Source of the DNA: Verrucomicrobiota bacterium
GTDB taxonomy: Bacteria; Verrucomicrobiota; Verrucomicrobiia; Verrucomicrobiales; DEV007
DNA length: 45,703 nt
Reading direction: 5' to 3'
NCBI GenBank assembly: GCA_020630975.1
Contig: JAHDID010000048.1
Location: 1 to 45,703 of the forward strand
In this document: in pieces, positions 1 to 45,703 of the stretch
Layout: each line of letters opens with the position of its first letter
Numbering within the stretch: the stretch's first letter is position 1
Translations under genes and position numbers: made by a program
Notes under the pieces: model-generated
Databases searched by the model: none
What the model was told of the DNA's origin: nothing
The model's input: the letters and a program-made list of their open reading frames with translations, nothing else

Positions 1-89
1 AAGTCAGGAGGAGTAGGTCTCTTAATTTCATGGCGGGGACTATGGGCCGGTCCCCTGCTGTGGGCAAATTAGATTTCCCAATCGGCTTA

Positions 90-938
90 TCACCCTTCTT
101 TTGCCGCCTCAGCCTCGCCTTCCTCCTTCTCCTCCACCTTTCTCGGCGGGTATTTCTCCGGATTGTGGAAGGCTAGCAGGTCGTAGACATTGCGCTTCTC
201 GGCCTCCAGTAGCGTGGCATCGCGCTGGTGAAATTTCTCTAGGATCTCGACCACCTTTGGCTGCTTCTGCATATTGTACCAGAGCGAGGAGCGGGCTAGC
301 TCCGGTAGCTCGACGTAGTAGGGCTGGTAGCCCTCAGGGATTTTGGCTCCCTCTGGGGCCAGAGGAGCATCCTCGTAGCGAAAGCCGTGGATGATGCGGC
401 GGATCGCTGACTCGGAGCCGGTGGCGTAAAAATAGCCCCAAAGCATGTTCATGGTCGGTGGCTCATTGAGCGTCAGCTCGAGGATCTTTGAGGGTCGCTC
501 AAAAGAACGCCACTGATCACCGAGCGCCTTTTTGATCAATTCATCGGCCTGCCCAGTCCTGGAGAAAACCAAGGCCGTGTGATAGACCACCATATCCTCT
601 GGAGTCAGCTCTGCATTCAGCTCCTCCGTCCACGGTAAGATCTGATCGCGATTCTGGCGCATGAGCTGACTCATGAAGCCAATGAGCGCTGGCTGAGCGA
701 CCTGATTTTTCAGCGTGCCATCCTCTGCCCACGCCTTCATCTGCGGGACGAATCGGTTCGGTGTGGGGTTCAGATAATACCCCTCCAGCCACTCAGCCCC
801 CAAATCGATAGCAGGCTCAGCGACCTCTGCCTCAGCTTCACCAGCCGCTGCCTCAGTAGCAGGCGGCTGATCCTGCTCGGCGATAGCCAGAGAGAGAAAA
901 ACGAACAACTGACAGGCGGAAATAAAGGTAGGTTTCAT
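90..938 (-). CDS. Secreted protein of unknown function
   Basis: This 282-residue protein starts with a short signal peptide (hydrophobic residues about 5-20, ending near AIA-EQ), so it is probably exported. An Ala/Glu-rich acidic linker (about 21-45) follows, then a mostly helical body with no motif I recognise, and a charged Glu/Lys/Ala tail (about 265-282). It is the last gene of a three-gene minus-strand unit, starting 24 nt after the stop of the DUF1553 gene, so co-transcription with the DUF1501 and DUF1553 genes is likely. Its function may be tied to those secreted proteins, but that rests only on position. I am confident it is a real gene and cannot assign a role. Confidence 0.75.
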   Translation of the reverse strand: MKPTFISACQLFVFLSLAIAEQDQPPATEAAAGEAEAEVAEPAIDLGAEWLEGYYLNPTPNRFVPQMKAWAEDGTLKNQVAQPALIGFMSQLMRQNRDQILPWTEELNAELTPEDMVVYHTALVFSRTGQADELIKKALGDQWRSFERPSKILELTLNEPPTMNMLWGYFYATGSESAIRRIIHGFRYEDAPLAPEGAKIPEGYQPYYVELPELARSSLWYNMQKQPKVVEILEKFHQRDATLLEAEKRNVYDLLAFHNPEKYPPRKVEEKEEGEAEAAKEG

Positions 939-962
939 GTGTCTGGTAGCATCAGACTAGCA

Positions 963-3900
963 TCAATTTCTCGACAACGCTTCATCCAAATTAATGATCA
1001 GCGACGCAACGGCGGCATAGGCTGCGGCCTCTGCCACAGGTAGCTCGGCATCGATAGCTTTGTCGCCACCGCCATTCAGATAGGCTTTGGCGCGCTCGGC
1101 GTCGGCGGAGAATTCGGCGTGGCGATCGCTGTACTCAGCAGCCAGGATGGCTAGCTCCTGCTCGCTGGCATGGCGGGAAGTGGCTAGGCGAAAGCCATAA
1201 TCAATGCGATCCTCAGCAGCAGCGCCGCCCTCCTTCATCATACGCTCGGCGAGGAATCTAGCCGCCTCGACGAACTGCGGGTCATTCAGCATGACGAATG
1301 CCTGTAGCGGTGTGTTGGTCGATTCGCGGCGGGTGCGGCATACCGTGCGGCCATCGGCACCGAGGATGCGCATATTCGCAGCGGGCACCTGGCGCTTCCA
1401 GAAGGTGTAGAGACTGCGGCGGTAGAGCTCCTCGCCTGTGCCTTGTTTGAAGCTAGCATTGCCAATGGCATTGCGCCCGAAAAGCACGGCTGGCTGGTAG
1501 GGATTCACCCCAGGGCCACCCATCTTGCGGTCGAGCAGCCCACTGATGGACAGCGCCTGATCGCGGAGAAACTCGGCCTGCAGCCGCCGCCGCACCCCGC
1601 GTGCCAGGTAGCGGTTCTCGGGATCGCTATCCTCCTGACTGACTCGGCGGCTCGACTGCTGGTAGGTCTGCGAGGTCACGATGCTGCGCAGCAGTCCCTT
1701 CACATCCCAGCCAGAGGCGATGAAGTCGGTGGCCAGCGCATCCAGCAGCTCGGGGTGGGTCGGGCGCTCGCCCTGCGATCCAAAATCCTCCGAGGTCTTC
1801 ACCAGCCCAGTGCCAAATAGCATCTGCCAGTAGCGATTGACGGCGACGCGAGCGGTCAGTGGATTCTGCTCATCGGTCAGCCACTGGGCCAGTCCCATAC
1901 GATTGGGTGGGTACTTTTCGGTATAGGCAAAGATGCTATTCAGCGCACGCGGCTGGACTTCCTCGCCACGCTTATCATACTCGCCGCGCTCGAGTAGATA
2001 GGTGGGGCGCATCTTGTCCATATCCTGCGCGATCATCGATATAGTCACCTGCTTCTCGATGCCTTCCTTTTCCTCCTGCAGCTTCGCCCGCTGCTGACGC
2101 TGCGACTCGTAGCCCTGCCAGATGGTCTGGTAGTAGGCCAGCATCGACTCTGGCTTTTTGATAAACTTAGCCTTCAGCGCCACGGCTGGATCGGCGCAGG
2201 TATCGATGGTGCAGGGAATGCCCTGGTAGCTGACTTTGAGCGTCTCCTTGTCCGTCAGAGTCAGCGGCTCTACTAGACCTGCGACGGCTGGCTTGTCGGG
2301 GCGCAGAGTGAGATCGCTCTCGGGCACTATGGCCACAGTCCTAGGGCGTCCATTGCCATGGATTTCTAGCTTCAGCTTGGCGATCGCACCGATACCATCG
2401 CCGGAAAACTGGATCGCAGAGATCGAGTCGGTGGTTTTGATATCGGTCGACTGCGGCTTGGAGTCATCCTCTGGCTCGGGTGCCTTTTCATTGATGGCGA
2501 ATGCCGAGCGAAACGGGGCATCGACCAGACTCCTCTCACCTACTGGCTGACGATCTGCCCCCAGTATCTCCACCCGAGCATGATCGAGCCGCTCGGGGCA
2601 GCAGTCGTCGCGATTGTAGATGACGATGTGGTCGATGCCATACTCAGCCCCCAGATCTAGCTCCCACCATGGGGTATCGCCACCACTGGTCGACGAGCAA
2701 GAGGCAAAGGTACCATCCTTGTTGCCATCGATGGCTCTTTGCGCTGTGTTTTTTCCGTAGTTACTCGATTGGGTCGCCTGGCCGCCAGCGGCGATATTTG
2801 CCCCCTGCGAGTAGACCTCTACCTCCGACATGGTGATAAAGCCTTTCTCCGCTAGCGAGACTCGGATATATCGCCCCACCGTCTGCGACTGCGGATACTC
2901 ACTAGCCGCCACTGTCTTCTCTACCTCGGCAGCCGTGTGCCTGCGCTGCCAATCCACCGGCCGCTCGAGAGTCGGTTTCCATTTCTCAAAATCGGCTAAC
3001 AACTCCGGCGGAGTCTGCTGCACCTGCTGCCCGATCTGCTCCAGCTCCTGACCGATCGCAGCCAGACGTGCCTCATTCTCTGGGGTATGCATTTTGATCA
3101 GCGGATCGGTCGCGCCCTTGGTATTGCCCCTACCGACGAGGCTATTGAAAAAGCCAGAAAACTCGAAGTATTCCTTCTGGCTCATCGGGTCGTATTTGTG
3201 ATCGTGGCACTGGGCACACTCCAGTGTCAGGCCGAGGAATGCCGTGGCCGTGGTGTTGGTGCGGTCGACGACATATTTGACCCGGTAGTCCTCATCGATG
3301 ATGCCGCCTTCATTCGAGGTCACATTATTCCGCAGAAATCCGGTGGCCAGCTTTTGGTCGACACTGGCATCGGGATACAGATCGCCCGCTACCTGCCAGG
3401 AGATAAAGTCGGAGTAGGGTAGGTTTTCATTGAAGGCACGGACCACCCAGTCGCGCCAGGGATAGACACTCCGGTGATGATCCTCGAATAGCCCATCGGT
3501 ATCGCCATAGCGGGCCACATCTAGCCACTCCAGGGCCATACGCTCGCCATAGGCCGTGGAGTCGAGCAGACGATCGACGGCTGCGCCATAGGCAGCTGGC
3601 GATGGATCGGCTAGGTAGGTATCGAGCTCGGCCAGAGTCGGTGGCAGCCCCGTCAGGTCGAAGCTGACCCGCCTGAGCAGATGGGCGGGATCGGCCTGTG
3701 GCGAGGAGTCCAGCCCCTGCTCTTCGAGCTTTTTCCCCACATAGTGATCGATCTTCTCGCGAGTGGTCTCCACCGCTACCCCTGGTGCCTGCGGCGTCAC
3801 GTAGGACCAGTGTTTTTCATACTTGGCACCCTGCTCGATCCACTTGCTGATCAGATCGATCTGCTCCTGAGTCATTGGGGTCTTCGATTTGGGCGGCGGC

Positions 3901-4190
3901 ATCAGCTCGTCGGGATCGTCGGTGATCATCCGGTAGACGACCTCGCTCATCTCCAGATCGCCGGGCACGATCGGCGTCGGGCCATTGCCGCCTAGCGGTG
4001 CTTTGGCCAGCTCCTCCACATCGAGCCGCAGGTCGGCCTTGCGCGAGCCCGAGTCGGGGCCATGGCAGCTGAAACACAGATCGCCCAGGATCGGGCGGAT
4101 ATCGCGATTGTAGGATATCTCTGGCTCGGCGGACACATAGACGCTGGCGAGACATGAGATAGACAAAGCAATGAGTGTTGTTCGGTTCAT
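963..4190 (-). CDS. PSCyt1/DUF1549/DUF1553 protein with discoidin-like insert
   Basis: This is a 1075-residue exported protein of the planctomycete/verrucomicrobial cytochrome-like family. A signal peptide (1-21) is followed by a PSCyt1 region with one haem-binding CxxCH (Cys39-His43). DUF1549 follows (about 145-350) and contains a second CxxCH near residue 323. An F5/8 type C (discoidin-like) segment lies at about 440-560, recognisable from the SEVEVYSQG start and the WWELDLG core. DUF1553 fills the C-terminal third (about 740-1010). The family is tied to polysaccharide use in PVC bacteria, but its reaction is not established; the discoidin-like insert suggests glycan binding. The gene lies 24 nt downstream of the DUF1501 gene. 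The family and likely export are clear; substrate is not. Confidence 0.93.
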   Translation of the reverse strand: MNRTTLIALSISCLASVYVSAEPEISYNRDIRPILGDLCFSCHGPDSGSRKADLRLDVEELAKAPLGGNGPTPIVPGDLEMSEVVYRMITDDPDELMPPPKSKTPMTQEQIDLISKWIEQGAKYEKHWSYVTPQAPGVAVETTREKIDHYVGKKLEEQGLDSSPQADPAHLLRRVSFDLTGLPPTLAELDTYLADPSPAAYGAAVDRLLDSTAYGERMALEWLDVARYGDTDGLFEDHHRSVYPWRDWVVRAFNENLPYSDFISWQVAGDLYPDASVDQKLATGFLRNNVTSNEGGIIDEDYRVKYVVDRTNTTATAFLGLTLECAQCHDHKYDPMSQKEYFEFSGFFNSLVGRGNTKGATDPLIKMHTPENEARLAAIGQELEQIGQQVQQTPPELLADFEKWKPTLERPVDWQRRHTAAEVEKTVAASEYPQSQTVGRYIRVSLAEKGFITMSEVEVYSQGANIAAGGQATQSSNYGKNTAQRAIDGNKDGTFASCSSTSGGDTPWWELDLGAEYGIDHIVIYNRDDCCPERLDHARVEILGADRQPVGERSLVDAPFRSAFAINEKAPEPEDDSKPQSTDIKTTDSISAIQFSGDGIGAIAKLKLEIHGNGRPRTVAIVPESDLTLRPDKPAVAGLVEPLTLTDKETLKVSYQGIPCTIDTCADPAVALKAKFIKKPESMLAYYQTIWQGYESQRQQRAKLQEEKEGIEKQVTISMIAQDMDKMRPTYLLERGEYDKRGEEVQPRALNSIFAYTEKYPPNRMGLAQWLTDEQNPLTARVAVNRYWQMLFGTGLVKTSEDFGSQGERPTHPELLDALATDFIASGWDVKGLLRSIVTSQTYQQSSRRVSQEDSDPENRYLARGVRRRLQAEFLRDQALSISGLLDRKMGGPGVNPYQPAVLFGRNAIGNASFKQGTGEELYRRSLYTFWKRQVPAANMRILGADGRTVCRTRRESTNTPLQAFVMLNDPQFVEAARFLAERMMKEGGAAAEDRIDYGFRLATSRHASEQELAILAAEYSDRHAEFSADAERAKAYLNGGGDKAIDAELPVAEAAAYAAVASLIINLDEALSRN

Positions 4191-4214
4191 TTGCAGTCTT
4201 TTGGGCTAAATGAT

Positions 4215-5714
4215 TTACGCGAGGATCGGCTTCACCACGTGACCATGCACATCGGTCAGGCGGAATCTCCGCCCCTGGTAGCGGAAGGTCAGCCGCTCGT
4301 GATCAATACCCATCAGGTGCATGACCGTCGCCTGAAAGTCGTGCACATGGACGGGATCTTTCGCCACATTGTAGCCGACCTCGTCGGTCTCGCCGTAGGT
4401 CATGCCGGGGCGCACACCGCCACCAGCCATCCAGTAGGTGAAACAACGGGGATGATGATCGCGGCCATTGGCAGCCTCCATCAGCTTGCCCTGGGAGTAG
4501 GTGGTGCGGCCGAATTCGCCACCCCAGATCACCAGCGTATCGTCTAGCATACCGCGCTGCTTCAGGTCTTTCACCAGAGCGGCGCAGGCCTGGTCGACAT
4601 CTTTGCACTGCTTGGGCAGAGCGCCCATCAGCCCTCCGTGCTGATCCCAGCCACGGTGGTAGAGCTGGACAAACCTGACACCCCTCTCGGCCAGCCTACG
4701 GGCCAGCAGCGCATTGGCGGCGAACTTACCCGGCGTCTGGCACTCGGGGCCATACATATCTAGGATCGACTGCGGCTCGGTGCTGATATCGGTCGCCTCG
4801 GGCACCGACATCTGCATGCGGTAGCTCATCTCATACTGAGCGATACGGGTCGCGATCTCGGGATCACCAAAGGTATCCAACTGCATGCGATTCAGCTGCT
4901 CCATGCGATTGATCATGCGGCGGCGTGCCTCGGTCGATTCGCCGGGCTGACTATTCAGATACAGCACCGGAGTCGGCCCTCCGCGGAACTGCACCCCCTG
5001 GTGGATACTCGGCAGAAAGCCGCTGCTCCACAGCTTGGAGTAGACCGGTTGCGATCCCGGCCGCCCAGTGCCATTCGAGATCAGCACGCAGAAGGTCGGC
5101 AGATTGCTATTCTCCGTGCCCAGCCCGTAGCTCATCCACGAGCCCATACTCGGTCGGCCTGGCTGCTGATGACCGGTCTGAAAAAACGTCACCCCAGGGT
5201 CGTGGTTGATCGCCTCGGTGTTCATCGACTTGATGAAACACAGGTCATCGACCACCTGCGAGGTATACGGTAGCAGCTCGCTCACCCAGGCTCGACTCTC
5301 ACCATATTGATCGAAGCTCCACTTCGACCGAGCGATGGGGAAAGACGACTGCCCAGCGGTCATGCCCGTCAGCCGCTGTTTCTTCTCGATGAATCCCTCC
5401 TCGCTCCACTTGTCCTTGTCCTCGTCGTAGGTTTTGAATAGCTCCTGGCCATGCAGATCTGCCAGCCGCGGCTTGTAGTCGAACATATCCTGCTGCGATG
5501 GCGCACCATTCATAAACAGAAAGATCACCCGCTTCGCCTTTGGCGCGATGTGATGCGTCTGATCCGCGATCTGCGCCGCAAACGCCTCCGGTGCCAGCAG
5601 CGAACTGAGCGCCAGAGAGCCGACACCAGTCGAGCCTCGCCGCAGAAGTTGGCGCCGAGTGATGAGGTGCTTCAGGGCATCGGTGGCTTCATCTCGGATC
5701 ATAGCTGCTAGCAT
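4215..5714 (-). CDS. DUF1501 protein with Tat signal
   Basis: This is a 499-residue DUF1501 protein, a family related to alkaline-phosphatase/sulfatase folds and usually paired with DUF1553 proteins. The N-terminus carries a twin-arginine signal (TRRQLLRRGS followed by a hydrophobic stretch ending near AFA-AQ), which predicts export of the folded protein. Internal family landmarks include FLFMNGAPSQQDMFD, GRPSMGSWMSYGLG, and a C-terminal GEFGRT and RDHHP. The chosen ATG has a good ribosome binding site, GGAGGT, 11 nt upstream (5726-5731, minus strand). It is the first gene of the unit, ahead of DUF1553; I recall the reverse order as more common. Enzymatic activity is not established for the family. 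Confidence 0.93.
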   Translation of the reverse strand: MLAAMIRDEATDALKHLITRRQLLRRGSTGVGSLALSSLLAPEAFAAQIADQTHHIAPKAKRVIFLFMNGAPSQQDMFDYKPRLADLHGQELFKTYDEDKDKWSEEGFIEKKQRLTGMTAGQSSFPIARSKWSFDQYGESRAWVSELLPYTSQVVDDLCFIKSMNTEAINHDPGVTFFQTGHQQPGRPSMGSWMSYGLGTENSNLPTFCVLISNGTGRPGSQPVYSKLWSSGFLPSIHQGVQFRGGPTPVLYLNSQPGESTEARRRMINRMEQLNRMQLDTFGDPEIATRIAQYEMSYRMQMSVPEATDISTEPQSILDMYGPECQTPGKFAANALLARRLAERGVRFVQLYHRGWDQHGGLMGALPKQCKDVDQACAALVKDLKQRGMLDDTLVIWGGEFGRTTYSQGKLMEAANGRDHHPRCFTYWMAGGGVRPGMTYGETDEVGYNVAKDPVHVHDFQATVMHLMGIDHERLTFRYQGRRFRLTDVHGHVVKPILA

Positions 5715-5782
5715 AAAATGAGATGACCTCCAGCTAAACTAAACAAGTCTAACGACAACGCGGACCAAATCCCTCGCTAAGC

Positions 5783-5810
5783 TTGGCCCTGGCTGAGATG
5801 GCGTTATAGT
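5783..5810 (+). promoter_or_regulatory. Candidate promoter for rpsN
   Basis: TTGGCC (5783-5788) and TATAGT (5805-5810), separated by 16 nt, resemble a sigma-70 type promoter about 80 nt ahead of rpsN. A 10-bp palindrome TTCGATCGAA (5836-5845) inside an A/T-rich leader lies between it and the gene. There is no clear Shine-Dalgarno before the rpsN ATG. This is pattern matching only. Confidence 0.3.
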
Positions 5811-5889
5811 AACGACCGTCTGAAAGAATAAAATTTTCGATCGAATTTTTTCTTGAAAAAGTTTAAAAAAAAGACATCTTCACCGCCCT

Positions 5890-6159
5890 ATGGCAAGAAA
5901 AGCATGGATCGAGCGCAACAAGCGCAAGCAGAGAACCGTCAATAAGTACGCAAACCTGCGTAAGAAGTTGAAGGCGGAGAAGAACTACGAGGCACTGACT
6001 CTGCTTCCTCGCGATGCTAGCCCTACCCGCGTGGTCAATCGCTGCGAGGTCACTGGTCGTCGTCGTGGCTACATCCGTCGCTTCCGCATGTCACGTATTG
6101 CCTTCCGCGAGCTAGCCTCACAGGGCATGCTGCCAGGTGTGACCAAGTCGAGCTGGTAG
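5890..6159 (+). CDS. rpsN: 30S ribosomal protein S14
   Basis: This 89-residue basic protein is ribosomal protein S14 of the small subunit head. It begins [10 protein letters not shown] and ends with the conserved [18 protein letters not shown] region and a KSSW tail, at the usual length for the longer form. It lacks the paired CxxC motifs of the zinc-binding short form, so it is the zinc-independent type; its single Cys is in the [12 protein letters not shown] segment. It stands alone, outside the S10/spc ribosomal operon, with its own leader and a strong terminator, so it is probably a single-gene transcript. Confidence 0.98.
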
Positions 6160-6194
6160 CAACCGCTTCGATTGCCAAATCATCAATTTTTCGG

Positions 6195-6225
6195 CAGGCG
6201 CGTTTTACGCGCCTGTTTGCATTTA
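6195..6225 (+). terminator. Rho-independent terminator after rpsN
   Basis: An 8-bp GC-rich stem, CAGGCGCG (6195-6202) with CGCGCCTG (6208-6215), closes a TTTTA loop and is followed by a T-rich tail beginning TTTGCATTT. It lies 35 nt after the rpsN stop and separates rpsN from the FmdB-type gene. Confidence 0.85.
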
Positions 6226-6249
6226 TAGTCTAGGCGGGCATACTGGCGT

Positions 6250-6504
6250 GTGCCTATCTACGAATACATCGCCGAAGACCTAGACGACGCCTGCCCTAGC
6301 TGCAGGCGCGGCTTCGAGATCCGCCGCCCCGTCACGCGGCCACCACTGGAGACCTGCCCCGTGTGCAAACGCCCGGTGAAAAAGAAGATCTCATCCGGAG
6401 TCAGTTCCCCAGAGATCACCAAACCTCTCTCTGTGAGCGATGCCAAAAGCGCCGGGTTCACCGTGCTGGAGAAGCGCGACGAAGGGACCTACGAGAAGCT
6501 TTAA
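6250..6504 (+). CDS. FmdB-family zinc ribbon protein
   Basis: This 84-residue protein starts with the MPIYEY sequence typical of the FmdB/CxxC_CXXC_SSSS family and carries two zinc-ribbon knuckles, CPSC and CPVC, followed by the family's KKKISSGVSSPE segment. It uses a GTG start: no ATG gives the conserved N-terminus, and the GTG places PIYEY directly after the initiator. The family is thought to be regulatory or metal-binding and its role here is unknown. It lies about 90 nt after rpsN, beyond the terminator. Confidence 0.9.
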   Translation: MPIYEYIAEDLDDACPSCRRGFEIRRPVTRPPLETCPVCKRPVKKKISSGVSSPEITKPLSVSDAKSAGFTVLEKRDEGTYEKL

Positions 6505-6650
6505 GAGCTGGGAAGCATGAACAAAGGCCTTTGCGTCGGTTTAGCCAGTTTAACAAAAGGCAGCCAAGAGTCGAAAAATGAAGCCAACCAATGGCAGTGG
6601 CGAGTCCCGGAACCGTAAGAATCCCTTTTGACTGGGATGAAGCTAAACGC

Positions 6651-7331
6651 ATGGAACTTCTGCACAAAAACAGACTTCAGGGGAGGAGACTTGCCTTCCA
6701 TATCTTAATTTTCCCGATCCTGCTGTTCTGTCACGGAGAGGCCAAAGACCTAGCCGTCGACCTCGATACCTCTGAGGTCCCAGGACTGGCCAGCTGGGGG
6801 CTCGAAGGCAAACAACTGATGGAGGAGTGGTATCCGAGGATCGCGAACTTGCTGTCATCGCCTGCCGATCCACCTGCCCATCCGACAGTCCAGCTGAAGC
6901 TAAAAAAAGCCGACAAAGGCGTAGGAGCCACCTCTGGCACCAGAATCACCATCGCATCCAGTTGGATCGAGAAGCGCCCCGACGATTTTGGCTTACTCAT
7001 CCACGAGCTCACTCATGTGATCCAGATGTACCCGAGGAAAGAGCCCGAATGGGTCACCGAAGGCATCGCCGACTACATTCGCTGGGCGATCTACGAGGGC
7101 AAATCTCAGCACGAATTCCCTGCTCCAGACGACGCCAAAGGCTACCTGAGAGGCTACCAGCCCACAGCCGGATTCTTCCTTTGGCTGGAGACCCATCGCG
7201 CACCAGGCATCGTCCGCCGGCTGAATACAGCTATGAAGCGCGCCACATACTCAGCTGAGATTTTCCAGACACACGCTGGCGACGACCTAGACAGCCTCTG
7301 GGCAGACTATCTGGCATTTCGCAAAGGCTAG
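6651..7331 (+). CDS. Secreted basic-secretory-protein-type metalloprotease
   Basis: The protein resembles the basic secretory protein family, putative zinc peptidases first known from plants. It has the zinc motif HELTH, followed by a downstream WVTEGIADYIRW segment that matches the family's third-ligand region, and a C-terminal LWADYLAFRKG. I chose ATG 6651 because it puts a hydrophobic signal stretch (FHILIFPILLF) within the first 30 residues. An upstream in-frame ATG at 6591 would add 20 polar residues before the signal. Neither start has a strong ribosome binding site. The protein is probably exported and may degrade protein or cell-wall-associated material. Confidence 0.8.
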   Translation: MELLHKNRLQGRRLAFHILIFPILLFCHGEAKDLAVDLDTSEVPGLASWGLEGKQLMEEWYPRIANLLSSPADPPAHPTVQLKLKKADKGVGATSGTRITIASSWIEKRPDDFGLLIHELTHVIQMYPRKEPEWVTEGIADYIRWAIYEGKSQHEFPAPDDAKGYLRGYQPTAGFFLWLETHRAPGIVRRLNTAMKRATYSAEIFQTHAGDDLDSLWADYLAFRKG

Positions 7332-7471
7332 GCCACTAGTACCCTAACAGACCAGCCACCTCTCACGTACTTTGATAATGGAGCGCTGCCGCAATTCGTA
7401 ACTGGTCTTCTGTCACAATTTCTGGCAATATCTTCAATCAACACAACACGGATAACCCGGTTGAACTTCTC

Positions 7472-8656
7472 ATGAAAACTCGATTCCTAACCCTTATCGC
7501 TCTATCACTCAGTCTTTTCTGCCACGCTCAGACTGACAGGATCGCTGCATCTCCAGATGGCGATGTCTCTCTGAAGCTCGAAATCGAACGAGCTATCGAC
7601 AAAGGGGTGAAGTACCTCAAATCTCAACAAGACGCTGAATCCGGCTCTTGGTCCGAGCCCAAAATTCCAGCTTTCTCAGCACTAGCGCTATCCGCCATGC
7701 TCGGCGATCCCTCGCGCGACCTCGAAGCCCCTCTTGATCCTGAGATTGAGAAAGGTCTCGATTTCCTCCTCGCCAATCAAAAACCAGATGGCGGCATCTA
7801 CGGCAAAGGGCTGGCCACCTACAACACATCTTTAGCCATCATGGCGCTGACTCAGGCAGGTCAAAAAGAGCACTACCCCGTGATCGCTAAAGCTCGCCGA
7901 CTACTCATCAATCAGCAGCAGGACTTTGATCGCCGTGGTCAGGTCGACAATCTATTCGATGGCGGCGTCGGCTATGGCGGCTCCTACGCTCACTCCGACC
8001 TGTCGAACACTCACATGGCACTCGGTGCGCTTTACTACTCCAAGCAGCTACTGGCTGATACCGAGTTCGCCGAAAACGATTTCGATCTCGACTGGGATGC
8101 CGCTATCGAGTTCGTCAGTCTCTGCCAAAACTCTGATGCCTCTGCCGAGCGCATGGGCGAGGGCTTCGGTGTGCGCGAGGAGGACAAAGGTGGCTTCGTC
8201 TACTTTCCCGGCAGCACCAAGTCAGACACCATCCAACTGACAGAAAAAGAGGGCGAGCGAGTCGCACTACGTAGCTACGGCTCGATCTCGTATGCCGGGA
8301 TACTCGCCTTCATCTATGCTGAGATGGACCAAGACGATCCCAGACTGCAGACCGCTCTCGAGTGGATCCAGGCCAACTACACCCTGGAAGAAAATCCCGG
8401 TATGGATGCCCAGGGCCTTTACTACTACTACCACACCATGTCCAAAGCCCTCAGCATCGCCAAGATCAACAAGCTCGAGACGGCAGACGGCAAATCCATC
8501 GACTGGCGTCAGCAGCTAGCACTCAAGGTAATGTCCACCCAATCCCCAGACGGCTCCTGGACCAATGCCCAGTCCAACCGCTGGCTCGAGGACGATCCGA
8601 TCCTAGTGACTGCCTACTCGATGATTGCGCTTGGTCATATCTATCGTGGACTTTAG
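7472..8656 (+). CDS. Secreted prenyltransferase/squalene-cyclase-repeat protein
   Basis: This 394-residue protein has a signal peptide (1-19, ending CHA-Q) and several alpha/alpha-barrel repeats of the prenyltransferase/squalene oxidase type. They are recognisable as KGVKYLKSQQ..GSW, KGLDFLLANQKPDGGIYG, DGGVGYGG and SPDGSWTN, each followed by a small-residue helix. True squalene cyclases are larger (over 600 residues) and carry a DxDD motif, which I do not see. It is therefore probably a non-catalytic or differently acting extracytoplasmic relative; such proteins are common in PVC genomes and have no known function. The next gene starts 10 nt after its stop, implying one transcript. Confidence 0.88.
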   Translation: MKTRFLTLIALSLSLFCHAQTDRIAASPDGDVSLKLEIERAIDKGVKYLKSQQDAESGSWSEPKIPAFSALALSAMLGDPSRDLEAPLDPEIEKGLDFLLANQKPDGGIYGKGLATYNTSLAIMALTQAGQKEHYPVIAKARRLLINQQQDFDRRGQVDNLFDGGVGYGGSYAHSDLSNTHMALGALYYSKQLLADTEFAENDFDLDWDAAIEFVSLCQNSDASAERMGEGFGVREEDKGGFVYFPGSTKSDTIQLTEKEGERVALRSYGSISYAGILAFIYAEMDQDDPRLQTALEWIQANYTLEENPGMDAQGLYYYYHTMSKALSIAKINKLETADGKSIDWRQQLALKVMSTQSPDGSWTNAQSNRWLEDDPILVTAYSMIALGHIYRGL

Positions 8657-8666
8657 AGTGATCGGT

Positions 8667-9197
8667 ATGAAGCGAATTTCCGCTTACTTCTTGGGCGTGC
8701 TATGCATAGCAGCGGCATCTGGCTTCTCACAGGACACGCTACCCAATCAATTTGAGCTGCTAAAAGAAAACTACGAAAGGGCGATAGAAAGAGCGAACCG
8801 CCCTATCACTTCCAAATACGTCCAAGAACTCAAAGCCATGAAGGCTCGCATGGTTCAGGCAGGCAATCTGCAGCTTGCCAACCAAATTGATAAAGAGCTG
8901 ACTCAACTGGGAGCTGTCCCAAAGACACTAGCAGAGCACCTCAAAGCCAACACTTGGAACTACCCCATCGACGGCAAGATCACCAAAGTGATTTTCAATG
9001 AAAACGGTACAGCTCAGTTTTCTGGTTACCGAAACTACACGACCAAATGGCAACTCAAAGACCACAAGACTGTTTCCATTACCTTTGCCGATAAAAGAAC
9101 CGCCCACTTCACATTCGACGACTTTAGCAACCTCCAGTCAGAAACCAAACTCAAAGGCTCTGGCATGCGCTATTTGAAAGTGTATCGAGGTCAATAG
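8667..9197 (+). CDS. Small secreted protein, operon partner
   Basis: The ATG at 8667 gives a 176-residue protein with an immediate signal peptide (hydrophobic 5-18, ending GFS-Q). An ATG at 8625 also fits but overlaps the upstream gene and places a polar extension before the signal, so I reject it. The N-terminal half is a charged helical region containing the phrase YVQELKAMKARMVQAGNLQLANQIDKEL. The C-terminal half (about 95-176) looks like a small beta domain. I recall similar N-terminal helices in many verrucomicrobial secreted proteins of unknown role. It lies 10 nt behind the cyclase-repeat gene and is probably co-transcribed. Confidence 0.78.
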   Translation: MKRISAYFLGVLCIAAASGFSQDTLPNQFELLKENYERAIERANRPITSKYVQELKAMKARMVQAGNLQLANQIDKELTQLGAVPKTLAEHLKANTWNYPIDGKITKVIFNENGTAQFSGYRNYTTKWQLKDHKTVSITFADKRTAHFTFDDFSNLQSETKLKGSGMRYLKVYRGQ

Positions 9198-9311
9198 AAG
9201 CCTTCAAACAACCACCCTTCAATACAGAAGCTCTGGATGTTTCATGCTTCACTCACCATAAAAGCGCTCCTATGATCCTTGAAAACCAACCTAATCTAGC
9301 TAAGTTGACCA

Positions 9312-9545
9312 ATGACCTGGAAATTAGCAGACGCGAAGAACAGGTTGAGTGAATTAGTAAATAAAACACTCTCCGAAGGGCCACAAACAATCAACCGTAG
9401 CGGAGATGAAGTAGTCGTCATCTCTAAATCTGAATATCTAAAACTCAAAGCAGAAGGGCCTTCATTCACCGAATTCCTAATGCATAACCCCTCCCTCGAA
9501 GGTGCCGATCTTTCAAGAACTAGTGCTCCGATGCGGAAAGTCTAA
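9312..9545 (+). CDS. Phd/YefM-type antitoxin, apparently orphan
   Basis: This 77-residue protein matches the Phd/YefM antitoxin fold in its first 50 residues: it opens WKLADAKNRLSELVNKTL and continues with the GDEVVVISKSEYLKL segment. Members bind operator DNA through the N-terminal domain and neutralise a toxin with the C-terminal tail. A toxin gene (RelE, Doc or PIN type) would normally follow directly, but the next 286 nt contain no plausible ORF on this strand. It could be a remnant of a lost toxin-antitoxin pair or a solitary regulator. Confidence 0.8.
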   Translation: MTWKLADAKNRLSELVNKTLSEGPQTINRSGDEVVVISKSEYLKLKAEGPSFTEFLMHNPSLEGADLSRTSAPMRKV

Positions 9546-9831
9546 CAAAAGGACATTCACCCCGAAGAGCACATAACGATGAACGCCGGTTCTACAATCA
9601 ACTCACCACCCCATTCCAAAAACCTACCCCACCCCTCACTCTTGGTTAGCTCGCAGTTAAAGCGGAGCATTTATAGTAAGAAACAAAACCCATTGAACGA
9701 GATAACTCCTTAATCGACCCTATAGTTTCGCTCCAATATTGCATGAATTTTCAAACTATTAACGAGACGGTACCAGCCCTCAAGAGCAAACGACACGGCT
9801 GCACAACCTAACAGCCCGCTTTATTATAAAC
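9546..9831. other. Non-coding stretch, nothing recognised
   Basis: I see no supported gene, toxin ORF, terminator or repeat in this stretch. It is less GC-rich than the flanking genes. Confidence 0.5.
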
Positions 9832-10237
9832 CTATCGCGTCCCCGTTCGATCCATTGGCCCAGCGATGGATCGATTATCGAATGCTCGTTTATACTGACG
9901 CCAATAATCAGGTTCCACAATAATATCCTCACTACTAATACCATCAGGATCTCTACGCTCTAGCACAACGTTAAGTGAACGAGCAGCCATCTCAGCGGCA
10001 ACACCACCATGCTCTATGCACCGTAGCAAAACACCGAATCCCGCACGAGATCCATACGAAAGAGCTTCGACGGCTATCTTGTCTGCTGCTCCAATAAGTA
10101 ACATAGGATCTGGCGACTCCGATTGAACAATTTCAATCGCCTCACAAAGGTCGACTTTAGGAATAACACCTTCACTTTCCCGCTTTAATGCTTTAATGCT
10201 TTAATGCTCTCTTTCTTTTCCGAGAATGACGGCCCAT
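9832..10237 (-). pseudogene. Unknown gene broken by 8-bp repeat expansion
   Basis: An ORF reads backward from an ATG at 10237 (MGRHSRKRKRALK) but stops inside a tandem repeat of GCATTAAA. If two of the three 8-bp units are removed (16 nt), the frame continues without interruption to the stop at 9832, giving exactly 130 codons (129 residues). Otherwise only an internal Met at 10104 gives an open frame of 90 residues. The product has a basic N-terminus and a body with LLIGAADKIAVEAL and IIVEPDYWRQYKRAF; I recognise no family. It sits in a small island of unknown genes. It may be a decayed gene, or a contingency locus with a currently off allele. Confidence 0.6.
10184..10207. repeat. Three perfect 8-bp tandem units
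   Basis: TTTAATGC occurs three times head to tail (10184-10191, 10192-10199, 10200-10207). It interrupts the reading frame of the minus-strand ORF at 9832-10237. Unit length is not a multiple of three, so each gain or loss shifts the frame. Confidence 0.95.
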
Positions 10238-10259
10238 AATCCAATTCAAAGGTTTATTT

Positions 10260-10279
10260 AAGTCGCATAAAGTCGCATA
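10260..10279. repeat. 10-bp tandem duplication
   Basis: AAGTCGCATA occurs twice in direct tandem (10260-10269 and 10270-10279), upstream of the broken minus-strand ORF. Together with the 8-bp array 53 nt away it marks a local hotspot of short duplications. Confidence 0.9.
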
Positions 10280-10340
10280 GGCACCCTGGCATGTCTAGCA
10301 CTTAAGCGGCTCCGAGCTACCTTCTGCGTACTTATAGCGT

Positions 10341-10796
10341 CTACTTGTATGCTGCTAGAATCGAGCAAATAGCAATATCTTCGCGCTGCCTAAAATCAAG
10401 CTCATTACATGCCCATGCCTCCCATATGTAATTCACAACCATTTTTGCTGCATTACCATCAATTGGGGTTGAATCCAAAAGCCTATAAACAGCATTGGAT
10501 ATAGCGCTAACCGAAACCCCATATTCATTAATTCCATCCCGCACCGATTCAATGATAGCCGAGGGTAAGGAGTCTAGGCAAATCGGGTTATCGATCCATT
10601 CGCACTGAATGTAAATCAATGCATCATTCACACATTCGAATTCGAAACAATCATGAAACTCTGATGCATACGATATTAGAACGCTTCGAATCCCGCAATC
10701 TCCGTTCCGCCTAATAAAACTGTCAACTACTGACTCAAATTTAGAGCCTTTGACCCAATCCTCGTTATTTCCTGGCTTCATTTTCTGCCATATCAT
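10341..10796 (-). CDS. Hypothetical protein
   Basis: This 151-residue ORF has no signal peptide or membrane span and looks like a soluble, acidic, mostly helical cytoplasmic protein with six cysteines. I recognise no family. It lies in a lower-GC island between the antitoxin and the antiporter, next to a broken unknown ORF, which suggests acquired or relaxed DNA. A second in-frame Met at residue 6 is an alternative start. An immunity-type or other accessory role is possible but unsupported. Confidence 0.6.
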   Translation of the reverse strand: MIWQKMKPGNNEDWVKGSKFESVVDSFIRRNGDCGIRSVLISYASEFHDCFEFECVNDALIYIQCEWIDNPICLDSLPSAIIESVRDGINEYGVSVSAISNAVYRLLDSTPIDGNAAKMVVNYIWEAWACNELDFRQREDIAICSILAAYK

Positions 10797-10941
10797 TTAT
10801 TATTAAAATGCCTCAAGCTAGATGACTACGACTCGCACTCATGAATAAATTCACACAAAATCGAAAACCTATAGTTAAGAACCCTTAGTCTTTCCGCTAA
10901 AAATTGGGCTCTTACTAATCGTATCCGCTAGAATTACGGAC

Positions 10942-12633
10942 CTACCCCCGCCCCACCATCCGCACCGCCGCATCGGCTACCGAATGTGCCACCTCGCTTT
11001 CGTCAAAAATCACAGCCGAAGCACCTAGCGACTCGAACCGCTCTTGATGACTGGCAAATCTCGTGCGCACCAGCACACAGATCTCGCTATCGAGTTCTCG
11101 AATCAGACGCAGGGCTTCTTCCGTGGCTTCGGCATCGGGCATGGTCAGCACGACTAGCTGCGCCTGCCCTAGCCTAGCCAGTGCCCAGGTCTCTTCATGA
11201 GACGCATCGGCAAAGAGCACTGGCATGTGCTGGGCTGCCAGCTCTTTCACCGTCTTTACATTTAGCTCCACTACCAGAGGAGAGATGCCCATATCGAGCA
11301 GCTCTTGGTGCACGGTTCGACCGACCGGGCCAAACCCACAGACGATCGCATGCCCCTCCAGTGTTTTGATCGTCTCCGTCAGAGCGCCCTCGCTACTATC
11401 AGGACTGGTGTGCTCACGGCACATACCACACCGCTCCAGCAGCCGCCCGATCGGGCCAGACATCCGAGACATCAGCCCCGGGACTACGGCCATCGATAGC
11501 GCCGCAGAAGTCACCAGACACTGCTGGGTGACCTCGCTCCACAGCCCGCCATCGCCCGCTTTCTGAAACAACAACAAAGAAAACTCGCCCGCACTGCACA
11601 GCGATAGCGCCGCCAATACCGAGGTACGATTTACCTGCCCCAATAAAGCGCCCACCCCGTAAACGATCGCCGCTTTCACCAGTATCAAAACACCCGTCAA
11701 CAGCAGGATGATGTGGATATAACGAAACGCTACCGACAGATCGACCATCAGCCCCACTGAGACAAAGAATAACGTCAGAAAGATATCCTTCACCGGCATG
11801 ATATCGGCGAGGATGCGGTGTTTGAAGACAGACTCACTGACCGCTAGCCCAGCGACAAATGCCCCCAATGCCAGACTCAACTCAAGTAACCCACCGATCC
11901 AGGCCAGCCCGAGACAACAGCCCACCACCGTGAGCGTGAACAACTCGCGGATCCGAGTGTGCGCGACCGCAGTGAGCAGCTGCGGGATGATATACCGAGC
12001 AGCCACCAGTGAGATACCGACAAAGATCGCCCCTCGTGTGAGCAGCGTCAGTAGCTCCTTGCCTAGCGAGGTAGAGGCATCGCCACCTGCAGCCGTAAGC
12101 AGGGGCAAAAAGACCAGAAAGGCGATGATGAACAGATCCTGAAAGATCGCGATCCCCAGTGCCAAACGCGCTGCCGCCGAGCCTGCCAACCCCATATCCT
12201 GAAACGACTTCAGACTCACCGCTGTGGAGCTCATCCCCAGAGCTGCGCCGGTGATGATAGCCGCAGGCCAGGCAAAACCGCCGGCCCACTTGGCCACGAT
12301 CATCGCGATGCCAGCACAGAGCAGCATCTGCAGTCCCCCTCCGATCAATGCAAAGCGGCGCAGAAACTTCAACTCCCGCACCGAAAACTCCATGCCCAGC
12401 ACAAACATCAGCAGCATCACACCAAACTCGGCCATCTGATTGACCGTCATCTGGCTCTCGTCTCCGCCCAGCCAATCGAGTAGACCGACATTGGCGATGA
12501 GCACGCCACAGAGGAAATACGCGACCAGTAGCGACCGCTGCACTCGCAGCAGCAGCAGCGATACCCCGACCACTGCGAGGAGCATGATAGCGAGTAGGTG
12601 AAAGAAGATCGGGAGAGAAGAAGCTGCTAACAT
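10942..12633 (-). CDS. CPA2-family cation:proton antiporter with RCK_N domain
   Basis: This 563-residue protein is a monovalent cation:proton antiporter of the KefB/RosB (CPA2) type. The first 385 residues form about 12 membrane spans with family landmarks VLGMEFSVREL, GMSSTAVSLKSFQD, IAIFQDLFIIAFLVFLP and LSLCSAGEFSLLL. A TrkA-N/RCK_N domain follows (about 425-555) with a Rossmann GxGxxG-like motif, IVCGFGPVGR, that binds NAD(H) or similar. The family exchanges K+ or Na+ for H+ at the inner membrane, with the RCK domain gating transport. It is transcribed divergently from the hydroxypyruvate-isomerase-like gene; the starts are 95 nt apart. Confidence 0.93.
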   Translation of the reverse strand: MLAASSLPIFFHLLAIMLLAVVGVSLLLLRVQRSLLVAYFLCGVLIANVGLLDWLGGDESQMTVNQMAEFGVMLLMFVLGMEFSVRELKFLRRFALIGGGLQMLLCAGIAMIVAKWAGGFAWPAAIITGAALGMSSTAVSLKSFQDMGLAGSAAARLALGIAIFQDLFIIAFLVFLPLLTAAGGDASTSLGKELLTLLTRGAIFVGISLVAARYIIPQLLTAVAHTRIRELFTLTVVGCCLGLAWIGGLLELSLALGAFVAGLAVSESVFKHRILADIMPVKDIFLTLFFVSVGLMVDLSVAFRYIHIILLLTGVLILVKAAIVYGVGALLGQVNRTSVLAALSLCSAGEFSLLLFQKAGDGGLWSEVTQQCLVTSAALSMAVVPGLMSRMSGPIGRLLERCGMCREHTSPDSSEGALTETIKTLEGHAIVCGFGPVGRTVHQELLDMGISPLVVELNVKTVKELAAQHMPVLFADASHEETWALARLGQAQLVVLTMPDAEATEEALRLIRELDSEICVLVRTRFASHQERFESLGASAVIFDESEVAHSVADAAVRMVGRG

Positions 12634-12728
12634 CGGGTCGTCTCAGAATAGCCGGAATTCCCGAATTTGCCATCACTGCAGTTGCTAACCTTCTTGACAC
12701 TCCGTCGATCTCGACCAAAAGAACAGCC

Positions 12729-13496
12729 ATGCCTACATCCTTTTCACCATCTGTCTGCATCGATGCCGTTTTCGAAAATCAATCCAAGTCCGATGCCATC
12801 GCCGCAGTCGCTTCTGCCGGTATTTCTGCTTTCGAGTTTTGGGGATGGTGGGATAAAGACATGGATGAACTGCTCGCCGCCAAATCCAGCCACGGCATGG
12901 AGATCGCGGCCTGCTGCACCAAATTCATCAGCTTGGTCGATCCCGCCACTCGCGAAGACTATCTGGCGGGCCTCTCCGAATCGATCGAAGCCGCTCAAAA
13001 ACTAGGCACGAAGACTCTGATCTCTCAGGTCGGCGACTTTCGCCCTGGCGTGTCTCGCGAGGAGCAGCACCAGTGTCTGGTAGATGGCTTGAAAGAGGCT
13101 GCTTCCGCACTCGAGGCAGCCGACGTGACTCTAGTGATCGAGCCGCTCAATGAGCTAGTCGACCACGCAGGCTACTACCTGATCCGTAGCGATGAGGCAT
13201 TTGACATCATCGACGAGGTCGGCAGCTCTCATGTGAAGGTGGTCTACGACATCTATCACCAGCAGATCAGCGAGGGTCATTTGATCAAAAATATCGTGCC
13301 CAATATCGACAAAATCGGCCACTTCCACGCCGCAGGAAATCCCGGTCGCCACGAGCTGACTCGCGGCGAGATCCACTACCCCAGTGTGTTTCAGGCGATC
13401 CGCGAGACTGGCTACACCGGCTACGTGGGCCTCGAGTATTGGCCAGTGGACGATGCTGTCGCCGGGCTCAAAGAGGTCGGTGGCTGGTTCGCATAG
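12729..13496 (+). CDS. Hydroxypyruvate-isomerase-like TIM barrel protein
   Basis: This 255-residue cytoplasmic protein belongs to the xylose-isomerase-like TIM-barrel superfamily and is closest to hydroxypyruvate isomerase (Hyi). Landmarks are an N-terminal FSPSVCIDAVF, FEFWGWWDKD, VIEPLNE carrying a likely metal-binding Glu, VKVVYDIYHQQISEG carrying Asp and His ligands, and GHFHAAGNPGRHE with a final GLEYWP Glu. Hyi converts hydroxypyruvate to tartronate semialdehyde in glyoxylate metabolism, but related barrels act as sugar isomerases or epimerases, so the substrate is uncertain. No glyoxylate-pathway genes are adjacent. Confidence 0.85.
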   Translation: MPTSFSPSVCIDAVFENQSKSDAIAAVASAGISAFEFWGWWDKDMDELLAAKSSHGMEIAACCTKFISLVDPATREDYLAGLSESIEAAQKLGTKTLISQVGDFRPGVSREEQHQCLVDGLKEAASALEAADVTLVIEPLNELVDHAGYYLIRSDEAFDIIDEVGSSHVKVVYDIYHQQISEGHLIKNIVPNIDKIGHFHAAGNPGRHELTRGEIHYPSVFQAIRETGYTGYVGLEYWPVDDAVAGLKEVGGWFA

Positions 13497-13517
13497 ACGC
13501 CCTCCCCCCTTTGTCTA

Positions 13518-14507
13518 CTAGCTGGCCTCCTCTAGGGGTGCCTCTTCTGCTGCTGTATCATCGAGCTGCTGCTGCAGCTTTTGCAGTAGCGACTGGTGCT
13601 CCACAGATGGCGTGTAGTCAGCTGCTTCAGGACGCGCTTCCACCTCAGGCTCGTCTTCCAGTTCGACTATAGGTGGCTTTTTCAGGATAATCGGCTCCGA
13701 CTCCGGCTCCAGCACAGATGGCGCAGCCTCTACGGTGGCAGGTGCTTCAGCAGGCTCTGGTTCAGGCTCCGCAGTGGCGACTTCCTCCACAGCAGCAGCA
13801 GCCTCTTCTGCCTGCACTAATGGCTCCGGTAGCGGCAGCGGCTCCACTTCTTCAGCTAGAGTATTCACGGATAGATCTTCATCCAGCGGTAGTTCGACTT
13901 CGACCGACGAGATGGGCTCATCCACCGGTAGGGCCTCGGGCTGCGGATCACTCAGACCCACTTGCGCGACCTCCGTGTCCTGATCCACCGCGTGGACGGA
14001 CTCAGAGATAGAAATTTCGATCGGTTCCTCCTCCACAGGCTCGGCATCTGCAGGTGCCTCTGCTTCCGCCACCCCTGCTTCGATGGTCTCATCTGGCACT
14101 TGCTCTGCAGCGATAGGTTCTACTACCTCTACGGCATCACAGCCCTCCATCTCTTGATTCGCGTCTTCTACTTGAGGAGGCTCCTCCACCGGCTCTGGAG
14201 CAGCGGCTGGGACGGCAGGCTCGTGTACTGCAGCGGGCGGACTGAGCGGTACAGTCATCTCTCCCTCGGCCTCGACAGGCAATTCAAACTCAATCGTCTG
14301 TGGCAAATTCACAGCTCCCGCGACCAACGTAGAAGAACTCGTCGCATTGACCGACAAAGGGCTCAAAGTCTTCTCCAGCTCTTGGATCAAAGAATCCAAT
14401 GAAGCCACCATCTGGCCATCCACCCCATCATCAATAGCCCGCTTCGCAGCTTCGATTCTAGCCTGAGCTTCGTCTCTTAGTGCCTTGAGTTGATTGAGGT
14501 GTTCCAT
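13518..14507 (-). CDS. Acidic, Pro/Glu/Ala-rich disordered protein
   Basis: This 329-residue protein has a helical N-terminus (1-50, MEHLNQLKALRDEAQARIEAAKRAI), then about 250 residues dominated by Glu, Ala, Pro and Val in PEPxEE-like stretches, and a short helical C-terminus with LLQKLQQQLDD. No signal peptide or membrane span is visible, so it is probably cytoplasmic and largely unstructured. It is transcribed away from the envelope module at 14,829 with 321 nt between the start codons, and could share its regulation. I cannot assign a function. The long open frame with sensible flanking helices supports a real gene. Confidence 0.7.
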   Translation of the reverse strand: MEHLNQLKALRDEAQARIEAAKRAIDDGVDGQMVASLDSLIQELEKTLSPLSVNATSSSTLVAGAVNLPQTIEFELPVEAEGEMTVPLSPPAAVHEPAVPAAAPEPVEEPPQVEDANQEMEGCDAVEVVEPIAAEQVPDETIEAGVAEAEAPADAEPVEEEPIEISISESVHAVDQDTEVAQVGLSDPQPEALPVDEPISSVEVELPLDEDLSVNTLAEEVEPLPLPEPLVQAEEAAAAVEEVATAEPEPEPAEAPATVEAAPSVLEPESEPIILKKPPIVELEDEPEVEARPEAADYTPSVEHQSLLQKLQQQLDDTAAEEAPLEEAS

Positions 14508-14774
14508 GCTGAGTCAAATTATCACTAATTTATACAGGCGCTAACTCGATTTATCGGTCTTGAGTCGAAAAATTTGGGGAGTTCTTCTACCTGGCAGTGA
14601 GTTTTAGGGATTGTTTTAAAATTCGCAGCTCCAGTCATTTCACCGCGAGTGGTGGTGTGGACATGCGTCCGAACACATAACGTCTACCCCCTAATCTGCG
14701 ATAGAGCGATTTTTCTCTTCTCAGACCACTACTCTTCAACTAATTACAGAAATGATTAAGATTTTAATATTTTC

Positions 14775-14803
14775 TTGAATTATAATAAAAAACAAATTAT
14801 TAT
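14775..14803 (+). promoter_or_regulatory. Candidate sigma-70-type promoter of envelope module
   Basis: TTGAAT (14775-14780) and TATTAT (14798-14803) are separated by exactly 17 nt in an A/T-rich setting, 25 nt ahead of the first module gene. The match to consensus boxes and ideal spacing make this the clearest promoter candidate in the window, although verrucomicrobial promoters are poorly characterised. Confidence 0.5.
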
Positions 14804-14805
14804 AG

Positions 14806-14820
14806 ATATTTAGGAAATAT
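14806..14820 (+). promoter_or_regulatory. Leader hairpin presenting an AGG in its loop
   Basis: ATATTT (14806-14811) pairs with AAATAT (14815-14820) around the loop AGG (14812-14814), just ahead of the ATG at 14829. AGG is the only Shine-Dalgarno-like element there. A comparable but larger palindrome precedes the second module copy. It could modulate translation or be chance in A/T-rich DNA. Confidence 0.35.
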
Positions 14821-14828
14821 TATATTTT

Positions 14829-16655
14829 ATGAAGTACCTCTCCGCCTGCGCGGTATTTTTTCTACTCGTCTTCTGTGGCGGCCTAGCTTCACGCGTGTTC
14901 TTTGAGCAAGTCGTGAAGAAAGACATGGCCGCCGACGGTCGTCGTCTGCTCTTGGATGCAGGCATCGACGATCCTGACGAGAGGTATGATCATATCTTTG
15001 TGTCTCTAGCCGGCTCGTACAACGCACTGACCAAAGGCCCAGTCACTCTGCATCACATCGATGGCAACGTATGGGGCATCACCAAGGCTGAACACATCAG
15101 CCATACCCAAACCACATTTGTGGCGTCTGTGAAGAGTGACGGCACAGTCAAACTCGAAGGCGAAGTACCCAATGCCGGTGTGAAAGCCGATCTCGTCCGC
15201 GCAGCCAAAAAAGCTGTCGGAGTCGCCAAAGTCGACAACCAGCTAGTTGTGAGCGAGCACGCTAGAGGTCCCAAGTGGGGCGAATCTGGTCCTGATTTTC
15301 TCGAAGAATTCCTATCCTTCTCTGGAGTCGAAAGTGTCTCAGCAGATGGCAGAGGTATCACTCTAGAAGGCGAAGTGAACTCCCGCGAAGTGCGTGAAAA
15401 GATCGGCGAATTGGCCGCCCAACTCACCAAAGCCCCAATGGTGGTCAATAACAACCTGACGGTGAAGAGCACCAAGCCACCAGTCCTCATCCTCAGAGGT
15501 GGCGAAAAAGGCCTCAGCCTATCCGGTCTGTTGCCCAGCGAGCAGGTCAAAAAAACCGTCCTTTCCCTCGTAGACGGCGCTCTCTCCGATGCTAACACAG
15601 CTGTAGATGCGGAGACGCTCATCGTCTCTTCTGGTGTCGCCGAGCCATGGTGGCTAGGCCATGCCGAGCAGCTCGTCCCAGCCTTTCTCAAAGAGACCGA
15701 TGGTATCGGCAATCTCGAGTATTGGAAAAATCACCTCCTGATCAGTGGCGAAGTCACCGATCCCAATGCTGTCACATCCATCACCACCCTGGCGAGCAGC
15801 AGCTCTGATATACCAGAGGGCTTCTCAGTGGAGAATGCTCTCAGCACCGTGCCCAGCGAAAATCCAAACATCGCTATCTACTGGGATAGCAATATGAGAC
15901 TGATCATCGAAGGCCAACTCGGGTCCGTCACTTTCAAAGACCAGATCCTCAGTGCACTGATCCGTAGCCAGCCCGACCTAATGGTAGCCGATCGACTGCG
16001 TGTGAAAGAAGAGGTCCGCAATATCGCATGGTCAAATCCGACCCGCCTCGTCACAGAGATCGTCGGTGAAGCCGCTGGCGGTATGGTACGACTTACCGAA
16101 AAAGGTATCGCCCTATCTGGCCAGGCCAGTACCCAAAAACAGATCGACTCCATCGAGGAGGCCGCCACTCTGCTAGTCGGAGATCACGGGGTAGTCGTCA
16201 ATCGGATCAAACTCAATGCCTCTGCGCGCCCGCTCCACCCGACCAGCCTATCATCGACTGCTACGTCAAAACCCATCAGAGCCAGCTTCTCCGTCGTCAG
16301 CACCTCTCAGTATGATGGGCACGACTTTCGTCAGACCGCTATCTATTTCAAATCCGGCAGCTCGCGCCTAGGTACCTCCGATCAGAGAACTATCGGCAAT
16401 ACCGCCTCACTAATCCGCAAGATGGATCCCAGCATCAAATTCGTCGTCGGCGCTTACAATGATAGCAAAGGCGATCCTGCATACACTCAGGAGATCAATG
16501 AGAAGCGTGCCACAGCCGTCCGCGATGAATTGATCAGATTAGGTGTCTCAGCCGACCGATTAGTAGTCAAACACTATGCGGTCGATACCAGCAAGACCAG
16601 CCCGGAGGACTACTGGAAGTGCCAGCGCGTCGAACTATCCGTCGTGCAAGGCTAA
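14829..16655 (+). CDS. BON-repeat/OmpA-family envelope protein (module copy 1)
   Basis: This 608-residue protein has an N-terminal hydrophobic anchor or signal (about 5-25). Residues about 95-462 form a run of up to six BON-like units, each showing a strand-turn pattern such as VKLEGEVPN, ITLEGEVNS, LSLSGLLPS, LLISGEVTD and IALSGQAST. A linker follows, then a C-terminal OmpA-like domain (about 500-605). The OmpA domain starts AIYFKSGSSRL and keeps Asp545 and Arg560, the residues expected to bind peptidoglycan diaminopimelate. A Pro-Trp-Trp sits at 273-275. The protein probably bridges membrane and cell wall. It heads a tandem of six genes and is paralogous to the gene at 19,482. Confidence 0.85.
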   Translation: MKYLSACAVFFLLVFCGGLASRVFFEQVVKKDMAADGRRLLLDAGIDDPDERYDHIFVSLAGSYNALTKGPVTLHHIDGNVWGITKAEHISHTQTTFVASVKSDGTVKLEGEVPNAGVKADLVRAAKKAVGVAKVDNQLVVSEHARGPKWGESGPDFLEEFLSFSGVESVSADGRGITLEGEVNSREVREKIGELAAQLTKAPMVVNNNLTVKSTKPPVLILRGGEKGLSLSGLLPSEQVKKTVLSLVDGALSDANTAVDAETLIVSSGVAEPWWLGHAEQLVPAFLKETDGIGNLEYWKNHLLISGEVTDPNAVTSITTLASSSSDIPEGFSVENALSTVPSENPNIAIYWDSNMRLIIEGQLGSVTFKDQILSALIRSQPDLMVADRLRVKEEVRNIAWSNPTRLVTEIVGEAAGGMVRLTEKGIALSGQASTQKQIDSIEEAATLLVGDHGVVVNRIKLNASARPLHPTSLSSTATSKPIRASFSVVSTSQYDGHDFRQTAIYFKSGSSRLGTSDQRTIGNTASLIRKMDPSIKFVVGAYNDSKGDPAYTQEINEKRATAVRDELIRLGVSADRLVVKHYAVDTSKTSPEDYWKCQRVELSVVQG

Positions 16656-16698
16656 TCCAATACCCCTCACCGAATACTAAAACCAAATACACCGAACC

Positions 16699-16959
16699 AT
16701 GACTCAATTAGGACCAATTCTAGCAGAAGCAGCCGAGTGGAATAGACCGCTCACATGTTTGCTATGTGGCGCCATCTTTTTCTTGGTTGGTTTTTTCGTA
16801 GGCTGGCTGATCTGCCGCCGGTGGAGCACTGAGATCGAACATCTCGAGCGCGAGAACCGCCGTCTCACACTGGCTAATGACAAGCGCGAACGTCATTTCA
16901 CCGAAAACCGAGACCTCGTCTCGGCTCTGCTAGACAAGGATTCACCCAAAGTTCGCTAA
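16699..16959 (+). CDS. Small single-span membrane protein (module copy 1)
   Basis: This 86-residue protein has one transmembrane helix (about 19-41, with the core IFFLVGFFVGWLIC), followed by a charged segment (RRWSTEIEHLERENRRLTLANDKRERH) that should form a short coiled coil. It lies 43 nt after the BON/OmpA gene and 24 nt before the long coiled-coil gene, so all three are probably one transcript. A protein of the same size, order and topology occupies the equivalent place in the second module copy. Function is unknown; assembly with its coiled-coil partner is an inference from order. Confidence 0.75.
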   Translation: MTQLGPILAEAAEWNRPLTCLLCGAIFFLVGFFVGWLICRRWSTEIEHLERENRRLTLANDKRERHFTENRDLVSALLDKDSPKVR

Positions 16960-16983
16960 AGGTAGATAAACCATTTATTCGCT

Positions 16984-19368
16984 ATGAGTTCTTTTCCATT
17001 ACTCGCTCAATTTTGGCTCTCCTGGGATACCTTTTGGTCCTGCCTATGGCCTATCGCGCTACTGGCTGGCACCGCTTTACTCTTGGGCCTATGGGGCGCC
17101 TTCCTCCTGTTTGGCAATCGCTTCCGCGTACTGCGTGAGGCCAGAGAGACCAATACCAGGCTCGTCAATCGGCTAAACAGCATCGTCGACGACCAGAATG
17201 TATTGGTAGAAAATCTCAACAACCGCTTCTCGGTAGAGCAGAAAAAGCTCAATCTCCAGATCGCCAATCGCGATAGTAAACTAAAAGATCTCACGACGCG
17301 TCTGGCGAAACATGAGGAAACAGCCGCCAACCACAAATCTGTAGTCGCCGGTAGAGATGCCAACATCAATAGCCTACAAGCCGACTTATCCGATAGGGAT
17401 AAACAAATCATCCTACTGAAGCGAAAGATCGATAACGAAGGGCACCTGCTCAAGCGTATCGCCCAGCTCGAAGCCCTGCTCAACGATCGGGAAAACGAAA
17501 TCGCTAACATGCACGGCGATCTCGAAGAGCACCGCCTGACGATCGGCACCCGCGACAAGCGCATCGAAGAGCTCCTCGCCAATCAAAACGATGGCACCGC
17601 CGACGCCCGCATCGCCGAGCTAGAGCCCGCACTCGCAGAACTAGAGGCGGCACTCGCCGGACGCGAGGACGATCTCAACGACGCCAAGGGTCTATACGAC
17701 GACCTCGAGAAAACATACAACGATCTCGAAAAAACACTCACCGAGCGCGACGAGGAACTCGAAGATGTCCGCAAGGAGCTCGAAGATATCCGCAAGCAGC
17801 GCGACGATCTCGACAAAGACCTCAACGAACTACTCGCCGAAAGAGAGAACGATAACAGCTCCGCTAACGACGAGAAAATCATCGAGCTGGAGAAAATCAT
17901 CGACGATCGCGATACCGAGCTACTATCCATCCGAGAGGGCCTCGAAGGCCGTATCCAAGAGCTGGAAAGTCTACTCGGCCAGCGCGAGAGCACCATCATC
18001 GCCCTACAGAGCGATCTGCAGGCCAATGACGGACTACACGATCAGCAGGCTCGCCTACGGGAGCTCGATCAGGAGATCGCCAATCTCAAAAACGATCTCT
18101 CCAGCCAGACAGGTCTACACGACCGTATCCACGAGCTAGAGGCTGCACTTCACAGCCGTGAAGAGGATCTGCAGAAGTTCCACGAACAAAATGCCGATCA
18201 TCACTCCGCTTTCCAAGACCTCGAGAGCAAACTCAACGAAGCCCAGCGCGAGCGCGACGAAGAGATCGAAAAACTCAGCGACTTGCTGCGCAATCGAGAT
18301 GAAGAGCTCAACTCTCTACATGGCCAATCCAGTGCCAACGACTCTCTACAGATCAAGGTAGGAGAACTCGAGTCTATGCTCGGCGAGCGCGACAGCGAAC
18401 TGGCAAATCTGAAAACAGCCTCTACCGAAGCCAGCCGCCGCATCGAAGAACTGGAGCAGCTGATCAAAGAGCGCGAAGAAAAAATCAAAAATCTCTACCA
18501 GGAGGCAGACTCCATCTCCAGCCAGCTACAGGAAAACAACCAATTCTCCGAGCAGATCCATGATCTGGAGTGGAGCCTAGGCGAAAAAGATGGCGAGATC
18601 GATGGGCTCAAGCACGAGAAAGATGGCTACGTCTCCAGAGTCCGCGAGCTCGAGTGGCTACTCGGTGAAAAGGATGGCGAGCTAGACTGCCTGCGCGAAG
18701 AGAAATCCTTACTCAATGAGAAAATCCATCTGCATGAGGAGATGAATGCTCAGATCGGTTACCTCGAGAGATCGATCCGCGAGAAAGAAGGCGAAGTGGA
18801 GCGCTGGTGGACCGAGTGCGAAGGCCTAAAGTCTCAGCTGACCTCTCGCGACACCGAGATCGACCACCTCCGCAGGGATGTCGAGATAACCAATGGCCTA
18901 GAATCAAAGATCGAAGAACTCGAGTGGCTACTCGGCGAGAAAGACACCGAACTGGAAAAACTCCGCCTAGAGCTACGCCCACGTCCGCAGCGACCACAGC
19001 GAGCACAATCCACCAGCCTCGAGACACGAGTCCGCGAGCTGGAGCTTCAGGTCTACGACCGCGATCGCGAGCTCATGTCGCTCAGGCAGCGCGAGCCCAA
19101 AGGAACTAGCGGCGGTAGCAGTCTACGCGTCATCGGTGTCGCCACCGAAAGCACTAGCGATATCCAGGCTCGCATCCGTGAGCTGGAGGCTATCCTCGAG
19201 CGCCGGACCAGCACTCACTACAAGTCCAGCTCCGATCGCCCAGATGAGTACCGCTTCACTCTGGAAGATGGATCCACCATCTACGTGAAGGGCAATGAAC
19301 TGATCGACTACGATGGCAAGACTCACGTCGCATCGGAGCTCTTTGAGTCCCTGCAGGACAACGACTAG
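16984..19368 (+). CDS. Membrane-anchored long coiled-coil protein (module copy 1)
   Basis: This 794-residue protein has one N-terminal membrane span (about 21-43), followed by roughly 650 residues of nearly continuous charged coiled coil. The coil contains degenerate repeats built on the pattern ELE..L..(R/K)(D/E).E(L/I). Towards the end the unit sharpens into LEWLLGEKDGEL, with copies at LEWSLGEKDGEI, LEWLLGEKDGEL and LEWLLGEKDTEL. A basic Pro/Arg linker (RPRPQRPQR) precedes a last coil and a small C-terminal domain (about 745-794) with YRFTLEDGSTIYVKGNELIDYDGK. It could span tens of nanometres as a scaffold. I cannot name a family. Confidence 0.8.
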   Translation: MSSFPLLAQFWLSWDTFWSCLWPIALLAGTALLLGLWGAFLLFGNRFRVLREARETNTRLVNRLNSIVDDQNVLVENLNNRFSVEQKKLNLQIANRDSKLKDLTTRLAKHEETAANHKSVVAGRDANINSLQADLSDRDKQIILLKRKIDNEGHLLKRIAQLEALLNDRENEIANMHGDLEEHRLTIGTRDKRIEELLANQNDGTADARIAELEPALAELEAALAGREDDLNDAKGLYDDLEKTYNDLEKTLTERDEELEDVRKELEDIRKQRDDLDKDLNELLAERENDNSSANDEKIIELEKIIDDRDTELLSIREGLEGRIQELESLLGQRESTIIALQSDLQANDGLHDQQARLRELDQEIANLKNDLSSQTGLHDRIHELEAALHSREEDLQKFHEQNADHHSAFQDLESKLNEAQRERDEEIEKLSDLLRNRDEELNSLHGQSSANDSLQIKVGELESMLGERDSELANLKTASTEASRRIEELEQLIKEREEKIKNLYQEADSISSQLQENNQFSEQIHDLEWSLGEKDGEIDGLKHEKDGYVSRVRELEWLLGEKDGELDCLREEKSLLNEKIHLHEEMNAQIGYLERSIREKEGEVERWWTECEGLKSQLTSRDTEIDHLRRDVEITNGLESKIEELEWLLGEKDTELEKLRLELRPRPQRPQRAQSTSLETRVRELELQVYDRDRELMSLRQREPKGTSGGSSLRVIGVATESTSDIQARIRELEAILERRTSTHYKSSSDRPDEYRFTLEDGSTIYVKGNELIDYDGKTHVASELFESLQDND

Positions 19369-19398
19369 CCCTCTCACCTGCCTTTAGGCAAAAAGTTC

Positions 19399-19416
19399 TT
19401 AAATTTTAAAATTTAA
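19399..19416. repeat. 18-bp perfect A/T palindrome
   Basis: TTAAATTTTAAAATTTAA is a perfect palindrome between the two module copies, 30 nt after the stop of the long coiled-coil gene. It could be an operator; it is not a typical terminator because it lacks GC pairs. Confidence 0.6.
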
Positions 19417-19454
19417 TCACTCTTATTATTCTTATCATATTTACCATTGCATAG

Positions 19455-19478
19455 TTCTGAATATCTATATATTCAGAA
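19455..19478 (+). promoter_or_regulatory. 10-bp inverted repeat directly before start codon
   Basis: TTCTGAATAT (19455-19464) and ATATTCAGAA (19469-19478) are a perfect 10-bp inverted repeat around a CTAT loop, ending 3 nt before the ATG at 19482. It covers the place where a ribosome binding site would lie, and no Shine-Dalgarno is visible. In RNA it would form a hairpin next to the start codon; in DNA it could be an operator. The first module copy has a smaller hairpin in a similar place. Confidence 0.6.
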
Positions 19479-19481
19479 ATT

Positions 19482-21227
19482 ATGAAAGGTATTGCTGTTA
19501 TCCTCTACTTCCTAGGGCTCTCCGCCCTAGGTGGATGCCTTTCGCAGAATTTTTACCAGGATTTCATCGAAAATGAGCTGGTAGGGCAGTCTCAGCGAGT
19601 GCTTTCAGAGGTCGGTCTAGATGAGATCAAAGTCGGCTTAGACGGCCATTTCCTCGACATTCCGGAAGACTCGATCGATAAAATGACCTATCGCCGCGTC
19701 GTCGAAGAGGTCGACGAGACCGTCCCCGGTATCTACACACCCAAGCTAGAGCCGATCCCCGAAGAAGCCGCCCATTGCCGGATCGAGGTGGGCAACACTC
19801 AGGTACTACTGATCGGGCAGCTCGATCGCGATACCGCTGGAAAGATGTCCCGCAAAGTGGCGAAACTCTTCCCTGAGCTAGAACTGCTCAACCACATCGC
19901 CACCAGCAGCCACTACGCAGGAGTCGATTGGACCGAGGATACCGACTCATTTCTAGAGACCTGCTTCACCACTCCCGGAGTCGATGTCTTGGAAACCAGT
20001 GAAGGCCTCTATGCTGTGGAAGGTTACTTCCCCGATCCCGCCGCCCTAGAGGCACTAAAGACAGCTGCAGCCGACCAGGATGCCCAATTTCAAGTGATGA
20101 CGCCGCGCAGCAGCGATTCTGCCAGCTATCCCGATGTCGCTACACTCACCATCCAGAGACAAGATGGTCGGATCAGTCTTTCAGGCAAGCTGCCCAACGA
20201 GATCATTCGAGACGAGATCGTCACCACAGCTCAGCTAGAGTTTGGCACCTTCGAGATCGACATGGAGATCGAAGTCTCCGACACTTGCAATGACCCTTGG
20301 TGGCGCCCCAATCTAGGCGACCTCCTCGATCGCTATGCCAGGCTGCTAGAGGGCGATGGCCAGATCGCCTACGGTGCCAAAGAGCTAACCATGTCTGGTA
20401 CGCTATCTGGTCCCGGATCAGCAGCTCAGCTAGAGGCCCTAGGTATGAAATCTCGCCCGCGTGGCTACTCCTTTCGCCCTGCTTTTGAGGCCGAGTCATC
20501 AGTAGAGCCCACGCTCACTCTCAATCGATCCGCCGATGAGCTAATCATCTCCGGACAGATCTGTCAGGACGATCACGACCTGATCATGAATCCCACCACT
20601 CTCCAGCAGATGAGCGCCGGCACCCTGCTAAACCAAGTGAAGATCTCGCCCACCACCAAAGCCTTTACCTGCAACAATCCAGGCCCACTACTCATCCTAC
20701 TTTCTAGCCGCCTAGAGAATAGCGAGATCCAGCTCGATCACGAAAAACTCATCATCAAAGGTACCGTCGCAGACGAAGTCCAGCGCGGTGCCTACACCAA
20801 ACTGGCCACTTCTGTCATCGGCCAATCCCACACTATCGAAAACCGTCTGACTATGCAGTCATTCATGCTGCAGTCAGAGACCGAGATGGTGAAGCAATTT
20901 AAAGAGCACTCCATCTATTTCAAAACCGGTAGTTCTCAGCTGAGTGCGGGTGACTTGGAGAAAGTAAACAAAATAGCCGACCTCATCAGACAATTTCCCA
21001 CCGATCAAAACTTCATCGTCGGCGGTTATGCCGATCAGCGTGGCAACCCAGAGGTAAACCGCCAACTCAGCGAAAAGCGCGCCAGCGCCGTGATGGTGGC
21101 ACTCGCAGAAGCAGGCGTTCCACTCATCAGAATGACTCAAAAAAGTTTCACCGAAGACGCATCCGGCTCCCTCATTGCCGATCTTTGGAAAAGTCGACGA
21201 GTCGAAATCTCTCTGGATAGCCTCTAG
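19482..21227 (+). CDS. BON-repeat/OmpA-family envelope protein (module copy 2)
   Basis: This 581-residue paralogue of the gene at 14,829 has an N-terminal hydrophobic segment ending LGGC, a possible lipobox with Cys19. The BON-like region is more divergent (recognisable units ISLSGKLPN, LTMSGTLSG, LIISGQICQ, LIIKGTVAD). The C-terminal OmpA-like domain (about 475-580) starts SIYFKTGSSQL and retains Asp518 and Arg533 in the expected peptidoglycan-binding positions. A Pro-Trp-Trp at 272-274 matches the position in copy 1. The protein would link the envelope to peptidoglycan; lipidation is uncertain because copy 1 lacks the Cys. Confidence 0.83.
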   Translation: MKGIAVILYFLGLSALGGCLSQNFYQDFIENELVGQSQRVLSEVGLDEIKVGLDGHFLDIPEDSIDKMTYRRVVEEVDETVPGIYTPKLEPIPEEAAHCRIEVGNTQVLLIGQLDRDTAGKMSRKVAKLFPELELLNHIATSSHYAGVDWTEDTDSFLETCFTTPGVDVLETSEGLYAVEGYFPDPAALEALKTAAADQDAQFQVMTPRSSDSASYPDVATLTIQRQDGRISLSGKLPNEIIRDEIVTTAQLEFGTFEIDMEIEVSDTCNDPWWRPNLGDLLDRYARLLEGDGQIAYGAKELTMSGTLSGPGSAAQLEALGMKSRPRGYSFRPAFEAESSVEPTLTLNRSADELIISGQICQDDHDLIMNPTTLQQMSAGTLLNQVKISPTTKAFTCNNPGPLLILLSSRLENSEIQLDHEKLIIKGTVADEVQRGAYTKLATSVIGQSHTIENRLTMQSFMLQSETEMVKQFKEHSIYFKTGSSQLSAGDLEKVNKIADLIRQFPTDQNFIVGGYADQRGNPEVNRQLSEKRASAVMVALAEAGVPLIRMTQKSFTEDASGSLIADLWKSRRVEISLDSL

Positions 21228-21254
21228 ACCTATTTTTTACACTTTCATACACTC

Positions 21255-21512
21255 ATGATCACACCTTTAGCACTAGCTTCTTTAGCTGCTGAAAATCAAT
21301 TCCTAGTCGGCTGTGTCGCTACAGCCCTTGCTGGTTTCGTGTTTTTCTGTGCTGGTATCTTTGTCGGATTTCTGTGTTTCAACGGCCGTGCCCGATTGGC
21401 CGAGGAACTCGAAAAAGGCAACCGCGACCAATCTCAAGTCAATCACCGAACCTGGCGCCAGACCAAGCTTACCAAAGCTAAACTGGAAGAAGTCATAGCC
21501 ACTCACGGCTAA
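21255..21512 (+). CDS. Small single-span membrane protein (module copy 2)
   Basis: This 85-residue protein has one membrane helix (about 17-42, core FVFFCAGIFVGFLCF) and a charged C-terminal tail. It is the positional and topological counterpart of the 86-residue protein at 16,699, and the two share an FF-x2-G-x-FVG-like core. It lies 27 nt after the second BON/OmpA gene and 23 nt before the next coiled-coil gene, so co-transcription is likely. Function is unknown. Confidence 0.75.
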   Translation: MITPLALASLAAENQFLVGCVATALAGFVFFCAGIFVGFLCFNGRARLAEELEKGNRDQSQVNHRTWRQTKLTKAKLEEVIATHG

Positions 21513-21535
21513 CCACAACCCAAACCCACCACACC

Positions 21536-22591
21536 ATGGAAAACATGGACCTCATCTACTACCAACTAGCGCAGACCTACACTGTAGCAGAGCACGCAGA
21601 GAAAGTAGGCTACGTACTGAAACTGCTACTCCCAGTCAGCGCCCTCATGTGCGGATTTTTCGCACTGGGCCTATGGGCATCGCACCTATACTTGTCCAAA
21701 TACCTGACTCGTATCAGCAATGCTCACGCTCGCAAAGCGACGAGCGGTCGGGGATTCCGACAGACCGTCGATGAGCAAAACAAACTCGGCCTAGAAGTCG
21801 TCAGAGCATTCGACAAACTGGTAAAGAAACTGCAGCGCCGAGAGCAACACGTCATCCAGCTGCACCGTAGGCTAGCCCAAGCCTCGACCAAAGATGAGGA
21901 TGAAGATCTACTCAATAGTATCAATCTAGACGATCTGGACGGCACACACCTCGAGATCGTCGGCGAGGTCGACGACCGCGATGTGCAGATCGAAGATCTC
22001 AGCCAGCAAGTGCGCACCCTGCAGCAGGCAAACGATCGCGCCAAGCGAGAGATCGAAGCCCTGCAGAGCCAGACCCCAGAGATAGAGCTCGACGACGAGC
22101 AGCCGACTATCGAGTTCAGCCTAGCCTCTCTGGAGCTTTCAGAGGAGAACGAAAACCTCAGACTACAGGTGGAATCCAAAAACAAGGAAATCGCCAATCT
22201 GCACAAGCGCTACGCCTTGCTCCAAAAGAAGGTGCTCAATTTAGAGGAAGCTGCTGCCAAGCATGCCCCGGAAGTCGAGGAGAACAAGATTGTCCCTATA
22301 TCAGCCTTTTCAGGAGAGAACGTAAAGACACACCACCAGTTTGGTGTGATCTATACCGACCAGCCAGCCCAAGTCGATGATCTCAAAAAGATCAAGGGAG
22401 TCGGCAAGGTACTAGAGAAAGCTCTCAATAAATTTGGTGTGTATCGATTCAAACAGATCGCTCTCTGGGAACAGACTGTGATCGATGAATTTGCCGCCAT
22501 CCTCCCCTTCGGAGAGCGAGTCATCCGTGACCGCTGGACCGATCAATCACGAGACCTCCACGAGCACAAATACGGCGAAAAGGTTAGCTAA
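21536..22591 (+). CDS. Membrane-anchored coiled-coil protein with helix-hairpin-helix end
   Basis: This 351-residue protein is the third gene of module copy 2. It has one membrane span (about 25-53), coiled coil (about 75-240, with an acidic DEDEDLL patch near 120), and a C-terminal domain (about 278-335) beginning DDLKKIKGVGKVLEKALNKFGV. That domain fits the helix-hairpin-helix type of COG3743, labelled predicted flap-endonuclease-1-like 5' DNA nuclease. Such domains bind DNA or act as small protein-interaction folds; no separate nuclease active site is visible. Compared with copy 1 the coil is much shorter. Its stop is 2 nt from that of the convergent photolyase gene. Confidence 0.83.
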   Translation: MENMDLIYYQLAQTYTVAEHAEKVGYVLKLLLPVSALMCGFFALGLWASHLYLSKYLTRISNAHARKATSGRGFRQTVDEQNKLGLEVVRAFDKLVKKLQRREQHVIQLHRRLAQASTKDEDEDLLNSINLDDLDGTHLEIVGEVDDRDVQIEDLSQQVRTLQQANDRAKREIEALQSQTPEIELDDEQPTIEFSLASLELSEENENLRLQVESKNKEIANLHKRYALLQKKVLNLEEAAAKHAPEVEENKIVPISAFSGENVKTHHQFGVIYTDQPAQVDDLKKIKGVGKVLEKALNKFGVYRFKQIALWEQTVIDEFAAILPFGERVIRDRWTDQSRDLHEHKYGEKVS

Positions 22592-22593
22592 GC

Positions 22594-24081
22594 CTATTTA
22601 TTGCACAAAATATTATGAAAAGACTCTGCGCTCTGCCTATGAGCAAGTCGTTTTTCTTCGTCCATTTTATCGAGACTTCGGACCAACATTCCGAGTCTAT
22701 GCTGACGGATGAAGAAATCTCTCTCTCTACTGATGAAACTCCAGAAAAGAGAATCCCAGATGTCACACCATTCGCCTTTTGGATAGTCGGACATCTTTTT
22801 TACGTAGTTGGAACCGGAAATGTAGGGTTTGGTAGTGAAGATGCCACCATCAGCGAATTGACTCATTCCGTAGACATTGGGCACCATGACCCAGTCGTAA
22901 GCATCAATGAAGAGCTCCATATACCAGTCGTTGACCTGAGTGGGATGGTAGCCTCCCAGTAACAAAAAATTACCCAAGACCATCAATCTTTCGATATGGT
23001 GGCAATATGAATACTTGAGGACCATCTGGATCGTGTGATCGACAGGAAACACTCCTGTCTCACCGGTCCAGAATGCCTCCGGTAGATCACGCTGGTGATC
23101 AAAAAAGTTGGAGGTACGCATCTCCAACCCATGGCGACGATACATGATATACATGAACTCTCGCCAGCCTATGATCTGACGCAGGAATCCCTCTAGGGAA
23201 TTGAGCGGCACCCCTTTCTCATCCGCCGCCTTCATCGCCGCATCCACGATCTCCTGCGGTGTCAGCAGACCGATATTCAGCACCGGTGTCAAAAGACTGT
23301 GAAAAAGCGTTCGCTCTTTGTGCGATATCGCATCCTCGTACGGACCAAACTCGACAAAGCGCTCGGCCAGAAACCGCTTCAGCCAGGCTAGACTATCTTT
23401 GCGCGTCACCGGATAGGCAAAAGTATCCAGCTGGCCAGGGTAGTCGGCGAAGTTCGCCTCGGTGTAGGCTATCGCCTCCTTCACATAGGTATTTTGTTTC
23501 ACCTCTAGATCCGCTGGTGTGATCAACCCGCCACGCTTGGGCATGGGCTTACGATTTTCATCATCATAGCTCCAGCGGCCACCTTCAGGTTTGCCGTCTG
23601 CATCCACGAGTATGCCCATACGCTTTCGCTGCTCCTCGTAAAATTTCGCCATAAACGGCTTCTTCCGACTGTCAAAGTGCGCATCCGCCCAGTCCGCGGG
23701 CGTGAGAAACATCGGCGTGGTCAGAAAGTTCAGTTCGATACCTGTCCGGCGTAGGCGCTTCTCGAGTAGAAAGTCGCAGCAATCCGTCAGGTAGACACTC
23801 TCATAGCCATCCTCCTGCAGGCTGCGAATGTGATCCTCCGTCACCTTCTCTCGATCATAATCGATGTAGGTGACCGTGTAGCCCTTTTTACTCAGTTCGT
23901 CGGCATAGGCCTTCATCGAGGCGCGGTGCAGCACGATCTTCTGCACATGGAATCTGCCGGGCGCGGCATGTTTATCACCAAAGAACAACCCATCCTCGAT
24001 CAAAAAGACCGGACGATCCTTCTTCAGCGCAGGATGCTTGGGGAAAAGCTGGTGTGGATAGACGAGAGTAGCCGACTTCAT
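22594..24081 (-). CDS. Cryptochrome/photolyase-family protein (deoxyribodipyrimidine photolyase-related)
   Basis: This protein belongs to the prokaryotic photolyase-related (FeS-BCP/PhrB-like, COG3046) flavoprotein family. The N-terminal Rossmann-type domain starts ATLVYPHQLF. The C-terminal FAD-binding half includes LRQIIGWREFMYIMYRR, CHHIERLMVLGNFLLLGG and DWVMVPNVYGMSQFADGG. The usual role is light-driven DNA repair or light sensing. I chose the Met at 24081 because it begins directly before the conserved strand; a 13-residue longer start exists at 24120. Around WCDIWDSLFW the sequence appears shortened, with no CxxC where I expect two iron-sulfur ligands. Confidence 0.9.
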   Translation of the reverse strand: MKSATLVYPHQLFPKHPALKKDRPVFLIEDGLFFGDKHAAPGRFHVQKIVLHRASMKAYADELSKKGYTVTYIDYDREKVTEDHIRSLQEDGYESVYLTDCCDFLLEKRLRRTGIELNFLTTPMFLTPADWADAHFDSRKKPFMAKFYEEQRKRMGILVDADGKPEGGRWSYDDENRKPMPKRGGLITPADLEVKQNTYVKEAIAYTEANFADYPGQLDTFAYPVTRKDSLAWLKRFLAERFVEFGPYEDAISHKERTLFHSLLTPVLNIGLLTPQEIVDAAMKAADEKGVPLNSLEGFLRQIIGWREFMYIMYRRHGLEMRTSNFFDHQRDLPEAFWTGETGVFPVDHTIQMVLKYSYCHHIERLMVLGNFLLLGGYHPTQVNDWYMELFIDAYDWVMVPNVYGMSQFADGGIFTTKPYISGSNYVKKMSDYPKGEWCDIWDSLFWSFISRERDFFIRQHRLGMLVRSLDKMDEEKRLAHRQSAESFHNILCNK

Positions 24082-24140
24082 GGAAGGAGGGTACGCTGTC
24101 CGCGCAAATGTGGCCGCCACAACTCTAACAAGTAAAGGGC

Positions 24141-24953
24141 ATGGATTCCCCTTCCCTCACCGTGTATCCTCACCATAGCCAAACCATGGACACCGACCAG
24201 CACCTACCGCATTCCGCCCACGACTACAAAAGGCTCGTAAAGAAATGGCGAACCCTAGCCCGCACACACAGCCTGCCCCTACACACCATCGCTGAAGTCG
24301 AGGGTCACCCCATCCTGGCCATCGACTCCTACAGCTCTACCCAACGGGCCAGCTACTACATCAGCGCCGGCGTCCATGGCGACGAGCCCGCACCAGTCTG
24401 GGCCGTTCTACAGTGGGCACAGGCAAATCCAGAATGGATCCTGAAAAACAGCATCACCATCCTCCCCTGTCTCAATCCCACCGGCCTCATCGATAACACT
24501 CGGACAGATTTCACCGGCTGCGATCTCAATCGCGCCTTCCAGGATAGCAGCATCCCCCTCATAGCAGCCTGGCAGAAGCTCCTAGCCGACCGCTGCTACA
24601 CCCGCGCCCTCTGCCTACACGAGGACTACGATGCCACCGGCACCTACCTCTACGAGATCACCGATACCCCCGGCCTAGGCCGCACCATCCTAGATGCCAC
24701 CTCCACCATCATCGCCCCCGACACCAGCCCCATCATCGATGGCAATGAATTTCAAAACGCCCTAGCCCATCATCCCCTCACCGAGATCAAAGAACTCGTC
24801 GAAACCGAACTAGCCGGCGGCTGGCCCGAGGCTCTCTACCTAGCAGTCGATCACGTCGAAAGCGCCCTGACATTCGAGACACCCAGTGAGTTCGGTATAG
24901 GGAGAAGGATCGCGGCCCACAGACAAGCTATCGATAGCTTTACCAATAAGTAA
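24141..24953 (+). CDS. M14-like zinc carboxypeptidase/deacylase
   Basis: This 270-residue cytoplasmic-looking protein resembles the M14 peptidase/succinylglutamate desuccinylase superfamily. The zinc ligands are expected in AGVHGDEPAP (His and Glu) and in LCLHEDYDATG (second His). CLNPTGL followed by CDLNRAF matches the family's substrate-binding NPxG and LNR elements. Glu in the ALTFETPSEF segment is a candidate general base. An in-frame Met at 24186 is an alternative start that loses only an unconserved 15 residues. Substrate is unknown: it may trim peptides or deacylate amino acids. It is divergent from the photolyase-related gene. Confidence 0.83.
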   Translation: MDSPSLTVYPHHSQTMDTDQHLPHSAHDYKRLVKKWRTLARTHSLPLHTIAEVEGHPILAIDSYSSTQRASYYISAGVHGDEPAPVWAVLQWAQANPEWILKNSITILPCLNPTGLIDNTRTDFTGCDLNRAFQDSSIPLIAAWQKLLADRCYTRALCLHEDYDATGTYLYEITDTPGLGRTILDATSTIIAPDTSPIIDGNEFQNALAHHPLTEIKELVETELAGGWPEALYLAVDHVESALTFETPSEFGIGRRIAAHRQAIDSFTNK

Positions 24954-24974
24954 CACCACCACTCCCCGCATGCG

Positions 24975-25009
24975 ATATAAGCCGTATAGGCCATATACGT
25001 CCTATAGGG
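24975..25009. repeat. 9-nt periodic repeat array, left
   Basis: Four degenerate 9-nt units (ATATAAGCC, GTATAGGCC, ATATACGTC, CTATAGGG) run head to tail just after the M14-like gene. A similar array lies about 180 nt further on. Confidence 0.7.
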
Positions 25010-25187
25010 ATTTCGCAGCAGCTACCGCCCCATAAGCCAAAACAAAAATGTGGCGGCGAGTGTCAACGAGTGGCCCGCAGAGCATCCCGCCAATACCCAA
25101 GCCAATGGCTCAACACGACGAAACTCCACTCTCTGGCGTTCGCCGCCCCTCGCTCCCAAAAACTTCCTGGCTACCACACGCCTACAA
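25010..25187. other. Segment between two 9-nt arrays
   Basis: No supported gene or RNA is visible in these 178 nt. A 61-codon ORF here starts mid-segment, runs into the second array and has no recognisable features, so it is not called. Confidence 0.5.
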
Positions 25188-25223
25188 AATAGGTCCTATA
25201 GGTCATATATGCCCTATAGGATC
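25188..25223. repeat. 9-nt periodic repeat array, right
   Basis: Four 9-nt units (AATAGGTCC, TATAGGTCA, TATATGCCC, TATAGGATC) run head to tail, 20 nt before the stop of the minus-strand transporter fusion. They share the TATAGG core with the left array. Confidence 0.7.
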
Positions 25224-25242
25224 TTAACCAGCTAGCCCCCAC

Positions 25243-27150
25243 CTAGCTAGGCACTTCCACCTCAGGATTCGGCTTATCGACATACTCGATAAATGCCGTC
25301 ATCAGCTGGCCAGGGATATCCATCAGTGAGTAGTCCTCCGATGCCACAAACATCAGACTCTGCTTACCTTTGCCGAGCACCTTATTCGTCCCATCGAGGA
25401 CCTTGTGATTCAGCTCGACGAACTTGCGATTGTACTCTCCGATCGATAGCTCGATGCGGATCTTCTCAAACTCCTTGGCCTCGCGGACGAACTTATGCTC
25501 GAAGCTACGAGTCAGGATGTAATACTCCGTAGTCTCCAAATCGAACTCCGGTAGCACCTTGCGGAAGAATAGCTCGCGAGTCTTACCCACCCACATCGCA
25601 TACATGGCGAAATAGATATTCCCCACCGAATTGGTATCGGCATAGGTACTCAGGAAGCTGTGCACAAAGGTATTGCCCTCGAAGTAGCCCACCGACCCAT
25701 CCGGCCCTGCGATACCGGTCAGCGCCAGCTCAGCACCCTCTGGTAGACCTTGAGTCTTGGCGATCGCCTCGATCACGGGCTGCGCCGCAGCGGCAGCAGT
25801 AGTCGCCTGCGTGGTGACCAGCTGCTCTTCGGCTTCGCCCTCGGTCTGGCTCTTTAAAAATAGCCAGATGATGTAGCCCAGCGGCACCAGCGATCCACAT
25901 GCCATGAAAAACGGCACCTCGCGCAGATAACCAAACGCAAAGATCACTACCGAGATCGCACCCACACAAAACATCTTCACCTGTGGGATGTCCTCGCCAG
26001 TCTTACCGCGCAGCGTGCGCAGCATACCCAGCGTCGAGTAAGCCACAAAGAAAGTGGCGTAGAAAATCATGAAATACTCCAGCTCCAGCCTGCACAGCAA
26101 AGCCACAGCAGCAATCAATGTCGCGATGATAAAACTAGGAATCGGCGATGTGAGCAGCTTCGACGGTATGAGAGTCAGCAGCATGTTGTTGCTACCCGCA
26201 AAGTAAGTGCTGAAGAACCAACGCAACGCGATGTAACCACTGTCCAGAGTCGTCAGGATACACACACAGATGAAAGTCGCGTAAGCACCAAAGACGATCG
26301 GCTTGTCCGCGAGCTGTGCGTAGAAATACTCAGTCATCACCTGGTGACCATACTGAAAGTCCAGCCAGCCAGTCCTCACATACTCAGCCGCACCAGCCAT
26401 CATCGCCCAATTGGCGAAGAAACCGTGAAACAGAAGCAGACCAAAAAACAAGGCCGATCCGAAGGCATAGCTCTTGGTGATCGACAGCCCCTCGCGACGG
26501 ATCTCGATGGCGCGCTGCCAGTGCTGCAGATCCATCCATGGCCCGACCAGCAGACCCACACAGATCGGCACGATCCAGCCCCACAGCGAACCAATACTAG
26601 TCGCCTCGCCCAATGGTGCACGACCCGCAGCAAAGAGAGCAGGCTTTTCTACCACCACGAGAATCAGCATGGCCACCAGTGCCAGCATCAGCATCACCGA
26701 GTGGCTCCACTTGATCCGCTTGATGCTGAACTCCTCACCAAACAAAAACGCAGCAGCCAGCACCACCAGCACTCCCAGTGGCAGGTAGATGAAGTTGTAC
26801 TCAAAGCCCAGCGGCTGCCACAGGTAGCGGATGATGGCAAACAGAGTCAGCGACAGGGCTGCGATCTGATAAAGGAACAGCGGCAGGCGAAACGGCTTCG
26901 ACCACTTGTCGTAAAACTTCGCCAGCGACTCACCACCCTCGCCCTTCTGAGCGATTCTATCGGTGATCTTGCCGAAAAGGAACAGACCCAGCGCATTGGG
27001 CACCGCAAAGCAGAGCAGACCGACCAGACCAAACTGGATAGTGAACTGCACCGAAAAGAACAGCCCCAGCCCCCACATCCAGGAAAGACCGATAGTGTTG
27101 CCCCAGAGCATACTCATGGGCGTGGAGTGTTTTTTTGCGTTTCGGTCCAT
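25243..27150 (-). CDS. Transporter-like membrane protein fused to hotdog thioesterase domain
   Basis: This 635-residue protein has two parts. Residues about 14-435 form roughly 12 hydrophobic spans with a sodium:solute-symporter/APC-like appearance (GPWMDLQHWQRA between spans; TTLDSGYIALRWFF further on). An Ala/Thr/Glu-rich linker (about 436-490) leads to a cytosolic C-terminal domain (about 497-627) that fits the 4HBT hotdog acyl-CoA thioesterase fold. Its start, STYADTNSVGNIYFAMYAMWVG, places Asp505 where YbgC-type enzymes have the catalytic Asp. The fusion suggests uptake or sensing of a compound coupled to hydrolysis or binding of an acyl thioester. Transport substrate and direction are unknown. 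Confidence 0.8.
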   Translation of the reverse strand: MDRNAKKHSTPMSMLWGNTIGLSWMWGLGLFFSVQFTIQFGLVGLLCFAVPNALGLFLFGKITDRIAQKGEGGESLAKFYDKWSKPFRLPLFLYQIAALSLTLFAIIRYLWQPLGFEYNFIYLPLGVLVVLAAAFLFGEEFSIKRIKWSHSVMLMLALVAMLILVVVEKPALFAAGRAPLGEATSIGSLWGWIVPICVGLLVGPWMDLQHWQRAIEIRREGLSITKSYAFGSALFFGLLLFHGFFANWAMMAGAAEYVRTGWLDFQYGHQVMTEYFYAQLADKPIVFGAYATFICVCILTTLDSGYIALRWFFSTYFAGSNNMLLTLIPSKLLTSPIPSFIIATLIAAVALLCRLELEYFMIFYATFFVAYSTLGMLRTLRGKTGEDIPQVKMFCVGAISVVIFAFGYLREVPFFMACGSLVPLGYIIWLFLKSQTEGEAEEQLVTTQATTAAAAAQPVIEAIAKTQGLPEGAELALTGIAGPDGSVGYFEGNTFVHSFLSTYADTNSVGNIYFAMYAMWVGKTRELFFRKVLPEFDLETTEYYILTRSFEHKFVREAKEFEKIRIELSIGEYNRKFVELNHKVLDGTNKVLGKGKQSLMFVASEDYSLMDIPGQLMTAFIEYVDKPNPEVEVPS

Positions 27151-27230
27151 ATCGTTTTCCTAAAATAGTGCTGGGAGGCGTGTAATCTGAGGGCGCGAGC
27201 GTAGCTCGATAGACGAGCCAATCAAGGCAT

Positions 27231-27251
27231 AATGGCACAGGATGTGCCATT
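27231..27251. promoter_or_regulatory. 9-bp perfect inverted repeat, possible operator
   Basis: AATGGCACA (27231-27239) and TGTGCCATT (27243-27251) form a perfect inverted repeat with a GGA spacer, 81 nt upstream of the transporter-fusion start. The size fits a dimeric regulator site; a hairpin role is also possible. Confidence 0.45.
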
Positions 27252-27300
27252 CACCAGTGACTACGTCCGCGATTCTCCATTTGGCTCTGAGGCGGGCGAC

Positions 27301-27334
27301 TGTACCCTATTGAGTGGAGATTGTACCCTATTGA
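27301..27334 (-). repeat. Paired 13-nt repeat with 21-bp spacing (copy A)
   Basis: TGTACCCTATTGA occurs at 27301-27313 and 27322-27334, start-to-start 21 bp, equal to two DNA turns. On the minus strand it reads TCAATAGGGTACA, the same pair seen at 32643-32676 and, slightly changed, at 43114-43146. Confidence 0.9.
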
Positions 27335-27410
27335 ATTATTTCCAAACTCTATTGAAATCATTGATAAACCCAGTTTTTCGACACCAACCACACCTATGCG
27401 AGGCATCTCA

Positions 27411-27450
27411 AAATCTGTGAAATCTGCGTCCAATCCTGAAAATCTGTGAA
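27411..27450. repeat. AAATCTGTGAA direct repeat before PhoD-like gene
   Basis: AAATCTGTGAA occurs at 27411-27421 and 27440-27450, with a partial AATCTGCG copy starting at 27421. It lies just ahead of the PhoD-like start and continues the theme of short phased repeats in this genome. Confidence 0.7.
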
Positions 27451-27466
27451 TCGAACCCAACAGCCT

Positions 27467-28912
27467 ATGAAACTCACTCATTTCTTCACCCTATTCTTCG
27501 CAACAGCCTGCCTTTGCGAGCAGCCTCTTACCGCCAAAGAACCCATCACCGAACATGAGACCGACCCCATGATGCTCGATCTCGATCCTTACCTGATCGA
27601 TGCGCTCTACGGCTCGGACAAAGCGGGCCAGACTGGCCGTCACGGTGCCGAGGGTGGCATGGCTGAGCTGCTCGAGGAGCCCGCCTTTGTCGAGCTGGTG
27701 GAAAAGCACAACCTGCAGCTATTCAATGGACCTGCCCTAGGCGACATCCAGCCAGACTCCGTGCGGGTCTGGGTGCGCACAGCTGGCCCCGCCGAGGTCA
27801 AAGTCGCCATCGTCGACGGGCCCGAGAGCGCAGCGGCTCAGACCAGCGCCGAGCGCGACTTCACCGCCGTCCTCACTATCGAGGACCTAGAGCCCTTTAC
27901 CGAGTACCGCTACGCCGTGCATGTCGGCGAGCAGGTGATCCAGCGGGATACCTTTGTGTTTCGCACCGCTCCAGCCAGAGGCCAGCGAGTCGCCTATCAC
28001 ATCGATTTCGGCTCGGGCTCGCGCTACGTCCCCATCAATGAACACGCCTGGCAGACCATGGCCCGCGCTCGTCCCATGGCCTACCTCGGCCTCGGCGACA
28101 ATGTGTACATCGATGTCCAGCACCGCCGCGGAGCCCAGCGGCTCTTCTACTACCGTCGCTACCTCAGCCCCGCCTGGGCCGAGCTGGCCGCCAGCGTAGG
28201 CCTCTATGCCGTGTGGGACGATCACGATATGGCGATGAACGACTCGCAGGGCGGCGCCGGACTCGACGCCGCATGGAAGCGCCCCAACTGGCAAGTCTTT
28301 CGCGAAAACTGGAACAACCCCGCCTACGGCGGCGGCGAGTCGATGCCCGGCACCTGGCACCAGTTCACCCTAGGCGATGTCGACTTTTTCATGACCGACG
28401 GTCGCTTCTACCGCGACAAAGCCGACCAGACCATGCTCGGCCCCGATCAAAAAGCCTGGCTCCTCGACGCCCTGAGATCCTCCAAGGCAAAAGTCAAAGT
28501 CCTCGCCTCCGGCACCATGTGGGCCGACGAGGCTGACAAAGGCGGCAAAGACTCCTGGTCAGGCCCCTGGTCGATCGCCGAGCGCGACGAGATCTTTTCC
28601 ACCATCCGCGATGAAAAAATAGGCGGTGTCGTCCTGATCTCTGGCGATCGCCACCGCAGCGACATCTGGCAGATGAACTACGACGTCGGCTACCCCCTCT
28701 ACGAATTCGTCTCCGCCAAAGTCACCAACATGCACACCCACAAAACTCGCGACCAAGCCATCTGGTCCTACAACGAAGGCAACTTCTGGGGGCAGCTCCA
28801 CTTCGACTTCCAGCCCGACGATCCCATCATCACCTTTCGCTGCATCGATATCGGAGGCGAATCGGTGAAAGATTTCCCAATCAAGCTAAGCCAGCTACAG
28901 CCGCAAGAATAG
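27467..28912 (+). CDS. PhoD-like alkaline phosphatase
   Basis: This exported metallophosphatase (481 residues from the chosen start) has a signal peptide (about 1-23). A PhoD-type N-terminal beta domain follows, with FNGPALGDIQPDSVRVWVRT and FTEYRYAV. The catalytic domain has GLGDNVYID, VWDDHDMAMND, MTDGRFYRD and ISGDRHRS, the metal-binding Asp, Asn and His clusters of the family. PhoD enzymes release phosphate from mono- or diesters outside the cytoplasm using Ca and Fe. ATG 27467 places the signal peptide at the N-terminus. An upstream GTG at 27446 also fits but falls inside a repeat. A long palindrome begins 15 nt after the stop. Confidence 0.9.
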   Translation: MKLTHFFTLFFATACLCEQPLTAKEPITEHETDPMMLDLDPYLIDALYGSDKAGQTGRHGAEGGMAELLEEPAFVELVEKHNLQLFNGPALGDIQPDSVRVWVRTAGPAEVKVAIVDGPESAAAQTSAERDFTAVLTIEDLEPFTEYRYAVHVGEQVIQRDTFVFRTAPARGQRVAYHIDFGSGSRYVPINEHAWQTMARARPMAYLGLGDNVYIDVQHRRGAQRLFYYRRYLSPAWAELAASVGLYAVWDDHDMAMNDSQGGAGLDAAWKRPNWQVFRENWNNPAYGGGESMPGTWHQFTLGDVDFFMTDGRFYRDKADQTMLGPDQKAWLLDALRSSKAKVKVLASGTMWADEADKGGKDSWSGPWSIAERDEIFSTIRDEKIGGVVLISGDRHRSDIWQMNYDVGYPLYEFVSAKVTNMHTHKTRDQAIWSYNEGNFWGQLHFDFQPDDPIITFRCIDIGGESVKDFPIKLSQLQPQE

Positions 28913-28926
28913 CCAAAGACTCACGT

Positions 28927-29015
28927 CCAAGGAGGGGCTGCCTTCAGATGCCCGGCTACCTCGGCCGAAATCTATGGCGCAGCCTGCCGGGCAGCTAAAG
29001 GCAGCCCCTCCTTGA
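28927..29015. repeat. Composite palindrome after PhoD-like gene
   Basis: Outer arms AAGGAGGGGCTGCCTT (28929-28944) and AAGGCAGCCCCTCCTT (28998-29013) are perfect 16-bp inverted repeats. Inner arms TGCCCGGC (28949-28956) and GCCGGGCA (28986-28993) add a second stem. There is no T-tract, so a standard terminator is unlikely. The left half recurs at 41499-41528, marking a dispersed REP/MITE-like family. Confidence 0.85.
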
Positions 29016-29079
29016 GCCATAATTGTGATGATGAGCAAAATGCATCTAGCCAAATAACATATATCTTCCAATTTACGCT

Positions 29080-29253
29080 ATGCTCGTAGATGAGAAAAAA
29101 GAACGAATCGACAAACTGCCTCCACAGGAGATGAAAGAGGTTTCACTCTATCTACAAAGCTGACAAATCGCCACTGACAAAGAGCTCTGGAAATCGATCA
29201 GAGCAAATGCAGCAGATAAAGATCCCGAGAATCCGAGAATTGGGTTAATGTAA
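29080..29253 (+). pseudogene. Small ORF interrupted by TGA
   Basis: From ATG 29080 the frame reads MLVDEKKERIDKLPPQEMKE and then VSLYLQS, meets TGA at 29161-29163, and continues open for 29 sense codons (QIATDKELWKSIRANAADKD, PENPRIGLM) to TAA at 29251. Composition stays protein-like on both sides, which suggests one 57-58 residue protein with a nonsense mutation, perhaps TGG to TGA. The LPPQEMKEVSLYL phrase resembles the N-terminus of small DUF2281-type antitoxin-like proteins, but weakly. No partner is visible. Confidence 0.45.
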
Positions 29254-29263
29254 AGAATCTGCC

Positions 29264-29632
29264 ATGAGGGTTCTATATCGAAATTTGCCTCTTTACGCTG
29301 GCATCTTTGTGGGCTTATACACCTTATCTGGATCCCTTTACAACCTCGGCACATCTATACAATTTGATTAGCTCTTCCAACCAGTTACCATTTTTCAGGA
29401 TTGGTTCTTCCACCGGGATAGTATCAGTACATTTGCCGATAACCTTTACACTTCACATGGCATTACCTATGTCGCCCTAGTTTTTGGAGCAGGCATCCCG
29501 ATAAGCATGGGAGGAATCGCAGCCCTCCTTGTAATTATCCTACAAAAAATACTGTCTCCTCTTACCCAAAAACGCCCAAACGAGATACAGGCCAATCAAG
29601 ATGCCGTAAGGAAACAAAAACACGCCGAATAG
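29264..29632 (+). pseudogene. Small membrane-protein ORF interrupted by TAG
   Basis: From ATG 29264 the frame reads MRVLYRNLPLYAGIFVGLYT and onward to TAG at 29369-29371, then continues open to TAG at 29630, 122 codons in all. Hydrophobic spans lie before the stop (LYAGIFVGLYTL) and after it (GITYVALVFGAGIPI and AALLVIILQKI), so it looks like a membrane protein of about 121 residues broken by one nonsense codon. Its 3' end overlaps the end of the convergent minus-strand gene by 93 nt. It starts 10 nt after the preceding broken ORF; the two may have formed an operon. Family unknown. Confidence 0.45.
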
Positions 29633-29899
29633 CAGAGATACAAGCAGCATCGAAATGAAATGCCACCTATAGAACACCTCTCGCTTTAGCACCTGCTTAT
29701 TGAGCACAAATCCCGCAATCAAAAACACCAAAGGGATCAAAAATATCCAGCCGAAAAACGTCAGGTTGAGATACCCTTCTTCCTTCGGCCACTGCGAATA
29801 ATAACTTCGCAAAAACCACACCAGACCAAAATAGAACGAAAGAAACGAAACTAGGCAAAGCCCCGTGCCTACGATCGCTTTCGCCCTATTTGTCATCAT
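29540..29899 (-). CDS. Small membrane protein, operon partner of PQQ propeller
   Basis: The protein has about 119 residues and three membrane spans (near AIVGTGLCLVSFLSFYFGLVWF, WIFLIPLVFLIAGFVL and HFISMLLVSLLFGVFLFPYG). Two adjacent start codons (29899, 29896) follow a good ribosome binding site, GGGGGAG/AGGAG, that overlaps the stop of the upstream propeller gene; a longer start at 29932 would lack one. The overlap implies translational coupling with the propeller gene. No family is recognised. Confidence 0.65.
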   Translation of the reverse strand: MMTNRAKAIVGTGLCLVSFLSFYFGLVWFLRSYYSQWPKEEGYLNLTFFGWIFLIPLVFLIAGFVLNKQVLKREVFYRWHFISMLLVSLLFGVFLFPYGILIGLYLVWAFLGKRRQYFL

Positions 29900-29904
29900 C
29901 TCTC

Positions 29905-31488
29905 CTACTCCCCCTTGGGCAGCAGATAGCACACCGCCTCGCGATCATTCCTCACTAGCAGAAACCGCCCCGCCAGTGCCGGTGTATTCCACGTCATCGA
30001 GGACAGGGCCTCTAGCCTAGCCTTTTCGGTGAATTGCTCGGGACCGATCTGCCCCATCACCACCGCACCGGGCTCGGTTTGGATGATCAGGTGGTCTTTG
30101 CCGACCAGTAGGTTTTGGCCAAAGCCAGTCTTGTCGCGCTTCCACACGCGGTCGCCAGTCTCGAGATCGAGGGCGAGTAGGCGCCCCTCGTCGATGCCGT
30201 AGGCGTGATCATCGATGAGCACGGCGGTGCTGAACTTTGTCTTCATCCACTTGGTCTTCCACACCTGCTCGGCCTGCCATTTGTCACCCTCGCGGCTCAG
30301 CTGGATGAGCGGCGAGCCGACACCGTAGCTAGCTGTCACCAGCAGTCGATCCTCGCCGATAGGCTGAGGCTGGCCAACCTTGGGGTAAGTGCCACCCCAC
30401 TGGTAGCGCCACAGCTCTTCACCCGTGGCCGGATCGTGCCCAGTCACATCAAATTGGTTCACACTCACGATCTGGCGCTTGCCCAGCATCGTCAGCACAC
30501 GCGGCGAGCTGTAGCTGGCACCCTGCCCCTCGTAGAGCCATTTGGTCTCGCCTGTGCCGAGATCGCAGGCCACCAGAGTGACACCGGCCTCCTCGCCACC
30601 GGTGAACACCACCAGCTGCTCTTCCTTGAGGATCAGCGGCGAGCTGCTCTTGCCCCACTTCGGGCTATCGCAGCCGTGATCATCCAGCACATTGCGCTTC
30701 CAGCGGAGCTTGCCATTCTGGAGATCGAGACACTTGGCGATGCCTGTCGAGCCATACACATACACTCGCTCCTCGTAGATCGTCGGCGTCGCCCGAGGGC
30801 CCTCGCCACCCATCACCGCACCCACAGCGCGCGGCGTGCCCGCCATCGAATCGATAAAGTCCACCCCTCCATCGACATCGGTCCAGATCTCGCGCCCAGT
30901 CAGTAGCTCCAGACAGCTCACCTGCTCGCCCGCATCGGTCTGCTCCTGAGTGATGGCCATCCCATCGCGCACCGCAAAGCTCGACCAGCCATCGCCTATC
31001 GGCCTACGCCACAGCTCTGTCGGCGGCGTGCTCTGCCAGTCCAGCGAGAAAGGCACCTCGGCCCACATGCCATCGCGCCCCGGGCCCATAAAGTTTGTCG
31101 CCACCGAGGCTGCCTCCTGCTCGATCGTCTGATCGACAGCCTGCTCATTCACCGTGGTCTCGATCCCCTCGCGCACATCCTCTTTCTCAGTCCACTTCCA
31201 CACCAGTCGAGGCATCGAGGCCCCCGAGGTAGAACCCTCGTAGCGAGTCAGCAGTCCGATCCCCGCCGAGATCAGCAGGAAAAGCAGAAAGATCAGCCCT
31301 GCCACACGCAGCCGCTGCGGCCGTCTACCCCAGCCAAAGATGGCATACCAGATCGAAAACATCAGCAGCCCCAGCATCGGCGACATCAGCGCCAGCCATT
31401 TCAGTACCGACAGACCACTGACGAATGGCGCCACCACCATAGCAGCGATGATCAGGATCAGGATAAAAAGAGAGATGGTGCGCTTCAT
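29905..31488 (-). CDS. PQQ-type beta-propeller membrane protein
   Basis: This 527-residue protein has three N-terminal membrane spans (about 4-25, 28-50, 62-80). An acidic linker leads to a large extracytoplasmic PQQ-binding-like beta-propeller (about 130-520). Propeller blades are marked by repeated tryptophan-docking phrases: LELLTGREIWTD, LDLQNGKLRWKR, DLGTGETKWLYEG, HDPATGEELWRY and LDLETGDRVWKR. It lacks any visible dehydrogenase active-site signature, so it is probably an outer-wall or periplasmic binding/assembly scaffold, not an enzyme. The small membrane gene downstream is probably coupled. Such proteins are abundant in PVC genomes. Confidence 0.87.
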   Translation of the reverse strand: MKRTISLFILILIIAAMVVAPFVSGLSVLKWLALMSPMLGLLMFSIWYAIFGWGRRPQRLRVAGLIFLLFLLISAGIGLLTRYEGSTSGASMPRLVWKWTEKEDVREGIETTVNEQAVDQTIEQEAASVATNFMGPGRDGMWAEVPFSLDWQSTPPTELWRRPIGDGWSSFAVRDGMAITQEQTDAGEQVSCLELLTGREIWTDVDGGVDFIDSMAGTPRAVGAVMGGEGPRATPTIYEERVYVYGSTGIAKCLDLQNGKLRWKRNVLDDHGCDSPKWGKSSSPLILKEEQLVVFTGGEEAGVTLVACDLGTGETKWLYEGQGASYSSPRVLTMLGKRQIVSVNQFDVTGHDPATGEELWRYQWGGTYPKVGQPQPIGEDRLLVTASYGVGSPLIQLSREGDKWQAEQVWKTKWMKTKFSTAVLIDDHAYGIDEGRLLALDLETGDRVWKRDKTGFGQNLLVGKDHLIIQTEPGAVVMGQIGPEQFTEKARLEALSSMTWNTPALAGRFLLVRNDREAVCYLLPKGE

Positions 31489-31681
31489 GTGATGTCAGTC
31501 CGAGAATGTCACCGCAGTAAACCCCACACCAGCGATTTTCAAAGCCCAAGTTGCCCATCCCCACTCGCTTGCGACTGGGCTCCCCCAGCCATTTTCTTAG
31601 TCAGGTTAACACGAAAATCATGCCACGATCCTGCCCTCTAGCGTGCTTTGACATTCCCCCTCAGCCTGCCCACCTTGCTCG

Positions 31682-32629
31682 ATGCGAACGTTTACGAAAA
31701 TCCTGCTACTGGGCACCGCTCTCTGCCTGCCGATCGCCACTTCTGCTTTCTCCAAAGACAAAACACCCGTGCCGACCTGGACCGATCCTGCCGCCGCTCT
31801 AGCCGAGGATCCGTCGTTTGCGCTACAGGGGGAGTACGCTGGCGAGGGCACTGGAGTGCAGGCTGCGGCTATGGCCGATGGCCAATTCCTCGTGCTCACC
31901 TACCAGGGCGGTCTACCCGATGCTGGCTGGGATGAGAGCGCGCTGAAATCCGAAATCCTCGACACCGCCAGCCTCAAAGCAAAAGTACAGTCGCTGAAAA
32001 AAATCGAGCGCCAGAGCCCGACCATGGGCAAAGCAGCTCCCGAGGGCGCACTGATCATGCTGCAGGATGGCAAAGCCACCGAACACCTCAAAGGCGAAGT
32101 AAAAGACGGCCTGATCTGGGCGGGATCCAAGACCGAGACCAAAGTCGGCGATTTCTCCATGCACCTCGAGTTTCGCCTGCCCTACAAGCCCGCCCGCACA
32201 CCGAGCAGCCAAGACCGAGGCAATAGCGGCGTCTACATCTTCAACAACTACGAGATCCAAGTGCTCGATTCCTTTGCCCTAGACTTTCGCGACAAAGAGA
32301 ACAATGCCATCGAACCCCAATCCGACAACAAGCAGTGGTGCGGTAGCTTCTACAAACTCAAGCTCCCCGACATGCCCATGTCGCGCCCACCACTCACCTG
32401 GCAGACCTATGATATCGACTTCACCGCGCCAAAGTTCGAAGGCGACAAAAAGGTGGCCAATGCCCGCATCACCGTGCGCCACAATGGCGTGCTGATCCAC
32501 GATGACTACGAGCTAGAGACCGGCACCGGCGCTGGCGGCAAACGCCCCGAAAAGCCTGAGGACTACATCTACCTACAGGGCCATGGCAATCCCGTCGCCT
32601 ACCGCAATTTTTGGGTCCTGCCGAAGTAA
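31682..32629 (+). CDS. Secreted DUF1080 (3-keto-disaccharide hydrolase-like) protein
   Basis: This 315-residue protein has a signal peptide (1-22, ending TSA-F). The C-terminal two thirds (about 105-313) fit DUF1080, a concanavalin-like fold now linked to 3-keto-disaccharide hydrolases. Landmarks are FSMHLEFRLPYKP, RGNSGVYIFNNYEIQVLDSF and the ending YIYLQGHGNPVAYRNFWVLP. It lies 63 nt upstream of a sulfatase that carries another DUF1080 domain, on the same strand, suggesting a shared substrate. A paired repeat element occupies the gap. Confidence 0.9.
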   Translation: MRTFTKILLLGTALCLPIATSAFSKDKTPVPTWTDPAAALAEDPSFALQGEYAGEGTGVQAAAMADGQFLVLTYQGGLPDAGWDESALKSEILDTASLKAKVQSLKKIERQSPTMGKAAPEGALIMLQDGKATEHLKGEVKDGLIWAGSKTETKVGDFSMHLEFRLPYKPARTPSSQDRGNSGVYIFNNYEIQVLDSFALDFRDKENNAIEPQSDNKQWCGSFYKLKLPDMPMSRPPLTWQTYDIDFTAPKFEGDKKVANARITVRHNGVLIHDDYELETGTGAGGKRPEKPEDYIYLQGHGNPVAYRNFWVLPK

Positions 32630-32642
32630 ACAAACGCCAAAT

Positions 32643-32676
32643 TCAATAGGGTACAATTTTCACTCAATAGGGTACA
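32643..32676 (+). repeat. Paired 13-nt repeat with 21-bp spacing (copy B)
   Basis: TCAATAGGGTACA occurs at 32643-32655 and 32664-32676, start-to-start 21 bp, ending 15 nt before the ATG of the sulfatase fusion. Each unit continues into TACAAT, a possible minus-10-like box. It may control the sulfatase or be a dispersed repeat. Confidence 0.9.
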
Positions 32677-32691
32677 ATCGCACTTCCGATC

Positions 32692-34989
32692 ATGAAATAC
32701 CTACTGCTATCCACTATCAGCCTCATCATGGGTCTGAGCGCCGCCACTGCTGCGGATCAAAAGCCCAATATCATCTACATCATGTCGGATGACCACGCGG
32801 CACACGCCATCGGCGCCTACGGCAGCCGTCTGGCCGCGCTCAATCCCACACCCACTCTCGATCGCCTAGCCAAAGAGGGTATCCTATTCGAGAATGCCTT
32901 TTGCACCAACTCGATCTGCTCACCCAGCCGAGCGTGTGTGCTGACCGGCCAGTACGCCCACACCAATGGCAGCTACGATCTCTCCGGCAAAGTCGAGCCA
33001 GAAAATCAATACCTAGCCATCGAGATGAAAAAGGCCGGCTACGAGACTGCCATGATCGGCAAATGGCACCTCAAAGTCGAGCCCGCCGCATTCGATTTCT
33101 ATACCGTGCTGCCTGGCCAAGGCGACTACCACAATCCCACCTTCCGCGTACGTGGAGATAAAGAATGGGGCCAAAATACTATCAAGTTTGAAGACAAGCA
33201 CAGCTCCGATGCCATCACCGATATCACCCTAGACTGGCTGAAAAATCGCGAGGCAAAAGATCAGCCATTCTTCCTGATGCATCACTACAAGGCACCGCAC
33301 GACTACTTCGAGCACGCGGCCCGCTACGATAGCTACCTGGCCGATGTCGATGTGCCGATGCCGGACAATCTCTGGCCAGAGAATCAGCCAAAATTCGGCT
33401 CCATCGCCACTCGCGGCTATCAGGACGAGCTGGTGCCACACGTCGGCACCTCCATCGGCAATCGCAATCCACGCCGCTCCTACGCCGTCGATCTGCCACC
33501 TCGCTTCCCCAAAGACTTTCCTGCCGACTACGATCCTGCCGACTACACCGAGCGCGAGATCACCGAGATGTCCTACCAGGCCTACCTCAAGACCTACCTA
33601 CGCTGCGTGAAGGGTATCGACGATAATCTAGCCCGCCTCTTTGCCTACCTCGAGGAGACCGGTCAGATGGACAATACCGTCATCATCTACACTGGCGATC
33701 AGGGCTTCATGCTCGGCGAGCACGACTACCAGGACAAACGCTGGATGTACGAGGAGTCGATGCGCATGCCATTCCTCGTGCGCTACCCCAAATCGATCCC
33801 AGCCGGTACCCGCACCGATGCCATCGTAGAGAATGTCGACTACGCACCCACCATGCTCGCCTTTGCCGGAGTGGACACACCCGACTACATGCAGGGCAAA
33901 AGCTTCAAATCTATCTGCGAGACCGGCCAGGAGCCCGAGGGCTGGAAGCAGGAGGCCTACTACCGCTACTGGATGCACATGGCCCACCATGACAATCCCG
34001 GCCATGTCGGTATCCGCACCAAGACTCACAAGCTGATCTACTACTATGCCTGTAGCTACCAGGGCGGCTACCGCACACCACCCGCCTGGGAGTTATATGA
34101 TCTAGAGAAAGATCCCCTCGAGAACGTCAATCAATACAGCAACCCCGAGTACCGCGAGATAGTCACCGAGCTCAAAGATCGCCTAGCCGCCCTGCGCCAG
34201 CGAGTCGGCGACACCGGCGAGGACTTCCCCGCCTGCGAGGCTGTGCTGCAGGAGTTTTGGGACTACGATGGCGACGATCAGGCCTCTGCTATCGCGCTAT
34301 CCAGCTACTACAGGCAGCGCCGCGAGGCCGAGCTACTGGAGAAAACCTTCAAAGACATCAAGCCCGAGTTTCTCCTCAGCAACAACAGCCTCGCCAAATG
34401 GACCTACGAGCCCAAAGGCTGGGAGATCTGGAAAGACGGCACCATCACCTGCAACATGAAGACCGTGAAGGACAAAAACGGCAAGGAGAAGCAAGTAGGC
34501 ATGGGCTACATCTGGACCAAGAAAGACTACAGCGATTTCTCCCTATCCTTAGAGTACAAGCTCTCTCCCGGTGCCAACAGCGGCGTCTTTTACCGCACCG
34601 ATCCGAGCAATCCGGTGCAGGGCGGCTTCGAGATCCAGCTCATGGACAACGAAGGTTTCCAAAAAAACAAAGGCAAGCCACTCTCCGCCAACAAGCTAAA
34701 CGGCTCCTTCTACGATGGCCAGGCACCCGACTTCGACCCCTCGAAGCCTGTCGGCCAGTGGAATCGCTTTCAGCTGATCTGCAAAGGGCCCAATATCACC
34801 GTAAAGATCAATAACAAGCCGATCACCTATGTGAATGTCGACAACTGGGACACCGCAGGCAAGAACCCGGACGGCAGCGACAACAAGTTCAAAACCGCCC
34901 TCAAAGACCTACCCAGATCTGGCAAGATCGGCCTCCAAAACCACGGCCAAAAGGTGTGGTTCCGGAAGATGCAGATCAAGGAACTCTAA
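32692..34989 (+). CDS. Sulfatase-DUF1080 fusion protein
   Basis: This 765-residue exported protein has a signal peptide (1-21). A type I sulfatase domain (about 25-500) carries the formylglycine signature C-S-P-S-R (Cys76-Arg80, continuing ACVLTG), the metal-site sequence IYIMSDDH, and KWHLK and YTGDQGFMLGEH. A C-terminal DUF1080 domain (about 560-765) has SLEYKLSPGANSGVFYRT and GKIGLQNHGQKVWFRKM. The sulfatase removes sulfate esters after its Cys is converted to formylglycine; the DUF1080 part could bind or cleave the same glycan. It follows a stand-alone DUF1080 gene. Activity depends on a maturation enzyme not present in the window. Confidence 0.93.
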   Translation: MKYLLLSTISLIMGLSAATAADQKPNIIYIMSDDHAAHAIGAYGSRLAALNPTPTLDRLAKEGILFENAFCTNSICSPSRACVLTGQYAHTNGSYDLSGKVEPENQYLAIEMKKAGYETAMIGKWHLKVEPAAFDFYTVLPGQGDYHNPTFRVRGDKEWGQNTIKFEDKHSSDAITDITLDWLKNREAKDQPFFLMHHYKAPHDYFEHAARYDSYLADVDVPMPDNLWPENQPKFGSIATRGYQDELVPHVGTSIGNRNPRRSYAVDLPPRFPKDFPADYDPADYTEREITEMSYQAYLKTYLRCVKGIDDNLARLFAYLEETGQMDNTVIIYTGDQGFMLGEHDYQDKRWMYEESMRMPFLVRYPKSIPAGTRTDAIVENVDYAPTMLAFAGVDTPDYMQGKSFKSICETGQEPEGWKQEAYYRYWMHMAHHDNPGHVGIRTKTHKLIYYYACSYQGGYRTPPAWELYDLEKDPLENVNQYSNPEYREIVTELKDRLAALRQRVGDTGEDFPACEAVLQEFWDYDGDDQASAIALSSYYRQRREAELLEKTFKDIKPEFLLSNNSLAKWTYEPKGWEIWKDGTITCNMKTVKDKNGKEKQVGMGYIWTKKDYSDFSLSLEYKLSPGANSGVFYRTDPSNPVQGGFEIQLMDNEGFQKNKGKPLSANKLNGSFYDGQAPDFDPSKPVGQWNRFQLICKGPNITVKINNKPITYVNVDNWDTAGKNPDGSDNKFKTALKDLPRSGKIGLQNHGQKVWFRKMQIKEL

Positions 34990-35010
34990 GCACTCATAGC
35001 ACCGAGCAGG

Positions 35011-35146
35011 GGAACTCTGGGGAGTTCCTCTACGCCACGGCGCTCGGTAGAAGAACTCCCCAGAGTTCCATCTACACACCTTTTCCAAAGCACTCAGAAA
35101 TTCGCTTAACCTAGGAACTCACTGTAGCGGGACTCCCCAGAGTTCC
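35011..35146. repeat. GGAACTC hairpin repeat cluster
   Basis: Three 23-nt copies of a hairpin repeat lie between the sulfatase fusion and the VOC gene: one in plus orientation (35011-35033, GGAACTCTGGGGAGTTCC plus CTCTAC) and two inverted (35047-35069, 35124-35146). Each core folds as GGAACTC/GAGTTCC with a TGGG loop. A 17-nt piece recurs at 14575-14591. Confidence 0.85.
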
Positions 35147-35166
35147 GCCCACTCCACCTTTCACCC

Positions 35167-35547
35167 ATGATATCCGTCACCGATCTCAACCACGTCGCCC
35201 TCCAAGTGAGCGACGTGCCTCGCAGCATCGCCTTTTACCGACAGGTCTGCTGCCTCGAGCAAAAGCCCAGACCCGCCTTCGACTTCGATGGCGCCTGGTT
35301 TGCCCTCGGCGATACCCGCGAGCTCCACCTCCTAGAGGGCCTCGATACCCCCGTACATGAGCACCCGCGCGGCAGCCACTTTGCCATGGAGGTCAGCGAC
35401 TTCGACGCCTGCCAGGCCCATCTCGAGGCCGCCGGAGCTGAGATCGTCAACATCAACATCCGGCCCGACGGGGCCAAACAGATCTTTATAGCCGATCCCG
35501 ATCAGCACGTGGTCGAGTTTTGTTACGTCGGCGGTGTCGAGGTATAA
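35167..35547 (+). CDS. VOC (glyoxalase/dioxygenase superfamily) protein
   Basis: This 126-residue protein has the two-module VOC fold. It has DLNHVALQVSDVPRSIAFYRQV at the start (His9 a metal ligand), RELHLLEG in the middle (second His), SHFAMEVSDFDACQAHLEAAG at the second module, and DPDQHVVEF at the end (Glu ligand). VOC enzymes include glyoxalase I, fosfomycin resistance proteins and extradiol dioxygenases; the sequence does not decide among them. The gene is separated from the sulfatase fusion by the hairpin cluster and is probably transcribed separately. Confidence 0.88.
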   Translation: MISVTDLNHVALQVSDVPRSIAFYRQVCCLEQKPRPAFDFDGAWFALGDTRELHLLEGLDTPVHEHPRGSHFAMEVSDFDACQAHLEAAGAEIVNINIRPDGAKQIFIADPDQHVVEFCYVGGVEV

Positions 35548-35603
35548 AATAGATCTAAAATTTCAATTGATCTAAACTATCTCTTGGGGAACGTAGATAC
35601 ACC

Positions 35604-35894
35604 ATGTCTGATGAACTTTTTTCACTCTCGGGAGATATGCCAGTCGCCACACAAGCCGCACCGCGACAAAGCTACGACCGCATGATAGTAGAGGAAGTCT
35701 GGGATTCAGCCACCCCCATCGCTGGCAACGACGCCGGTCTCTGGCGCCGCGACGAGCACGGAGCCACCATCTGCCGCAGCGAGTACGGCAACCGCATGTC
35801 CTCCTACGGCTGGGAGATCATCGAGACCTCCTCCGGCAGCTACCAGCTAGGCACCCCCGGCACCCTCAAAGCCACCCATGTGGAGAACCTGTGA
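35604..35894 (+). CDS. Small unknown protein with HNH-flank-like sequence
   Basis: This 96-residue protein contains DAGLWRRDEHGATICRSEYGNRMSSYGWEI, which resembles the segment that precedes the HNH motif in some HNH endonuclease-like proteins. No HNH residues follow; the chain ends after a Gly/Thr-rich stretch. It could be a truncated HNH gene or a distinct small family. It lies 57 nt after the VOC gene and ends before a block of hairpins. Confidence 0.6.
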   Translation: MSDELFSLSGDMPVATQAAPRQSYDRMIVEEVWDSATPIAGNDAGLWRRDEHGATICRSEYGNRMSSYGWEIIETSSGSYQLGTPGTLKATHVENL

Positions 35895-35936
35895 AAAACT
35901 TGTGAGTTTCTTTGGGAAACTCTGTGAGAACTCAAA

Positions 35937-36030
35937 CGTGCCAGAGGCACGACAGACAATAGCCGGTGGTGAAGCGCAGCGAAACCACCGGACGCTAGCC
36001 CAAAAACACCAGCAAAGTCCCGGCAGGGAC
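35937..36030. repeat. REP-like hairpin block upstream of ssrA
   Basis: Three hairpins lie in a row: CGTGCC/GGCACG (35937-35951), CCGGTGGT/ACCACCGG (35963-35991) and GTCCC/GGGAC (36017-36030). The first and third are each followed by the same ACGACAGA tail. This layout fits the REP-like intergenic elements common in PVC genomes. No transposase is nearby. Confidence 0.75.
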
Positions 36031-36162
36031 GACAGAACGGTGACTTGCCTTCTTCCAAGGCCCTCATGCGGTTACTCGCCCGCCCTCGCAGCGAGCATTT
36101 CGCCACTTGCTTCCAGCCGCGTTATCCGATAAGTTGCCGCTCCCAAAAGATAGGGCTAATCC

Positions 36163-36522
36163 GGGGGTGTACTGGTTTCGACTGGTGTTTTGAAGGGTAA
36201 GCTGCGTGTCGAGGTTGATCGGTTGGCCTCGTAAAAAGCCGATTAAACTAATAATTGCAAGTAACGAAGATACATTTGCTCTGGCTGCTTAATTAAGCTG
36301 GCCCGCCCGGTTCCCGACGCCTGCTGAGGAACCCGGCGCAACAACTTAGCAGGCTGGTCTCGCAGCGGGTGTCCGGCTGTAGAGGCGAGATCTTACAGGG
36401 CAATCGGGGAACGGGAATTCTGCCCATCGAAGGCTCCTCCCCTAAACTAAAAGATCGGGCTATGCATGTAGACGCTTATCGGGATGATCATTAGGACAGG
36501 GGTTCGACTCCCCTCACCTCCA
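36163..36522 (+). ncRNA. ssrA: Transfer-messenger RNA (tmRNA)
   Basis: This is a complete one-piece tmRNA of 360 nt, which rescues stalled ribosomes and tags the unfinished protein. The 5' end GGGGGTG (36163-36169) pairs with the 3' strand CACCTCC (36515-36521) to form the tRNA-like acceptor stem, with A36522 as discriminator. The T arm AGGGG-TTCGACT-CCCCT directly precedes the acceptor strand. The tag reading frame starts at GCA 36257 and encodes ASNEDTFALAA, ending at TAA 36290-36292; the LAA end is the usual protease signal. CCA is not encoded and must be added afterwards. Confidence 0.97.
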
Positions 36523-36570
36523 GCCTTCGCCAAGGCTACGGCTGGCAAGCCGTAACCTTGGCGAAGGCTG
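36521..36570 (+). repeat. Long hairpin fused to the 3' end of ssrA
   Basis: CAGCCTTCGCCAAGG (36521-36535) pairs perfectly with CCTTGGCGAAGGCTG (36556-36570), and TACGGCT (36537-36543) with AGCCGTA (36548-36554) around a GGCA loop, giving 22 pairs with one mismatch. The left arm starts on the last two nucleotides of the tmRNA. It may act in termination or 3' processing although it has no T-tract. A second small hairpin (GCTC-GATA-GAGC) follows before the GIY-YIG gene. Confidence 0.85.
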
Positions 36571-36615
36571 CCCGCCATAGCTCGATAGAGCGAAGGAGGG
36601 CCTAGCCACCTAGCC

Positions 36616-36859
36616 ATGCACTACGTCTACCTGCTACGCAGCGAGTCGCACCCCACCAAAACCTACATCGGCGTCACCTCAGACCTCCGCGCCCGCCTCA
36701 AAAAGCATAACGAAGGCGGGTCCAAGCACACCGCAAAATACACGCCCTGGAAACTAACCTGCTACCACGCCTTCGACTCCAAAGACCGGGCCCAAGAATT
36801 CGAACGCTACCTAAAAATCAGGCTCCGGCCGAGCCTTTGCAAAAAGACACTTCTGGTAG
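36616..36859 (+). pseudogene. GIY-YIG endonuclease-domain gene with frameshift
   Basis: The frame opens with MHYVYLLRSESHPTKTYIGV and continues TSDLRARLKKHNEGG, a clear GIY-YIG small nuclease domain of the UvrC/YhbQ kind, up to FERYLK. After an A5 run (36813-36817) the original frame turns into unrelated sequence and runs on to 36927. In the +1 frame the expected family ending appears, SGSGRAFAKRHFW, with a stop at 36857-36859. One extra A therefore breaks an otherwise normal gene of about 80 residues. It lies directly behind ssrA and two hairpins. A sequencing error in the A run cannot be excluded. Confidence 0.8.
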
Positions 36860-36892
36860 GTCTGCATTCACACACTCTCCCCAGGCAAACGC

Positions 36893-38410
36893 TCACTTCG
36901 CCACTTTCTTCTGCCCCTTCCCTTTAGGCTTCGGCTTACCCATCAAGTTCAAAAACCTCGGCTTCTCCGGCCGCTCATCCAGCGGATCAAAAAAACGCAT
37001 ATTCTCCCCCACCCGGTCATGATCTCCGATATCAGCCCGAGCATGCTCAGCCAGCTGTAGCAACTGCTCCACCACCTCTGGGTGCTCGGCTGCGACACTC
37101 CGCGTCTCGCCAGGATCGGCCTCCAGATCGACGAGGAAGTCCTCCTCAAATCCCGCCCAGTCCTCTGCTGCGATATGATTATTCCGCCTAAACTTACCCA
37201 ACCACTCTGGCTCTGCAGGCCGCGCCAGATGTAGCTTCCACTTGCCCTGGCGCACCGCTTGTAGGGAGTTCAGAAAATAGTAGCGAAAGTAGCGCTCCGG
37301 ATCCGCCTGATCAAAGTCTCCCTGAAACAGATGCCGAATATCGACACCATCCAGCACTCGGTCACCAGGCACCTTCGCACCCGCTAGAGCAGCAAAGGTA
37401 GGCAGAATATCAATAGTAGCGGCGATCTCATCGCAAGTCGTACCAGCCGGAACCCGCCCAGGAGCCCACAGTATAGTAGGCACTCGCACACCGCCCTCCC
37501 AGGTAGAGACTTTGCCACTGCGGAGCGGTCCTGCTGACCCGCCATGATCTTTCGGCAGATGTCCATCGGCGCTATCTTTGTTTTTAATAAGCCAAGGGCC
37601 ATTATCACTAGTGAATAGGAAATAGGTATTGTCCACCAGGTCGTGCTCCTTCAGAGTATCGACTATCCTGCCACAGCTATAGTCGATCTCCTCCACACAG
37701 TCGCCATACAAACCACGGGGAGACTTCCCCTTGAACTCGGGCGAGGCATCGAGCCGGGTGTGCACCATGGAATACGGGACATAGGCAAAGAACGGCTGGT
37801 CACGGTGTTTCTCGATAAACTGAATCACTTCATCAGTGTGATTCTTGGTCAGCATCCCCATATCTGCCTTCTCTTTGATGCGCGTCTCATTGCGATAGAT
37901 ATCGACAAAGGCATCATTGCTCGATGGCGTCCCATAGAAGTAGTCAAACCCCTGGTGATTCGGCATCAATTCAGGTATAAAGTTTCGCTGCGAATGCCGC
38001 GCCAGATCCCATTTACCGAAACACCCTGTCGCATAGCCTTTGGTTTTCAGGACTTCAGCGATAGTGATCTCATCGGAGTGCAGTACGGGGTGGATTTCTT
38101 TCACATTTCCCGGCTCAGCGACTCGCAGCGGATGGCACCCTGTCATCAGAGCCGCCCGCGATGGTCCACAGATATGTTGCGCATAGAAATGCGTCAGCCG
38201 CATCCCTTCACCCGCCAGTGCATCCAGCCGAGGGGTCCGAATATCTGGCGCCCCAAAACAGCCCAGATCGGCGTAGCCCAGGTCATCGACAAACACGACG
38301 ACGAAATTCGGCGGCCGCTCCTCACTAGCTGAGGTAGCCAAAGCGAGCCCCACCACAGCGGCACCTATCAAAGAGAGCCAAAAGCATTTCATCTTTCCAT
38401 TTAACCCCAT
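36893..38410 (-). CDS. Secreted sulfatase
   Basis: This 505-residue type I sulfatase has an N-terminal signal (about 8-28) and the formylglycine signature C-G-P-S-R (Cys81, in HICGPSRAALMTG). The metal-site VVFVDDLGYADLG, GKWDLARH and FLFTSDNGPW are also present, and the C-terminus ends in a Lys-rich KPKPKGKGQKK tail. Met7 (38392) is an equally possible start and would give a shorter signal n-region. It acts outside the cytoplasm on sulfate esters, probably glycans. It is divergent from the ECF sigma factor gene, whose start is 94 nt away. No maturation enzyme is nearby. Confidence 0.93.
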   Translation of the reverse strand: MGLNGKMKCFWLSLIGAAVVGLALATSASEERPPNFVVVFVDDLGYADLGCFGAPDIRTPRLDALAGEGMRLTHFYAQHICGPSRAALMTGCHPLRVAEPGNVKEIHPVLHSDEITIAEVLKTKGYATGCFGKWDLARHSQRNFIPELMPNHQGFDYFYGTPSSNDAFVDIYRNETRIKEKADMGMLTKNHTDEVIQFIEKHRDQPFFAYVPYSMVHTRLDASPEFKGKSPRGLYGDCVEEIDYSCGRIVDTLKEHDLVDNTYFLFTSDNGPWLIKNKDSADGHLPKDHGGSAGPLRSGKVSTWEGGVRVPTILWAPGRVPAGTTCDEIAATIDILPTFAALAGAKVPGDRVLDGVDIRHLFQGDFDQADPERYFRYYFLNSLQAVRQGKWKLHLARPAEPEWLGKFRRNNHIAAEDWAGFEEDFLVDLEADPGETRSVAAEHPEVVEQLLQLAEHARADIGDHDRVGENMRFFDPLDERPEKPRFLNLMGKPKPKGKGQKKVAK

Positions 38411-38503
38411 AATCGCCCGCTAGCTGTCCGCACGATCACGTGTCCCTGCATAGGCTACGAAATAAATTGCCACCAATCGCCGATCGCCGGTAATTGCTCT
38501 GGA

Positions 38504-39016
38504 ATGGCCTCCGAATCTTTCGTCCAGCACCTGACCATGAGCCAAAACCGGCTCTACGGCTACATCTACTCGCTCATCGGCGATCATCACCGGGCGGCAG
38601 ATGTACTCCAAGAAACCAATCTGGTGCTATGGCGCAAGGCCGAGGAGTTTCGCCCCGACGCCGACTTCATTCCCTGGGCATTCGCCATCGCTAGGTATCA
38701 GGTGATGGCCAATGTCCGCGACCACGGACGCGACCGCTGCATACTCGACCCCGAGCTGCTCGAGCTAGTCGGCGACGAGATCGTCGAGGTCGCCAGCGAA
38801 TTCGACGAGATGAAAGACGCCCTACGCGGCTGTCTGAGTAAGCTGCCACCCACCAGCCGTGGTATGATCGACTCGCGCTACTTCAGCGGTCGCAGCATCT
38901 CCGAGCTAGCAGGTGAGATCAATAAATCCGCCGATGCCACCAAATCGGCCCTCATGCGTATCCGCAAAGGTCTGCGCGAGTGTGTGCAGCGAGAGGTGGC
39001 CAAACTACCCTCATAA
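38504..39016 (+). CDS. ECF-type RNA polymerase sigma factor
   Basis: This 170-residue protein is an extracytoplasmic-function sigma factor. Region 2 spans about 5-70 (MSQNRLYGYIYSLIGDHHRAADVLQET, then WRKAEEFRPDADFIPWAFAIAR). Region 4 spans about 105-160 (LRGCLSKLPPTSRGMIDSRYFSGRSISELAGEINKSADATKSALMRIRKGL). The pattern fits the Rhodopirellula/Verrucomicrobium sigma family. It ends 5 nt before a FecR-type gene, a standard sigma/regulator arrangement, so the two are probably one operon in which the membrane partner controls the sigma factor. Confidence 0.93.
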   Translation: MASESFVQHLTMSQNRLYGYIYSLIGDHHRAADVLQETNLVLWRKAEEFRPDADFIPWAFAIARYQVMANVRDHGRDRCILDPELLELVGDEIVEVASEFDEMKDALRGCLSKLPPTSRGMIDSRYFSGRSISELAGEINKSADATKSALMRIRKGLRECVQREVAKLPS

Positions 39017-39021
39017 TAAAA

Positions 39022-40632
39022 ATGAACGAAGCTATCAGCCAGGAACTCGATGACTTGATGCTATCCCACCAAGAGGATGGCGGTCTCAGCAGTAACCAGC
39101 ACGATCGCCTGCGCGAGATCCTGCTGGAATACCCCGAGGCCAGGCGTCAGTACGCCCAGCAGCAGCTCATCGATGCCGCTCTGCATCTCGAGCAATCTGC
39201 CGGACTCGATATGGCTCCGCTAGCCACTCCACCGACGGTCTATAGCTACCCTCTCTTTTCCACCATCCACTGGCTCGGCCTAGCCGCCAGCGTCGTCCTA
39301 GCCCTGGGTGTAGGCCTGGGCCTAGGAGGCTACCTTTTCTCACCGTCCGATGCCACCCTAGTCGACAGCCAGCCTGAGCCGATCGACGACAGCGTCGCCC
39401 TAGTGACTCAGGCACTGGAGGTCGAGTGGCTAGACGACCAAAAGATCGTAGCAGGCACACCTCTACCGACCGGCCGACTAGCCCTAGCTAGCGGCCTACT
39501 GCAGCTAGAATTTTACAGTGGTGCCCAGCTGATCGTAGAGGGTCCCGCCGAGCTAGAGCTGCTCGGGCCCAATGAGGCTACCTGCTACCGAGGCAAGCTG
39601 CGTGCTTTCGTCCCAGAGCACGCCAAAGGATTTACCGTGCACGCCCCTCAGTTCCAGCTAGTCGATCTGGGCACCGAGTTTGGCATCCAGGTCGGGGCGG
39701 ATGGCGCCGCCGAGGTACAGGTATTCGATGGCGAGGTGGAGCTCTACCACCCCGAGAATAAGAGACAGCGGTCCGATGCCGAGCCGCTACAACGCCTGCT
39801 AGGAGGCAAGGGACTATCCTGGACTGATACGAGCGAGGTCACCCCTATCACACCACAGCCCGATGCCTACACCTCCTTCGACGATGTGCAGCACCTGTCG
39901 AAAAACGCCGACCGAGCTAGATACCAGAGCTGGCAGGAGTGGAGTCAGGCCACATCTGCAGATCCTCGCTTGATTGCTTACTATGATTTTCAGGGTCAGA
40001 GCTCTAGGCTACTCGATCGCAGCGACTCAGGACGCCACGGCACTATCGTCGGTAGCGAGCGGACTCAAGGACGCTTCCCAGGTAAAGGAGCCCTCGAATT
40101 CAAAAGAACGGCCGACCGGGTCCGAATCCATATCCCGGAACACTCCCGACAGCTCACCCTATCCGTATGGCTACGTATGGATGCCCTCACCGGCCGGACA
40201 CAGGCCCTACTCACCAGCGACGGATTCGAGCCGTACGATACCCACTGGCAGGTATCACGCAGGGGCGAGCTAGCCTTTGGCACACGCCTCCCACACCAAG
40301 ACAAACGCAGGCAGGCAGGCTACGACTCTCCACCTATACTAGGGGCCCAAACCCTAGGCCGCTGGCAACTCCTCTGCGTGGTCTACGACCTAGACGCCGG
40401 CGTGGTCAAACATTTCGTCAACGGCAAACTCATCTCCAGCGAAGCCACAAAGGCAGACCAAAGTCTCGCCTTTGGCAGAGCCGAAATCGGCAACTGGGCC
40501 AAACAAAAATACCAATCTCAAGTCCAACATAAAGTACGCAACTTCTGCGGTCGCATCGACGAGCTCATCCTATGGCAGGCAGCCCTATCCGATACCGAGA
40601 TCCGAGACATGTACCAGCGCACCCGGCCTTGA
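39022..40632 (+). CDS. FecR-domain protein with LamG-type lectin domain
   Basis: The ATG at 39022 lies 5 nt after the sigma factor stop. The 536-residue product has a cytoplasmic N-terminal helix bundle (about 1-85) that could bind the sigma factor and one membrane span (about 91-113, GLAASVVLALGVGLGLGGYLF). A FecR domain follows (about 150-250) with FYSGAQLIVEGPAELELLG and FQLVDLGTEFGIQV. Next is a LamG/concanavalin-like domain (about 320-535) with LSVWLRMDAL, FVNGKLIS and GRIDELILWQAALSDTEI. It probably senses glycan outside the membrane and controls the sigma factor. A start at 38980 overlaps the sigma gene and is less likely. Confidence 0.9.
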   Translation: MNEAISQELDDLMLSHQEDGGLSSNQHDRLREILLEYPEARRQYAQQQLIDAALHLEQSAGLDMAPLATPPTVYSYPLFSTIHWLGLAASVVLALGVGLGLGGYLFSPSDATLVDSQPEPIDDSVALVTQALEVEWLDDQKIVAGTPLPTGRLALASGLLQLEFYSGAQLIVEGPAELELLGPNEATCYRGKLRAFVPEHAKGFTVHAPQFQLVDLGTEFGIQVGADGAAEVQVFDGEVELYHPENKRQRSDAEPLQRLLGGKGLSWTDTSEVTPITPQPDAYTSFDDVQHLSKNADRARYQSWQEWSQATSADPRLIAYYDFQGQSSRLLDRSDSGRHGTIVGSERTQGRFPGKGALEFKRTADRVRIHIPEHSRQLTLSVWLRMDALTGRTQALLTSDGFEPYDTHWQVSRRGELAFGTRLPHQDKRRQAGYDSPPILGAQTLGRWQLLCVVYDLDAGVVKHFVNGKLISSEATKADQSLAFGRAEIGNWAKQKYQSQVQHKVRNFCGRIDELILWQAALSDTEIRDMYQRTRP

Positions 40633-40703
40633 TTAAGCCTACAGGTATACGTGCCATGCTATTCACTCCTTCTCCGCTTTCGTAAACCACTACTAAAAAC
40701 GAC

Positions 40704-41486
40704 ATGCAACCGACTCGACTCAAGCTAATACCCGCAGTGCTCATTTTACTTTTCTGCCTCAGCCATGCCGATGCGGGACTAAAGATCTACTACATCCGCC
40801 ATGCCGAGGGCGGGCACAATGTGAAAGCCGACTGGGAGGAGAAAGGCATCCCAAAATCAGAATGGCCAGAGTATGTCGGCAATTCCGATATGTTCACCCC
40901 CAAGGGCGAAAAACAACTCGATGAAGCGCTCGAGAAACTAAAGAACTACGAGTTCGACTTCATCGCATCTAGCCCATTGTGGCGTGCTCGCAACACCATC
41001 ATCCCCTACCTGAAAGCTACCGACCAAAAAGCAGAGGTATGGCCCGAACTGAAAGAAGGCAAAGGCATGACTTTGATCCTTTCCGACAAGCTTCCCAAAG
41101 TAAATAGAACCATCCTCAACGAAGGCGACCCTGTGCATATCCCAAAGAAAGAGCGCAAATACTTCGACCGCCGAGAGAGAGGCAAACGCCACTACCGAAA
41201 ATACCCATCGGACAGTAGCGACGAGCTCAAGACCGCTTACATGAAGCATGTCACCGAGCACGCCATCGACATCATCGAAGAAAAATTTGGCGAAAAAGAT
41301 AAATCCATACTACTAGCAGGCCATAATAGCGCCGGAGTCTCCCTACTAAAACTACTACTAGGTGAAGAACCCGGAGGCCCCGCCAGGTCCGGCATCCACA
41401 ATGTCGCGATCTGGATGGTAGAGCAGCAAAAAGACGGCTCCTACGAGCTAAAAATCTACAACGACGCCCCCTTTCCGGCCGAATAG
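40704..41486 (+). CDS. Secreted histidine phosphatase family protein
   Basis: This 260-residue protein has a signal peptide (about 1-23, ending ADA-G). The phosphoglycerate-mutase-like histidine phosphatase fold follows: YYIRHAEGGHN carries the catalytic Arg32-His33, SSPLWRARNT the phosphate-binding Arg, and LLAGHNSAGVSLLKLL the second His. Export points to an extracytoplasmic phosphatase, such as a phytase- or SixA-like enzyme; the substrate is unknown. It is 71 nt after the FecR-LamG gene with no terminator visible between them. Confidence 0.87.
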   Translation: MQPTRLKLIPAVLILLFCLSHADAGLKIYYIRHAEGGHNVKADWEEKGIPKSEWPEYVGNSDMFTPKGEKQLDEALEKLKNYEFDFIASSPLWRARNTIIPYLKATDQKAEVWPELKEGKGMTLILSDKLPKVNRTILNEGDPVHIPKKERKYFDRRERGKRHYRKYPSDSSDELKTAYMKHVTEHAIDIIEEKFGEKDKSILLAGHNSAGVSLLKLLLGEEPGGPARSGIHNVAIWMVEQQKDGSYELKIYNDAPFPAE

Positions 41487-41498
41487 TCACTCACAAGG

Positions 41499-41528
41499 TC
41501 AAGGAGGGGCTGCCTTCAGCTGCCCGGC
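41499..41528 (+). repeat. Half copy of the composite palindrome
   Basis: TCAAGGAGGGGCTGCCTTCA followed by GCTGCCCGGC matches the left half of the palindrome at 28927-29015 with a single internal difference. The right half is missing; the ThuA gene starts 19 nt later. Confidence 0.85.
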
Positions 41529-41546
41529 AACCCAAGCCACAACACG

Positions 41547-42425
41547 ATGCACACCAAGCCTACCTATCTATTAGCCCTACTCAGCATAGTGCTAACCCCA
41601 ATCCTCTCGGCAACTGAGTTTCTGACTCCCCAGCAGATCAAAGACATTCTCGCTACCGAAAGCAAGTCCCAGACGACAATCTCATCGCCAAAAAACGTAC
41701 TATTCTGCTGGTCAAAACCCGACCACCCCAAGCACGTCCACGCTTACGAGCGTTTCGCCAAATCATACGCCGCACAGATCAGCGAGATCGAGAATGTCCA
41801 CGCATCGGCTATCGAAGGCTACCCGACTGCAGAGCAATGGCAGTCGGCAGACTTAGTCGTCTTCAACTTAACCATAAAAACTCTCTCCGATGAGCAGTAT
41901 GCCACCATGGACGCCCACCTAGACCAAGGAGGCTCGGTGATCGTCGTGCATCAAGGGCTGGTGCAGCGACAAGGCTACGATCAATGGGCAGAGCGAATTG
42001 GTTTAGCCTTCTCCTGGGATGCCCCACCCACCAGATCCAAATGGGGCAAAGGTGACTTAAAGATACGCCTAGATACCAAACACCCAATCTTCAAAGGCTT
42101 CCCAGATACCATCCATGTGACCGACGAATTGTACTGGAATCTACAATCAGGAAACAAAGGTGAGATCACGCTCCTAGGAGAAACCACCGCACCCACCAAT
42201 TCCAAACGCGCAGCAGCAGCAGAACCAGACACCAACAAGTGGCCAGCATTCTGGACGGTAGAGCACGCAGCCAAAGACGAGGCTAAGCCCGGCAGAGTAT
42301 TCTGCTGTGTCATTAGCCATCCCAATGAGATCGCCTTCAGCTCCAGCTTTCAAATCGTCATGATGCGAGCCTTTGCCTGGTGCCTAGACGAGTCTGCCGG
42401 AGCCTTTCTAAAAGCTTCGAAATAG
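41547..42425 (+). CDS. Secreted ThuA-domain protein
   Basis: This 292-residue protein has a signal peptide (about 1-21) and a ThuA-like (trehalose utilisation, glutamine-amidotransferase-like) domain over most of its length. Landmarks are KNVLFCWSKPDHPKHVHAYERFAKS, ADLVVFNLTIKTLSDEQ, GGSVIVVHQGL, HPIFKGFPDTIHVTDELYW and the terminal AFAWCLDES. The family is often found with DUF1080, DUF1553 and oxidoreductase genes in PVC glycan-use clusters; its reaction is uncertain. Confidence 0.88.
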   Translation: MHTKPTYLLALLSIVLTPILSATEFLTPQQIKDILATESKSQTTISSPKNVLFCWSKPDHPKHVHAYERFAKSYAAQISEIENVHASAIEGYPTAEQWQSADLVVFNLTIKTLSDEQYATMDAHLDQGGSVIVVHQGLVQRQGYDQWAERIGLAFSWDAPPTRSKWGKGDLKIRLDTKHPIFKGFPDTIHVTDELYWNLQSGNKGEITLLGETTAPTNSKRAAAAEPDTNKWPAFWTVEHAAKDEAKPGRVFCCVISHPNEIAFSSSFQIVMMRAFAWCLDESAGAFLKASK

Positions 42426-42572
42426 GAGCTGGCCCTTAGCATCGAACGACTCACCGACGACGGCACAGACACCACCTGGGATTCTATACCTCCATAGTTC
42501 CCCGCAAACCCTCCAGACGGCAGGCACCCTAAGCGGTAGCATCCATAGCATTCCTATGGTTAATTAATATTC

Positions 42573-43031
42573 ATGGGTGCCAGTTTTATTCTGCTACTGA
42601 TCTTACCATCATTAATCACATTCATCGCAAGCCTGATCTTTCTGTTTACCAACCAGCATGCAAAAGACGCATTTCGCTCGCGGAGAAAAATGATCTTTCC
42701 CTGTTTACTGATACCGGGCCTACTGGTCGTGGCGGCATACTACTCTCTGGCCTTTCATATGCACCACAGTCTCGGACAGTGGCCGAAGACAATCGGGATG
42801 CAGGGTTTCCCCGACCATCTCAAAACTCACTGCGAACTCTCTTGGGCGATTTTCACAGCAGTTTTAGGGTTTACCTGCTTAGTCTGGCCAGCTCTGGTAG
42901 CACTCACATCCGCAGTCCCACCGCTACGCCGAGTCCTACCTCCGATCATGTGCTTGGGAGTGTCCGTATGGATCTGCACGCCACTTATTTATCTAGCTCC
43001 GAGTGAATTCCAATATTGGTGGTGGGACTAA
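42573..43031 (+). CDS. Membrane protein of unknown function
   Basis: This 152-residue protein has four likely membrane spans: about 3-24 (FILLLILPSLITFIASLIFLF), 38-57 (IFPCLLIPGLLVVAAYYSLAF), 88-112 and 122-142. It ends with an unusual WWWD. No family is recognised. It is preceded by 147 nt containing no other gene and is followed by the paired repeat at 43114. The consistent hydrophobic pattern supports a real gene. Confidence 0.65.
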   Translation: MGASFILLLILPSLITFIASLIFLFTNQHAKDAFRSRRKMIFPCLLIPGLLVVAAYYSLAFHMHHSLGQWPKTIGMQGFPDHLKTHCELSWAIFTAVLGFTCLVWPALVALTSAVPPLRRVLPPIMCLGVSVWICTPLIYLAPSEFQYWWWD

Positions 43032-43113
43032 ACGAATCAAAATAGCTAGAAAAATTGCACCAACAAAAGTATTGGTAATATATTAGCAGCACCCCATAGA
43101 ATTAGAGCAATTT

Positions 43114-43146
43114 GAATAGGGTACACAAATTAGTGAATAGGGTACA
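43114..43146 (+). repeat. Paired repeat with 21-bp spacing (copy C)
   Basis: GAATAGGGTACA occurs at 43114-43125 and 43135-43146, start-to-start 21 bp. It is the third pair of the family, with TG replacing TC before the AATAGG core in both units. It follows the end of a plus-strand gene and faces the end of a minus-strand gene, so it cannot be a simple promoter here. Confidence 0.9.
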
Positions 43147-43210
43147 ATCGCTTAACCAGCCAGCCTTCCCTGTTATGAGATTGAAAATCAAATTTTCGAA
43201 GCCTATCGGA

Positions 43211-43318
43211 TTAGTGTTACCTTAGTGTTCATTAGTGAAAATTAGTGTTAGAAACTTCGCAGGCAGTTTTTTAACACTAACCCTGCATGATGAAACAATT
43301 GTCACTAATAAACACTAA
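43211..43318. repeat. Phased TTAGTG / CACTAA array downstream of sulfatase
   Basis: TTAGTG occurs at 43211, 43222, 43232 and 43242, spaced 11, 10 and 10 nt. The inverted form CACTAA occurs at 43275, 43303 and 43313. The spacing follows the DNA helix repeat. A similar cluster lies at the other end of the sulfatase gene. Confidence 0.85.
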
Positions 43319-43338
43319 TAGTTGGAGGATCCACCTCG

Positions 43339-45189
43339 CTATTGTTTCACCTTAATCGAAAAATCGGTAAACAATGTCTGCCCCCGACGGTAGCCCTCTA
43401 GTGATGGATGAGACACCAAGAACTGATTCTCATCGATCAAGCAGACAAAATAATCGGTAGTCCCCTCGGGTATACGAATCGCAAACCGACCGTTGGCGTT
43501 CTTATTCATAATCAGTCGAAACCACTCCTCATACTTTTCCCCACCATTTTTCGTGTAGATGAGATGAGCCTGAGGGACCTCTGAGCCATTATTCTGATAG
43601 GATACAATCACCTTCCCTTTAGCCTCTCTCACCTCCGTGATGCTCGGCGCCTGATCTTGATGAGGAATCTTCACTCCTTTAAACGCCGGATTCACATGCG
43701 GGTAGCTAGCTTGCATCTCCTCTAGCTGCTCGGTGAGCGCCTTATCCATCCGCTGAACCACCTCGGGATGATCAGCTGCGATATTATTAACCTCCTCGAT
43801 ATCGACTCGCTCCGAGCCCTCCGCGCCGACCTGATACAGGCGAAATAGCTCGAGAGGTGGACGAGCACTCTCGCCGACCTGGTTGTAATTTCGGATCAGC
43901 TTAAAGCCATCGGAGCTGATCAGCGTACTTTCGTAAGCGCTGTGCGGGAAATGCCACATCAAGCTATCGCGCACCGAGTCATCAGCATGCTTGACCAAGC
44001 TAGCATCGCTAGGCTCACCCAGCAGCAGAGGGGCTAGGTCGCAGCCATCGAGAGTTTTATCCACAGGCCGATCACACCCAGTCAGCGACAGGATGGTGGG
44101 ATAAAAGTCCAGCCCATTGACCATGACATCGGTCTGCTCCCCCGCAGGCACGCCAGGCCCAGCTATCAGCAGAGGCACCCGAGTGCCGCCTTCTTTGGCC
44201 GATGTCTTCCCCTTGTCGAGCGGGGCATTATCCGTGTAGCCGACCACACCACCATTATCCGATGTGAAGATGACATAGGTATTCTCGCTCAGCATATGGC
44301 CCGGCCAGCGAGGATCCTCTGTGGTGTCTAGATAGTGAAAGATCTGCCCCATGTAGTAGTCTAGCGACTCCACCATGGCACCGTAGAAAGGATTTTTCTG
44401 CCCACGCATCGAGCGATCATCTTTCTGGGTGAGCTCCACTCCCATACGATCGGCATATTTCTTTAGCAGCGCTTCATTGCGAGTCACGATAGGCGCATGC
44501 ACGAGCCAGGTGCAGTAGTATAGAAAGAAAGGCTCAGCCTTACTCATGTCGATAAAATCGAGCGCATCCTGATTGTTTTGATGATAGGGAAAACCATTCT
44601 CGTCTAAGCGATAAGGATCCTTGGGGTCGCTAGTGGCAAAGCCGGTCAATCGATCCGACATTCCGCGGTGCATACCACGATTCGATCTCGTGAAATCAAA
44701 ACCGACATCCCCTGGCTGAGGAAACGCACTGTGATCGATAGCGATATGCCACTTGCCCGCATGCCCCGTGGTGTAGCCATGATCCTTCAGCGCCCGAGCC
44801 AGAGTATACGTATCCTCCGGCATACGTCCGCTGTACCACGGATCGATCATCGGTGCCCTGACATTTCGCGCTACCGGCGGGTGCCCACCTACCACGTGAG
44901 TTTTCTGCGCCCTAGCAGGGTGCACACCACTGATGATCGCACACCGAGACGGCGAGCAGCTCGGTGCCGGAGAATACCCCTGCCAAAACATCAGCCCCTT
45001 CTTTGCGAAAGCATCGAGATAAGGCGTGTCATAGGCACACGGATCGTCGACATCGTAGCATCTCACGTCCTGCCAGCCTAAGTCATCGGTCAAGATGAGC
45101 ACTACGTTGGCCTTGGCAGGGCGCTCATCTGCCAGCGCCATCGTGCAGACAGCTAGCACAGCAACAAAAAGGAGAAGTGACTTTATCAT
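43339..45189 (-). CDS. Secreted sulfatase
   Basis: From Met at 45189 this is a 616-residue type I sulfatase. It has a signal peptide (about 1-20, ending MALA-DE) and the formylglycine signature C-S-P-S-R (Cys78, in PSCSPSRCAIISG). The metal-site VVLILTDDLGWQDV, GKWHIAIDHS and VIFTSDNGGVVGYTDNAPLDKGK are also present, and a C-terminal extension of about 100 residues is probably a small beta domain. An upstream Met at 45243 lies inside the TTAGTG repeat array and adds 18 residues before the signal, so I prefer the internal start. It should hydrolyse sulfate esters outside the cytoplasm. Repeat arrays flank it on both sides. Confidence 0.92.
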   Translation of the reverse strand: MIKSLLLFVAVLAVCTMALADERPAKANVVLILTDDLGWQDVRCYDVDDPCAYDTPYLDAFAKKGLMFWQGYSPAPSCSPSRCAIISGVHPARAQKTHVVGGHPPVARNVRAPMIDPWYSGRMPEDTYTLARALKDHGYTTGHAGKWHIAIDHSAFPQPGDVGFDFTRSNRGMHRGMSDRLTGFATSDPKDPYRLDENGFPYHQNNQDALDFIDMSKAEPFFLYYCTWLVHAPIVTRNEALLKKYADRMGVELTQKDDRSMRGQKNPFYGAMVESLDYYMGQIFHYLDTTEDPRWPGHMLSENTYVIFTSDNGGVVGYTDNAPLDKGKTSAKEGGTRVPLLIAGPGVPAGEQTDVMVNGLDFYPTILSLTGCDRPVDKTLDGCDLAPLLLGEPSDASLVKHADDSVRDSLMWHFPHSAYESTLISSDGFKLIRNYNQVGESARPPLELFRLYQVGAEGSERVDIEEVNNIAADHPEVVQRMDKALTEQLEEMQASYPHVNPAFKGVKIPHQDQAPSITEVREAKGKVIVSYQNNGSEVPQAHLIYTKNGGEKYEEWFRLIMNKNANGRFAIRIPEGTTDYFVCLIDENQFLVSHPSLEGYRRGQTLFTDFSIKVKQ

Positions 45190-45214
45190 AATAGCGAGGC
45201 GAAAACTCTTCCCA

Positions 45215-45303
45215 TTAGTGTTGATTAGTGTCAATTGATTCATCGTTCTGGATTAGTGTTAAAATCAGCTACCTACGAAATTTCTAATACTAAATTTCAC
45301 TAA
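45215..45303. repeat. Phased TTAGTG / CACTAA array upstream of sulfatase
   Basis: TTAGTG occurs at 45215, 45225 and 45253, and CACTAA at 45298. Together with the array at 43211-43318 it brackets the sulfatase gene. It covers the region where the sulfatase promoter would be expected. Confidence 0.8.
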
Positions 45304-45592
45304 TAAACACTCAGACCTCAACCTACCCCCTTATCGCGCAACATAACTCTCGCAGGAATCTATGCTGAATTTTGAAGCCGTTCAGACCGTTGACTAATTT
45401 TTATTCTGAGCATCTGTAAAGCCCATGGTAAAGGGGCTGCAGTACATAACTACGCAAAAAACAGAAGGGAGTACAAGGGGGCGGAATATGGTTAAATCGA
45501 GCCTAAAAATCCTCACAACCGATGTGTCGTTTTTGAGCAACTTACCGGAGCGGAAGAGAAGTGGTAGAGATAAAGTTGGCAGAACGTTTCTA
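45304..45592. other. Non-coding stretch, nothing recognised
   Basis: No supported gene is seen. A 79-codon ORF from 45425 to 45664 runs through the hairpin cluster at its end and is not credible. Confidence 0.5.
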
Positions 45593-45677
45593 CCACCCTT
45601 CCAGGGTGGGGTAATGCTTAAGGATATCCGACCCGGGGTTTTACCCCAGGCTACTAGCTGTTAGCCCCTCCGGGGCT
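45593..45677. repeat. REP-like hairpin cluster at right edge
   Basis: Three hairpins follow one another: CCACCCT/AGGGTGG (45593-45609), GGGGT/ACCCC (45635-45647) and AGCCCC/GGGGCT (45663-45677). The first and last share a TCC loop. The block resembles the one at 35937-36030 in layout and may continue beyond the window. Confidence 0.75.
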
Positions 45678-45703
45678 CGGAATTTTACCAGTCACCAGTC
45701 CCG

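Follow-up and report, generated by a model that had tools for sequence, protein, structure and literature searches.

In mycobacteria, two genes for small membrane proteins, ArfB and ArfC, lie directly behind the gene for ArfA. MotB and PRK09039-type proteins are anchored in the inner membrane and place their OmpA end in the periplasm. The domain order of Rv0899/ArfA is a membrane anchor, one BON-type central domain, and OmpA (PMC6151718). A BON + BON + OmpA architecture is known from several phyla and is listed as cluster 7 in Table 1 of a second source (PMC7806268). The BON, OmpA, coiled-coil, and helix-hairpin-helix parts considered below are already known individually. To our knowledge, the set of three genes that joins them (A-B-C) has not been described; a narrow full-text literature search found no paper on such a gene set, although one may still exist.

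Two back-to-back three-gene sets

The window (the whole stretch of DNA analyzed here, 45,703 nucleotides from a Verrucomicrobiota bacterium) had been annotated in a first pass as holding six consecutive plus-strand genes in two copies of the same order. All six open reading frames (ORFs) were present, and the ORF list gave two back-to-back sets, A1-B1-C1 and then A2-B2-C2, at positions 14829 to 22591. A1 (14829 to 16655; 608 amino acids [aa]) is a single-span protein with ~7 BON-like units and a C-terminal OmpA domain, B1 (16699 to 16959; 86 aa) crosses the membrane once and has a short juxtamembrane tail, and C1 (16984 to 19368; 794 aa) has an N-terminal span and then a long coiled coil, with no C-terminal domain recognized. 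In the second set, A2 (19482 to 21227; 581 aa) is a paralogue of A1 by BLASTP against A1, OmpA profile, and tree, B2 (21255 to 21512; 85 aa) is again single-span, and C2 (21536 to 22591; 351 aa) has an N-terminal span, a weaker coiled coil, and a helix-hairpin-helix domain at its C terminus.

Upstream lies a divergent gene, E (13518 to 14507, minus strand), with a conserved N-terminal stretch of ~52 aa and an acidic Pro/Glu-rich tail. The first pass had overlooked both E and the helix-hairpin-helix domain of C2. E shares 63% identity over 52 aa (E value, 7.6e-17) with L116 6954-8561, and its N terminus is also common to proteins of L113 and L192. In relatives, E was found beside an A1-type set or downstream of a B-C-D set, D being a fourth protein. 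The stretch separating E and A1 (14508 to 14828) is a possible control region and holds one sigma-70-like match (14775 to 14803, plus strand); such matches were not above chance in the scanned region (5 versus a shuffle mean of 5.5). Terminator-like matches in the same scan numbered 13 versus 8.8 in shuffles, nearly all on the minus strand.

Conserved residues and domains of the A proteins

Gene order, homology, domains, residue conservation, and duplication were all established computationally. Both A proteins scored above the cut-off of the OmpA profile (PF00691; A1, 40.2 bits; A2, 44.5 bits; cut-off, 27.2). Against the BON profile (PF04972; cut-off, 27), A1 scored 63.5 bits over three stretches; A2 scored 16.1 bits, under the cut-off, yet is alignable to A1 end to end. 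The AlphaFold2 (AF2) model of A1 (mean pLDDT, 80) has a helix at residues 2 to 43, BON-like units within residues 50 to 462, and the OmpA domain at residues 500 to 605, and the figure of ~7 units is our own count from the strand/helix string of this model.

Both OmpA-like ends had been noted to hold an Asp and an Arg, and family alignments agree. Asp545 and Arg560 of A1 were invariant across 21 aligned proteins, and in the A2 family alignment (n = 17) Arg533 was invariant and Asp518 at least 90% conserved. A pattern for the OmpA motif recognized 30 of the 35 A rows and 20 of the 37 C rows, and counts were restricted to these; the wall-binding Asp was retained in 29 of the 30 matched A rows, and window A1 is one of the unmatched rows, its Asp being visible in the 21-protein alignment. 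The Pro-Trp-Trp noted in the BON-like regions is present in A1 and A2, but across the family just its final Trp is (nearly) invariant. Membrane attachment of A2 as a lipoprotein, through a Leu-Gly-Gly-Cys lipobox-like stretch, was set aside because its counterpart in L182 has Val where A2 has Cys.

A duplication that is not recent

A1 and A2 are the closest paralogues of each other within the window genome. They aligned by BLASTP over their full length (23% identity; E value, 3e-43), with mutual scores of 133 to 134 bits versus 27.5 bits (A1 query) and 38.2 bits (A2 query) for the next A-like matches in the genome, which contradicts the possibility that they are no closer to each other than to other OmpA proteins. 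B1 and B2 shared 35% identity over 55 aa (E value, 1e-6), and the likeness of C1 and C2 was confined to the span and the stretch directly behind it (26% over 89 columns; E value, 0.004). The module is thus duplicated, as had been proposed. We reject a recent tandem duplication, since identity between A1 and A2 is only 23% and the tree gives a separate counterpart of each in genome G131. The order of duplication events in the tree is tentative because the join of window A2 with L182 connects long branches, which the program flagged. Two copies in genome G123 paired in the tree (support, 100/99), and their C proteins resemble C1 and C2; gene conversion, or a duplication separate from that in the window genome, may lie behind this pairing. 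Among 33 genus genomes, the tandem arrangement is unique to the window genome, and two others carry both module types at separate places. The gene pairs that suggest synteny between L182 and other window genes may be multi-copy, and this synteny was set aside.

Gene order and spread

The A-B-C order is a conserved unit in the genus. Full-length A was recovered from 30 of the 33 genus genomes (not found in G073, G116, and G126), and A was followed by B and then C in all 29 with downstream DNA present; G125, with A at a contig end, was left out of this count. Recurrence of the three-gene order outside the window, put forward in the first-pass annotation as a check, was therefore seen in every testable genus genome. 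The genus A proteins are ~20% identical to the window A proteins, and the order is nonetheless kept. The same order turned up in other family genera and at additional loci within one genome. The 37 modules compared are a hand-picked selection, with a single locus for each genome place, and do not cover all loci. B was missed by ORF calling in several loci and was checked by hand, and the C region of L188 (G124) is split over two frames. In nine congeners, the module adjoins PNPase (named by Pfam); no module lies beside PNPase (G000:C137) in the window genome.

Phylum-wide spread was rejected. Among 194 Verrucomicrobiota genomes, a draw that can include few or no other members of the window genome's family, five had a match at an E value of ≤1e-20, and the match extended beyond the OmpA part, to a full-length A, in the window genome alone. 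Full-length A is common in that family (f1), and among the matches listed in two order searches, those outside f1 fell within or near the OmpA part only, from residue ~417 onward. The module thus appears to be concentrated in one family, and the earlier label of a verrucomicrobial wall-membrane scaffold is partly supported: there is a recurring wall-membrane module, common in f1, but it is not general to Verrucomicrobiota. Two loci, L113 and L192, have B-C-D sets without A (the L113 contig stops 0.5 kb before B), and A-like genes without B or C occur in two other genera (L083, L090, L210, and L212), so A, B, and C are not obligate partners.

C proteins and their differing ends

The third proteins had been described as an N-terminal span plus coiled coil. 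By our own simple measure of heptad signal over 28-residue windows, this is strong in C1 (61% of windows versus 9% [maximum, 17%] in 20 shuffles) but weaker in C2 (29% versus 9% [maximum, 25%]). Against the crescentin (intermediate-filament-like) profile Pfam Rod_CreS, C1 scored 18.4 bits, below the cut-off of 100. Among modules, C or the repeat partner ranges from 178 to 2867 aa. The canonical C order in relatives is span, coiled coil, and OmpA (54.9 bits for the OmpA domain of L076 C), and in this OmpA-like end Gly replaces the wall-binding Asp in 18 of 19; L185 retains Asp. The L192 C protein has Glu at this position.

The helix-hairpin-helix part of C2 (residues 262 to 351; 22319 to 22588, plus strand) is of the NuoE/L21/phasin C-terminal type. 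C2 matched NCBIfam PRK12373 partially (64.7 bits, residues 172 to 345, below the whole-protein cut-off of 514) and had Protein Data Bank (PDB) matches with E values of 7.5e-10 and 8.2e-9. Its nearest solved relatives are membrane-complex subunits: a 41 kD subunit of complex I and the O chain of a reaction centre. Scores against Pfam HHH (14.1 bits; cut-off, 24) and IMS_HHH (17.4 bits; cut-off, 24.4) were both under the cut-off. The Gly-Val-Gly hairpin is intact in C2, and the second Gly is absent in 36 of 60 related units; by our own pattern, C proteins carry 1 to ~17 such units, with ~17 in L092 (genome G011). DNA binding by this domain is a putative role. The AF2 model of C2 was poor (mean pLDDT, 49) and was not used.

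Membrane segments and predicted topology

Profile comparisons show that B, the start of C, and D form one membrane family, new here, with hhalign probabilities for the shared membrane segment of 96.8 (B-C), 98.0 (B-D), and 95.7 (C-D). The B profile gave 82 matches at an E value of ≤1e-3 among 1063 ORF N termini (365 with a predicted span) from fetched loci rather than whole genomes, including the profile-building proteins, and all 82 were B, C, or D by place. Window C1 and C2 were not among these matches, and the B/C kinship holds at the level of the family. L183_B was left out of the profile; the better L093 B is 10025-10225, and the wrong-frame L093_B row was left out of the profile and the charge counts. 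The FF-x2-G-x-FVG core noted in the small proteins of 85 to 86 aa was found in both B1 and B2.

The positive-inside rule links flanking charge to membrane orientation. With 10-residue flanks, A was more positive before its helix in 27 of 33 rows (5 ties, 1 opposite; two of 35 rows with a span score under 1.4 were dropped), whereas the positive side lay after the helix in 29 of 32 B (3 ties), 34 of 37 C (2 ties, 1 opposite), and 17 of 18 D (1 tie) proteins. These charges favor a predicted placement of A's long part outside and the long parts of B, C, and D inside. With flanks of 15 and 20 residues, C favored inside in 27 and 21 of 37, with 6 opposite each, and D in 11 and 10 of 18. K/R count alone was higher on the far side in A as well (28 of 35) and so does not separate A from B, C, and D. 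Since window B1, B2, and C2 tie on 10-residue flank charge, the topology of the window proteins leans on the family.

A candidate wall-to-cytoplasm linker

The probable role of the module is to link the cell wall with something in the cell interior. From the data above, we infer a membrane topology, a physical complex, wall binding, and a cytoplasmic partner for A-B-C, and give an even chance to a trans-envelope scaffold in which wall-anchored periplasmic A is coupled via small helices to a cytoplasmic coiled coil. In such a scaffold, the N-terminal helix of A would fix the protein in the inner membrane, with the N terminus inside; its BON-like string would span the periplasm to the peptidoglycan, and its OmpA domain would grip the wall with Asp and Arg. 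B, and likewise D in sets that have it, would be a minimal partner, one glycine-rich helix with its N terminus outside and a short cytoplasmic tail. C would carry a B-related helix that leads, on the cytoplasmic side, to a long coiled coil or repeat region and an exchangeable end: helix-hairpin-helix units, an Asp-less OmpA-like fold, or, as in C1, no recognized domain. By packing against one another within the membrane, the A, B, and C helices would connect the wall with a scaffold or cargo in the cytoplasm. After duplication, the C copies would have diverged (C1 a plain coiled coil, C2 with helix-hairpin-helix), as if for different cytoplasmic partners.

It is also conceivable, though somewhat unlikely, that C is periplasmic in the manner of MotB or PRK09039, its OmpA end reaching the wall and being lost or exchanged in window C1 and C2, so that A and C together brace the inner membrane, the wall, and perhaps the outer membrane. 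OmpA domains are normally periplasmic, and the canonical C order, the retained Asp of L185, and the fading of C's charge signal with longer flanks would all be in keeping with this. However, with 10-residue flanks the charge pattern is opposite to that of A in 34 of 37 C proteins, the wall-binding Asp is lost in 18 of 19, and related C proteins end in helix-hairpin-helix units, found elsewhere in cytoplasmic proteins: NuoE, L21, and phasin proteins, the bearers of the C2-type domain, are cytoplasmic or cytoplasm-facing. C's Asp-less OmpA-like end and the C2 helix-hairpin-helix end are in line with an inside placement. Given that flanking charges favor a cytoplasmic coiled coil, recruitment of cytoplasmic partners, a role suggested earlier for it, fits better than that of a spacer in the periplasm.

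An ArfABC-like channel or export system, in which oligomeric BON rings of A form or gate a pore with B as accessory membrane protein and C as regulator, is very unlikely. The resemblance of A to mycobacterial ArfA, already remarked upon, is supported: the first Foldseek match of A1 was 2l26 (Rv0899/ArfA; E value, 6.6e-9), and VIA-align placed 2kgs at a Z of 13.7 (123 residues; rmsd, 6.1), although its matches were mostly OmpA chains and other BON folds remain compatible. The cut-off of 81 bits for NCBIfam NF051434 (ArfA_OmpATb_N) was passed by A1 (83.1), L116 A (86.8), and L184 A (98.4) but not by A2 (40.9), L076 A (61.8), or L131 A (54.9). The two small genes behind ArfA and a weak YscD-type BON-like match in A2 (18.7 bits; cut-off, 24.3) also point toward a channel. 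Against it, B1 and B2 had no informative NCBIfam match and six other B/D proteins none at an E value of ≤0.01 (in a collection that may or may not include ArfB/ArfC models), A has ~7 BON-like units versus one BON-type domain in ArfA (PMC6151718), and nothing ArfA-like accounts for the coiled-coil or repeat partner, with its 178 to 2867 aa. That A, B, and C are independent envelope genes whose proximity reflects chance or shared regulation, with no complex formed, is highly improbable: the existence of B-C-D sets lacking A, and of A genes lacking B/C, is compatible with it, but the order is intact in 29 of 29 testable genus genomes despite ~20% A identity and appears again in other genera of the family and elsewhere in the same genome.

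If the wall-to-cytoplasm topology is true, the module would be a dedicated linker for which nature offers a series of exchangeable ends in the cytoplasm, and an OmpA fold would have shifted to the cell inside after loss of its wall-binding residue. LINC complexes are nuclear-envelope assemblies, and a bacterial counterpart in working principle—wall-gripping A, small helices, and very long cytoplasmic coiled coils or helix-hairpin-helix arrays holding the nucleoid or another cytoplasmic structure to the envelope, each cell having several paralogous sets, two of them in tandem in the window—is quite unlikely.

Comparison with known systems

The closest described arrangement is ArfABC of Mycobacterium tuberculosis. 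As in ArfABC, a small membrane-protein gene lies downstream of A; unlike in ArfABC, with its successive ArfB and ArfC genes, A is followed by one small protein and a long coiled-coil/repeat protein, and in another phylum. A1 shares with ArfA/OmpATb the N-terminal anchor, BON-type domain, and C-terminal OmpA domain but differs in its string of ~7 units, where ArfA has one BON-type central domain (PMC6151718). Cluster 7 proteins also combine BON units with a C-terminal OmpA domain, but that table lists single proteins, and B-C partners and a seven-unit string are absent there (PMC7806268). With the Pal/OmpA C-terminal domain (PF00691), A1 and A2 share above-cut-off scores and the Asp and Arg; A differs in its BON string and N-terminal helix, and the C proteins of relatives bear a second, mostly Asp-less copy. 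C2 (residues 172 to 345, PRK12373 match) resembles the C-terminal helix-hairpin-helix of NuoE/L21/phasin PhaH, but here the bearer of the domain is a coiled coil with a membrane anchor, next to A and B. Finally, canonical C resembles MotB/PRK09039-type proteins in its span, helical stretch, and OmpA domain but differs in a charge pattern opposite to that of a periplasmic protein and in an Asp that is mostly lost.

Organization and recurrence of the gene sets

Two tandem plus-strand sets, A1-B1-C1 and A2-B2-C2, occupy positions 14829 to 22591 of the window, with all six ORFs present as described in the first-pass annotation. Each set encodes a single-span BON-like/OmpA protein (A), a small single-span protein (B), and a third protein (C) in which an N-terminal span precedes coiled coil or repeats; genes are 23 to 43 bp apart within sets, and 113 bp separate C1 from A2. 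The likeness noted between A1 and A2 extends over a full-length alignment (23% identity; E = 3e-43), and a search of the whole window genome (7.14 Mb, 158 contigs) upheld them as mutually closest, at 133 to 134 bits versus 27.5 (A1) and 38.2 (A2) bits for the next A-like matches. B1 and B2 matched at 35% across 55 residues, and similarity between C1 and C2 is confined to the span and the stretch just behind it. The core observation of a duplicated three-gene module is right.

Full-length A, defined as one match covering at least 493 of 611 profile positions, was found in 30 of the 33 genomes of the genus. DNA around A was fetched for all 30, and one genome was excluded from the order count because its contig stops inside A. 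The proposal that the three-gene order recurs was strongly borne out, with A followed by B and then C in 29 of the 29 remaining genomes. In these, B is a single-span protein of ~74 to 111 aa as called (identified by eye at loci where ORF calling missed it), and C has an N-terminal span plus a long helical region, split over two frames in G124. The commonest set consists of A (~612 aa), B (~79 aa), C (927 to 1484 aa where complete, with an OmpA-like domain at its end), and usually a fourth small protein, D (one span, 80 to 116 aa; 270 aa in locus L185, at a contig end). This form adjoins PNPase in nine genomes.

Sets with C2-like ends were found in other genera of the family (L082, L085, L092, L093, and L095). 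The window genome carries further sets on contigs C17 (A, 1024 aa; B, 70 aa; C, 1705 aa) and C40 (792, 63, and 422 aa), as well as B-C-D without A on contig C121. At four loci from two other genera of the family (L083, L090, L210, and L212), a polytopic membrane protein of ~395 aa follows the A-like gene and replaces B and C. Long A-like proteins of 900 and 799 aa at L125 (7633 to 15007) and L126 (7963 to 14894) share a different downstream neighborhood, with genes of ~115 to 119, 520, 116, and 714 aa in both. At L147 (421 to 2683; genome G114), the gene immediately behind an A-like gene (479 aa) encodes a 258-aa protein with a span plus coiled coil, which matches the B profile; no distinct B gene was called there.

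At E ≤ 1e-12, the A profile matched 62 of the 74 family genomes, some through the OmpA part alone. Among 194 genomes across the phylum, the window's own genome was the only one whose match at E ≤ 1e-20 reached past the OmpA part. A-B-C2 sets also occur in two MAGs labeled Akkermansiaceae by NCBI (L128 and L131); this label is no proof of a second family, since L124 and L132, matched to genus members G031 and G054, carry it too.

Duplication history and flanking genes

In a tree of 44 A proteins, A1 paired with L116 (100/99) and A2 with L182 (98/90), and the four were united (96/84), with the branches of A2 and L182 being long and flagged by the tree program. Two noncanonical A proteins of genome G123 joined next (six rows, 100/99). 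L116 (JARGOZ010000041) and L182 belong to one genome, a Verrucomicrobiales MAG (G112/G131), where they lie on different contigs surrounded by other genes. Since the tree and these separate loci place each type in both genomes, the A1 and A2 types were probably distinct before the window genome and this MAG split. In G123, too, each type has a contig of its own and other genes precede A; adjacency of the two was seen in the window only.

Gene E (13518 to 14507) is on the minus strand, divergent from A1. Over the N-terminal 52 residues it has 63% identity with the L116 counterpart, which likewise diverges from its A1-type gene, and this N terminus is common to genes behind the B-C-D sets of L113 (8860 to 10410) and L192 (5583 to 6899). 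The L113 gene has an OmpA-like domain at its end (32.1 bits), and the L192 gene seems similar. A xylose-isomerase-like TIM barrel gene (12729 to 13496; 146.5 bits) adjoins E, and another adjoins D at L076 at least (101.3 bits), which may be coincidence.

Membrane family and predicted topology

Profiles of B, the C N terminus, and D match mutually (hhalign, 96.8, 98.0, and 95.7), and on this profile evidence the three are one membrane family. What they have in common is a helix rich in glycine, closed by Trp and basic residues and followed by a short helical tail. When the B profile was run on 1063 ORF N termini from the loci retrieved, 365 of which had a predicted span, it had 82 matches at E ≤ 1e-3, all of them B, C, or D by position; C1 and C2 of the window were absent from these.

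Membrane helices can be oriented by the positive-inside rule. When 10 residues on each side were counted, plus the N-terminal amine, charge was more positive before the helix in 27 of 33 A proteins (5 ties, 1 opposite) and after it in 29 of 32 B (3 ties), 34 of 37 C (2 ties, 1 opposite), and 17 of 18 D proteins (1 tie). That rule predicts an outside location for the long part of A and an inside one for the tails of B, C, and D; B1, B2, and C2 are among the ties, so their predicted orientation leans on the family. The main rival reading places C in the periplasm instead of the cytoplasm. With 15- and 20-residue flanks, inside-favoring counts drop to 27/37 and 21/37 for C and to 11/18 and 10/18 for D, with B steady at 27/32 and A, in its opposite direction, at 29/33; counting K/R alone fails to set A apart from B, C, and D. 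Of 19 canonical C proteins (span, coiled coil, OmpA-like end), 18 have Gly at the position of the wall-binding Asp in their OmpA-like end, and L185 has Asp; of 43 C proteins examined, 16 have, by our own pattern, helix-hairpin-helix units. Both features agree with an inside C. The best reading is a putative wall-anchored scaffold, coupled at the inner membrane, whose coiled coil would lie in the cytoplasm.

Variable ends of C

C2 resembles NuoE, L21, and phasin PhaH proteins in their C-terminal parts and also matches two solved membrane-complex subunits. By pattern, helix-hairpin-helix units number three in the G123 C protein (L184) and two in L131; Pfam lists such families in L088 and L092. 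C2 retains Gly-Val-Gly, and a nucleic-acid role for it is possible; the second Gly is missing in 36 of 60 units, which makes such a role doubtful in many relatives. The domain was also found in family proteins outside the A-B-C sets read.

The C proteins of L092 (1750 to 10353; 2867 aa) and L093 (10235 to 18652; 2805 aa), adjoining A and B, have ~17 and ~16 units by our pattern behind a single N-terminal span. Elsewhere in the window genome, a 1200-aa open frame on contig C24 (53100 to 55358) has several helix-hairpin-helix matches. The 1705-aa C protein of contig C17 (L088, 3350 to 8467) has an end resembling a von Willebrand A domain by its motif, a domain that Pfam did not list for it at E ≤ 0.01; its relative at L187 has a similar end. 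On contig C40, a C-like protein (L089, 4474 to 5742) combines a helix-hairpin-helix-like stretch with an OmpA domain (43.9 bits), apparently with Gln at the Asp position as read by eye.

Comparison of A with known proteins

AF2 modeled A1 (from 21 sequences; mean pLDDT, 80; pTM, 0.39) with a single N-terminal helix (residues 2 to 43), a BON-like region (50 to 462), and an OmpA domain (500 to 605). The BON-like region repeats a strand-strand-helix-strand unit, ~seven times by our count, with an unreliable mutual arrangement of the units; Pfam lists three BON stretches. The wall-binding Asp and Arg are retained in A; according to one study, OmpA is bound to peptidoglycan via two such residues, one an Asp (PMC6572160). 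In VIA-align, A1 reached Z scores of up to 16.4 with OmpA domains and 13.7 with the OmpATb BON-type domain 2kgs (123 residues; rmsd, 6.1). A1 scores above the NCBIfam ArfA cutoff and A2 below it, and the top Foldseek match of the A1 model is Rv0899/ArfA (2l26; E = 6.6e-9).
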